Source of the DNA: Deltaproteobacteria bacterium
GTDB lineage: Bacteria; Desulfobacterota; Desulfobacteria; Desulfobacterales; Desulfatibacillaceae
Assembly (NCBI GenBank): GCA_016235345.1
Contig: JACRLG010000021.1
Span: 1-40,633, forward strand
Direction of reading: 5' to 3'
Length of the DNA stretch: 40,633 bases
The stretch's first letter is position 1. Every line of letters starts with the position of its first letter. Made by a program: the position numbers and the translations under genes. The notes under the pieces are model-generated. The model did not search any database and was not told the origin of the DNA. It was given only the letters and a program-made list of their open reading frames with translations. This document shows, piece after piece, positions 1 to 40,633 of the stretch.

Positions 1-57
1 AGAGACTCGACCACCGCCCAAAAAGAATCGGAAACTTCCCACGACTGGATTTTTGCC

Positions 58-96
58 ATAATGTCTCCATGACTATGATTAACAATGAGACATTAT
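58..96. promoter_or_regulatory. 10-bp perfect inverted repeat in AT-rich edge
   Basis: Arms ATAATGTCTC (58-67) and GAGACATTAT (87-96) are perfectly complementary with a 19-nt spacer. The first 139 bases are much more AT-rich than the rest of the window and hold no supportable gene. The repeat lies 3' of the methyltransferase gene and could be an operator for a gene outside the window or a weak terminator. There is no U-run next to either arm. Confidence 0.35.
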
Positions 97-139
97 AGCT
101 AAAAATTCTGTCTATGTAAATATTATTTACGAATAAGCT

Positions 140-757
140 CTAAATCTTCTTCAGGAGCACGACCCTGTACATTCCGCCTAAAATACTCGGTTCATCATGA
201 ACGATTCTTACAGGCAGGCCTTTAAGAATGTCGCCAAGACGGCGGTTGATATCGGTGCCGGCAAGCGTTGAGCCAAGATTGGCCAGGCGGCGGCGGAGGG
301 CCGGTTTCGCGCCGTCCGGAAGGAACTTGTCGAAAATGACGATCCTGCCGTTTGGCCGGAGAACCCGAAGGGCTTCGGCCATGCATTTACCCGGATCGGG
401 AACGACGCTCAAAATAAGGTTCATCAAAATAACGTCGAAAGTGCCGTCCGCAAAGGCCATGTCCATGGCGTCGCCCTGCAGAAGGGAAATATCCCGGCCC
501 GGCAGAGGAAGCTTCGCTTTTGCGCGGGTAAGCATCGGTTCGCTTATGTCGGTTCCCACGGCGCTCACGCCCTGTGGCAAAAGCGGCAAATCGGAACCCG
601 TACCGACGCCGACCAGGAGAACTTTTTCGCCCGGTTGCAGAGTGGCCACGGCAATCGATCTTACTCGCCCCTTGTTGAAAAAGCCGCCCAATACCGCGTC
701 GTAGACCGGGGACCAAATTTTATAGATCATGCGGTTGTATTGATTGGTGAGTTTCAT
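140..757 (-). CDS. class I SAM-dependent methyltransferase
   Basis: Predicted 205-residue soluble methyltransferase of the UbiE/Methyltransf_11 type. The SAM-binding motif I is LLVGVGTGSD near residues 47-56, the acidic residue ending beta 2 lies in VGTDIS near 67-72, and the QGDAMDM and DVILMNLILSVVPDP segments follow, as in small-molecule or lipid methyltransferases of this fold. The frame is open far upstream, but the start at 757 is preferred because AGGGAG lies about 5 bases before the ATG and the protein then begins with the family-typical N terminus (MKLTNQYNRMIYKIWSPVYD). It is transcribed divergently from the DUF134-NifX gene, across a long hairpin. The substrate cannot be told from sequence; quinone or phospholipid methylation are possibilities. 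Confidence 0.85.
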   Translation of the reverse strand: MKLTNQYNRMIYKIWSPVYDAVLGGFFNKGRVRSIAVATLQPGEKVLLVGVGTGSDLPLLPQGVSAVGTDISEPMLTRAKAKLPLPGRDISLLQGDAMDMAFADGTFDVILMNLILSVVPDPGKCMAEALRVLRPNGRIVIFDKFLPDGAKPALRRRLANLGSTLAGTDINRRLGDILKGLPVRIVHDEPSILGGMYRVVLLKKI

Positions 758-787
758 GACGCTCCCTTCTGAAATTGACCCGGTATG

Positions 788-852
788 GCGCCCCCGGTTT
801 TCTTGGACACTTTCCCTTACAGGAAATCTGTGTCCAAGAAAACCGGGGGCGC
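788..852. repeat. 23-bp perfect inverted repeat, long hairpin
   Basis: Arms at 788-810 and 830-852 are exactly complementary over 23 bp. The 19-nt loop holds a further TTTCC/GGAAA pairing (811-815 with 822-826). It occupies the centre of the intergenic region between the two divergent genes, upstream of the promoter at 894. There is no U-tract on either side, so it is not a typical terminator. It resembles a REP/BIME-like or miniature-element hairpin. Confidence 0.7.
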
Positions 853-893
853 TATAGTGCGAACAAAATCCCTGAAAAAAATAAGGTAAATCA

Positions 894-922
894 TTGACAA
901 GGCGGCTTATTGGGGCCATATT
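894..922 (+). promoter_or_regulatory. probable sigma70 promoter of the ORP-like operon
   Basis: TTGACA at 894-899 matches the -35 consensus perfectly. With a 17-bp spacer, CATATT at 917-922 gives 4 of 6 matches to the -10 box. The start codon of the DUF134-NifX gene follows at 959 with AGGAGG at 946-951, giving a leader of about 30 nt. No sigma54-type GG-N10-GC element was seen here, although some ORP loci use sigma54. Confidence 0.5.
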
Positions 923-958
923 GATTTTGCTCGTGTGAGCATTACAGGAGGCAAGGCC

Positions 959-1687
959 ATGACCCGACCGAGAAAATGCCGATTCGTGGAAAATTCGCCC
1001 ACGGTGGACTACTTCAAGCCTCGCGGGGTTCCCATGGGCCTTTTGAAAGAGGTCAGGCTCTCGGTGGAAGGCTTCGAGGCACTGAGGCTTTCTGAAATCA
1101 TGGGTCTTGACCAGGACGAAGCGGCGGTACGCATGAAAATTTCCCGCCACACCTTTGGCCGCGTTCTGGCAATGGCGCGGAAGACAGTGGCGGAGGCCGT
1201 GGTTCTTGGCATGGCCCTTCGCATAGAAGGGGGGGCCTTTACGGTGGAAGGCGCGGAAAGCACCTACGAGGTCCCCGGAAAAATGGGCGGAATATGCCGC
1301 ATGGAAGACAAAACCGAAGGATTGGAGAACAGCATGTCCGTGATTGCCATTTCAAGCGAAGGCCCAAGCCTCGACGACCTGGTTGACCCCCGTTTCGGGC
1401 GGGCCGCCGGTTTCGTCATATTCGACACCCAGACGAAGGTTCACAGTTATCTTGACAACGGCTCATCACAGGCCAGGGCCCAGGGAGCGGGAATCCAGGC
1501 TGCCGAAATTGTGGCTGATGCGGAAGCCTCCGTGGTGCTTACCGGCTACGTCGGCCCCAAGGCGTTTCAGGCTCTGACCGCAGTTGGAATTAAGGTGGTG
1601 CAGGATTTGGGCGGAATCACGGTGAGAGAGGCCTTGAGGCGCTGCGCCGAAGGCGGCGTGGAATTCGCCGAAGGCCCTAACAGATAG
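959..1687 (+). CDS. DUF134 (UPF0251) HTH domain fused to NifX-like domain
   Basis: Predicted 242-residue fusion. Residues 1-100 match the DUF134/UPF0251 family: CRFVENSPTVDYFKPRGVPM, then a helix-turn-helix region around 36-80 (LSVEGFEALRLSEIMGLDQD, then the MKISRHTFGRVLAMAR helices). Residues 126-240 form a NifX/NafY-type dinitrogenase cofactor-binding domain (DPRFGRAAGFVIFD, GSSQARAQGAGIQAAEI, TGYVGPKAFQALTAVGIKVV). The start at 959 is chosen over an upstream in-frame GTG at 935 because AGGAGG (946-951) lies 7 bases before it. As first gene of the operon it is a candidate transcriptional regulator that senses a metal-sulfur cluster through its NifX domain. That role is inferred from the fusion and from the ORP-like neighbours. 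Confidence 0.85.
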   Translation: MTRPRKCRFVENSPTVDYFKPRGVPMGLLKEVRLSVEGFEALRLSEIMGLDQDEAAVRMKISRHTFGRVLAMARKTVAEAVVLGMALRIEGGAFTVEGAESTYEVPGKMGGICRMEDKTEGLENSMSVIAISSEGPSLDDLVDPRFGRAAGFVIFDTQTKVHSYLDNGSSQARAQGAGIQAAEIVADAEASVVLTGYVGPKAFQALTAVGIKVVQDLGGITVREALRRCAEGGVEFAEGPNR

Positions 1688-1693
1688 GCTCTT

Positions 1694-1723
1694 TCGCCTG
1701 CCGCTTTGCAGGCGATTTTCGTT
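1694..1723 (+). terminator. intercistronic hairpin, terminator-like
   Basis: TCGCCTGC (1694-1701) and GCAGGCGA (1708-1715) pair over 8 bp with a 6-nt loop, followed by ATTTTCGTTT. It lies in the 53-base gap between the DUF134-NifX gene and the first ATPase gene. It may attenuate transcription so that the regulator is made at a different level from the ATPases. The U-run is interrupted, so any termination is probably partial. Confidence 0.5.
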
Positions 1724-1740
1724 TCGGAAAGGAAACCGGC

Positions 1741-2613
1741 ATGATTGTTGCCGTTGCAAGCGGCAAGGGCGGAACAGGCAAGACCACGGTTTCGGCCTCC
1801 CTGGCCTCGGTCTGGGACAAGGGCGTCACCGCCGTTGACCTGGACGTGGAGGAACCCAACCTTCATCTATTTTTAAAGCCGGAAATCTCCGGGAGCGCCC
1901 CCGCGAACCTCGAAACGCCGGTGGCGGACGAGAGCCTGTGCAATCTGTGCCGGGCCTGCTCGCATTTCTGCCAGTACAAGGCCATCACAGTGATGGGCAA
2001 GATTTTGATGATCTTTCCCGAAATGTGCCACGGCTGCGGAGGCTGCATCGCGGGCTGCCCCCAGAAGGCGCTTTCGGCGGGAAGCCGGGAGCTTGGCGAG
2101 ATTTTATGGGGCAAAAGCGGCAAGATCGATTTCCTCATGGGCCGACTCCGGGTGGGCGAGGCCATGAGCCCACCCCTCATGCGGCTCGTCAAGTCGCGGC
2201 TTTCGGAAATGATTACCGTTCATCCGACGGACGCCATAATCGACTGCCCGCCCGGCGTGAGCTGTCCGGCCATCAATTCGGTGATGGACGCGGACGTGAT
2301 CGTCCTGGTGACGGAGCCCACTCCCTTCGGATTTTATGACTTCAAGCTGGCTATAGAGGCGTTTGCCCCTCTTGAAAAGCCAATGGGCGCTGTCATCAAC
2401 CGGGCAGGAGTGGGGGAAAACAGCGTTTACGGATTCTGCGCGGAAAAGGGCATACCCATCCTGGCGGAAATCCCCTACGACAGGGCCGTTGCGGAGGCCT
2501 ACTCCAAAGGGCTGGTGGTGGCCGAGGCGTCGGAACGGATGAAAACGACCTTCCTGGGCCTTGCGGAAAAAATCCGTGGGCTTGCCGGGGGAAAGGGGGC
2601 TTTCCGTGCCTGA
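1741..2613 (+). CDS. MinD-superfamily P-loop ATPase with inserted ferredoxin domain (first)
   Basis: Predicted 290-residue cytosolic ATPase of the MinD/Mrp/NBP35 superfamily. The deviant Walker A motif SGKGGTGKTT lies at residues 7-16, with the signature Lys at 9 and P-loop Lys at 14. A ferredoxin insert follows: Cys 67, 70, 73, 77 and Cys 96, 99, 102, 106 could ligate two [4Fe-4S] clusters. The first motif ends CSHFC rather than CP. After the insert come IIDCPPGVSCPAINS (Walker B) and VTEPTPFGFYD. The gene overlaps the next one, a paralogue, by 8 bases, suggesting translational coupling and a heteromeric pair. Paired ATPases of this kind beside NifX-like proteins are the hallmark of ORP loci in Desulfovibrio, linked there to a Mo-Cu-sulfide cofactor and cell division. 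That link is transferred by analogy. Confidence 0.9.
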   Translation: MIVAVASGKGGTGKTTVSASLASVWDKGVTAVDLDVEEPNLHLFLKPEISGSAPANLETPVADESLCNLCRACSHFCQYKAITVMGKILMIFPEMCHGCGGCIAGCPQKALSAGSRELGEILWGKSGKIDFLMGRLRVGEAMSPPLMRLVKSRLSEMITVHPTDAIIDCPPGVSCPAINSVMDADVIVLVTEPTPFGFYDFKLAIEAFAPLEKPMGAVINRAGVGENSVYGFCAEKGIPILAEIPYDRAVAEAYSKGLVVAEASERMKTTFLGLAEKIRGLAGGKGAFRA

Positions 2614-3490
2614 GATTGTCATTTTAAGCGGCAAGGGCGGCACCGGCAAGACATCCCTCACCGCAGCCTTCGCGCATCTGGCAAAAAACAAGGTGCTTTG
2701 CGACCTGGACGTGGACGCCCCGGACCTGCATCTTATCCTCAAACCCGAAAACCTTGAAACCGGCGAGTTCTTTTCCGGCAACGAGGCCATCATCAACCAA
2801 AACCTCTGCACTGGCTGCGGCATCTGCCGGGACATGTGCCGCTACGGCGCGGTAAGCGTAACGAACGGTGTTTTTGGAATAAACCCGATAAAATGCGAGG
2901 GGTGCAAGGTATGCGTACATTTCTGCCCCGCCGGGGCCGTGGATTTTCCACAAAGACATTGCGGGCAATGGCGCGTTTCCGAGACCAGATTCGGGGCAAT
3001 GGTTCACGCCCAGCTTTTTCCGGGCTCGGAAAACAGCGGCAAGCTGGTAACTCTTTTGAAGCGCAAGTCCAAGGAACTGGCCAAGGCCAAGGGCCGGGAA
3101 CTCATAATCTGCGACGGCGCGCCGGGAATCGGCTGTCCGGTGATATCGTCCCTTTCGGGAGCGAACCTGGCCGTGGCCGTGACCGAGCCGACACCTTCGG
3201 GCCGCCACGATCTTTTGCGGGTGATGGACCTTTGCAGGCATTTCCGGCTTCCGATGGGAGTGATCGTCAACAAGTGGGACATCAACGGGGAGGAAACCGC
3301 GCTGGTGGAGGATTTATGCGCGGCAAGGGGCGTTAGGATTCTGGGCCGTCTTCCCCACGACCCTGCGGTAACCGGGGCGATGGTGCAGGGCCTTGCTGTA
3401 ACGGAATTCGATCCCGCCGGTTTCGGCAGGCTCGTTAAAGACGTGTTCAACGAGGTCATGGACCTCGCCGGGGTAAAGCAATCCGTCTGA
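2606..3490 (+). CDS. MinD-superfamily P-loop ATPase with inserted ferredoxin domain (second)
   Basis: Predicted 294-residue paralogue of the preceding ATPase. Walker A is SGKGGTGKTS at residues 8-17. The ferredoxin insert has Cys 68, 71, 74, 78 and Cys 97, 100, 103, 107; here the second motif is a classical CxxCxxCxxxCP. Then follow IICDGAPGIGCPVISS and VTEPTPSGRHD, equivalent to the switch regions of the first copy. The GTG at 2606 is preferred over an in-frame ATG at 2561 because the G-rich run at 2587-2599 lies just upstream and the protein then starts directly with the beta strand leading into the P-loop. It overlaps the end of the first ATPase gene. Tandem divergent copies probably act as a heterodimer, with clusters coupling electron transfer or cluster delivery to ATP hydrolysis (inference). 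Confidence 0.9.
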   Translation: MPEIVILSGKGGTGKTSLTAAFAHLAKNKVLCDLDVDAPDLHLILKPENLETGEFFSGNEAIINQNLCTGCGICRDMCRYGAVSVTNGVFGINPIKCEGCKVCVHFCPAGAVDFPQRHCGQWRVSETRFGAMVHAQLFPGSENSGKLVTLLKRKSKELAKAKGRELIICDGAPGIGCPVISSLSGANLAVAVTEPTPSGRHDLLRVMDLCRHFRLPMGVIVNKWDINGEETALVEDLCAARGVRILGRLPHDPAVTGAMVQGLAVTEFDPAGFGRLVKDVFNEVMDLAGVKQSV

Positions 3491-3543
3491 TTCCCATTCA
3501 CCGCCCTTTTGGGCTTTTTTCACGAAACAAAAAGGAGATGTTG

Positions 3544-3933
3544 ATGAACGCACTGGTAGCAATTCCTTCGGTCACGCCCGGAGGACTCAATTCCCCCATC
3601 GGCGCCCATTTCGGACACTGCGACCTCTACACCCTGGTGAAGGTCGAAAACGGAAAAATCGCCGAGGAGCGCGTCATTCCCAACGTTCCCCACCAGCAGG
3701 GCGGCTGCATGGCTCCGGTTCAGCACCTTGCCGGAAACGGCGTGAACCTCCTCATCGCGGGCGGCATGGGATACCGGCCCCTCATGGGCTTCAACCAGGT
3801 CGGCATAGATGTCTTTTTCGGCGGGCAGGCGGCCACCGTGGGCGAGGCCGTAATGGCCTTGATCGAAGGCAGGCTTCCCCGGTTCAGCCAGGAGCACACC
3901 TGCGGCGGCGGCGCAGGCCCCAATCCTCATTAA
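3544..3933 (+). CDS. NifX/ORP-like dinitrogenase cofactor-binding protein
   Basis: Predicted 129-residue single-domain protein of the NifX/NifB-C-terminal (NafY) fold, the size of the orange protein (ORP) of sulfate reducers. Visible family features are IGAHFGHCDLYTLVKV, the loop VPHQQGGCMAPVQHLAG, and GVNLLIAGGMGYRPLMGFNQ followed by GIDVFFGG. The C terminus carries a His/Cys patch (EHTCGGG) that could help bind metal. The start is ATG 3544 because AAAGGAG (3531-3537) is 6 bases upstream; the ATG at 3538 abuts that site. It follows the two ATPases after 53 bases and is the most likely cofactor or cluster carrier of the operon (inference from family and neighbours). Which metal it binds cannot be read from sequence. 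Confidence 0.85.
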   Translation: MNALVAIPSVTPGGLNSPIGAHFGHCDLYTLVKVENGKIAEERVIPNVPHQQGGCMAPVQHLAGNGVNLLIAGGMGYRPLMGFNQVGIDVFFGGQAATVGEAVMALIEGRLPRFSQEHTCGGGAGPNPH

Positions 3934-3982
3934 CAGACCTTCAAAGGAATAATCCGGGCCGGAAGGCCCTTGAGGAGATTTT

Positions 3983-4348
3983 ATGATCAAAATCCTTCTG
4001 GTTTCTTCAAAGCCGGATAATTTCAAAACCCTTGAAAAGGAGCTGCAGACTTACCCGGACGTGGAACTGGCCAAGGCTGAAACGGCGGAAGCCGCCTTGA
4101 AAATCGCGGGCGGGGACAGTTTTCATCTTGCGGTGGTTGATTCCGCACTTTCAGATGCCGACCCCCAAAAGCTCGCGGCGGATTTCATTGCGGTTAACGC
4201 CATGATGAATACGGCGATGGTGAGCGGTCTTTCCGACAACGAGTTCCACGAGAAAACAGAGGGGCTTGGCATACTGATGCGGCTTCCCGAAAAACCGGGG
4301 CCGCATGAGGCCAGGGAACTTCTGGAGACCCTCAAAAGAATAATCTGA
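3983..4348 (+). CDS. pseudo-receiver (response-regulator-like) protein
   Basis: Predicted 121-residue single-domain protein with the alternating beta/alpha pattern of a CheY-like receiver: KILLVSSK (beta 1), ELAKAETAEAALKIA, FHLAVVDSALSDADPQ (beta 3, Asp 53 at the phospho-acceptor position), NTAMVSGLSD (beta 4), ILMRLPEKPG (beta 5). The acidic pair expected after beta 1 is replaced by Ser-Ser, and the conserved Lys-Pro after beta 5 reads Leu-Pro, so phosphorylation is doubtful. The start has GAGGAG about 6 bases upstream. It lies inside the ORP-like operon, 49 bases after the NifX protein, and may be a protein-interaction partner of the ATPases. Function otherwise unknown. Confidence 0.75.
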   Translation: MIKILLVSSKPDNFKTLEKELQTYPDVELAKAETAEAALKIAGGDSFHLAVVDSALSDADPQKLAADFIAVNAMMNTAMVSGLSDNEFHEKTEGLGILMRLPEKPGPHEARELLETLKRII

Positions 4349-4367
4349 AAAATCCCGGAGAAAAGCG

Positions 4368-4616
4368 ATGCCTCTCTACGATTACAAGTGCGCGGATTGC
4401 GGAAAAACAACCGAGGTGCTGACGTCGGGTTCGGATGCTCCGCCCGTATGCGGGGCCTGCGGCGGCTCGCGCATGGAAAGGCTTCTTTCCGCACCGTCCT
4501 CGCTTACCGGCGCGGCCAGAAAAAACATGCCCGGCCCCGGCGACCACACCTGCTGCGGCTCCGAGCCTGGCCACGGAAGCTGCGCGGGCCCAGGGTCCTG
4601 CTGCGGGAAGATATGA
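4368..4616 (+). CDS. FmdB-family zinc-ribbon protein
   Basis: Predicted 82-residue protein beginning MPLYDYKCADCGK, the diagnostic start of the FmdB/CxxC_CxxC_SSSS putative regulatory family. Cys 8, 11, 28 and 31 form one zinc ribbon, followed by MERLLSAPSSL. The C-terminal 25 residues are unusually rich in Cys, Gly and His (HTCCGSEPGHG, then CAGPGSCCGK) and could bind a second metal. GGAG lies about 9 bases upstream of the ATG. It is 19 bases downstream of the pseudo-receiver in the same operon. Family members are often annotated as formamidase regulators without good evidence. The metal-binding potential is what the sequence supports. Confidence 0.85.
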   Translation: MPLYDYKCADCGKTTEVLTSGSDAPPVCGACGGSRMERLLSAPSSLTGAARKNMPGPGDHTCCGSEPGHGSCAGPGSCCGKI

Positions 4617-4744
4617 ATACCGAATTTCACCAAAAACGGTCCGCAGTAAGCCCCGGCCCGTGGAGAGAAACCGGGAGATGGCGCGCGGTCTTCCTCTCGG
4701 ATAAACAGGAAAGGCTTGCCGCGCTGTCAAGATTTGCCGCCTGA
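4613..4744 (+). CDS. possible 43-residue coupled small ORF
   Basis: An ATG at 4613 overlaps the TGA of the FmdB gene (ATGA junction) and opens a 43-codon frame ending at 4744. The product is basic (MNTEFHQKRS start, ALSRFAA end) and matches no family I recognise. The only support is the coupled start. There is no independent Shine-Dalgarno site and no domain, so it may be chance. The rest of 4745-4966 holds no gene, only the inverted repeat at 4870. Confidence 0.3.
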   Translation: MNTEFHQKRSAVSPGPWRETGRWRAVFLSDKQERLAALSRFAA

Positions 4745-4869
4745 AGGAAGCCGTTCCGGCAGTGGCGGGGGTCTCCGTTCAGTCGCAAAACCGGTAGCCA
4801 ACCCCTCGAACGGTTTCGATGCAGCGCCCGGCGTCCCCCAGCTTTTGATGGATAAGCGACAACTTGAAA

Positions 4870-4898
4870 GACACTCGTCTTTATGACATACGAGTGTC
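4870..4898. promoter_or_regulatory. 9-bp inverted repeat upstream of the MBL-fold gene
   Basis: GACACTCGT (4870-4878) and ACGAGTGTC (4890-4898) are perfectly complementary with an 11-nt spacer. They sit 69 bases before the MBL-fold start codon. The spacing suits an operator for a dimeric repressor or a leader hairpin. No clear -35/-10 pair was found around it. Confidence 0.4.
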
Positions 4899-4966
4899 CA
4901 TCGACCCGTCCAAAAAAACCTGGGGTTGGCCGGGATTTCAATCAGACCGGAAGGATTTGGGAAATC

Positions 4967-5695
4967 ATGAAAATCACCATGCTCGGACACGCCACCCTGC
5001 TCATCGAGCTTGACGGCCTGAGGATAATCACCGACCCCTGGCTGACTGACCCCCTGTACTTCGGGCAACTGACGCACCCCGGCGCTTTCGTGAGCTTCCG
5101 GGAGCTGCCCCCCATTGACCTGGTTCTGGCCTCTCACGGGCATCAGGATCATTTTGATCCGAACACCCTGAAAATGATACCAAAAGAGACTCCCGTGGTG
5201 ATTTTCAAGAGATACGGGAAGGCCGCCAAAAAGGCGGGATTTTTAAACGTGCATCCGGTTCAGCCGGGCGATTCCCGGTCTTTCGGCACGGTGAAAGTGA
5301 CGGCCATGCCCGGCAGGCATCCGGGCGGAATCGCCACCTACATGGTGGAGGGCAGTGAGGGGAAGGTCTTTTTCGGGGGAGACTCGGTTTACACGCCCCA
5401 ATTGGAAGAAGCCATGCGCGGCGCTGCGCCCGACGTCTGCCTTGTGCCTGTTTCAGGCGGCGCTTTGGGGCCGCTCAAATTCCATATGACCGCTTTGGAG
5501 GCCGCGAGGATTGTGAAGGCTTCCGGGGCCGGACTCGCCATACCCATGCATTATCATTTCACGCTCAAGACCCCCTCGTTAAACAAGTACCTGTTGCGCC
5601 CGGACTGCCTTCGGGACTTTCTCGACTCCATGCAGGCGACGGCTCCCGAAATTGCCTGCAAAACGCTGGGTTACAACGAGTCCTGGGAAAAGTGA
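4967..5695 (+). CDS. metallo-beta-lactamase-fold hydrolase (UPF0173 type)
   Basis: Predicted 242-residue cytosolic metallohydrolase. The metal-binding motif HGHQDH gives His 57, His 59, Asp 61 and His 62. Further metal ligands are likely in MPGRHPGG, FFGGDSVY and IPMHYHF. The opening MKITMLGHATLLIELDGLRI and ITDPWLTDP are typical of the UPF0173/YtkL-like subgroup. The frame extends 28 codons upstream, but that part looks non-coding and the start at 4967 gives the canonical N terminus. The gene stands alone between the ORP-like operon and a TetR promoter. Substrate unknown; relatives include lactonase- and RNase Z-like enzymes. Confidence 0.88.
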   Translation: MKITMLGHATLLIELDGLRIITDPWLTDPLYFGQLTHPGAFVSFRELPPIDLVLASHGHQDHFDPNTLKMIPKETPVVIFKRYGKAAKKAGFLNVHPVQPGDSRSFGTVKVTAMPGRHPGGIATYMVEGSEGKVFFGGDSVYTPQLEEAMRGAAPDVCLVPVSGGALGPLKFHMTALEAARIVKASGAGLAIPMHYHFTLKTPSLNKYLLRPDCLRDFLDSMQATAPEIACKTLGYNESWEK

Positions 5696-5765
5696 GCGAA
5701 AAAACGCCTGATCCGCAGAACCCCATGTCTTTTTTTCGGTTTAAGCCGCATGTCCTCCAAAATCC

Positions 5766-5808
5766 TTGACAAGGCATTTGTGTCGAGCTATTGTTAGGTC
5801 GGTTGACC
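5766..5808 (+). promoter_or_regulatory. promoter and probable autoregulatory operator of the TetR gene
   Basis: TTGACA (5766-5771), a 17-bp spacer and TATTGT (5789-5794) make a strong sigma70-like promoter. GGTC-GGTT-GACC at 5797-5808 is an inverted repeat overlapping the expected start point, where a TetR dimer would block initiation. The TetR start codon is at 5829. That TetR is the binding protein is inferred from position. Confidence 0.6.
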
Positions 5809-5828
5809 AAACTATAAAAGAGGGGCTT

Positions 5829-6404
5829 ATGGGACGAAAATCAAACGCCATCCAAAAGCGTGACGAGATCGTTTGGGCCTTGTTCGACTGCCTCGCAGAA
5901 AGCGGCCATGAGACCGTGACCGTAAAGCACATAGCCGCCCGGGCCGGTCTGCCCCACGGCGTGATCCATTATTATTTTGAAAAAAAGGACGACATCGTGG
6001 CTGCCCTGGTGGAGTCCATAACCGCAACCTACGTAAGTCTCTTTGAAAAAGCCATGGAAGGCGTGGCCTCGCCCATGGAACGGGTGGACCGGATGCTTCG
6101 ATACCTGGTGGAGGCCTTTGTGTTCGACCGGAGGCTCAACCGGGCCTTTTACAACCTGGTGCAAATGGGCTTTGAGCGCGAAGGCGTGAACCTGCCCCTG
6201 CGCCGGATGCTTGGGGCCTATCGCGGGACCACGGAGGGAATTTTCCTTGAAGCCGGGGCGGGAGTGAAAAGCGCGCCCGCAGCCTGTCTTTTGGCCGCCA
6301 TGATCGAGGGGCTGGCCCTGCAATGGATGATCGACCCGGACGCCCTTGATAAGGACAGTGTCTGGCGCATGGTGGAGCAAACCGTCAAAAACCTGCTGAA
6401 ATGA
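5829..6404 (+). CDS. TetR/AcrR-family transcriptional regulator
   Basis: Predicted 191-residue repressor. The N-terminal HTH is clear: RDEIVWALFDCLAESG, then VTVKHIAARAGLPHGVIHYY and FEKKDDIVAALVES, about residues 11-60. The C-terminal ligand domain is helical and ends in the pattern ACLLAAMIEGLALQWMIDPD, similar to BetI-like members. An in-frame start at 5766 exists but lies inside the promoter; the ATG at 5829 has AGAGGGG 5-6 bases upstream. Only 15 bases separate it from the FAD oxidoreductase, so both are probably one transcript controlled by the repressor itself. The ligand is unknown, perhaps an amine substrate of the oxidoreductase (inference). Confidence 0.9.
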   Translation: MGRKSNAIQKRDEIVWALFDCLAESGHETVTVKHIAARAGLPHGVIHYYFEKKDDIVAALVESITATYVSLFEKAMEGVASPMERVDRMLRYLVEAFVFDRRLNRAFYNLVQMGFEREGVNLPLRRMLGAYRGTTEGIFLEAGAGVKSAPAACLLAAMIEGLALQWMIDPDALDKDSVWRMVEQTVKNLLK

Positions 6405-6419
6405 TAAAAGGGGGCTCTC

Positions 6420-7736
6420 ATGAAGTCGTTCGAGGAAAAAAGTTTCTGGATGACCACCAGGGATTATTCACCCAACCCAAGCCTTTCGGAAGACCTGGAC
6501 GTTGACGTGGCCATAGTGGGCGGCGGATTCACCGGGCTTTCCACGGCCCATCACATCAAGAAGGATGATCCGGCCAGGCGGGTGGCCCTGTTGGAGTCGC
6601 AGATCATAGGATTCGGGGCCAGCGGAAGAAACGGGGGCTTTAACATGACCCTGTTCGGCCTCACCATGGGCATCACGAAACTGCGGTTTGGCCGGAGCGG
6701 GGCTCGTGAGGCCCACCATTACATGGAAAGGGCGGTGGACACCACGAGGGATTTGATAACCAGGCTTGAAATCGACTGCGACTACGAACACTCAGGCTTT
6801 TTCCGCGTGGCCACGTCCGAAAGCTATAAAAAGCGGATAATGCACGAAATGGAGCTGGCCCACTCCCTTGGCCTTACCGGCATCGAGTGGCTGGAGAAAG
6901 ACACAATAAGGCAGGAGGTCGCAAGTCCCCAGTACCTGGGCGCTTGGTGGGAGCCCCGCTGCGGGATACTCAACCCGGCCAAGCTGTCCTGGGGCTGGAA
7001 GGACGTCATCGCCAGACAGGGCGTGTCGGTATACGAAAAATCGCCGGTGGAATCCATTACCCGCCAGGGCGGCAAAATCATCCTCAAAACCCCCGGCGGG
7101 AAGATCAGGGCCGATAAGGTGGTGCTGGCAACCAACGCCTGGTCTCATTTTCTTCCCGCCATCAAGCGCAAACAGGTGCCCCTGTGGACCTACATCGTAT
7201 TAACCGAACCCCTTTCGGACGCTCTTTTGGGGCAGATCGGCTGGAAGAATCGCCAGGGAATAGAGGATGCCAGGAACCTGGTGCATTATTACAGGCTCAC
7301 CGCCGACAACCGCCTTCTCATGGGAGGCCGGGACGCGGGGCTTGCCTGGGGCGACGACATGGACAAGGACCAAAGCCCAGTCGCTTTCGACGGCCTTGAA
7401 AAGGACGTTAAGGCCATCTTCCCCCAGCTTAGGAACACAAGGTTCACCCACCGCTGGGGCGGCCCCGTGTCCGTAACCCTGGACCTTGCCCCGGCCATGG
7501 GCTTTGTGGGGGACAAAAATGTGGTTTACAGCCTAGGCTGCATGGGCCACGGGGTGAGCCTTACGCATTTGAACGGACGGACCCTTGCGGACCTTGTTCT
7601 CGAAAAGAAATCCGATCTCACCGACGTGTTTTTTGTCAACCGGAAAACCATCCCCTGGCCGCCCGAGCCCTTGCGCACCATGAGCTCCAAGGCGATTCTC
7701 GCGGCCATGAAATTCCAGGACCGGTTCACGGATTGA
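6420..7736 (+). CDS. FAD-dependent amine oxidase-like oxidoreductase (DAO/PuuB type)
   Basis: Predicted 438-residue flavoenzyme of the DAO family. The dinucleotide fold is DVDVAIVGGGFTGLSTAHHI (about residues 27-46), with an acidic partner in ALLESQIIGFGASGRNGGF, which also carries the DAO-type glycines. The N-terminal FWMTTRDY and C-terminal HRWGGPVSVTLDLAPAMG and YSLGCMGHGVSLTHLNGR resemble gamma-glutamylputrescine oxidase and related glycine/sarcosine oxidases. It has no signal peptide. It is the second gene of the TetR transcript, with GGGGG upstream of the ATG. The substrate is likely a secondary amine, or an amine linked to an amino acid. An O2-using oxidase would be odd in a strict anaerobe, so another electron acceptor is possible. 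Confidence 0.87.
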   Translation: MKSFEEKSFWMTTRDYSPNPSLSEDLDVDVAIVGGGFTGLSTAHHIKKDDPARRVALLESQIIGFGASGRNGGFNMTLFGLTMGITKLRFGRSGAREAHHYMERAVDTTRDLITRLEIDCDYEHSGFFRVATSESYKKRIMHEMELAHSLGLTGIEWLEKDTIRQEVASPQYLGAWWEPRCGILNPAKLSWGWKDVIARQGVSVYEKSPVESITRQGGKIILKTPGGKIRADKVVLATNAWSHFLPAIKRKQVPLWTYIVLTEPLSDALLGQIGWKNRQGIEDARNLVHYYRLTADNRLLMGGRDAGLAWGDDMDKDQSPVAFDGLEKDVKAIFPQLRNTRFTHRWGGPVSVTLDLAPAMGFVGDKNVVYSLGCMGHGVSLTHLNGRTLADLVLEKKSDLTDVFFVNRKTIPWPPEPLRTMSSKAILAAMKFQDRFTD

Positions 7737-7785
7737 TTCATTAATCGATTCATAAAGGCGGGCGATTTCGGATAACCTGCAGGCG

Positions 7786-7817
7786 GCCGGGCAACCGTGG
7801 CATCAAGGTTGCCCGGC
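7786..7817. terminator. hairpin between convergent genes
   Basis: GCCGGGCAACC (7786-7796) and GGTTGCCCGGC (7807-7817) pair perfectly over 11 bp with a 10-nt loop. It lies midway in the 174-base gap between the convergent FAD enzyme and AraC genes, so it probably stops transcription from both sides. No U-tract follows, which lowers certainty. Confidence 0.5.
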
Positions 7818-7910
7818 AACTCCGCGTTGGCCATGTTGCGTGGAAAAAGGGCGCAAGCTCGCATCCTGCCGGACGCGCAAAAAGATAGGATGCCGTCCCG
7901 GCGGCATGGC

Positions 7911-8891
7911 TCAGGCTGCGGCGAAGATTGAAAATTTGCTTCGGTAGTCCTTGGGGGACATTCCGGCGATTTTTTTGAAAACCTTGCGGAAGGAGTTCAC
8001 GTCCTCGTAGCCAACCTTGTAGGCTATCTCGTTCACCGAGTCGTTCCCCCCCTCCAGGTGCTTCTTGGCCGTTTCCACCCTGAGGTTCTGAAGATAGGCC
8101 AAGGGCGAGTCGCCCGTTGCGCTCTTGAACCTTCTTTTGAAGTGCCGGGGGCTTAGCGCCACCTCGCTTGCGATTCCGTCTATGGAAACCGGCGCGGCCA
8201 GGCTTTCCTCCATCAGTTGCTGGGCCTTCAAAATTCTTCCGTCCGCGTGGCTCTTGAAAAAATCGTGGTTCATGTACGGGGCCTGGCTCAGGCGTTCCGG
8301 GTCGATCAGAAGGGCCTTGGAGCAAAGGGACGCAAGCTCCGGCGAGCCGTACTGTTCGATCATCTTAAGGCAGAGGTTCAGGAAGGAGGAGGCCGCTCCC
8401 GTGCAGATGAGCCCGGCCTCCTCGGTGAGAATCTCATCCGCCCTAAGGTCGATTCCGGGGTACCTGCGCCTGAAATCCCCCGCAAACTGCCAGTTGGTGG
8501 TGGCGGTGCGCCCGTTTAAAAGCCCGGTTTCCGCAAGGATGTAGGTGCCGGTGCAGATGGCCGCTATGGTCTCGCCTTTTTCATGCCTTTCCAAAAGCCA
8601 GCGTCTTACCTCGTCCATCCTTTCGGTGGAAAAATCAAAGGGGGGAAGAAAGCCCGGAAGGACTATCACGTCGGACCCGTCCGCCTTATGGATGGAGGAG
8701 TCCGCCCTGATCTCGAAGGCCCCGTTGGCCGTGACCGGTTTTCCGTCCACGGTGACGATCCGGCACCTGAAAAGGGGGCCGCCGTTTCCCAGAAGGCTCC
8801 ACCAGAGGTTGGCCACGGCAAGGGCGTCCACAAGGCCGGTTATGGATGAGGACGCGCATTTGTTCTCGGCGAGTATGGTGATCCTGGCCAC
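7911..8891 (-). CDS. GlxA-type AraC regulator with DJ-1/PfpI domain
   Basis: Predicted 326-residue regulator. Residues 1-190 form a DJ-1/PfpI-like domain: ITILAENKCASSSITGLVDAL, DVIVLPGFLPP, and the nucleophile-elbow segment AAICTGTYILAETGLL with Cys 113. The C-terminal 100 residues are an AraC two-HTH domain (ISIDGIASEVALSPRHFKRRFK-like first HTH, then NEIAYKVGYEDVNSFRKVFKK). Start is GTG at 8891 with GAAGGAGA about 7 bases upstream. It converges with the FAD enzyme and is divergent from the giant activase gene. GlxA-type regulators often control use of nitrogen compounds such as carnitine or arginine. The neighbouring amine-oxidase-like enzyme fits that theme, but a direct link is inferred. 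Confidence 0.9.
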   Translation of the reverse strand: MARITILAENKCASSSITGLVDALAVANLWWSLLGNGGPLFRCRIVTVDGKPVTANGAFEIRADSSIHKADGSDVIVLPGFLPPFDFSTERMDEVRRWLLERHEKGETIAAICTGTYILAETGLLNGRTATTNWQFAGDFRRRYPGIDLRADEILTEEAGLICTGAASSFLNLCLKMIEQYGSPELASLCSKALLIDPERLSQAPYMNHDFFKSHADGRILKAQQLMEESLAAPVSIDGIASEVALSPRHFKRRFKSATGDSPLAYLQNLRVETAKKHLEGGNDSVNEIAYKVGYEDVNSFRKVFKKIAGMSPKDYRSKFSIFAAA

Positions 8892-8953
8892 GGCGGGTCT
8901 CCTTCAAAAAGGTTTTCACCTGAAAAAGGCGGGGAAAAGTGAGCGGTCGGCTC

Positions 8954-8978
8954 TGGACTTAGAAGACTTATAAGTCCA
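8954..8978. promoter_or_regulatory. operator-like nested inverted repeats in the AraC leader
   Basis: TGGACTTA (8954-8961) pairs with TAAGTCCA (8971-8978). Inside lies the perfect palindrome ACTTATAAGT (8966-8975), so three TAAGTC-type half sites share one short segment. It lies downstream of the predicted minus-strand promoter at 9008-9036 and upstream of the activase gene on the other strand. A dimeric regulator could choose between overlapping half-site pairs. Confidence 0.45.
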
Positions 8979-9007
8979 TTATGGCGCATTTGCCCCCGAA
9001 TATGTCA

Positions 9008-9036
9008 TATATGCCTCTTTTAATCCGCCCGGTCAA
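9008..9036 (-). promoter_or_regulatory. candidate promoter of the AraC regulator
   Basis: On the minus strand TTGACC (9036-9031), a 17-bp spacer and CATATA (9013-9008) make a plausible sigma70-like promoter. It would give a leader of about 110 nt containing the nested repeats at 8954-8978. No equally good plus-strand promoter for the activase was found in 8892-9104. Confidence 0.4.
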
Positions 9037-9104
9037 GAGCTATGGATAACCAACGGCAAAAGCCGTACCAGTGAACTTTCCCCCAAAAAACCTGCGAGGA
9101 AGAC

Positions 9105-12100
9105 ATGATGCTAAAAATAGCCGGATGCGATCTGGGCAAGGCGTCTGTGGGTTTTGTCGTGGCCAGCATAAGCGAAGACGGCGTCTTTTCCATCGAGGAA
9201 GCCGAATACAGGGACCACGAGGGCAGGCCCTTCGAGGTCTTTTTGGAATGGTGCGGAAAAAGGGACCTGGGCGGGTTCTGCGCCATGGGTGTAACCGGGC
9301 TCTATGCCGCCGAGTTTTTGCCGCCGGTCCTCGTGCTTCCCGAAGACGCCTGCCGCCAGGCGGTTCTTGAAGAGGATGAAAGCCTTCCCGACGTGATGAA
9401 CCTCGTTTCCGTGGGAGCCAGGGGCTACGGCATCCTTTCCCGGAAACCCGTGGAAAACGGCGGAAAGGGGCGCTTCCAGTACAGGTTCATCGAAAACGAG
9501 AAGTGCTCGTCGGGAACCGGCGAGAACATGAAAAAAATTGCGGCCCGGTTCGGCTTAAGCCTTTCCGAAGCCGACGCCCTGGCAAGCGGGGCGGCCAAGG
9601 CCATACCCATAACCGCCCGCTGCTCGGTGTTCGCAAAAAGCGAAATGACCCATTACGCCAACTCCGGAAAGGCCACGGGCGACCTTTTCGCGGGCTTCTT
9701 CGATTCGGTGGCCAAGAACACGGCGGCGCTTCTTACCCGCAACAAGGTGAACGGCCCGGTTTACCTCATAGGCGGCTGCTCGCGGATAGAATCCTTCGTG
9801 AACGCCCTTAAAAGGTCCGTTGACCAGGAAATCATCCTTCCCGAAAACCGCCTGGTATTCGACGCCCTGGGCGCGGCCCGCATGGCGGCTAACCACGCCC
9901 TGAAAAACCCGGCGTTCCGCCTGCCCAAAGACCCGTCGGCCTTGTTCACCGCAAGCCAAAAGCGCTTCACCGTGCTTTCCCCGGCGGCCCTTCACAAGGA
10001 CAGGGTGACCATGTCTCCGGAAGCCGGAATAGCGGCGGGCTGGGAAAACATTCCGGCTGTCCTGGGTCTCGACCTGGGCTCCACCGGGGCCAAGGCGGTC
10101 CTCACCTCCATCGAAACGGGCGAGCCGCTTTTAGACGTCTACGACCGCACCAGGGGCAACCCCGTGGACGCCAGCCGCAGGCTCATCGCCGCCATTCTGG
10201 AAATGGGCCGCCCGGATATAAGGGCCGTGGGCCTCACCGGCTCCGGGCGCGAGGCCGTGGCCACCCTTGCCAGGGCCGTGTACCCCGAAAAGGGAAGCGT
10301 CTGCGTGTTGAACGAGATAGTGGCCCACGCCACGGCGGCCATAAGAAGCGACCCGGACAGGGGCGCGGACATGTCCATAGTGGAGATAGGCGGCCAGGAC
10401 GCCAAGTACATCCGCATAAGCGGGGGCCGCATAATCGAAAGCGACATGAACAAGGCTTGCAGCGCGGGCACAGGCTCGTTTCTGGAGGAGCAGGCTCTGT
10501 GCTACAACGTAAACGATATCGGTGAGTTCGTCTCCCTTGCCGAAACCGCCCAAAAGCCGCCCGATCTGGGGCAGATGTGCACGGTCTTCATAGCCGATTC
10601 CGGGGCCCAGGCCCTGAAGGACGGCTTTTCCCTGGCCGACATCTTCGCGGGTTTCCAGTATTCGGTTATCAACAATTATCTCAATCGGGTCATGGGCCAG
10701 CGGACCCTTGGGAAAAAGGTGTTCTTCCAGGGCAAGCCCGCAAGCAACCCCTCCCTTGCCTGGACCCTGGCCGCAGTCACCAACCGCGAAATAGTGGTGC
10801 CCGCCAATCCCGGAGCCATGGGGGCCTGGGGAATCGGCATCTGCGCTACGGAACAGGCGGGGGCCGAGGCCCTTCTGGCCGCAAAGCCCCTTGACCCGGA
10901 CCAGTTCCTGGCGGCTGAAATTCTGGAGCGCGGCGAATTCACCTGCAGGGACGGCAAATGCAGGACGCTCTGCCCCATCCAGAAAACCACCATCTCCTAC
11001 AGGGGCGAAAAACTCACGGCAACGTCCGGCGGGGCCTGCCCCAAGTACGAGATCGCGGCCCAGAACCTCGCCAAGATGGAAAAGGACGCGCCAAACCCGT
11101 TCATGGAACGCGACGCGCTTCTTGCTGCCTTTGAAAAGGACATCCCCGGCGCGCCCGTTGTGGCAATCCCCATGACCGGCCCGGTGGGCGGCTACATCCC
11201 CTTTCTGGCGACCCTTGTAACCGAGTTGGGCCATTCCGTGAAGGTGCTGCGTTCAAATTCTTCGTCGCTGGCTCGCGGCGAGCACCTGTGCAACTCCTAC
11301 GATTCCTGCGGGCCGGTGAAAATCGCCCACGCCATATGCGACACGGATGATCCGATCCTCTTTTTTCCCAAGATAATGGATTTTTCCGACAGGTTTGGCC
11401 CCGGAGGCTCGCCATGCGTCACCGAGCAGGCCATGCCGGAAATGGTGGAGGAAACCCTGAAGACCCGGAAAAAGAACGTCCGGGTGATCCGCCCCAAGCT
11501 CCATCTTTTAAAGGGCCTTGACGGCAAAAAGATGGAAAAGGCCCTAAAGCCCCTGGCCGGGGCCCTGAGCGCCGATCCCGCCCTTCTGGGCCCGGCCCTT
11601 TCAAAGGCGAAAGCGGCCCAGGACGCCTATGAAAAGAGCCTCGAGGAAATCGGCCAGAACGCCCTAAAATACGCCAGGGAGAAAAATTTTCCGGCTGTGG
11701 TGGTGTGCGGCTCCCTTCACGTGATCCACGACGTCGCCGCCAATTCCGGCATTCCCGACATTCTGCGCTTGAACGGGGCCATGGCCATTCCGGCGGACTG
11801 CTACCCCATAGCCCCAGGCACACCCGAATTGCACAGGGTCTACTGGGGGGACGCCAACCGGTACATGAGGGCGGCGGTTTCGGCCAGAAACACCGGCGAC
11901 GCCTTTCCCCTCATGCTCTCATCCTTCGGCTGCGGCCCCGCGTCATTCACCGAGCAGGTTTTCCAGTCGCTCCTTGAAGGATACCCCCACACAATACTTG
12001 AAAGCGATGGCCACGGCGGGGCTGCGGGCTTCGTCACCCGAATCCAGGCCTTTTTGCAGTCGGTGCGCCAGTTCCGGGCGGAAACCGGAAAAATTGACCT

Positions 12101-13352
12101 GCCGGACTGTTCCAAGGCCCTGTCCTACATCTCCTCCGGCGGGCATTCCGGGAAATACCTGGACCGGGACATCCGCTACGTGTTTTTCTCCAGCGTGGAT
12201 TACCTGGGCGAGGTGCTGGCCGCAGTTTACCGGTCCTACGGCTATGACGCGGTCTCGGCCCCGCCCGTTTCCGAGCACAACTACACCGAGGGGAAAAAGG
12301 ACTGCTCCGGCAAGGAATGCATGTCCTACCAGCTCATATGGGGGGCATTCAGGGAGTACCTGGAGAAGAACCCGTCCGACAAGCCCACGAGGCTGATGCA
12401 GCTTTCGGGCAGGATGTGCCGGGCGGGCATGTACCCGGTGAAGGACCGCCTTGCCATCGAAAGGATGGGCAGGGACGGCAGCGTGAGCGTGGTCTCCATG
12501 CGCCTGGCGGGCGGGCCGGGCATGGCGGCCAGGACCTCGGCGGGCATAGCGGCCCTGGATATAATACGGCAGCTTTACATCTACCATCTGCCCGTGGAAG
12601 GCGAGCCGGGCGAGGCGAAGCGGCTATACCAAAAATACAGCGGGGAAATACTCGAACTCGTCGAAAGAAAAACCAGGGGCGGAGTAAGGGGCCCGGCGCA
12701 GACCACCTTTCACTGGGCAAGGCTGAACGCCATCGTGGCAAGGGCTTCACGGGACTTTGCCGGGATGGAAAAAAGGAGCGCCGGAAAACCCCGGCCCCTT
12801 TCCACCATTTTCGTTTCCGGGGACCCCATGACAAAGGGCAACGACGTGGCCAACGCGGGCATATTTCAGGTCCTGGGCGACCAGGGGGTGCGGGCCGTGG
12901 TGGAGCCCGCAAGCGACGTGATCGAATATTTCGGTCGCGTGCATCCGGGAATACTGTTCGGACAGAACAGCAAGCCTCTCAAGAACCGCATGTACATAGC
13001 GGCAATGAAGGCCATACGGGAAAGGCTCTACAAAACCGCGCAAAAGTCCAACCCCTGGCTTCCCATGCCCGACATGCCGGCGGCCATAAAACGCGGGGCC
13101 GCCATCATAGACCCCGAAACCAACGGAGCTTCCGGGTACGCGGTGGGCAGCGTCCTCCATCACTGGGACACGGGCGCTTATGACGGCGTTCTCATGACGA
13201 GCTGCTGGGGCTGCGACAACAGCCTGATCGAGGAGAGCCTTCTGCGCCACAACGAGAACATACCATTTTATTTTTACTACGATGACGGAACGCCCCTGGA
13301 TCAGCGGAAGGTGGCGAGCTTCGCCTTCCGCCTGGTCCGCCAGGCGGCCTGA
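9105..13352 (+). CDS. giant 2-hydroxyacyl-CoA dehydratase/benzoyl-CoA reductase-type activase
   Basis: Predicted 1,415-residue protein, the size of the large fused CoA-enzyme activases of anaerobes. Two ASKHA ATPase units follow each other: CDLGKASVGF near residue 9, with a CSSGTGENMKK motif near 134; and LGLDLGSTGAKAV near 323, with NKACSAGTGSF near 453 and GQMCTVF near 492. The Cys of CSAGTG and MC are where HgdC/BadF activases bind an intersubunit [4Fe-4S] cluster. From about 684 comes a DUF2229 region (IPMTGPVGGYIPF), then HgdB/FldB-like sequence (SFGCGPASF near 940, GGHSGKYLDRD, CSGKECMSYQ, CWGCDN near the end). ATP-driven low-potential electron transfer to a radical dehydratase or reductase is the known family role. 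No dehydratase subunits adjoin it, so its partner is elsewhere or the fused C-terminal part acts itself. GAGGAAG precedes the ATG. Confidence 0.9.
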   Translation: MMLKIAGCDLGKASVGFVVASISEDGVFSIEEAEYRDHEGRPFEVFLEWCGKRDLGGFCAMGVTGLYAAEFLPPVLVLPEDACRQAVLEEDESLPDVMNLVSVGARGYGILSRKPVENGGKGRFQYRFIENEKCSSGTGENMKKIAARFGLSLSEADALASGAAKAIPITARCSVFAKSEMTHYANSGKATGDLFAGFFDSVAKNTAALLTRNKVNGPVYLIGGCSRIESFVNALKRSVDQEIILPENRLVFDALGAARMAANHALKNPAFRLPKDPSALFTASQKRFTVLSPAALHKDRVTMSPEAGIAAGWENIPAVLGLDLGSTGAKAVLTSIETGEPLLDVYDRTRGNPVDASRRLIAAILEMGRPDIRAVGLTGSGREAVATLARAVYPEKGSVCVLNEIVAHATAAIRSDPDRGADMSIVEIGGQDAKYIRISGGRIIESDMNKACSAGTGSFLEEQALCYNVNDIGEFVSLAETAQKPPDLGQMCTVFIADSGAQALKDGFSLADIFAGFQYSVINNYLNRVMGQRTLGKKVFFQGKPASNPSLAWTLAAVTNREIVVPANPGAMGAWGIGICATEQAGAEALLAAKPLDPDQFLAAEILERGEFTCRDGKCRTLCPIQKTTISYRGEKLTATSGGACPKYEIAAQNLAKMEKDAPNPFMERDALLAAFEKDIPGAPVVAIPMTGPVGGYIPFLATLVTELGHSVKVLRSNSSSLARGEHLCNSYDSCGPVKIAHAICDTDDPILFFPKIMDFSDRFGPGGSPCVTEQAMPEMVEETLKTRKKNVRVIRPKLHLLKGLDGKKMEKALKPLAGALSADPALLGPALSKAKAAQDAYEKSLEEIGQNALKYAREKNFPAVVVCGSLHVIHDVAANSGIPDILRLNGAMAIPADCYPIAPGTPELHRVYWGDANRYMRAAVSARNTGDAFPLMLSSFGCGPASFTEQVFQSLLEGYPHTILESDGHGGAAGFVTRIQAFLQSVRQFRAETGKIDLPDCSKALSYISSGGHSGKYLDRDIRYVFFSSVDYLGEVLAAVYRSYGYDAVSAPPVSEHNYTEGKKDCSGKECMSYQLIWGAFREYLEKNPSDKPTRLMQLSGRMCRAGMYPVKDRLAIERMGRDGSVSVVSMRLAGGPGMAARTSAGIAALDIIRQLYIYHLPVEGEPGEAKRLYQKYSGEILELVERKTRGGVRGPAQTTFHWARLNAIVARASRDFAGMEKRSAGKPRPLSTIFVSGDPMTKGNDVANAGIFQVLGDQGVRAVVEPASDVIEYFGRVHPGILFGQNSKPLKNRMYIAAMKAIRERLYKTAQKSNPWLPMPDMPAAIKRGAAIIDPETNGASGYAVGSVLHHWDTGAYDGVLMTSCWGCDNSLIEESLLRHNENIPFYFYYDDGTPLDQRKVASFAFRLVRQAA

Positions 13353-13359
13353 GCTCGCG

Positions 13360-13485
13360 CCAGGCGGTGTGAACACGCGATCTGCTGTGTCAGGCGTCGC
13401 CGAAAAGCTCGTAGCGTACCCAAAAGTACGCGTCCTCCCTTTTCGGCTCGCCTTCCTTGCATCTCATCGCGTTCACACCGCCTGG
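13360..13485 (+). repeat. structured 3' element, copy B (126 bp)
   Basis: Begins 7 bases after the activase stop. Outer arms 13360-13374 and 13471-13485 pair perfectly over 15 bp. Conserved motifs follow in gene orientation: CGCGATCTGCTGTGTCA (13376-13392), an inner stem 13392-13407 with 13439-13453 (5+9 bp around a small bulge), the core GCGTAC-loop-GTACGC (13414-13431), and CTTCCTTGCATCTCATCG (13452-13469). The same motifs recur at 18169, 22422 and 38743, always just 3' of a gene in this orientation. The remaining 13486-13583 shows no gene. Confidence 0.85.
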
Positions 13486-13583
13486 GCCGGGCTTCGATGT
13501 GGGAAAATCTGGCCGGAAGGAAGGATAGGGTTCATGCCTCCTACTGGAGTGTGCGTAGCACGCGCCTAAAAATAACGGGGGGT

Positions 13584-13606
13584 CCGGGGGGCCATCGGCC
13601 CCCCGG
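13584..13606. terminator. GC-rich hairpin 3' of rodA
   Basis: CCGGGGGGCC (13584-13593) and GGCCCCCCGG (13597-13606) pair over 10 bp with a 3-nt loop. In the minus direction it is followed by CCCCCGTTATTTTTAG, a T-rich stretch fitting termination of the mre-mrdA-rodA transcript, whose last stop is at 13667. In the plus direction GTTTTTG lies 13 bases further on, so it may also end activase transcription. Confidence 0.55.
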
Positions 13607-13666
13607 GAAGCCTTCGGCGTTTTTGCTTATGCTGTTCTGCTTTTACTGTTTTGATTCGGCTTGGCG

Positions 13667-14773
13667 TCAATCGTACGAAAAGCGCCTCATGCCCACGTTT
13701 TGGATCATGCCCACCCCCATCATGGCCACCAGCATGGAGCTGCCGCCGTAGGATATGAACGGGAGCGGCACCCCCACCACTGGCAGGATGCCCATGACCA
13801 TTCCGGTGTTGATGAACACCTGCCAGAAGAAATATGACACCACGCCCACGCAGATGTACGCGCCGAAGGGGTCCTTGGACTGGTATCCGGCATTCAGGCC
13901 CCTCCACAAAAATGCGAAAAAGAGGATTAGGAGGGCCGTGGCCCCCAGGAGCCCCCATTCCTCGGACAGAACCGCGAAAATGAAGTCCGTGTGCTGTTCC
14001 GGCAGAAAGGAAAGGGCCTTCTGGGAGCCTTCCATGTAGCCCTTGCCCGAAAACATCCCGCTGCCTATGGCGATTTTGGACTGGATGATGTGATATCCGG
14101 CTCCCAACGGGTCCCGGTCGGGGTCCAGAAAGGTCTTTATCCGCTCTTTCTGGTAGTCCTTCAGGTTCATGTACAGAAGAGGTAGCGCCACCAGCCCGCA
14201 CGAGACCAGAAAGACCAGGGTGCGCCGCCTTATCCCGGCGTAGAAGGTCATGGAGGCGGCGATGATGGCCATCACCATACCGGTTCCCAGGTCGGGTTGG
14301 GCCAGAATCAGCAGGAAGGGGACAAAAAGCAGGGCCGCCGGAAGGGCTATTTCCCGCAATCCGAGACCGGAGGCCGAGCCCGACCTGGAATAGAAATGGG
14401 CAAGGACTATGACAGCGGTGAGCTTGGCGGTTTCCGAGGGCTGGAAGGCCAGGGGGCCCAAGGATATCCATCTCTGGGAGCCCGACACGGTCTTTCCGAA
14501 CACCAGGACCCAGGCAAGGGACAGCACCGTCAATATGTAGATGATCCAGACCCAACGGTCCATGAAGTGGTAGTGAAAGGAAAAAACAAGGGCCATCACC
14601 ATAAGGCCCAGGCCGAACCAGATTGCCTGCTTTACCGCGAAAATCTGCCCCAGCCCGCGCGCGCCGGGCTCAGCCGCGCTGTAAATGGAGGCCACCCCGA
14701 CCCCGGCCAGGATGAAGACCAGAAGCAGCAGCCACCAGTCGAAATGCGAAACAAGCCTTCTGTCGATCATCAT
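13667..14773 (-). CDS. rodA: rod-shape SEDS peptidoglycan glycosyltransferase RodA
   Basis: Predicted 368-residue polytopic inner-membrane protein of the SEDS family with about ten hydrophobic helices. It polymerises lipid II into glycan strands during cell elongation, together with PBP2. Recognisable segments are LVFGKTVSGSQRWISLGPLAFQPSE (here given as the family landmark GSQRWI...FQPSE), KLTAVIVLAHFYSR, ILAQPDLGTGMVM, YHIIQSKIAIGSGMFSGKG, FLPEQHTDFIFAVLSEEWG and the C-terminal GVPLPFISYGGSSM, which are the conserved catalytic and structural loops. The start ATG overlaps the mrdA stop (ATGA), so the two proteins are translationally coupled. It is the last gene of the five-gene elongasome operon. 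Confidence 0.96.
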   Translation of the reverse strand: MMIDRRLVSHFDWWLLLLVFILAGVGVASIYSAAEPGARGLGQIFAVKQAIWFGLGLMVMALVFSFHYHFMDRWVWIIYILTVLSLAWVLVFGKTVSGSQRWISLGPLAFQPSETAKLTAVIVLAHFYSRSGSASGLGLREIALPAALLFVPFLLILAQPDLGTGMVMAIIAASMTFYAGIRRRTLVFLVSCGLVALPLLYMNLKDYQKERIKTFLDPDRDPLGAGYHIIQSKIAIGSGMFSGKGYMEGSQKALSFLPEQHTDFIFAVLSEEWGLLGATALLILFFAFLWRGLNAGYQSKDPFGAYICVGVVSYFFWQVFINTGMVMGILPVVGVPLPFISYGGSSMLVAMMGVGMIQNVGMRRFSYD

Positions 14774-16722
14774 GGCGATTCCCGCCTTCCCTCGACCGGA
14801 GTGAAGGCCGCAGCCGTGGTGGGAGTGTAAGTCGAAGCCGTGGTGGGGGTGACGCCTGCGGCGGCCTCGGACGGGGCTTTTTCGTCATCTGCGGACGGAT
14901 CGGACATCCTCATGTATTCCAGTATCAAATCCCGCGCAACGGGGGCTGCTGTGGACGCGCCGTGGCCACCGTGCTCCACTATCACGGCCACCGCGATTCC
15001 GGGCAGGCCCTTGGGGGTGCAAAAAGCCGTGAACCACGCGTGATCCTGAAAACGCCTGTGGGAGCTGGTCTGGTTCAGAAAGTTCTCCCTGTCCTTGCGC
15101 CCCACCACCTGGGCCGTGCCGGTCTTGCCGTAAATGCCGTATTTTTCGGACCGGGCGGCCCAGGCGGTTCCGTTTCTTGTGTTGACCACCTCCCAGAGGC
15201 CCTGCTTTATGATGGCGAGGTTTTTGGGGCTTGCGGGAAGGCGGCCCAGAACCTCCGGTACGAAGCGATGGGCCACGGAATGATCCGGCCTTTCCACCCG
15301 CTCCGCCACCTGGGGCCTGTAGAGAACGCCCCCGTTCGCCACCGCAGCCATGAGGGAGGCCATCTGGAGGGGGGTGGCAAGGTTGTAGCCCTGGCCTATG
15401 GCCACGGAGAGGGTCTCGCCCTTTGTCCAGGGGCGGCCCGTGTGCTTCTTCTTCCACTCCATGGTGGGCACAAGCCCCCTGGCCTCGCCGTCCAGGCCGA
15501 TTCCGGTGACCGCCCCCAGGCCCCCCGAACGTGCGTAATAGGCCAGCCGGTCAACTCCAAGCTGCTCCCCCACCCTGTAGCAATAGACGTCGCAGGATTC
15601 GGCCAGGGCCTGCACGGCCTTCACCGGCCCGTGCCCGCCCCGTTTCCAGCACCAGAAATCGCGGTTTCCGAAGGAATAGAAACCGGGGCAGTAGAGCAGG
15701 GTTTCCTGGTTAACCACGCCTTCCTCAAGGCCCGCCATGAGGGTTATGACCTTGTAGGTGGAGCCTGGGGGATAGGCCCCGGAAATGGCCCTGTTGTGCA
15801 TGGGGCGGCGCTCGTCATTCACAAGCCCGGCCCACTGCCGGGCCGTCATGCCGGTGATGAAGAGGTTGGGATCAAAGGAAGGGGTGCTCGCAAGGGCCAG
15901 GACCCTGCCCGAAAATGGGTCCAGGGCCACCACGGCCCCGGTTTCCTCGCCCAGAAGTTCAACTGCCTTTGCCTGGAGCCCGGCGTCCACGGTGAGCCGC
16001 AGGTTGTTTCCGGGCGCCGCCGGAACCGTGCGCATCACGGAAACAACCCTTCCCCTTGCGTCAACTTCCACCTGCCTGCCGCCCTTGCCCCCGGCGAGCT
16101 GGTCCTCGAACATGCGCTCCACGCCTGTCCTGCCCACCATGTCCCCGGCGATTTTCCCCGTGCCGCTCTTTTCCAGCTCCTTTTCCGTTATTTCGCCCAC
16201 GTAGCCCAAAAGGTGGGCAAAGGAGGCCCCAAGGGGAAAGGACCGCTGTGACCTTGTCTGAACGGATATCCCGGCCAGTTCCAGGGAGTGGGCGCTGACG
16301 ATGGCGAGCCGGTCGCGGTCGATGTCGGTCTTTATCACCACCGGTGTGAAAGGGGCCTCCTTTTCCGCCTTCAGGAGCCTGGGGCCCCAGATTTTGAGGT
16401 CGAGATCGAGGTATTCCCTTAAAAGCGGGAAGATGTTCTTTACGGGCTTTGCATCGCTTGGGGTTATGGATACGTCGAAGGAGGGGCGGTTGTCGGCCAG
16501 GACCTGGCCGGTCCGGTCCAGAATCAGTCCCCTGGCGGGGACAACCCTTTGAATCCGCACGCAGTTGTTCTCGCTAAGCCTCGCATATTCCAGGCCGTCC
16601 AGCACCTGGAGCTGGTAGAGGCGCACGAAAAGAACGCACAGCCCGGCCAGGATGAAGACCAGGACCCCCGGAATCCTCCGGCGGCTGTGGTCAGTCCAGT
16701 CTGTCCTGATAACTGTCCCCAA
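14770..16722 (-). CDS. mrdA: penicillin-binding protein 2 (elongasome transpeptidase)
   Basis: Predicted 650-residue class B PBP. A membrane anchor spans about residues 17-36, followed by the pedestal domain (RGLILDRTGQVLADN near 64-78, VGRTGVERMFED near 197-207) and the transpeptidase. Catalytic motifs are complete: STYK with Ser 321 and Lys 324, SCD at 376-378, KTGT at 533-536. It cross-links peptidoglycan in the periplasm with RodA. The tail is a low-complexity Thr/Pro/Ala stretch encoded by an imperfect 24-nt repeat around 14811-14858. The start is a TTG at 16722 without a clear Shine-Dalgarno site, overlapping mreD by 32 bases. No better start precedes the anchor, so translation probably depends on coupling. 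Confidence 0.95.
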   Translation of the reverse strand: MGTVIRTDWTDHSRRRIPGVLVFILAGLCVLFVRLYQLQVLDGLEYARLSENNCVRIQRVVPARGLILDRTGQVLADNRPSFDVSITPSDAKPVKNIFPLLREYLDLDLKIWGPRLLKAEKEAPFTPVVIKTDIDRDRLAIVSAHSLELAGISVQTRSQRSFPLGASFAHLLGYVGEITEKELEKSGTGKIAGDMVGRTGVERMFEDQLAGGKGGRQVEVDARGRVVSVMRTVPAAPGNNLRLTVDAGLQAKAVELLGEETGAVVALDPFSGRVLALASTPSFDPNLFITGMTARQWAGLVNDERRPMHNRAISGAYPPGSTYKVITLMAGLEEGVVNQETLLYCPGFYSFGNRDFWCWKRGGHGPVKAVQALAESCDVYCYRVGEQLGVDRLAYYARSGGLGAVTGIGLDGEARGLVPTMEWKKKHTGRPWTKGETLSVAIGQGYNLATPLQMASLMAAVANGGVLYRPQVAERVERPDHSVAHRFVPEVLGRLPASPKNLAIIKQGLWEVVNTRNGTAWAARSEKYGIYGKTGTAQVVGRKDRENFLNQTSSHRRFQDHAWFTAFCTPKGLPGIAVAVIVEHGGHGASTAAPVARDLILEYMRMSDPSADDEKAPSEAAAGVTPTTASTYTPTTAAAFTPVEGRRESP

Positions 16723-17236
16723 GGTATACGCGAGGCTCCGTCCGGTCCGTGCGACCGTTCATTTTAACGAAAAGTTTCCTCAGCCTGCCGATGATCCACC
16801 AGCCTGCCGGGGCTGCAAAAAAGGCTCCAAGGGCGAGTTCTCCAAAGGAGGGCGCGGCGACCTGCCTTCCGCCAGCCATGAAGGCTGCGGCCACGGAAAA
16901 GTAGAGGCCCTGGACAAGGACCCCGGCTGCCGAGGCCAGGGCCACGAAAAAACCGTTTTCAGCGTCGGCGTAGCCGGGAATCCATGCAAGGGCGATGGCT
17001 ACCCAGAGGTAGACCGTGAAATGAAGCCCGAAGGCCGCGCCGGAAAACGAATCCATCCCTATCCCAAGAATGGCGGCCACAATCACCGACTCCTTTAAGG
17101 GGCGCGAAAGGGCCGTGAACAGCACGTAGAAAAGGCACAGGTTGAGATCGATTCCGAAGGGCAGGGAAAATGGCAGGCGGACGGTGTCGAAGACCAGGAA
17201 GACGAGGCCGAAAAACGAGTGGAATAGAACCTTCAC
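16691..17236 (-). CDS. mreD: rod-shape-determining membrane protein MreD
   Basis: Predicted 181-residue inner-membrane protein with about five hydrophobic helices (FHSFFGLVFLVFDTV; LCLFYVLFTAL; VAAILGIGMDSFSGAAFGLH; YLWVAIALAWIPGY; FAVAL-type and VLVQGLYFSVAAAF segments). The D-S-F/G pattern after the third helix is typical of MreD. The start is GTG 17236, overlapping the mreC TGA by 4 bases (GTGA). The open frame extends 79 codons upstream into mreC, but that part is a shadow of mreC. MreD joins MreC to RodA and PBP2 in the elongasome. The C terminus overlaps the start of mrdA. Confidence 0.9.
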   Translation of the reverse strand: MKVLFHSFFGLVFLVFDTVRLPFSLPFGIDLNLCLFYVLFTALSRPLKESVIVAAILGIGMDSFSGAAFGLHFTVYLWVAIALAWIPGYADAENGFFVALASAAGVLVQGLYFSVAAAFMAGGRQVAAPSFGELALGAFFAAPAGWWIIGRLRKLFVKMNGRTDRTEPRVYLGDSYQDRLD

Positions 17237-18069
17237 GACGTTTCCCAGGTCGGGAGGGCAAGGGCGGAAAAAATCACCAGCACCTCCTCCACCTTTCTGA
17301 AATCCACCATGGGAGTGATGGTTATTTCCTGGAACATGCCCTCTCCCATCATGGAAACCTGGCTCACGGTTCCAAGTGCCAGTCCGGGCGGGAAGAGCCT
17401 GTCCAGGCCGGTTGTGACCACGGTGTCGCCGGGGCTGATGTCCTCCTTGCGGGTCACGTACAGGAAGCGGCAACCCGCCTCCCTTGCACCGGTCACCACT
17501 CCCCTTGCGCGGGTGCGCAGAACCCGCCCGTCCACCGAGTGGTTGGGGTCGGATATCGGCACAACCAGGCTGTAGTGGTCCGAGGCCTGGATCACCCTTC
17601 CCACCAGCCCCGCCGGGGTCACCACGGGAAAGCCCGGCAGGACGCCGTCAGCCTTCCCGCAGTCGATGACGAGGCTTAAAAACCACCTGCCCGGGCCCTC
17701 GCCCACCACCTTGGCGGAAACCGTTGTATAGGCCAGATCGTCCTTTAGGGCAAGCTGGGCCTTGAGTCTTTTATTTTCGTAAATGGCGGCGCGGGTTCTG
17801 TTGATCTCCCCCAGGGCCAAGTCGAGCTTACGGGAGAGCCGGGTGTTTTCACGGCTTGCCGTAACGAGGAAAAAATAGTTGTCCCAGATGGATACGAAAA
17901 AGGAGGTGAACCTGAAGGCGGCCTCCTGGCAGGGCGACACCACGGCCAGCACCGCGCGAGCGGCGGCGGGGGGATTGGCCTTGCTGCGCGCCGATATGGA
18001 TACGATAACGGCGAAGAGCACCATGAAGAAAAGAAGCGCCACGAGGGTGGCCGTCTTGCGCGAGAACAT
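17233..18069 (-). CDS. mreC: rod-shape-determining protein MreC
   Basis: Predicted 278-residue bitopic protein. A single transmembrane helix at about residues 7-25 (TATLVALLFFMVLFAVIVSI) is followed by a coiled-coil segment near 65-110 (NTRLSRKLDLALGEINRTRA...ENKRLKAQL) and the periplasmic MreC beta-domains, with VVTPAGLVGRVIQ and YVTRKEDISPGDTVVTTG as landmarks. It scaffolds PBP2 and RodA on MreB filaments. It is separated from mreB by 225 bases that contain the structured element copy A, whereas the downstream genes overlap tightly. The Shine-Dalgarno site is weak (GGGAAA). Confidence 0.95.
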   Translation of the reverse strand: MFSRKTATLVALLFFMVLFAVIVSISARSKANPPAAARAVLAVVSPCQEAAFRFTSFFVSIWDNYFFLVTASRENTRLSRKLDLALGEINRTRAAIYENKRLKAQLALKDDLAYTTVSAKVVGEGPGRWFLSLVIDCGKADGVLPGFPVVTPAGLVGRVIQASDHYSLVVPISDPNHSVDGRVLRTRARGVVTGAREAGCRFLYVTRKEDISPGDTVVTTGLDRLFPPGLALGTVSQVSMMGEGMFQEITITPMVDFRKVEEVLVIFSALALPTWETS

Positions 18070-18168
18070 TGGCCGTTTCCCGAAATGCCACCCTTGTTCG
18101 GGGCCAAAAATCCGGTCAGTTTGGCCTCACCAGCCAGTTTGGAAAAATTGGTGAAAACAGCTTGATAT

Positions 18169-18294
18169 GCAGCCTGGATAAAAACGATGAAATGCAAGGA
18201 AGATCAAAGCGGGCGGGAAGGAATAGTACTTGTCGTACATGACGACCCGCCCGCTTTGATCTGACACAGCAGTTCGCGTTTTTAGACGGGCTGC
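18169..18294 (-). repeat. structured 3' element, copy A (126 bp), inside the mre operon
   Basis: Ends directly against the mreB stop codon (18295-18297). Outer stem: GCAGCC (18169-18174) with GGCTGC (18289-18294), then AAAAACG (18180-18186) with CGTTTTT (18277-18283). Inner stem: 18202-18217 with 18246-18261, 16 bp perfect. Core: GTAC (18226-18229) and GTAC (18235-18238) around a 5-nt loop. Conserved flanks on the plus strand are CGATGAAATGCAAGGAAG (18185-18202) and TGACACAGCAGTTCGCG (18262-18278). Being between mreB and mreC it should lie on the operon mRNA and could be a processing or attenuation site that sets MreB apart from MreCD-PBP2-RodA. Confidence 0.88.
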
Positions 18295-19632
<1,338 letters not shown>

Positions 19633-19654
19633 CCCGAAAGCGGTTTCGGGGGTT

Positions 19655-19695
19655 AAAAAAACCGGGGAAAACCCTTTTTCAAGGGTTTTCCCCGG
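19655..19695 (-). terminator. strong intrinsic terminator of the Ala/Pro-rich protein gene
   Basis: Arms 19662-19676 and 19681-19695 pair perfectly over 15 bp with a TTTC/GAAA tetraloop. On the minus strand they are followed by seven T residues (19661-19655). It lies 51 bases after the minus-strand stop at 19746. A second small hairpin, CCCGAAA (19633-19639) with TTTCGGG (19644-19650), follows directly. Confidence 0.9.
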
Positions 19696-19745
19696 GGCGA
19701 GGCTGCGGAATGAGCGGACGCAGCCCTTCCAAAACACAGGATTTT

Positions 19746-20243
19746 TTACTTCGCGGGTACCGGGGGAGTCGCCGGTTCCGGCACAACGGGCTGTGCCGGT
19801 CCTGGGGTCGCGGAGCCGCCGCCTGCCGGGGCGGGACCGGCGGGCTCGGCGCCGGCTTTCTTGTCGGCCTTTGCAGGGGCCTTCATTCCGGCTTTCTTGG
19901 GAGCCTTTTTCATGTCGGCCTTTTTGGGCATTTTTTTGGCCTTTGCGGGCTTTGCAGCCGGTTCGGCCTTGGCTGCGGGAGCAGGGGTGGCCTTCACGTC
20001 GGCTGCGGGAGCCATCATTTCGTGGCCTTTCATATCATGTCCGGGAGCTGCTTTTGCTTCGGGGGCCGGGGTGGCCTTGACTTCCGCTACGGGGGCTGCT
20101 GCCGGGGGGGCCGGGGCAACGGCGTGATCCGCGTGGGGATTGGCCGGCTGGGCAGCGGCGGGAGCCTCTTCGGCCAGGACCGGGGAAAGAGCCACGAGGC
20201 AGAAGGCCAAAATGGTGATCATCGCAACCAATGTCTTTTTCAT
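19746..20243 (-). CDS. exported Ala/Pro/Lys-rich low-complexity protein
   Basis: Predicted 165-residue protein. Residues 1-22 form a clear Sec signal peptide (MKKTLVAMITILAFCLVALS, then PVLA before AEE). The mature part is built of Ala, Pro and Lys with recurring KATPAPEAKA-type and KKMPKKADMKKAPKKAG-type units, and a few His/Met clusters (HADHA, GHDMKGHEMM) that might bind metal. No domain is recognisable. The start at 20243 is chosen because GGAGG lies about 8 bases upstream and the signal peptide begins there. It has its own strong terminator, so it is probably monocistronic. It may be a periplasmic, cell-wall-associated or nucleic-acid-sticky protein. Function unknown. Confidence 0.75.
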   Translation of the reverse strand: MKKTLVAMITILAFCLVALSPVLAEEAPAAAQPANPHADHAVAPAPPAAAPVAEVKATPAPEAKAAPGHDMKGHEMMAPAADVKATPAPAAKAEPAAKPAKAKKMPKKADMKKAPKKAGMKAPAKADKKAGAEPAGPAPAGGGSATPGPAQPVVPEPATPPVPAK

Positions 20244-20400
20244 GCGTTTTCCTCCAAAGTTATTTTTTGGCCGGGTTGGGGCGCTCAATCCTGGTCAATT
20301 CTTGCCGGTCCAAAGGCAAAGGGGCATGAAAATCGTTTTCCATGCCTCGAAAACGCGCCCTTCAAAATGTTGTCGTCCGGCTTTCTCAAATGCAAAAGTT

Positions 20401-20434
20401 ATTGGGGCGGCGGAAACTTTTCCGGCGCCCCAAT
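20401..20434 (-). terminator. terminator-like hairpin 3' of the transporter gene
   Basis: ATTGGGGCG (20401-20409) and CGCCCCAAT (20426-20434) pair over 9 bp. After one G-G mismatch a further 6 bp extend the stem (20411-20416 with 20419-20424). It lies 46 bases beyond the transporter stop on the minus strand. It is followed there by AACTTTTGC, a weak T-run. Confidence 0.55.
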
Positions 20435-20479
20435 GACTTTCTTGATTCAGCCTAACACTTTTCGTTAAATCCGCAACAA

Positions 20480-21835
20480 CTATATTTTCAAAACGTAATA
20501 CCGCACCGCGATGTACACCGTGGAAACTGCAACGGTAAGAAACATCGTGGGGATGCCGTATTTAAGGAACCGCACGAAACTGATTGGCGTCCCGGCCTTT
20601 TCCGCCATGCCCACCACGATGACATTGGCCGAAGCGCCTATGGCCGTGCCGTTGCCGCCCAGGCAGGCCCCAAGGGAAAGCGCCCACCATACGGGCATGA
20701 GGGTTGCGTGCTGGATGCCCTCGCTTATGTGGGCTCCGGCGGCAGGCGCGAAAACCTTGTGGGCCATGTCGATTATTAGCGGGTTCATGGTGGCCACAAA
20801 GGGGATGTTGTCAACGATTGCGCTGGATATGGCCGAAAACCACACCATGACCATTGCCAGGGTGAACATGCTGTCCGGGTGCGGGTTGGTGAGGGCTATC
20901 ATTTTGACTGAAAGGGCCTCAATGAGACCCGATTTCACCGTGCCGCCGATGATTATGAAAAGTCCCACGAAAAAGGCTATGGTGACCCATTCAACGTGGG
21001 TAAGGATTTCGTGGGGGTCTTCCCTTGATATAAGAAGAAGGGTGGTTGCGCCCATAAGGGCCACCGTTGCGGGTTCGTAATGGAAAAAGCCGTGAAGCAC
21101 GAAGCCCAGTATGGTGAAGCCAAGCACGATTCCGCTTTTTTTGAGAAGCGCCGGGTTGGTTATGAGGGTTGATTCGTCCATGGCCATTATGCGCAATTTG
21201 CGCTCTTCGGAGACCACGAGCCTTTTCTTGAACACGATGCGCCACACGATGAGCCACACCACCATCATTATGATGACCGCCGGGCTTACGTGGTAGATGA
21301 AATCCATGAAATTGAGGCCGGCCTTGGAGGCGATCATTATGTTGGGCGGGTCGCCTATAAGAGTGGCGGTGCCGCCTATGTTGGAGGCCATTACCTCGGT
21401 GACCAGAAAGGGCACTGCGTCCACTTCCAGTTCCCGCGCAATCACCAGGGTCACCGGGGCGATAAGGAGCACGGTGGTGACGTTGTCCAGAAAGGCCGAT
21501 GTAACAGCGGTCACCACGGCAAGGATGACCATGATGGTGAAGGGCTCGCCCTTGCCCGCCTTGGCGCTTTTGACCGCCATGTACTGGAACACGCCTGTCT
21601 TCTGCATGATGTTGATTATTATCATCATGGATATGAGCAGGAAGATGACGTTCCAGTCAACGCCGAACTCCATGTTGTGGAGCCCTTCCTCCTGGGTCAG
21701 TATCTTTAAGATCAAGACCAGCGCCGCGCCGAAAAGCGCCACCTTGGTCTTGTGAATCTTCTCGGAAACGATGATGGCGTAGGCTATCACGAAAATGGCC
21801 GTCGAGGCCCAGAATGCGAATCCGGCAGAATGCAT
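20480..21835 (-). CDS. ArsB/NhaD-type ion transporter (IT superfamily)
   Basis: Predicted 451-residue polytopic inner-membrane protein with about 11-12 hydrophobic helices, of the ArsB/NhaD/CitMHS-like ion transporter superfamily. Landmarks are TSAFLDNVTTVLLIAPVTL and ASNIGGTATLIGDPPNIMIA (the two signature loops of the NhaD/ArsB fold) and the second-half repeat AISSAIVDNIPFVATMNPLI and LSLGACLGGNGTAIGASANV. These support a Na+/H+ antiporter or an anion exporter; arsenite export cannot be asserted because no arsR, arsA or arsC adjoins. GGGGAGA lies 6 bases before the ATG. It stands alone between terminators, with a roughly 300-base structured leader region upstream. Confidence 0.9.
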   Translation of the reverse strand: MHSAGFAFWASTAIFVIAYAIIVSEKIHKTKVALFGAALVLILKILTQEEGLHNMEFGVDWNVIFLLISMMIIINIMQKTGVFQYMAVKSAKAGKGEPFTIMVILAVVTAVTSAFLDNVTTVLLIAPVTLVIARELEVDAVPFLVTEVMASNIGGTATLIGDPPNIMIASKAGLNFMDFIYHVSPAVIIMMVVWLIVWRIVFKKRLVVSEERKLRIMAMDESTLITNPALLKKSGIVLGFTILGFVLHGFFHYEPATVALMGATTLLLISREDPHEILTHVEWVTIAFFVGLFIIIGGTVKSGLIEALSVKMIALTNPHPDSMFTLAMVMVWFSAISSAIVDNIPFVATMNPLIIDMAHKVFAPAAGAHISEGIQHATLMPVWWALSLGACLGGNGTAIGASANVIVVGMAEKAGTPISFVRFLKYGIPTMFLTVAVSTVYIAVRYYVLKI

Positions 21836-22119
21836 GTTGTCTCCCCAGGCGTTTGAGTGCGGCCCGTTATTAGGGGGCCGGTTAAAAGGACGGCGAAAAT
21901 TCAGGCAACTGCTTTTCGCGCCAAAAGCCTAACAAGTCAAGAAGCACGACAGGTTTTTTCACGCAAGCCGCATTACCACAATAACCGGCGGCAACCGCAG
22001 GACTTGCAGAGCTTTTAGCATGTCTTTACGTTATGGGTGCTTCCCCAAAAATTGTTGCAGGCCGTCCTGCGGGTGGCCTGTTACACGTTTGGCCCTTCTT
22101 GTTTCCAGAGCAGGGCCAA
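21836..22119 (-). other. long leader region of the transporter gene with hairpins
   Basis: No gene was found here. TTTGGCCCT (22088-22096) pairs with AGGGCCAAA (22112-22120), and CAGGCC with GGCCTG pair around 22060-22080. If the promoter-like sequence at 22150-22176 is used, this is a 5' untranslated region of about 300 nt, long enough for a riboswitch or attenuator. I could not match it to a known riboswitch class. Confidence 0.35.
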
Positions 22120-22176
22120 ATAGTGTTTCACGAAAAATCAGATTGAAACACTATAATCTGATCCGGCCCGTGTCAA
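22120..22176 (-). promoter_or_regulatory. promoter-like sequence with two overlapping inverted repeats
   Basis: On the minus strand TTGACA (22176-22171) and TATAGT (22155-22150) are separated by 15 bp, slightly short. ATAGTGTTTCA (22120-22130) pairs with TGAAACACTAT (22144-22154), 11 bp perfect. ATCAGATT (22137-22144) pairs with AATCTGAT (22155-22162), 8 bp perfect. The repeats interlock, so only one hairpin can form at a time. The plus strand also reads a perfect TATAAT at 22152-22157, but without a good -35. The likely target is the transporter gene that starts at 21835. Confidence 0.45.
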
Positions 22177-22311
22177 GAAAATCCGGCGGGGCGGGGAACA
22201 TTTGGAGGAAGGCTGCAAGGGGCGCTGTCGGGCGGATTTGAGGCGGACATCCGGGCCTGCTTGAAACGAAGCGTGATTTTGCAGTGATCCTTTGTGGTTG
22301 GATCGCGGCAC

Positions 22312-22359
22312 AAAAAAAGGAGGGCGCGGAAGCCTGATCCGGCTTCCGCGCCCTCCTTT
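22312..22359 (-). terminator. strong intrinsic terminator of the acidic membrane protein gene
   Basis: Arms 22316-22334 and 22341-22359 pair perfectly over 19 bp with a 6-nt loop. On the minus strand seven T residues follow (22318-22312, partly inside the stem). It lies about 190 bases beyond the minus-strand stop at 22549, with structured element copy D in between. Copy D is therefore part of the transcript's 3' untranslated region. Confidence 0.9.
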
Positions 22360-22421
22360 GTGAATCCTTATTTTTCAGGCTCGCGCCGATGTCTCTTCTG
22401 TTATGCCTTCCCCGCACTTCC

Positions 22422-22544
22422 GGGCTTCGCGGGGTCGTCGCAGGCAAGGAAGACGAGATGAGCCGGGACCGAGCGTACTTTTTTGTACGCGACCGACCGG
22501 CGAGGCGAAGTCTGACGCAGCATCCGACGCCCTCCGCGAAGCCC
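22422..22544 (-). repeat. structured 3' element, copy D (123 bp, diverged)
   Basis: Ends 4 bases before the stop codon of the minus-strand gene (22549-22551). Outer stem: GGGCTTCGCGG (22422-22432) with CCGCGAAGCCC (22534-22544), then CGTCG (22436-22440) with CGACG (22525-22529). Core: GCGTAC (22473-22478), six T, GTACGC (22485-22490). Conserved plus-strand motifs are GGCAAGGAAG (22443-22452) and CTGACGCAGCA (22512-22522). The inner stem is weaker than in the other copies (GCCGG/CCGGC at 22462-22466 and 22497-22501). Confidence 0.75.
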
Positions 22545-22548
22545 CTCT

Positions 22549-23136
22549 CTAAAAGTCGTCGCCGAACAAAGCATCCACCTCCGAATCCACTTCCGTGGCG
22601 AATCCGGCCTCGCCCTCTTTTTTCTTGCCCGTGTCACCGGCCTTTTCAGGGGCCGCTTCCTGGACATCTTCAACTGTCTCCAGGCTCACTTCCACGGCGT
22701 CGGCGTCGGCCTGCATGGCCAGCATGTCCTCAACTCCCACGGCCGGTTCGACATCGAAGGATGTGTCAGCCGGGGCGTCGATTTCGAGGCTTATTTCCAC
22801 TGCGTCATCAGCCGTTGAGTCGTCGGCGATGTCGTCATCGAAGGAAATCTCAACCGGGGCGGCGGGTTCCGGTTCCGCAGCCGGTTCGGGGGCATAGACG
22901 GGCTCCGGGGCGTAGACCGGTTCGGGTTCCGGCTCATAGGCGGGCGCGGCTTCTTCAACAAGGGTCAGCTCCGGTTCGGGTTCCGCCCTCTCCACCAGGG
23001 TGACGCCCACATCTTCGTAGGATTCCTCTGCCCGGCCCACTGCCTCGCCGGAGGCGTCCTTTCTGGATTTGAGAACAAGGACCACAACCAATATGATGAC
23101 TATTGCAACCACACCGCCGATTATTCCGTAAAGCAT
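22549..23136 (-). CDS. membrane-anchored acidic protein with Glu-Pro repeats
   Basis: Predicted 195-residue protein of no recognised family. Residues 2-22 are a strongly hydrophobic helix (LYGIIGGVVAIVIILVVVLV) followed by KSRK, so the N terminus probably anchors it in the inner membrane with the rest in the cytoplasm. The middle is a Pro/Glu/Ala/Tyr repeat (EPEPVYAPEPVYAPEPAAEP) and the remainder is very acidic with recurring VEISFDDD, VEISLEID and VEVSLET units. It ends EVDALFGDDF. AGGAGG lies about 7 bases before the ATG at 23136; the longer open frame is not used. It has its own terminator and carries element copy D in its 3' region. Possibly an interaction scaffold; function unknown. Confidence 0.75.
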   Translation of the reverse strand: MLYGIIGGVVAIVIILVVVLVLKSRKDASGEAVGRAEESYEDVGVTLVERAEPEPELTLVEEAAPAYEPEPEPVYAPEPVYAPEPAAEPEPAAPVEISFDDDIADDSTADDAVEISLEIDAPADTSFDVEPAVGVEDMLAMQADADAVEVSLETVEDVQEAAPEKAGDTGKKKEGEAGFATEVDSEVDALFGDDF

Positions 23137-23185
23137 TCGATCCTCCTGGCGTCTTGAACACCCGTTGAAAAAGGCTAAATGCGAA

Positions 23186-23231
23186 GCCCGGATGAAAACG
23201 GTGAAATGCTGGAAGGCCTCACCGTCTTCAT
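23186..23231. repeat. partial fifth copy of the structured element family
   Basis: Bases 23186-23209 match 18172-18195 of copy A at 21 of 24 positions, covering GGAT, AAAACG and TGAAATGC. The similarity stops before the core. Locally ATGAAAACGGTGA (23192-23204) pairs with TCACCGTCTTCAT (23219-23231) with one mismatch, making a hairpin of its own. AAAACAGCTTGATA is also shared (23252-23265 and 18154-18167). Unlike the four full copies it lies 5' of a gene. Confidence 0.55.
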
Positions 23232-23560
23232 ACAGGCTGTAAGTTGCCCGAAAAACAGCTTGATACACAGGTCCCGAAAACCGCGCGCGGGCCGGTTTCG
23301 GTAAAGGCCCCAAAAAAATTTATTTGCCGCGTTCCGAAAAGAGGAGGCGGGCCGTATGGCGCGAAGTGACTCGACACGCGCATAGCAGGCCGGAGCGGAC
23401 GCCCGAAATGAGCGGTCGGGCATCCTGATCACGCCCTGCATTAAATCACGTTTGCCCCTTACAGGCAAGCATGAATCCGGGCTTTTTTCCCGGAAGGCCC
23501 GCCTTCATGAAATGCTTCGGCAATTACCGGCTGGAAAGGCTGTGGAGGATAATTGGCCAC

Positions 23561-23588
23561 TTGACTTGACCCGTCAGTCGGGTATAGT
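23561..23588 (+). promoter_or_regulatory. promoter of the ferredoxin-esterase operon with internal inverted repeat
   Basis: TTGACT (23561-23566), a 16-bp spacer and TATAGT (23583-23588) form a good sigma70-like promoter, 71 bases before the start codon at 23659. ACCCG (23569-23573) and CGGGT (23579-23583) are an inverted repeat lying exactly between the two boxes, a classical place for a repressor. The rest of 23232-23560 shows only a 6-bp GCCCGA/TCGGGC hairpin at 23401-23421. Confidence 0.6.
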
Positions 23589-23658
23589 TTGCGGAAAAGG
23601 GAAACAGGGCCGGAACCTCACGAAAAAGCGAATCAATCCACCGGGCGGAGAAGAAGGA

Positions 23659-24561
23659 ATGCTGAAACCATCATCCTGGCAAATTATTGCGCGGCATGGG
23701 CTGCGGATAGACCGGGCCCTTCACAACTGGGTATATTTCTTCTTTTACCGCCCGTATGTGAAATCGGCGTTCATAAGCCAGCGCCTGATCGAAAAACACC
23801 TTCTGTGGTTCAAGCCCCTGGCGAAGCCCGTGCGGGCCGTGTTCAACCGCTATCATTCCAAGGTGCTTTCACGGGGGGACGTGAAAAAGATACTCACCCT
23901 TGACCGTGACGTACTGCTCGGCCCGGACAGGGACAAGCGCATAATCCCCTTCGCCTTTGCCAACAAGGTGATCTTCCGGGAGCCGACCCTGATCGCGGTG
24001 ATGGACTGCCCGTGCAAGGTCGCCCGCAAGTCCTGCAAGCCCGTGGGCTGCTGCATAGCGGTGGGCAGGGATTTCGCCCCCATCTGGCTGGAGCATTGCC
24101 GGGAGCGTTACAACGCCCACCAGGTGACCCAGGCCGAGGCGCTGGAGCTCATCGACAGGATGCGAAAGACCGGCCACGTTCAGCAGGCCTTTTTAAAGGT
24201 GGGGACCGGGGGCTTGACCGGCGTCATCTGCAACTGCTGCCCCAAGTGCTGCGTCAGCCTGGACGCCAGCCGGATAGCGAAAAAATTCGACAAAAATCTT
24301 TATATGAACGCGGAATCGGGTTATTCTGTAGAGCGTAACACGGAAAAATGCATCTCCTGCGGAAAATGCGCGGAAATCTGCCCCTTCGGGGCGGTGGGCA
24401 TGGAGGGCGGTGCGCCGGTCTACGACAAGGCCCTTTGCATGGGCTGCGAGCTGTGCGTTGACAGCTGCGCCCAGGGGGCCATAAGCCTTTACGCCGACCC
24501 GGACAAGGTGCTGCCCTTGGACCTCGATCTTGCCAGGAAAGAGCTTCTGAAACAGTCATGA
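23659..24561 (+). CDS. Cys-rich 4Fe-4S dicluster ferredoxin-domain protein
   Basis: Predicted 300-residue protein. The C-terminal part is a two-cluster ferredoxin: Cys 231, 234, 237, 241 (CISCGKCAEICP) and Cys 260, 263, 266, 270 (CMGCELCVDSCA). The middle carries two further Cys clusters, CPC near 117-119 with Cys 126, 131 and 132, and CNCCPKCC at 191-198, which could bind another metal centre. The N-terminal 60 residues contain a WVYFFFYRPYVK aromatic stretch that may associate with the membrane. The start at 23659 has GGAG 8 bases upstream; the 69 codons upstream run through the promoter. Its stop overlaps the esterase start (ATGA). Likely a redox protein, partner unknown. Confidence 0.82.
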   Translation: MLKPSSWQIIARHGLRIDRALHNWVYFFFYRPYVKSAFISQRLIEKHLLWFKPLAKPVRAVFNRYHSKVLSRGDVKKILTLDRDVLLGPDRDKRIIPFAFANKVIFREPTLIAVMDCPCKVARKSCKPVGCCIAVGRDFAPIWLEHCRERYNAHQVTQAEALELIDRMRKTGHVQQAFLKVGTGGLTGVICNCCPKCCVSLDASRIAKKFDKNLYMNAESGYSVERNTEKCISCGKCAEICPFGAVGMEGGAPVYDKALCMGCELCVDSCAQGAISLYADPDKVLPLDLDLARKELLKQS

Positions 24562-25592
24562 TCAATTCGGTCATCAAGCCCGGAGCGGCCAGGGGCGTGG
24601 CCGCAGCAAGAAGGCTCATCAGCCCCTTGGGGCCGGTGGGCGGCGTCTCCTTACGGAACAGCCTTCGTCCGTCGGTTCATGCGGGCAGCGCCACGGCAAG
24701 AAACGCCCCGGATTTTTCCGAGCCGGATTTCCTGTTCAAGCTCCTTTTCAACACACGCGGCTATGCCTTGGGCTCCCACAGGTTTTTCATGGATTCGGCG
24801 GTGGCCCTGCTTCCCACGCCAAAGGGGGCGCGGTATCGCTATTCGCGCCTCGCGGGCGTTCCGGTCATGTGGATAGGTGGCTACGAGAAAAAGGGCGGCC
24901 CGCTTCTTTTTTACCTTCACGGAGGCGGTTACGTGATGGGCTCGCCAAGAACCCACCGCAGCCTATCGGCCTACCTGTGCCGGGCGTCCAAGGCCAAGGG
25001 GCTGGTTGTGGATTACAGGCTGGCCCCCGAACATCCCTTTCCGGCGGCCCTGGAAGACGTCCTGGACGTATACCGCTTTCTGGTGAAGAACGGGATGGAT
25101 TCAAAAAACATCCTGGTGGCAGGGGATTCCGCAGGCGGAGGTCTTACGGCGGCCCTTCTGCTGGCAATCGCCCGAGAGAATCTACCCATGCCCTGCGCGG
25201 CCCATCTCATGAGCCCCTGGGCGGACCTCACCGCCAGCCGCCGCTATTACCGTTTCATGCGCCATAGGGCGAAACACGTTGTGGACTGGGGAGCCGACGC
25301 CATGGCGGCCATGTACGTGGGGGAAAGTGACCCTGCCGATCCCCTCATCAGCCCGGTCTACGGCGATTTCACCGGCGTCTGCCCCATGTTGATAACAGCG
25401 GGCCGCTCGGAGCCGCTCCGGCACGACGGAAGGATTCTTGCGGAACACGCCCGCAGCTTCGGGGTGGACGCAAGGTTTCTGCCCTACGATGGTCCGGTTC
25501 ACGTGTTCCAGGCCCTTGCCCCCCTGGTGGGTTCCGCAGAAGCCCTCATCGAGCGGGCAGGGGCTTTTTTCATCGAGCAGTTAGGGCAGTAG
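24558..25592 (+). CDS. HSL-family alpha/beta hydrolase (esterase/lipase), first copy
   Basis: Predicted 344-residue hydrolase of the hormone-sensitive-lipase family. The oxyanion-hole motif HGGGY is at residues 121-125, the nucleophile elbow GDSAGG has Ser 191, VVDYRLAPEHPFPAALED is the usual family block, and His 315 (PVHVF) is the likely catalytic His. The acid is normally Asp in a DPLRD context; here SEPLRHDG puts Glu 285 there. The first 60 residues precede the normal family start and include a possible weak hydrophobic stretch. It is coupled by a 4-base overlap to the ferredoxin protein, an unusual pairing. Substrate probably a short or medium acyl ester. Confidence 0.88.
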   Translation: MINSVIKPGAARGVAAARRLISPLGPVGGVSLRNSLRPSVHAGSATARNAPDFSEPDFLFKLLFNTRGYALGSHRFFMDSAVALLPTPKGARYRYSRLAGVPVMWIGGYEKKGGPLLFYLHGGGYVMGSPRTHRSLSAYLCRASKAKGLVVDYRLAPEHPFPAALEDVLDVYRFLVKNGMDSKNILVAGDSAGGGLTAALLLAIARENLPMPCAAHLMSPWADLTASRRYYRFMRHRAKHVVDWGADAMAAMYVGESDPADPLISPVYGDFTGVCPMLITAGRSEPLRHDGRILAEHARSFGVDARFLPYDGPVHVFQALAPLVGSAEALIERAGAFFIEQLGQ

Positions 25593-25603
25593 GCTTCAAT
25601 CAT

Positions 25604-25620
25604 AGGGCCTTCGAGGCCCT
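25604..25620. terminator. hairpin between convergent genes
   Basis: AGGGCCT (25604-25610) and AGGCCCT (25614-25620) pair over 7 bp with a 3-nt TCG loop. It is placed between the esterase stop (25592) and the methyltransferase stop (25625) on the other strand, so it could serve both. No strong U-run is present. Confidence 0.45.
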
Positions 25621-25624
25621 TCCC

Positions 25625-26413
25625 TCAGCCGTCCAGGCCCAGCATGGCGGAGATTTCCGCCGTATAGCCCCCGTTTTCGTGGATGAAAAGGGGAGGCTCC
25701 AGAAGAAGTTCCGGGCCTGAACCCTTTCTGGCCTCCACCAGTATAAGGCTTGCGGGCTCGTCCTTTTTGGGATGGACCATGCGAAGGCGCTTGGGCTCCA
25801 GCCCGTTTGCGCAAAGCGTGCTTACGCAGTGGGCCAGGCGGGACGCCGGGTAAACGCAGAAAAAGCTCCCCCTGGGAGAGAGAAGCCGGGAGGCGGCCTC
25901 CGCAGCCTGGGCAAGGCTTCCGGCGATTTCGTGGCGGGCGATGGCCTTGGGGGAGAGAGGGTTGGGCCTGCCTGACCCGGACTTGCGAAACGGGGGATTT
26001 GAGACAACCGCGTCGATTTTTCCGGGAAGGCCGGGGCAGGGGAGAGTCGTAAAGTCCCGCTGAATGACCTTCACCCTGTCCGAAAAGCCATTGCGCATGG
26101 CGTTTTGCGCGGCGGCTTCGGCAAGCTCCCTCTGCAGCTCCAGGCCGTAAACGCACACATCCGGAAACCTGTGGGCCAGTATGAGCCCGATGACTCCGCT
26201 TCCGCAGCCCAGGTCAACAATGGTGTCGCTTTTTTTGGCCCTCACGAAAAAGGCCAGCAAAACCGCGTCCAATGAAAACCGGTAGCCGTTCTTCGGTTGC
26301 AACACGGTGATTTTACCGGATAAAATAGCGTCTTCGGTGTACCGCCCGCCGTCTCCGTCCGAAGAGGCATCAATCCCGGCCTCAGGTTCTGCGGTTTCCT
26401 TCAAAGGGTTCAC
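25625..26413 (-). CDS. TrmN6-like N6-adenine methyltransferase
   Basis: Predicted 262-residue SAM-dependent methyltransferase. The N-terminal block AILSGKITVLQPKNGYRFSLDAVLLAFF (residues about 29-56) is typical of tRNA1(Val) m6A37 methyltransferases (YfiC/TrmN6). Motif I is VDLGCGSGVIGLILA (66-80), and the catalytic NPPF is at 139-142 in VSNPPFRKSGSGRPNP. The first 22 residues are an extra acidic tail. The GTG start at 26413 overlaps the TGA of the DUF721 gene by 4 bases (GTGA), so both are one operon. It probably methylates the base next to the anticodon of a tRNA; the precise tRNA is not deducible. Confidence 0.88.
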   Translation of the reverse strand: MNPLKETAEPEAGIDASSDGDGGRYTEDAILSGKITVLQPKNGYRFSLDAVLLAFFVRAKKSDTIVDLGCGSGVIGLILAHRFPDVCVYGLELQRELAEAAAQNAMRNGFSDRVKVIQRDFTTLPCPGLPGKIDAVVSNPPFRKSGSGRPNPLSPKAIARHEIAGSLAQAAEAASRLLSPRGSFFCVYPASRLAHCVSTLCANGLEPKRLRMVHPKKDEPASLILVEARKGSGPELLLEPPLFIHENGGYTAEISAMLGLDG

Positions 26414-26715
26414 CTTCCCACCTTGAACCTGATTTCAGAAACGATGTCGCCGCCCAAAAATGCGTTGATGCGGGCCTTCAGGTCGTCCCGCAGATAGATC
26501 AGTTCCTGGCACAGGGCCGCGTTTTCCACGCTGGCCACCAGGACCCCGTTCTTGAACGCTGCAGGAGTCGCCGGTATGGGCGCGGCCTCGCAGGCCTTTT
26601 CCCAGGCGCGCCAGACTGCGCCCAAGTCCGTTTTTCCGGCCTTTCCCATGATTCGGTCCAGAACCAGCGAAAAGGCCTCCGGCTCGACCCTGATCTTTGA
26701 GTTTCTCCGTCCCAT
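26410..26715 (-). CDS. DUF721 (DciA-like) protein
   Basis: Predicted 101-residue protein. The pattern EAFSLVLDRIMGKAG, LGAVWRAWEKACEAAPIPATPAAFKNGVLVASVENAALCQELIYLR is that of the DUF721 domain, whose family includes the replicative-helicase operator DciA (family landmark: W..VG-like start, hydrophobic strand, LxxELxxL). An in-frame ATG at 26781 would add 22 residues, but a good promoter (26722-26750) lies inside that extension, so 26715 is favoured. The predicted transcription start then falls on the ATG, making a leaderless mRNA. It is followed by the TrmN6-like gene with a GTGA overlap. A replication role is inferred from the family only. Confidence 0.7.
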   Translation of the reverse strand: MGRRNSKIRVEPEAFSLVLDRIMGKAGKTDLGAVWRAWEKACEAAPIPATPAAFKNGVLVASVENAALCQELIYLRDDLKARINAFLGGDIVSEIRFKVGR

Positions 26716-26721
26716 GAAGGG

Positions 26722-26750
26722 ATTATTCCCGGCCAGGACCTTTAAGTCAA
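26722..26750 (-). promoter_or_regulatory. promoter of the DUF721-TrmN6 operon, leaderless candidate
   Basis: On the minus strand TTGACT (26750-26745), a 17-bp spacer and AATAAT (26727-26722) make a strong sigma70-like promoter. Seven bases downstream of the -10 box is the ATG at 26715, so transcription would begin at or next to the start codon. No Shine-Dalgarno sequence precedes that ATG. Confidence 0.6.
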
Positions 26751-26848
26751 GAGTGCAGACCGTACCCGTGAAAAACCTCATTGGACTTGCCCAGGGGGTG
26801 GAAATTATGGCATAGTGACGGAAAAATCATGGAAAGGCGGAGAACGGA

Positions 26849-27832
26849 TTGAAAATGAACGCGAAACGATTCGCCGTGGCTGCCGGTCTTGCAGCCTTCC
26901 TGTTGCTTTCCGGGCTTTCCCCGGCCCTGGCCTGGGCTCCGGGGGAACAGATAGGCCCCGACCTGGACTGGCTCCATGCCCCGTCCGACAGGGCCATGCC
27001 CAAGGATGCAACGGAGCCGAAACAGGGCGAGGTCTGGGTCGAACCTGTAACCGGCATGGAAATGCTTTATGTTCCTTCCGGCTGCTTCATGATGGGCAGC
27101 CCGCCGGAACTGAGGGAGCCTGAGGACGACGACGACGAGGGGCCGGTCACCAGGGTGTGCCTAACCGGTTTCTACATGGGCAGGTACGAGGTGACCAACG
27201 CCCAGTACAGAAAGTTTCGCAAGGAGCACAACAGCGGCGAGTACAAGGTTCCGGGAAACGTTCCCAAGGCCTTTACCTTGAACGACGACGACCAGCCCGT
27301 GGTGAACGTGAGTTGGAACGACGCCATGACCTTTTGCAGGTGGCTTTCCGACCAGTCCGGCAACAAGTGGATATTCAGCCTCCCCACCGAGGCGGAACAC
27401 GAATACGCCTGCCGGGCCGGTACAACCACCATCCGCTTCTGGGGGGACGCGCCAGAAGACGCTTGCAAATACGCCAATGTGGCCGACGCTTCCGCCAAGG
27501 AAAAATTTTCCAAGTGGAAGAAGATGTTTCCCTGCGACGACAAGTACGTGGTGACCGCGCCGGTGGGGAAATTCGCCCCCAATCCCTGGGGCTTTTACGA
27601 TATTCTGGGCAACGTCTGGGAATGGTGCATAGATTGGAAGGGCCATTACCCCAAGGATTTGAAGGCTCCCCTGGTGAATCCCACGGGGCCCGCCCAGTCA
27701 AAGGAGGGCCGCCAGGTCAGGGGCGGAAGCTGGGACAACCCGCCAGCCGGGGTCCGTTGCGCGAACCGGAGCTACGGAACGGCCAATTTCAGAAGGTACA
27801 ACGATGGGTTTAGGGTGGTTCGCATCAACTGA
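26849..27832 (+). CDS. exported SUMF1/FGE-like (formylglycine-generating-enzyme-fold) protein
   Basis: Predicted 327-residue protein with a Sec signal peptide (RFAVAAGLAAFLLLSGLSPALA, about residues 6-28, shown split by its landmark LAAFLLLSGLSPALA). The mature part has the SUMF1/EgtB/PvdO fold signature: LYVPSGCFMMGS, GFYMGRYEVTNAQYRKF, VNVSWNDAMTFCRWLS, FSLPTEAEHEYACRAG, DILGNVWEWC and QVRGGSWDNPPAGVRCANR. True formylglycine-generating enzymes use a Cys pair near RGGSW; here the first position reads SWDN without Cys, so sulfatase maturation is unlikely. The TTG at 26849 has GGAG 6 bases upstream; the ATG at 26855 is the alternative. It may be a periplasmic C-type-lectin-like or structural protein. 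Confidence 0.85.
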   Translation: MKMNAKRFAVAAGLAAFLLLSGLSPALAWAPGEQIGPDLDWLHAPSDRAMPKDATEPKQGEVWVEPVTGMEMLYVPSGCFMMGSPPELREPEDDDDEGPVTRVCLTGFYMGRYEVTNAQYRKFRKEHNSGEYKVPGNVPKAFTLNDDDQPVVNVSWNDAMTFCRWLSDQSGNKWIFSLPTEAEHEYACRAGTTTIRFWGDAPEDACKYANVADASAKEKFSKWKKMFPCDDKYVVTAPVGKFAPNPWGFYDILGNVWEWCIDWKGHYPKDLKAPLVNPTGPAQSKEGRQVRGGSWDNPPAGVRCANRSYGTANFRRYNDGFRVVRIN

Positions 27833-27857
27833 CTGCACCCGGAAGCTGTTTCCGGCC

Positions 27858-28706
27858 TTAAAAAACCATTCCGGCGTAGCCCACGAAGCTCGATCCCCCG
27901 CCCTTTTCAAGGCTTGTGGTGTAGGCGATTTTCTGGGCCGTTACCGCCCCCAGGCTCTTTGACGCCGCAATGGCAGCAGCAGCCGCGCCCCCGCAACATG
28001 CGTTATGGTTGGAAAGCGACTCGCTTATCACTCCCTCCGCATCCAGTTCCATCATTTTATTCATAACCGCAAAGTCGTTCTGCTCCTTCACCCATTTTAC
28101 GGCCCCCGGCCCCTGGCCCCTGGGCGAAAACCCGTAGTTGGGGCCGTAGTGGGTGAGGTCCGTGGAGCCTATTACCGAAAGGCGGTATCCGAGGTGAGAG
28201 GCCACGTCAACCACCGCGCGGGCAACTGCCAGGGAGCGGATCGTGGGCGGCGCGCCGATTCCCAGCACCTTCACGTCCCCGAAAAAATACCTCACAAGGG
28301 GAAGCTGAAGCTCTATGGTGTTGTCCGGGCTGTGGCTTTCAGGGCTTTCCACCAGAAAATCGAAGCCCTTCACCAATAGCGCCGCAGCGTCTTCGGCCAC
28401 GGAAAGGTTTCCCAGCGGGGTTTCGTATTCGCCCTTATCCATTATTATGTTGGGATGCGAAGGCCCCAGGTGCATTCCGAAAACACAGATTAGATCTGGC
28501 TTTCTAAGGGCCGCCATCACGGCCATCACCTTTGCCGCCACCTCGCCCGAATAATACCAGCCCGCGTGGGGGACTATTCCTCCCACCCCCAAAATCCCAT
28601 GAGCGGGCTTAGGGAGGCCATTTTCGAGAAAGCCCTCTATGGCCGCCCTGCATTCCCCCGGGGTTCCCGGATACCAGGAACCGGCAAAATCCGCCCTTCG
28701 TATCAT
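27858..28706 (-). CDS. amrB: AmmeMemoRadiSam system protein B (MEMO1 family)
   Basis: Predicted 282-residue protein of the MEMO1/AmrB family, related to class III non-haem-iron dioxygenases. Landmarks are MIRRADFAGSWYPGTPGECR, VPHAGWYYSG (metal-ligand His region), GMHLGPSHPN, HSPDNTIELQLPLVRYFF, STDLTHYGPNYGF and SNHNACCGGAAAAAI. The start at 28706 is preferred because GGGAGGG lies about 5 bases upstream and the family-typical N terminus begins there. In many genomes it is found with an AMMECR1 protein (AmrA) and a radical-SAM protein (AmrS); neither is in this window. It converges with the SUMF1-like gene. Biochemical role unsettled in the family. Confidence 0.92.
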   Translation of the reverse strand: MIRRADFAGSWYPGTPGECRAAIEGFLENGLPKPAHGILGVGGIVPHAGWYYSGEVAAKVMAVMAALRKPDLICVFGMHLGPSHPNIIMDKGEYETPLGNLSVAEDAAALLVKGFDFLVESPESHSPDNTIELQLPLVRYFFGDVKVLGIGAPPTIRSLAVARAVVDVASHLGYRLSVIGSTDLTHYGPNYGFSPRGQGPGAVKWVKEQNDFAVMNKMMELDAEGVISESLSNHNACCGGAAAAAIAASKSLGAVTAQKIAYTTSLEKGGGSSFVGYAGMVF

Positions 28707-28915
28707 GCGCCCTCCCAAGGTGTCGGTCCCGGATCAAAAAAGCGTTACCTATCCGGCGTTTATGGCCGTGATTTCATTCCATGAAAGTACCTCATTGTAT
28801 ACGCCGTTTGAGGCCTTGCTTGCAAGGGCGAAATCCGGTTTGCGGGCGCACGCCCGGCGCATAAAAAAAGTCGGATTTTTTCGGAATCGTTTTAACAAGG
28901 AGGAATCGGGAAATA

Positions 28916-28996
28916 TTGTATTCGGACGGGCCGGATGTTATTATTGAAAAATATGTCTGCCCCTTCCACGACCCGCACATGGACCGGCCATCATGA
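28916..28996 (+). CDS. possible leader ORF coupled to the kinase gene
   Basis: AAGGAGG at 28897-28903 is the best Shine-Dalgarno site of this intergenic region, yet it is 90 bases from the kinase ATG. A TTG at 28916 opens a 26-codon frame whose TGA (28994-28996) overlaps the kinase ATG (28993) as ATGA. The spacing from the site to the TTG is long (12 nt), and the peptide resembles nothing known. The kinase itself lacks a Shine-Dalgarno site, which is what makes coupling plausible. The remaining 28707-28896 has no gene. Confidence 0.25.
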   Translation: MYSDGPDVIIEKYVCPFHDPHMDRPS

Positions 28997-31221
28997 ATTC
29001 CAAAGACGCCTACCACGGCATGAAACTCGCGCTTGCCAGAAACGTTGCCATCGGCGCGAACCCCACTGCGGCCAAATTCAGCCAGACCTTTCTGGAGGAG
29101 TTCGGGGAGCCGCCCACGGACGAAATGATAGGGGAATTCCAAAAAATCAGGAAGGAGATGGAAAGAAACGAGGTGACCTCGCCGAATTTTGCGGTTCCGC
29201 CCAAAAGCGACCCTGCGCCCGCGGCTTCTTCCATCGATCCGGTGGAAAAGGGAGCTTTGCGCGTTGTTTTAAAAGCCGCCTTTCAGGCAGCCGTGGCCGT
29301 GACCGACCCATCCGGGCTCATCACGGCCTTTTCATCCGGCGCGTCCCGCATGTTCGGCCTTCCGTCGGACGCGGTTTTGGGCCAGGGAATCGAAAAACTG
29401 TTCCTGGCCGCCGAACTGGATGTCTATGCAAAGGTCCTTTCATCCGAAATGGAACGCGAGGTCACGGGTTTTGAGGCCATCACGGCCAGGGCGCGCGACG
29501 GACGCCCCTTCGAGCGCGACTGGACCCTTGTGCGCAAGGATGGAAAAAGGCTGGCCGCCCGCGTCGCGGTGGCCTCCTTGCGAGACGTTTCGGGCGTGGC
29601 CAGGGGTTTCGTGTTTTCCGTCACCGATATCACCGCGCTCAAACTGGCCCAAGAGGACCTTGCCCGCGCCCGCAGAAACGAGGAGGACGCCCAGGCCCGC
29701 CAGGCCGAGCTTCTGGAGAGGCTTTCCACCGCGGTTCGCACGCCCTTGAACTCGGTTCTGGGTTTCGCCGACATACTCGCCGAAAACAGGCAGGACCCCA
29801 CCCAGGCGGATCAGGCCCGGAGCATCGGGAAAAACGCCCGGGAGCTTCTGGCGGTGATCGACGGGCTTTTGAACGCAAGCAGGATGGAGGCGGGGGAGCT
29901 TGACCTTATTCAGACTGAGTTCGACCCGGAAGGCATCATCCTTGCCGTGGCTGAGTCCTTCGGCGTGAAGGCGACGGCAAAGGGACTTTCCCTTTCCTTT
30001 CAGGTTGATCCGGGAATTCCAGAGGTGGTGAGCGGAGACCCGGACCGGTTCCGGCAGGTGGTTTCAAATCTTGTGGGAAACGCCGTGCGCTTCACCGAAA
30101 GCGGTGAAATCAGGGTTTTGGCGGAATCCCAGGCGGCTGAGGCCGAAAGGATCAAGATAAAAATTTCGGTGGCAGACACGGGTATCGGCATTCCAAAGGA
30201 GAGGCTTGGCGGCGTTTTCCAGCCTTCGGCCAAGCCCCGCCTTCAAAGGTCCGCCGATGAGGCCGGCGACATTTCCCTGGCCTATTGCCGCCACATCGCC
30301 CTTCTCATGGGCGGCGACCTCACGGTGAGCAGCCGGGAAGGGTCGGGCTCGACCTTCTCCTTCACGGCCTGGCTTGGCCGGGTTCCCGATGCCGAGAAAA
30401 TGGCCCAGCCTCCCAAGCTCCTCACCGGCAAGAAAATTCTTGTTGTGGACGACTCCGAGCGCAACGTGGAAAGCCTCACCAAAATTTTATCCGCAGCCCG
30501 CATGAGGGTCGTTCCCATCATGAACGGCCTGGAGGTGGTCCCCACCCTTCAAAGGGCCAGGGAAGCGGGAAACCCCCTGGACCTGGTACTCTGCGACCTC
30601 GCCATGCCCGGAATGGACGGCTACGAGGTGGGCAGCCAGATAAGGCTTCTCGGCGGGGACTTCGCCCGCCTGCCCCTGGTGGCCATCGCCCCTTTAACCG
30701 GGCTCGACGCCCAAAAAAGCGCCAAGGCCGGTTTCGACGAGGTGATGACTTCCCCCATCCGCAAGGCGGCCCTGTACGAGGTCCTGGCGCGCCTGCTCAC
30801 GCGCGGGTCGGTGGTGAGCACGTCCGCAGGCAGGCCGGTCAACTCGCTCAGAATCCTTCTGGCCGAGGACAACCCGGACAACCACAAGCTGGCCAAGTTC
30901 ATTTTAACCAAGGCGGGCCACGAGGTGGACGGGGCCATGGACGGGGAGCAGGCCGTAAAGATGGTGCTGGAATCGCATGAGGGCTACGATCTGATTCTGA
31001 TGGACGTGGAAATGCCCAAAATGGACGGATTTGCCGCAGTGAAGATGATCCGCAAGGACGGATTCACGGACGTTCCCATAATAGCGCTGACGGCCCACGC
31101 CATGCCCGAAGACCGGGAACGCTGCCTTGCCGCAGGAATGAACGATTACATCTCAAAGCCCCTTAAAAAGGAAAATCTTATCCGCATGGTGGAGAAGTAC
31201 GGAAAAACGCTGCATTCATGA
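28993..31221 (+). CDS. hybrid histidine-kinase-like protein with degenerate H-box and two receivers
   Basis: Predicted 742-residue cytosolic sensor. Order: N-terminal 90 residues of unknown type, PAS domain (about 95-215), HisKA-like helices (235-300), HATPase (310-462), receiver 1 (480-602), receiver 2 (618-738). In HisKA the canonical SHE(I/L)RTPLN reads STAVRTPLN, so the phospho-acceptor His is Thr 246 and the next Glu is Ala 247. The ATPase N box (NLVGNAVRF) and VADTGIGIP and GSGSTFSF motifs are intact. Receiver 1 keeps Asp 535, but its KP motif is Ser-Pro (587-588). Receiver 2 looks complete (Asp 671, ALTAH, Lys 722). It cannot autophosphorylate in the usual way; it may sense ATP, act as a phosphatase, or take phosphate from another kinase. 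No membrane segment is seen. Confidence 0.9.
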   Translation: MNSKDAYHGMKLALARNVAIGANPTAAKFSQTFLEEFGEPPTDEMIGEFQKIRKEMERNEVTSPNFAVPPKSDPAPAASSIDPVEKGALRVVLKAAFQAAVAVTDPSGLITAFSSGASRMFGLPSDAVLGQGIEKLFLAAELDVYAKVLSSEMEREVTGFEAITARARDGRPFERDWTLVRKDGKRLAARVAVASLRDVSGVARGFVFSVTDITALKLAQEDLARARRNEEDAQARQAELLERLSTAVRTPLNSVLGFADILAENRQDPTQADQARSIGKNARELLAVIDGLLNASRMEAGELDLIQTEFDPEGIILAVAESFGVKATAKGLSLSFQVDPGIPEVVSGDPDRFRQVVSNLVGNAVRFTESGEIRVLAESQAAEAERIKIKISVADTGIGIPKERLGGVFQPSAKPRLQRSADEAGDISLAYCRHIALLMGGDLTVSSREGSGSTFSFTAWLGRVPDAEKMAQPPKLLTGKKILVVDDSERNVESLTKILSAARMRVVPIMNGLEVVPTLQRAREAGNPLDLVLCDLAMPGMDGYEVGSQIRLLGGDFARLPLVAIAPLTGLDAQKSAKAGFDEVMTSPIRKAALYEVLARLLTRGSVVSTSAGRPVNSLRILLAEDNPDNHKLAKFILTKAGHEVDGAMDGEQAVKMVLESHEGYDLILMDVEMPKMDGFAAVKMIRKDGFTDVPIIALTAHAMPEDRERCLAAGMNDYISKPLKKENLIRMVEKYGKTLHS

Positions 31222-31240
31222 TGTTGTCAAACCTGCTTAT

Positions 31241-31274
31241 GCAAAAGGCCCGGAAAGATTTCCGGGCCTTTTGC
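31241..31274. terminator. bidirectional intrinsic terminator
   Basis: GCAAAAGGCCCGGAAA (31241-31256) and TTTCCGGGCCTTTTGC (31259-31274) are fully complementary, giving a stem of about 15 bp with a minimal loop. The stem ends in CCTTTTGC on both strands, so it can release transcripts from the kinase (stop at 31221) and from the hydrolase (stop at 31358 on the other strand). Confidence 0.85.
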
Positions 31275-31357
31275 TTATTCCGCTCATAAATTCAGGGGAA
31301 GGCTTCCAGCGGGCAGATTCGTTTTAAATGGAAACCGCTCGCGCCCCTCCTCCTTGG

Positions 31358-32344
31358 TCAACCCCGCACGATGTTCCGGCGCAGAAAGCTGAAATTGTCG
31401 CCCCAGAAGCGCTTGGACTGGCTGTTGCCCTTGAGCATGTGAAAGGCGTGGCCGACTCCGGGGTAGTATTTCACCTCGTGGGGCGCTTCCCTGCCGGAAA
31501 GGGCGGTTTCCAGGCGGCGGGTGTCCGAAAGGAGGATGTCCCTGTCCCCCACCATTGCGAAAACCAGGGGAAACGGACGCTCCGGCCTGGCCTCCGATTC
31601 CAGTATCAGAAGCGGGTCGGCCAGGGCGGTTTCCGGCGAGGGCTTCTCCCAGCCGCGCCCGAGGTAGCCACGGGAGACGTCCTGGGCCATCTTGCTGTGA
31701 ACGCCCAGCCACCTGCCGGAAAACCCCTCTATCGCCTGGGCGTCGAACCGCGTGGTTTCGCTCACCTGCAGGATGCCGCACAGGACCATTATGGCCTTGG
31801 GCGTAATTCCGGTCTCGTAAACCATTCTTGCATAGGGCTCACGGCGCTCGAAGGAGGCGCAGATCCCAAGGCCCAGGGTGAGGTTGCCGCCTGCGGATTC
31901 ACCGGCCACGAAAAGCTGGGACGGGTCGGCCCCGAAGCGGGCCGCGTTTTCCGTAACCCAGCGATAGGCCCGGCAGGAGTCCTCCAGGGCCGCAGGATAG
32001 CGGTGCTTGGGGGCCAGCCTGTAATTCACGTTGAAAACCGCCATTTTCCCGTAATGGGAGTAGGCAAGGGCCACCGCCCGGTGGGTCTCCTTGGAGCACA
32101 TGGAAAAGCCGCCGCCGTGTAGGTAGATGAGGACCGGAAGCTTTCCGTCGGACTGTTTCGGCCTGTAAACGTCCAGGGTGCAGGCGGGGTCGGCTCCCCC
32201 GTCATAGGGCAGGTCCCGCGTTATGTCGCTCAAGTCCCTTATTTCCCTCTGACGCCTGGAAAAATCCGAAACAAGGGCCATGCCTTCAAAAAGGCCCTCG
32301 AACATGCGGTGCCGGGCTTTTTTCATCAATCTTTCAATCTTCAC
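31358..32344 (-). CDS. HSL-family alpha/beta hydrolase (esterase/lipase), second copy
   Basis: Predicted 328-residue hydrolase. HGGGF (near residues 76-80) is the oxyanion hole, GESAGG carries the nucleophile Ser (near 150), GDRDILLSD holds the likely catalytic Asp and GVGHAFHML the His, so the triad is complete. The block VNYRLAPKHRYPAALEDSC identifies the HSL family. The frame starts with TTG at 32350; GTG 32344 is preferred because AAAGG lies 8 bases upstream of it. It follows the acyltransferase-like gene by only 26 bases, so the two form an operon, perhaps for lipid or polyester turnover (inference). It is clearly diverged from the esterase at 24558. Confidence 0.87.
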   Translation of the reverse strand: MKIERLMKKARHRMFEGLFEGMALVSDFSRRQREIRDLSDITRDLPYDGGADPACTLDVYRPKQSDGKLPVLIYLHGGGFSMCSKETHRAVALAYSHYGKMAVFNVNYRLAPKHRYPAALEDSCRAYRWVTENAARFGADPSQLFVAGESAGGNLTLGLGICASFERREPYARMVYETGITPKAIMVLCGILQVSETTRFDAQAIEGFSGRWLGVHSKMAQDVSRGYLGRGWEKPSPETALADPLLILESEARPERPFPLVFAMVGDRDILLSDTRRLETALSGREAPHEVKYYPGVGHAFHMLKGNSQSKRFWGDNFSFLRRNIVRG

Positions 32345-32370
32345 GAACAATACCTTTCTAAAAACCGGAT

Positions 32371-33153
32371 TTAGCGGCCTGCCACAAGCTCATCCGTCAT
32401 GCTGTTCAGCCGGTGCCTTATCTTTTCAACCTCAAGGGTTATGAGAAGCCTTCTTTCGCGGCCATCGGCCTTTTCAAGTTCCTTGCGCGACACTCCGGGA
32501 GAGTACCTTTCGCAGGAGACCACCATGCGTTCAACCCTTCTTACCGGCCCGATGGGAACGTTGATCCCCCGAAGTCCGCGAGTCAGGGGCACGGTCCAGC
32601 CAAAGGGCAGGTTGAGGCGCAGGTTCCATGCGTCGCCCCCCTGGTGGGCCAGGAGGCAGATGTCCGCGTCCGCGAGAACTGCGGCGGCGATCATCCCCGC
32701 GTTGTCAAAGGGCCCCACGTAGTCGGTCCACGAAAGGTGGCAGTACATGCCCTCAGGCCCGGTTCCGGTGATGTTGATCCTGCCGTCCTTCAGGCGCGCA
32801 ACCAGCCCTTCCAGGTCGTAGACCCTGGTGGGGGTCCCAAGGCGGGAAAAAAGGGCCTTCATGCCCGGAAAGCGCATGAGCATGGGATGGGGATAGATGC
32901 CAACCACCTTGTCCGAAAGGCCGTGATCGATGAAATATTCCCCAAGCAGCAAGAGCATTGGCGTGGGCGCGTAAAGGGGGCCGTGGGCGGCTATGAAAAC
33001 CAGCGGGCGGTCGCCGTCGGGAAGGGCGGCTTCCGGGTTTATCAGCTCGAAATCCTTGATGAAAAACTTCCGAAGGCCCTTCACGTAAGGGGCAAGGCGA
33101 GAAAGCGGGATTCCTTCGCCCGGCATGGCGATTCCAGGTTCAAGGCTTGTCAT
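32371..33153 (-). CDS. acyltransferase-like protein, probable lipid acyltransferase fold
   Basis: Predicted 260-residue protein resembling PlsC/LPLAT-type acyltransferases: LVFIAAHGPLYAPTPMLLL sits where the HX4D motif belongs, MKALFSRLGTPTRV precedes the second block, and GTGPEGMYC resembles the PEG motif. The Asp of HX4D is not present (His-Gly-Pro-Leu-Tyr-Ala), so either catalysis is altered or the assignment is only to the fold. NVPIGPVRRVERMVV near 195-212 and a charged C terminus follow. There is no signal peptide. The upstream AAGGA is about 11 bases from the ATG. It is the first gene of a two-gene operon with the hydrolase. Confidence 0.65.
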   Translation of the reverse strand: MTSLEPGIAMPGEGIPLSRLAPYVKGLRKFFIKDFELINPEAALPDGDRPLVFIAAHGPLYAPTPMLLLLGEYFIDHGLSDKVVGIYPHPMLMRFPGMKALFSRLGTPTRVYDLEGLVARLKDGRINITGTGPEGMYCHLSWTDYVGPFDNAGMIAAAVLADADICLLAHQGGDAWNLRLNLPFGWTVPLTRGLRGINVPIGPVRRVERMVVSCERYSPGVSRKELEKADGRERRLLITLEVEKIRHRLNSMTDELVAGR

Positions 33154-33338
33154 TGCTCAGCTTTTCCTTGTGATATCGGCTCGCTATGCGAAAGGCGGCC
33201 ATTTTACCCTTGTCTTGATCAGCTTCATACAAACAAATAACCCTAAACCCGGAAAAAAATTTTGGCAAGCAATAGAAGGCTTATGAATCCTGGCTTTGCC
33301 GCAAGGGAAAGATTCGGCGGCCCTTTGCCGGTTTCGGG

Positions 33339-33367
33339 TTGATGGATGAAGACAGTGGTAGTATTAT
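33339..33367 (+). promoter_or_regulatory. promoter of the TPR-glycosidase-antiporter operon, leaderless candidate
   Basis: TTGATG (33339-33344), a 17-bp spacer and TATTAT (33362-33367) form a good promoter. The ATG of the TPR protein is at 33374, seven bases after the -10 box, so the transcript would start at the start codon. No Shine-Dalgarno site precedes it (CAAAAA only). The rest of 33154-33338 holds no gene. Confidence 0.6.
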
Positions 33368-33373
33368 CAAAAA

Positions 33374-35344
33374 ATGGTAGCGATTGAAACAGAAAATACG
33401 ACACATCGCGTCATAAAAGAGGCGTCGGACGACCGATTTGCGGCGGCGGCCCTGGCCATGATCGCCGTGGCGGTTTTTGCGGCCTATGGCAACGCGGTCA
33501 GGGTCCCCTTTCTCCTGGACGACGCCCTGAACGTGGGAAACAACCCGTCCATAAGGAATTTGCGGGATATCGCGGCGGTACTGGCCGGTTCGGCTCATAC
33601 CGGGGTGGCGGGCCGCCCGGTCAGCAACCTTACCCTGGCCGTAAACTGGGCTTTCGGGGCTGATAACCCTTTTGGATACCACCTTTTCAATATCCTGATT
33701 CACTTAGGCTGCGCCTTCGCCCTGTTCGGAGTAGTGCGGCGGAGCCTTCTTCTGCCCGCCCTCAATGAACGGTACGGAAAATGGTCCCTCCGCCTGGCCT
33801 TTTTTTCCGCGCTGGTCTGGGCTGTGCATCCGCTCACGACCCAGGCTGTGACATATGTGACCCAGCGTATAGAGGCCATGATGGCCTTTTTCTTTCTTTT
33901 GGTACTTTATTGCTCAATTCGGGCGCTTGGGTCAAAAAGGCCCGTTTTGTGGCAGATTGGCGCAGTTTGCGCCATGTTCCTGGGCGCAGGCTCGAAGGAG
34001 GTCATCGTTGCCGCGCCGCTCTTGGTCTTTCTGTACGAAAGGACCTTCACCGAGGCGTCTTCGGCCAGGATAATCAGGCGATCTCCGGTCCTTTACGGCG
34101 GGCTGGCCCTGGGCTTGGGCTTCCTCTTCTTCCTGGTGGCGGGGGGCGGCACCTCGTCCAAGGCGTACGCGGGCCACGACCAGTACACGTCCCTCGCTTA
34201 TCTCCTGAATCAGCCCGAAGCCGTGGCGGGCTACATAAGGCTCGCTTTCTGGCCGGACAGGCTTTGCTTCGACTACGGCTGGCCCTCGGACGGCCTTTTC
34301 GGCTGGCCGCATCCGAAGGCTTTAAGGGTTCTCGCCTACGCCCTCCCCCTTGGGGCGGTTCTGGCCCTGGCCCTTTGGGGGGCCTTTCAACGCCGGGCCT
34401 GGGCCTATCCGGTTGTCTGGTTTTTCGTGATCCTTGCGCCCACGTCATCGGTGCTTCCCCTATGGTGCGTGGCCTCGGAGCAAAGGGCCTACCTGCCTCT
34501 GGCGGGCCTAACCGTACTTTTCGTTTTTGCCGTGCACGGATTTTTCGCAAGATATTTGAAGGACTCACGCTGGGCAATCGGCCTTTTCGCCGTCCTGGTG
34601 CCGGTACTGGCCCTTGCCACACATAACCGGAACGCGGCCTACGCCACCGAGCTTTCCATCTGGATCGATACCGTGGAAAAACTTCCGGGCAACTCCCGCG
34701 CCTGGACCAACGTGGGCAAGGCCCTTTACTACGAAAACCGGCCAGGCGAGGCCAAGAGCGCGTTTTTAAAGGCCATCGGGATAAAGCCGGACCTTTCTCC
34801 GGCCCATAAGGACTTGGGGGCTCTTCTGGCCGAAACCGGGGACATGGAGGCCGGATTGCGCCATCTGCGCGAGGCGATCCGTTTGGCTCCCCACGAGGCG
34901 GAAAACCACAGGGTGCTCGGCGAAGTATTGCTGAGGGGCAAAAGAAACGCGGAGGCCGTGGACGCATTCCAGGCGGCGCTTAAGGTGGACCCTTCGTCCG
35001 TACCGGCCAAAATGGGCCTGGGCGCGGCCTGTCTTTCCGCAGGAGAGGTGGAGCGGGCGGAAAGGCTCTTTCGCCAGATATGCGAAAATGAGCCCGGACT
35101 TGTCGACGCCCGGATAAATCTTGCGGTGACTCTCCTGGTGAAAAAGGACGCTCGCGGCGCGGAAGCCGAGTTTTACGGGGCGCTTCGCCAGGACCCCGGC
35201 TCGATCCGGGCCGCCCTGGCCCTGGCGGAGCTTCTCGAAGGCCAGGGCCGAAGGGACGAAGCGGCGATTCTATGCCGGGACGTATTGCTCCGCAATCCGG
35301 GCCATCAGGGAGCGATTGACGCCCTTGCCCGCTTGTCGTTTTGA
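33374..35344 (+). CDS. TMTC-like polytopic membrane protein with C-terminal TPR repeats
   Basis: Predicted 656-residue protein. Residues about 22-425 hold around ten hydrophobic helices and the features of the TMTC/DUF1736-like glycosyltransferase-C family: FLLDDALNVGNNPSI near the first periplasmic loop (acidic pair), GRPVSNLTLAVNWAFG, YHLFNILIHLGCAF, WAVHPLTTQAVTYVTQR and GAGSKEVIVAAPLLVFLYE. Residues about 440-656 are six TPR-like units (for example AWTNVGKALYYENRPGEAKS and AFQAALKVDPSSVPAKMGLG). Homologous proteins transfer mannose or other sugars from polyprenyl-phosphate donors, or are annotated only as TPR proteins. Its stop overlaps the next frame (TTGA), and three genes appear to form one operon. 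Confidence 0.85.
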   Translation: MVAIETENTTHRVIKEASDDRFAAAALAMIAVAVFAAYGNAVRVPFLLDDALNVGNNPSIRNLRDIAAVLAGSAHTGVAGRPVSNLTLAVNWAFGADNPFGYHLFNILIHLGCAFALFGVVRRSLLLPALNERYGKWSLRLAFFSALVWAVHPLTTQAVTYVTQRIEAMMAFFFLLVLYCSIRALGSKRPVLWQIGAVCAMFLGAGSKEVIVAAPLLVFLYERTFTEASSARIIRRSPVLYGGLALGLGFLFFLVAGGGTSSKAYAGHDQYTSLAYLLNQPEAVAGYIRLAFWPDRLCFDYGWPSDGLFGWPHPKALRVLAYALPLGAVLALALWGAFQRRAWAYPVVWFFVILAPTSSVLPLWCVASEQRAYLPLAGLTVLFVFAVHGFFARYLKDSRWAIGLFAVLVPVLALATHNRNAAYATELSIWIDTVEKLPGNSRAWTNVGKALYYENRPGEAKSAFLKAIGIKPDLSPAHKDLGALLAETGDMEAGLRHLREAIRLAPHEAENHRVLGEVLLRGKRNAEAVDAFQAALKVDPSSVPAKMGLGAACLSAGEVERAERLFRQICENEPGLVDARINLAVTLLVKKDARGAEAEFYGALRQDPGSIRAALALAELLEGQGRRDEAAILCRDVLLRNPGHQGAIDALARLSF

Positions 35345-35355
35345 CCGGGGTGGAC

Positions 35356-36207
35356 ATGAATATGGCAATGCGGAATGAAATTTTTGCGCGTCTCCTGAGA
35401 AGGCCGATCCCGCTTCTTGTGCTGGCCGCCTTCGCCCTTCTGGCCTGCGCCTCCCAGGCGTCCAAGGACGGGTTTCGTGAAATCGCGCCCGGAATCTGGC
35501 TCGCCGAGTTCGACTCCCCGGTAAAGGCCACCACCGGAACCTCAAAAATCATAGCGGTCAGGGCCGATCCGGAAAAAACCAACCTCGCCCTGTTTATGTC
35601 CTCACACACCGGCGGGCGGCTCGCCACGGTAAAGGAATGGGCGGAGGCGGGGGAGCTTTTGGCATGTATCAACGCCAGCATGTATCAGGCCGACCACAAA
35701 ACATCCACCGGCCTCATGCGCCGCCCCGGCCACGTGAACAACCCCAGGAAAAACAAGCGCTTCGGGGCCTATCTGCTCTTCGACCCCTCAAGCGCCGATC
35801 TGCCCGCCTTCAGGATGATGGACCGGGAAGACAGGTCCCTCAAGGGATCTCTCAAAAAGTACCGCTCTGCGGTCCAGAATTACCGCATGATCAATTCCGA
35901 ACGCAAGATCACCTGGGCTGCAGGCGGATCGGCCACGCCCATCGCCTGCGTTTCGGTGGACGGCAAGGGCAGGGCGCTTTTCATTTTTTCGGAATCCCTA
36001 TACACCGTGCATGATTTTGCCAGGGCCATTCTCCTGCTTCCAATGGACGTGCGGACAACCATGTACGCCGAAGGGGGGCCGCCCGCCGGGCTGTACGTCT
36101 CGGCTGGCTCGGTGCGGAAACAGTGGGCAGGCTCGTTCGACCTCTACCCGCTTCCCAACGTGCTGGGAATAGTGCCCAGAAAGGCCGCAACTGCGACTGG
36201 AAATTGA
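35356..36207 (+). CDS. phosphodiester glycosidase-family (NAGPA/DUF2233-like) lipoprotein
   Basis: Predicted 283-residue exported protein. The N terminus is a lipoprotein signal peptide: PIPLLVLAAFALLAC with a lipobox LLAC, Cys near residue 31. The mature domain shows IAPGIWLAEFDSP, IIAVRADPEKTNLAL, CINASMYQADHKTSTGLM, the catalytic-core-like FSESLYTVHDFARAILLL and MYAEGGPPAGLYV, as in the phosphodiester N-acetylglucosaminidase family. The role would be cleavage of sugar-phosphodiester bonds in the envelope. Start choice between ATG 35356 and 35362 is open; GGGGTGG (35347-35353) fits the latter better. The stop overlaps the antiporter start by one base (TGATG). Confidence 0.82.
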   Translation: MNMAMRNEIFARLLRRPIPLLVLAAFALLACASQASKDGFREIAPGIWLAEFDSPVKATTGTSKIIAVRADPEKTNLALFMSSHTGGRLATVKEWAEAGELLACINASMYQADHKTSTGLMRRPGHVNNPRKNKRFGAYLLFDPSSADLPAFRMMDREDRSLKGSLKKYRSAVQNYRMINSERKITWAAGGSATPIACVSVDGKGRALFIFSESLYTVHDFARAILLLPMDVRTTMYAEGGPPAGLYVSAGSVRKQWAGSFDLYPLPNVLGIVPRKAATATGN

Positions 36208-38228
36208 TGCCCGATCTTTTTCTTTTAAGGGAACTTGCGGTCATCGCCGCCGTGGGGGCCGCCGTGACGGTTGCGCTTTGGCGCTTGAGGCTCCCCGCCG
36301 TTGCCGGGCTATTGGCGGCAGGGGCGCTGGTGGGGCCTTACGGGCTTAAGCTGGTAAGTGAAATCCACGCCATCGAGGCCATCGCCGAGGTGGGGGTGGT
36401 GTTTCTCCTTTTCACCATCGGCCTTGAATTTTCTCTGGACCGCCTTGCCAACATTTTCCGCCGGGTGGCGGTCGGTGGCCTTGTCCAGGTGGCCGGGACC
36501 CTCGCAGTATCCGCCCTTGTCGCCCATGCCTTCGGAGCCTCCACCCCCCGCGCCGTATTCATGGGAATCACAGTATCCCTTTCCAGCACCGCCATCGTTT
36601 TGCGCGCACTGGCTGACCGTGGCGAAACCGACGCCCCACATGGCAGGTTCATTGTGGGAACCCTCATTTTTCAGGACCTGTGCATAGTCCCCATGATGCT
36701 GGTTCTGCCGGTCCTCGCCAGCCCGGCTCCGCCCGCCGAAACAGCCCTGCAACTGGCCGCCGCCCTTGGAAAAGCAGCTTTCGCCATAGTCTTGACCCTT
36801 TTTTTCGCCCGCCACCTTGCGGGCTATGTGTTTAGGCGCGTGGACGCAAGCCGCAGCCGGGAAGTGTTCCTGCTGGCGGTGCTGGCCATGTGCGTGGGCA
36901 CGGCCTGGCTGACCTCCCTGGCCGGGCTCTCCCTCGCCCTTGGGGCCTTTCTGGGCGGAATGGTGGTTGCCGGAACCGAATTTCAGCACAGGGCCCTGGG
37001 CGACATCATCCCCTTCCGGGACGCCTTTGTGAGCGTATTTTTCGTGTCCCTTGGAATGCTCTTCGATGTTCGCACCATCGCCAATCATCCATTGGAAGTG
37101 GCCGGAGTGCTTTTTGCACTGGTTTTCGGAAAAGCACTTCTGGCAGGGCTGGCCGCAGCCATCATGAGATTTCCCGCAAGGGCGATATGGCTTTCCGGCA
37201 TCGGCCTTGCCCAGTTCGGCGAATTCGGATTCGTGCTCCTTAAAGCCGGGGAGCCGCTGGGGCTCATAGACAAGGATTTTTCGGACATCCTCATGGCGGG
37301 CGGGGTGATCAGCATGTTTCTGACCCCGGTCCTCATCGGGCTCGCCCCCCACATAACCGCCGGAGAACGCATCCTGGCACCCCTTGCCAGACTTTTGGGC
37401 GCAAAAAGCATGGATGACGACCCGGAGACCGAAAAGCTCTCCGGCCACGTTATAATGGTGGGCTACGGCGTGGCCGGAAAGCTGGTGTCCGAGGCCCTCA
37501 CCGCAAGCGGCGCGGCCCACATCATACTGGAACTGAACTCAGTCACCGTTTCAAAGGCGAGAAAAACGGGTGTGCCGATCTATTACGCCGACGCCACAAG
37601 CCGGGAAGCCCTTCTGCACGCCCGCGTGGAAACCGCCCGCGCAGTGGTGGTGCTGATTAACGACCCGGAAGCCGCCCGCCGGGTGACTTTGGCCGTCAAC
37701 GCAGCAGCGCCTTCGATTCCGGTCATCATACGTTGCCGCTATCTTGGGGAGGCCCAGGGGCTTCTGGAAATGGGGGCCACAGACGTTGTGGCCGAGGAAG
37801 TGGAAGCCGGGGTCGAAGTCCTGGCAAGGCTTTTGCGCCGCCTTGAAATTCCCCGGAACGTGATAGAAAACAGGATCAGCGAGACAAGGCAGGAGCTTGG
37901 ATCCCTCAACCGGCGAATTACCGTGCCTCGAATAACCGTGTGCGAAACCGGGGCGCTTTCGGAACTCAAGATAGAATCCGTAATGGTTGCCGCAGATTCG
38001 ACAGCCGTTGGAAACACCCTTGCAGAACTGGACCTTCGCCGAAAAACCGGAGCTCTGGCCGTTGCGGTGAAACGGGACGGAGTGCTTTTCGATCCGCCGG
38101 ATTCGGCAGGCCCCATAAAAACGGGTGACACTCTTTTTCTCGTCGGGCAGCTGGAGGCCATGAACCGGGCCATGAAACTTTTCGGCGCAAAAATCACCCC
38201 GCCCCCCGAAAAAAACGAAACCCCGTGA
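36207..38228 (+). CDS. CPA2-family cation/proton antiporter with RCK domain (KefB-like)
   Basis: Predicted 673-residue inner-membrane antiporter. Residues about 5-385 are the Na+/H+-exchanger domain with roughly 12 helices: LPAVAGLLAAGALVGPYGL, LFTIGLEFSLDRL, SLSSTAIVLRAL, GTLIFQDLCIVPMMLVL and LAQFGEFGFVLLKAG are CPA2/KefB landmarks. Residues about 415-545 are a TrkA-N/RCK nucleotide-binding domain (HVIMVGYGVAGKLVSEAL, then YYADATSREALL), and the end is TrkA-C. It probably exports K+ or Na+ in exchange for H+ under control of a nucleotide ligand. The ATG overlaps the preceding stop by one base, so it is coupled to the lipoprotein gene. The frame extends 28 codons upstream within that gene, but the start here is the family one. 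Confidence 0.93.
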   Translation: MPDLFLLRELAVIAAVGAAVTVALWRLRLPAVAGLLAAGALVGPYGLKLVSEIHAIEAIAEVGVVFLLFTIGLEFSLDRLANIFRRVAVGGLVQVAGTLAVSALVAHAFGASTPRAVFMGITVSLSSTAIVLRALADRGETDAPHGRFIVGTLIFQDLCIVPMMLVLPVLASPAPPAETALQLAAALGKAAFAIVLTLFFARHLAGYVFRRVDASRSREVFLLAVLAMCVGTAWLTSLAGLSLALGAFLGGMVVAGTEFQHRALGDIIPFRDAFVSVFFVSLGMLFDVRTIANHPLEVAGVLFALVFGKALLAGLAAAIMRFPARAIWLSGIGLAQFGEFGFVLLKAGEPLGLIDKDFSDILMAGGVISMFLTPVLIGLAPHITAGERILAPLARLLGAKSMDDDPETEKLSGHVIMVGYGVAGKLVSEALTASGAAHIILELNSVTVSKARKTGVPIYYADATSREALLHARVETARAVVVLINDPEAARRVTLAVNAAAPSIPVIIRCRYLGEAQGLLEMGATDVVAEEVEAGVEVLARLLRRLEIPRNVIENRISETRQELGSLNRRITVPRITVCETGALSELKIESVMVAADSTAVGNTLAELDLRRKTGALAVAVKRDGVLFDPPDSAGPIKTGDTLFLVGQLEAMNRAMKLFGAKITPPPEKNETP

Positions 38229-38247
38229 CGGAAAAACCGTCAGGGGG
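38221..38247 (+). terminator. hairpin overlapping the antiporter stop codon
   Basis: TGACGG (38226-38231) pairs with CCGTCA (38237-38242) with a five-A loop. CCCC (38221-38224) and GGGG (38243-38246) extend the stem past a bulged G. The stop codon TGA is the first part of the stem. It is followed by CTCAAAAATCG, not a U-run, so it may stabilise the 3' end rather than terminate. Confidence 0.5.
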
Positions 38248-38279
38248 CTCAAAAATCGCTCATCAATACTTCAGCCGTT

Positions 38280-38480
38280 TCAGTGCCGCTTTCTAAGCTG
38301 CGTTTTCGCTTCCCCGGCCTTCCTGCCCTCGGCCACCGCAAAGGTTTTCTTGCATTTATGGCAGGTTACCCGCCCGTGGGCAAGAATGCTGCGGGTCCGG
38401 TCCTGCCAATGCCCGCAATGCGGGCACGCAAGGCGCTTCATGATCTGTGCAAGAGCCGCAGCATTGAAGATCACGCTCAT
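38280..38480 (-). CDS. small zinc-ribbon protein (66 aa)
   Basis: Predicted 66-residue protein with Cys 19, Cys 22, Cys 40 and Cys 43 (LACPHCGHWQDRTR, then RVTCHKCKKTF) forming one zinc ribbon, and a basic C-terminal tail (EGRKAGEAKTQLRKRH). AGGGGG lies about 4 bases before the ATG at 38480, which is preferred over a later ATG at 38441 lacking such a site and over the open extension to 38585, which runs through intergenic hairpins. It stands alone between the antiporter and etfA, on the minus strand. Likely nucleic-acid or protein binding; no family was identified with certainty. Confidence 0.6.
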   Translation of the reverse strand: MSVIFNAAALAQIMKRLACPHCGHWQDRTRSILAHGRVTCHKCKKTFAVAEGRKAGEAKTQLRKRH

Positions 38481-38519
38481 CCGCCCCCTAAAGGCAAAGG
38501 CAAAAGCAGCCTCCGGCGG

Positions 38520-38598
38520 CTGGGGGAGCTGCGCTCCCCCAGACCCCCTTTTATCGGGGCCTTGGAGTTGGAATTGCTGCGCCATTCCAACTCCAAGG
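38520..38598. repeat. two successive perfect hairpins upstream of the zinc-ribbon gene
   Basis: CTGGGGGAGC (38520-38529) pairs with GCTCCCCCAG (38533-38542), 10 bp with a 3-nt loop. CCTTGGAGTTGGAAT (38560-38574) pairs with ATTCCAACTCCAAGG (38584-38598), 15 bp with a 9-nt loop. Neither has a U-run. They lie between the zinc-ribbon gene start and element copy C, and may end etfBA transcription or be REP-like debris. The rest of 38599-38742 has no gene. Confidence 0.6.
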
Positions 38599-38742
38599 AC
38601 AGGTTTGAGACTTCACCCCAAGTGCAACGCCTCCTGACAAGGGCTTTCCCAACTTTCCCTACCGGCAGTACCAGGGTGATCACAAGCGATGAGCCGGCGT
38701 CCCCTATAAATCCATCTTTCGCCGCCCGCAATTACGGCACGC

Positions 38743-38864
38743 GGCTGAAGTCCTGAAAGCGATGAAGTGCAAGCGGGTGGGCGGGGGAGGCCGTGTACTC
38801 AAGGTACATAACGACCCCGCCCACCCGCGCTGACACAGCAATTCGCGCTTTCAGGGCTTCAGCC
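38743..38864 (-). repeat. structured 3' element, copy C (122 bp), overlapping the etfA stop
   Basis: Outer arms 38743-38761 and 38846-38864 pair over 19 positions with a single T-G wobble (38751 with 38856). The right arm includes the etfA stop codon (38859-38861) and last codon. Inner stem: 38773-38786 with 38815-38828, 14 bp perfect. Core: GTAC (38795-38798), 5-nt loop, GTAC (38804-38807). Conserved plus-strand motifs are CGATGAAGTGCAAG (38760-38773) and TGACACAGCAATTCGCG (38831-38847). Same orientation relative to its gene as the other three copies. Confidence 0.88.
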
Positions 38865-39833
38865 CTTCATCTCGGAAATCTTTTCCGTGAGTGCCGGAAT
38901 AAGCTCCAGGATGTCGCCCACGATTCCCACCTCGGCCACCTGGAAAATGGGGGCCTTGGGGTTCTTGTTCACCGCAACGATGAAGGGGTTGCCCTTGATG
39001 CCGCCCAGGTGCTGGAAAGCGCCCGAAATGCCCATGGCCATGTACACCTTGGGCTTCACGGTCTGGCCGGATGTGCCCACCTGGCGGCTCTTTTCCAGCC
39101 ACTTGGCGTCCACGATGGGCCGCGAGCAGGAAACGTCCGCGCCCATGATCTTGGCCAGATCGAATGCGATTTCGAGATTTTCCTGGCTTTCGATGCCGCG
39201 ACCCACCGAGACCAGGACGTCGCTCTTGGTGATGTCCACGTCGCCCACTTCGGCCTCCACCACTTCGAGAAAGCGGCGCTTGGCGGCGGGGACGGCTCCG
39301 GCGTCGGCGGTCTTGTCGGCAACTGCGCCGTTAACGACGGGAACATCGTCGGACGCGAACACGCCCGGACGGCAGGTGAGAACCGCGCCGCCGGACACGT
39401 CGATCTTCATCTTGGCGTAAACCTGGCCCGCGTATTCCTGGCGGTTGACGGTGAGGGCGGCGCCTTCGAGGCCGTCTACGCCCACCACGTCGGCGCAGTA
39501 GGCCGCGTTCATTTTAACCGACAGGCCGGGGCAGAGGTCCATGCCAAAGGGCGTGAAGGGCGCCAGAACGATGGAGCCCGCCGGGATGAGCTTCACCAGC
39601 ATGGGACGGATAAGCTCGGCGTTGGGATAGGCCAAAGCGTCCGCCGCGATTTTCCACACGTTGGCGTAATACTTGGCGGCCTCGGCGGCCACGGCGTCGC
39701 AATCTGCGGCCTTTCCCACCACGATGGCGGTGACGGCGGCAGCGGCGTCAATCTTCTTGGCTGCAAGGCAAAGCTCGGCCACGGTGTCGTCGGCCTTGCC
39801 GGATTTGTGCTGGATGATGGCGAAAATGGCCAT
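38859..39833 (-). CDS. etfA: electron transfer flavoprotein, alpha subunit
   Basis: Predicted 324-residue subunit. The C-terminal FAD domain is canonical: VSVGRGIESQENLEIAFDLA, then ADVSCSRPIVDAKWLEKSRQ, VGTSGQTVKPKVYMAMGISG and AFQHLGGIKGNPFIVAVNKN. The N-terminal half resembles other EtfA proteins. With EtfB it carries electrons between acyl-CoA dehydrogenases (or bifurcating partners) and the quinone or ferredoxin pool in the cytoplasm. The start overlaps the etfB stop (TAATG). The stop lies inside the outer arm of structured element copy C. There is no extra ferredoxin domain, unlike some anaerobe EtfA proteins. Confidence 0.96.
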   Translation of the reverse strand: MAIFAIIQHKSGKADDTVAELCLAAKKIDAAAAVTAIVVGKAADCDAVAAEAAKYYANVWKIAADALAYPNAELIRPMLVKLIPAGSIVLAPFTPFGMDLCPGLSVKMNAAYCADVVGVDGLEGAALTVNRQEYAGQVYAKMKIDVSGGAVLTCRPGVFASDDVPVVNGAVADKTADAGAVPAAKRRFLEVVEAEVGDVDITKSDVLVSVGRGIESQENLEIAFDLAKIMGADVSCSRPIVDAKWLEKSRQVGTSGQTVKPKVYMAMGISGAFQHLGGIKGNPFIVAVNKNPKAPIFQVAEVGIVGDILELIPALTEKISEMKG

Positions 39834-40621
39834 TATTTTATCCCTCCCTTTGCCTTCAGAAGTTCGATGAGCTTATCAACCTGCTCGTCGGTGGAGCCTT
39901 CGATCATCTCCGCGCCCTCGCCAAGAACCGGCACGAAATAGGCGGCCCGCTTCACTTTCGCGCCCGCGTCGCCGATGGAGGCGGCGTCGAGGCCGCAGGC
40001 GTCCTTGCCGTGACAGGGGATTTCAACCGAGGCCACCTTGCGGATGCCCCGGATGCCCACGTAGCGGGGCTCGTTGATGCCGGTCTGGATGGAAAGCACG
40101 CAGGGAAGCTCGATTTCGTTCATCTCCTGGTTGCCGCCCTCGATTTCACGGCCAACCGTGAGCTTGCCGCTTCCGGCTTCCACCTTGTTGACCACCGAGG
40201 CGTAGGGCCAGTCAAGGAGGGCCGCCAGCATGCCGCCCACCTGGCCCGCGCCGTCGTCCGCCATGGCGCCCGTGAGCACCAGATCGTATTTCCCCATGCT
40301 TACGCACTTGGCCAGAATCTTTGCGATCCCAAGGCCGTCGGAGCCCTCGAACGCCGAATCCTTCATGATGATGCCGGTGTCCGCGCCCATGGCCATTTCG
40401 CGCCGGACGATCTCTTCCGCGTCGTCGTCGCCCACCGCCACAACCGTCACCGAGCCGCCCACCTTGTCGCGGATCTGGATGGCTTCCTCAACCGCGTAGT
40501 TGTCCCACTCGTTGACGGAGTAGACCAGATCGTCGCGCACGATGTCGCTTCCGTCCTTGTTCACCGCAATCTCGTTCTCTGCGGTGTCGGGAACGCGCTT
40601 CACGCAAACCAGAATTTCCAT
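39833..40621 (-). CDS. etfB: electron transfer flavoprotein, beta subunit
   Basis: Predicted 262-residue subunit, complete at both ends. MEILVCVKRVPDTAENEIAV is the EtfB opening; YSVNEWDNYAVEEAIQIRD, DLVLTGAMADDGAGQVGGML and LPCVLSIQTGINEPRYVGIRG are its nucleotide-binding landmarks, the last containing the family signature region. GGGAGA at the window edge is about 6 bases before the ATG, so the gene may be first in its transcript or follow another outside the window. It forms the etfBA operon with a one-base overlap. The equivalent of the bifurcating-type NADH/FAD site cannot be judged by eye. Confidence 0.96.
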   Translation of the reverse strand: MEILVCVKRVPDTAENEIAVNKDGSDIVRDDLVYSVNEWDNYAVEEAIQIRDKVGGSVTVVAVGDDDAEEIVRREMAMGADTGIIMKDSAFEGSDGLGIAKILAKCVSMGKYDLVLTGAMADDGAGQVGGMLAALLDWPYASVVNKVEAGSGKLTVGREIEGGNQEMNEIELPCVLSIQTGINEPRYVGIRGIRKVASVEIPCHGKDACGLDAASIGDAGAKVKRAAYFVPVLGEGAEMIEGSTDEQVDKLIELLKAKGGIK

Positions 40622-40633
40622 GTTGTGTCTCCC

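Follow-up and report, generated by a model that had tools for sequence, protein, structure and literature searches.

What kind of operon sets a fused DNA-binding protein ahead of paired ferredoxin-MinD ATPases, and how is such an operon controlled? The window analyzed here is a 40.6-kb stretch (40,633 nucleotides) of a Desulfobacterota contig, in which six collinear, closely spaced genes form an operon on the + strand at positions 959–4616 (Table 1). The original prediction read these genes as an operon resembling the orange-protein (ORP) system, and all six are present, with the ATPase pair and an Orange Protein in one locus; the operon is a variant of that system. The end that had been assigned, 4744, belongs to an overlapping ORF in another frame (4388–4744), while the operon itself ends with the stop codon at 4616. 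Many genomes carry these genes together, which is more than chance. Both ATPases contain CbiA and Fer4 domains (Pfam) and are MinD-type with a deviant Walker A motif, and the ATPase B gene has a GTG start and overlaps the gene for ATPase A (2606 versus 2613). The NifX-family protein matches Nitro_FeMo-Co (8e-19), and the FmdB protein matches Zn_ribbon_8 (6e-14) as well as the FmdB zinc ribbon model TIGR02605 (55.7 bits, above the curated cut-off of 31.3).

Table 1. Features of the operon and its upstream region, in window positions.
Feature	Position	Strand	Basis
TTGACA, −35 element of sigma70-type promoter	894–899	+	Consensus scan
CATATT, −10 element	917–922	+	Consensus scan
Predicted DUF134-ORP operator, dyad TTGCTCGTGTGAGCAT, over predicted transcription start	927–942	+	Dyad/palindrome analysis
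AGGAGG ribosome-binding site	946–951	+	Read from sequence
DUF134-ORP fusion, 242 aa	959–1687	+	Pfam, PDB 2wfb phmmer, AlphaFold2
Recognition-helix segment SRHTFGR, residues 62–68, covaries with operator type	1142–1162	+	Covariation
ATPase A, MinD-type P-loop with inserted 2[4Fe-4S] ferredoxin, Orp3/Orp4 type	1741–2613	+	Pfam
ATPase B, MinD-type P-loop with inserted 2[4Fe-4S] ferredoxin	2606–3490	+	Pfam
NifX-family protein, HFGHCD motif and CGGG tail	3541–3933	+	Pfam
Pseudo-receiver (REC-like), without acidic pair or conserved Lys, HExTEGLG motif	3983–4348	+	Alignment, predicted fold
FmdB-type zinc ribbon, conserved Cys tail (CCG...PGSCCG)	4368–4616	+	Pfam

By homology, the leading protein is a DUF134 helix-turn-helix joined to an Orange Protein. 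It matches DUF134 (PF02001) at residues 2–95 (1e-19; 71.3 bits, cut-off 27) and Nitro_FeMo-Co at residues 139–229 (2e-18), giving an architecture of a helix-turn-helix (2–95), a disordered linker (approximately 94–125) and an Orange Protein domain (126–242). The AlphaFold2 model has a pLDDT of 83.5, which drops below 50 in the linker. The DUF134 half of the predicted DUF134-NifX fusion stands, but its partner domain is the Orange Protein proper, with a phmmer match of 2e-40 to Desulfovibrio gigas ORP (PDB 2wfb) and 62% identity over 113 residues; the generic NifX-type protein is the separate product of the 3541–3933 gene. The DUF134-ORP fusion occurs in 14 of 194 genomes of the order, its own genome included. 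Metal-binding modules are joined to DUF134 in 56 of 87 nonredundant genes (33 CxxC-CxxC, 19 ORP, 4 NifX), and the remaining 31 are stand-alone, with short or Arg/Gly-rich tails. We know of no established operator or function for the DUF134/UPF0251 family. In our literature search, no title among the matches listed concerned the function of the family, and DUF134 was never mentioned together with “dinitrogenase iron-molybdenum cofactor”.

Upstream of the fusion gene, the −35 and −10 elements match 10 of 12 consensus positions; on its own the consensus scan does not exceed chance (2 hits, versus 1.3 ± 1.1 in shuffles), and 27 of the 29 homologous upstream regions contain TTGAC. In the window the promoter fits sigma70 and no sigma54 promoter was found, while a simple sigma54 pattern was seen upstream of few clusters in any class (1/38, 1/25 and 3/49) and has little power. 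Comparison of these upstream regions strongly supports binding of DUF134 to dyads adjoining its own promoter. In homologous regions upstream of DUF134 genes, dyads adjoin the TTGACA promoter, and in 27 upstream regions the promoter-anchored palindromicity scores at the upstream and downstream positions were above all 500 shuffles. The window has no obvious second, upstream dyad, the best reaching 4 of 8 pairs, and the operator core TGCTCN4GAGCA occurs at a single place in the 4.01-Mb genome. GAGN6CTC lies within the last 60 bp at 16 of 40 further DUF134 genes (shuffle mean 0.2, maximum 3), with a 17-bp consensus defined after inspection of those 40. A strict dyad precedes the first cluster gene in 10 of 25 clusters with DUF134 (and is absent from the other 15), 0 of 38 with a sigma54 activator and 3 of 49 with neither, where the operator patterns were defined after inspection of the same upstream regions and related genomes are not independent. 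These dyad counts and promoter-anchored scores replaced a general palindromic EM motif search, which in the stand-alone and pooled sets settled on GC-rich stretches and returned a TGATCATATGATCA-like motif from the fused set only (one of three sets). A 27-nt inverted repeat at 784–856, present at one place in its own genome, was rejected as an operator; it is well upstream of the promoter and has no tie to DUF134. With the predicted dyad lying across the predicted start site, DUF134-ORP is most likely a repressor of its own operon. The self-regulation proposed earlier thus gains support from an operator candidate inside the very region that had been named for it (894–958).

The type of dyad also tracks the DUF134 recognition helix, in all 21 scorable genes of 47. 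Helices of the form xTFGR accompany GAGC dyads (10/10) and xTF[S/C]R helices accompany GAAC/GAAA dyads (11/11), while H-helices pair with GCTC-N4-GAGC (4/4) and other helices with GARC-first dyads (17/17); one G-helix gene carries a GAA-type dyad too. When patterns fixed beforehand were applied to the 40 further genes, five agreed, one was mixed (L267, both types), 33 were unscorable and in the last a G-type dyad accompanied a helix of no assigned class. For DUF134, a widespread family without a known function, this gives a predicted binding site together with a helix-base code.

We favor, with a probability of roughly 0.6, an explanation in which an ATPase-driven metal-cluster system is controlled by its own product DUF134-ORP, with the ORP domain reading metal-sulfide status and the pseudo-receiver serving as an ATPase adaptor. 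DUF134-ORP on the dyad would repress its operon, while its ORP domain would carry a metal-sulfide cluster, which is Mo-Cu-S in D. gigas ORP, and cluster loading would alter DNA binding. Expression of the operon would be switched on by a shortage of metal-sulfide clusters or of their metals, or else by an excess, as either sign is compatible with the scheme. The two ATPases may build or transport metal-sulfur clusters, and the NifX-type and FmdB proteins would act as metal or cluster carriers, often joined in relatives by a NifU-like scaffold. The pseudo-receiver, by analogy with the atypical receiver of CpaE/TadZ, would be a phosphorylation-independent adaptor that binds both ATPases.

The Mo-Cu cluster of the Orange Protein is described as having no known function in the text of a 2019 review (PMC6650914). 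We tentatively suggest that the protein could be a metal-sulfide (thiomolybdate or Mo-Cu-S) sensor, forming the effector domain of DUF134-ORP that sets the level of ATPase-driven cluster assembly; elsewhere, stand-alone ORP might act on DUF134 or on a sigma54 activator. A natural fusion to a DNA-binding domain, together with a specific operator, makes the role of the Orange Protein directly testable. It is rather doubtful that DUF134 binds and regulates the operon while ORP is no sensor at all, with the fusion fixing a ratio or storing DNA-bound ORP and the signal arriving by way of DUF134's Cys residues, for example, or of a partner. Such an arrangement would suit the long, predicted disordered linker and the commonness of stand-alone DUF134 (31/87), which implies that the ORP domain is not needed for the operator. 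However, the joining of DUF134 to ORP, NifX and CxxC-CxxC modules resembles a sensor domain swap, and on the ORP domain tree, in which 61 of 122 branches are open and resolution is poor, the fused label requires at least three changes on well-supported branches and no fewer than 11 when the tree is taken as drawn.

Turning from the regulator to the proposed adaptor, the predicted loss of the acidic pair and the conserved Lys from the receiver was borne out. Ser8 and Ser9 replace the pair and the Lys is gone, while the acceptor-type Asp53 and Ser81, which had been left unmentioned, are kept. Of 61 pseudo-receivers, all lack the acidic pair and none has two acids, all have L, I, F or H at the conserved-Lys site (column 101, before Pro at the end of beta5), and 58 retain Asp53 and Ser81. 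Because the acidic pair is absent throughout this alignment, ordinary Mg-dependent phosphorylation is unlikely. The window protein matches Response_reg at 18.2 bits (E = 0.0028; Pfam cut-off 30.2), and its predicted structure has a (beta-alpha)5 receiver fold (pLDDT 95.2), for which the third-ranked Foldseek hit is the CpaE receiver-like domain 4dn6 (TM 0.79). It belongs to an undescribed-looking pseudo-receiver family with an HExSEGLG motif. This motif is partly invariant by construction in the 61-row alignment, since the collection scan used it as a pattern; in a 25-row set gathered without that pattern, H89, E93, G94, L95 and G96 are invariant.

Pseudo-receivers were found in 47 of 395 sampled genomes of the phylum, and all 47 hold ATPase A, compared with 234 of 395 overall. 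Repeats of one receiver sequence and receiver hits below 60 bits were removed, and of 120 loci the 63 with at least 4.5 kb on both sides were kept as well covered; the window is outside this set, its receiver lying 4.0 kb from the contig start. Both ATPases accompany the pseudo-receiver at 56 of the 63, and at the other seven ATPase A or B is missing within 6 kb. The regulators vary, with a same-strand sigma54 activator at 26, DUF134 at 15 (one with both) and neither at 23; therefore, the steady partners of the pseudo-receiver are the ATPases. Co-conservation of the small genes with the ATPases, on which the original prediction had been staked, is thus what the loci display, and a conserved pseudo-receiver joins the list of MinD-ATPase partners. 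A part in transcription control, in which the pseudo-receiver relays a signal without phosphorylation by binding DUF134 or the sigma54 activator instead of serving the ATPases, seems to us improbable. Often the pseudo-receiver gene directly follows one for a PAS-sigma54 activator, one genome (L277) has a DUF134-REC fusion, and the retained Asp53 and Ser81 would also fit; against this stand the mixture of regulators beside a near-constant ATPase pair and the missing acidic pair. A NifU-REC fusion also occurs in one genome (L046, again as L244).

The absence of a sigma54 activator had been noted and is true of the window, where two motifs and one profile found none. Across loci, DUF134 and sigma54 activators are negatively associated. 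Counting same-strand upstream activators, 25 loci have an activator only, 14 DUF134 only, one both and 23 neither (p = 0.002); on either strand within 5 kb, the corresponding numbers are 33, 12, 2 and 16 for well-covered loci (p = 0.0006) and 49, 20, 4 and 47 for all 120 loci (p = 0.003). Strict exclusion was rejected; the association is a tendency rather than a rule. On the opposite strand, a sigma54-activator gene lies within 5 kb in 4 of 24 DUF134 clusters.

The predicted Cys tail of the zinc ribbon is present and conserved, being found in 34 of 38 nonredundant FmdB proteins, and in 34 of 40 loci an FmdB with it has a same-strand core gene no more than 1 kb away. More generally, the conserved neighbors of the ATPases are metal-cluster genes (ORP, NifX, NifU-like and FmdB), with a NifU-like scaffold gene often present in related loci. 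These neighbors make it quite unlikely that the system mainly places the division site in a MinD-like manner, with metal binding secondary. A division role has been proposed for the D. vulgaris ORP complex (PMC4672049; PMC6345978), MrpORP is reported to be polar (PMC6345978), the ATPases are MinD-type with their deviant Walker A, and an amphipathic stretch lies at the C-terminus of ATPase B (rank 4 of 284 windows by hydrophobic moment), but these papers call that role putative or a hypothesis to confirm (PMC4672049; PMC6345978). An ordinary ORP operon with chance neighbors, the fusion, receiver and FmdB being incidental, is very improbable, for although two ATPases plus ORP form a known core and ATPase A is far more widespread than the receiver (234 versus 47 of 395 genomes), the receiver and FmdB counts and the recurrence of the fusion contradict it.

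A close known system is the ORP complex of D. vulgaris Hildenborough (Orp3, Orp4, Orp5, Orp8 and Orp9), in which a single locus likewise holds paired ferredoxin-MinD ATPases (Orp3/Orp4) beside an Orange Protein of the Orp8 type, as described in PMC6345978. In the window, the Orp8 counterpart is instead the C-terminal domain of the DUF134 fusion. D. vulgaris has the sigma54 activator DVU2106 (PMC3897727), whereas the window has none, and the window operon has a pseudo-receiver; 0 of 15 MrpORP loci from a different family within the phylum had one. MrpORP (Orp9) is absent from the operon, and nothing in the window's own genome passes the NF041136 cut-off for it, as something does in 3 of 21 genomes. 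The FmdB protein is a candidate counterpart of Orp5 (DVU2105), the small [2Fe-2S] protein of D. vulgaris. The fusion resembles DUF134/UPF0251 over the full length of that domain and D. gigas ORP over its C-terminal domain, although here the latter sits behind a helix-turn-helix. The pseudo-receiver shares its fold and the Asp53 and Ser81 positions with response-regulator receivers (PF00072) and differs in the family-wide loss of the acidic pair and conserved Lys and in a window member scoring under the Pfam cut-off. CpaE/TadZ has the same receiver fold and is described as an atypical receiver partnered with a MinD/ParA-type ATPase (PMC13170226); there the receiver is joined to the ATPase, whereas in the window they are separate genes, the ATPases carry ferredoxin inserts and the receiver belongs to a family with its own motif.

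The six genes at 959-4616 lie head to tail on the + strand of the window, which is an entire contig of a 4.01 Mb genome in 36 contigs. Domains of the operon genes were assigned with Pfam and NCBIfam. The leading gene had been read in the original prediction as a DUF134-NifX fusion; the DUF134 fusion stands, but the fused domain is an Orange Protein (ORP) domain, because residues 126-242 match D. gigas ORP (2wfb) at 2e-40 (phmmer against solved structures; 62% identity over 113 residues), whereas the separate NifX-type protein has 1o13 and 1t3v as its nearest structures (about 1e-10) and reaches only 0.014 with ORP. In an AlphaFold2 model of DUF134-ORP, the DUF134 part is helical, the linker is disordered and the ORP part is predicted well. 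Of 194 genomes from the order, 14, the window's own included, encode a near full-length DUF134-ORP (E < 1e-60), and one further genome, G026, has a more distant one (8e-39). Outside the fusion-bearing genomes, DUF134 and ORP are separate genes, and in f94, one of the families of the phylum, a NifX-type domain takes the place of ORP as the partner fused to DUF134. These DUF134-NifX genes follow the pseudo-receiver gene in loci L214, L215, L218 and L219. The inverted repeat near the operon is found at a single place in its genome.

Features of the window, with predicted elements marked as such
Feature	Position	Strand	Remark
Inverted repeat	784-856		27 nt, 96% complementary, 19-nt loop; between divergent methyltransferase gene and operon
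Predicted sigma70-type promoter	894-899, 917-922		TTGACA, CATATT
Downstream dyad, predicted operator	927-942	+	TTGCTCGTGTGAGCAT
DUF134-ORP	959-1687	+	
ATPase A	1741-2613	+	ferredoxin-MinD type
ATPase B	2606-3490	+	ferredoxin-MinD type
NifX-like	3541-3933	+	
Pseudo-receiver	3983-4348	+	
FmdB	4368-4616	+	
1415-aa ORF	9105-13352		by eye resembles acyl-CoA dehydratase activase
Genes resembling rodA, mrdA, mreD, mreC, mreB	13566-19335	-	cell shape; judged by eye only

We compared the upstream regions of 29 genes for DUF134 or DUF134-ORP, drawn from 17 loci. TTGAC is present in 27 (TTGACA in 21), flanked by dyads ~24 bp 5′ and ~30 bp 3′. Mean palindromicity is 5.37 at the upstream site (shuffles 4.50 ± 0.19) and 5.56 at the downstream site (shuffles 4.26 ± 0.20), with 0 of 500 shuffles as high at either; for stand-alone DUF134 genes taken by themselves the upstream signal is weaker, equalled or exceeded by 8 of 500 shuffles, and the window has no clear upstream dyad.

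The dyad sequence covaries with the DUF134 helix. Among 47 nonredundant DUF134 genes, 21 could be scored for dyad type and also had a helix that matched: each xTFGR helix (10 of 10) is paired with a GAGC dyad and each xTFSR or xTFCR helix (11 of 11) with a GAAC/GAAA dyad (p 2.8e-6, a value that, like the other helix-dyad and cluster p values, is too small given the shared ancestry of the genomes). L240 has a fused DUF134 yet a PTFSR helix and GAAC dyad, and L051 and L159 have stand-alone DUF134 yet xTFGR helices and GAGC dyads; dyad type in these exceptions tracks the helix, not the architecture. GCTC-N4-GAGC accompanies histidine helices in the window, L098, L121 and L221, the remaining 17 being GARC-first (nominal p 1.7e-4). 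The reversed A-type order, GTTC-N4-GAAC, occurs in 0 of these 29 upstream regions and 0 of 40 further ones. In f94 the DUF134-NifX gene, at the cluster's 3′ end, has a histidine helix, and three of the four nonredundant loci (L215, L218 and L219, not L214) carry GCTC-N4-GAGC 5′ of ORP, the gene that opens the cluster; L217 is a near copy of L215. L216 has this dyad, with DUF134 absent from its stretch.

The second set comprised 40 DUF134 genes outside the first comparison, part of them in ORP-type clusters. With patterns fixed beforehand, seven were scored (five agree, L267 is mixed and one has an unmatched helix) and 33 were unscorable; one G-helix gene has an additional GAA-type dyad. GAGN6CTC occurs within the last 60 bp in 16 of the 40 (shuffles 0.2, maximum 3), and 29 match TGAGCATATGCTCATAA, a consensus written after viewing these same 40, at no fewer than 13 of 17 positions. 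Dyads resembling it lie directly 5′ of the start codon of the stand-alone DUF134 genes in L263-L302. In 26 of the 40, an ORF carrying GKGG(V/T)GK(S/T), a deviant Walker motif, lies within 700 bp 3′ of DUF134. Across clusters, a strict dyad stands 5′ of the first labelled gene in 10 of the 25 that have DUF134, in none of the 38 where a sigma54 activator is encoded on the same strand, and in 3 of the 49 that lack both (10/25 vs 3/87, nominal p 1.1e-5). DUF134 and a sigma54 activator seldom share a cluster; an opposite-strand activator is present in 4 of 24 DUF134 clusters. As originally predicted, no sigma54 activator gene was found in the window.

A receiver search of 59 relatives gave matches in 33, part of them generic receivers, and most of the surrounding stretches contain the ATPases. 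Scanning 84,980 genomes with the pseudo-receiver family pattern yielded 213 relatives, of which 80 were kept; the commonest gene order is receiver-ATPase A-ATPase B-NifX-ORP (31/80). Across the 63 nonredundant loci that had 4.5 kb or more on each side, both ATPases lie within 6 kb of the pseudo-receiver on the same strand in 56, and its neighbours include NifX-type (60), ORP (59), NifU-like (25) and FmdB (17) genes, so the small genes are co-conserved with the ATPases, as the original prediction needed. The other seven are L036, L109, L125, L165, L220, L223 and L224; MrpORP is present at L125 and L165. At L109, every core gene is missing from the 6 kb around the pseudo-receiver (L109:7508-8257) on its strand, where it is accompanied only by an MBL-fold gene. 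The family is present in 47 of 395 genomes of a phylum sample at E 1e-15 or better, the remaining matches being generic receivers; ATPase A is present in 234, including all 47. The FmdB tail CCG...PGSCCG recurs in 34 of 38 nonredundant proteins.

In an alignment of 61 pseudo-receivers, the acidic pair is present in none and the Lys before the β5 Pro is absent; Asp53 and Ser81 are kept in 58. The confident receiver model (pLDDT 95.2) places HExSEGLG in α4 and the α4-β5 loop, and its nearest neighbours in fold among solved structures are receivers. Foldseek ranks 4dn6, the receiver-like domain of CpaE, third; it is not among the 50 VIA-align matches listed. Neither Pfam nor NCBIfam holds a dedicated family: Response_reg is the sole match for 56 of the 61, and the window protein matches nothing in either at 0.001. 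CpaE/TadZ, where a MinD-type ATPase is joined to an atypical receiver (PMC13170226), offers a precedent for reading the pseudo-receiver as a putative ATPase adaptor. Single open frames join it to a NifU-like domain (L046:8581-9387, same genes as L244) and to DUF134, followed by ATPase A (L277:1087-1758).

Because the dyad sits over the predicted start site, DUF134-ORP would repress its own operon. The signal may be loading of the ORP domain, given the fusion, the 56 of 87 DUF134 genes that carry a fused metal-binding module, and the known cluster that ORP carries (PMC6345978 and PMC6650914). The ferredoxin inserts and gene neighbours suggest that the ATPases handle clusters. In D. vulgaris, MrpORP hands Fe-S clusters to Orp3-Orp4-Orp8 (PMC6345978); this donor is absent here, and a NifU-like gene lies elsewhere in the genome, outside the operon. 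The nearest kind to the D. vulgaris locus is the 15 MrpORP loci of f94, where no pseudo-receiver was labelled (labels obtained for 13). A literature search with most subscription papers outside its scope found no paper containing both DUF134 and the name of the cofactor domain, and none among the 20 titles listed for DUF134 that addresses its function. ORP, its system and DUF134 were known before; what looks new is the pseudo-receiver family, the operator code and the role of the DUF134-ORP fusion as an autoregulator.
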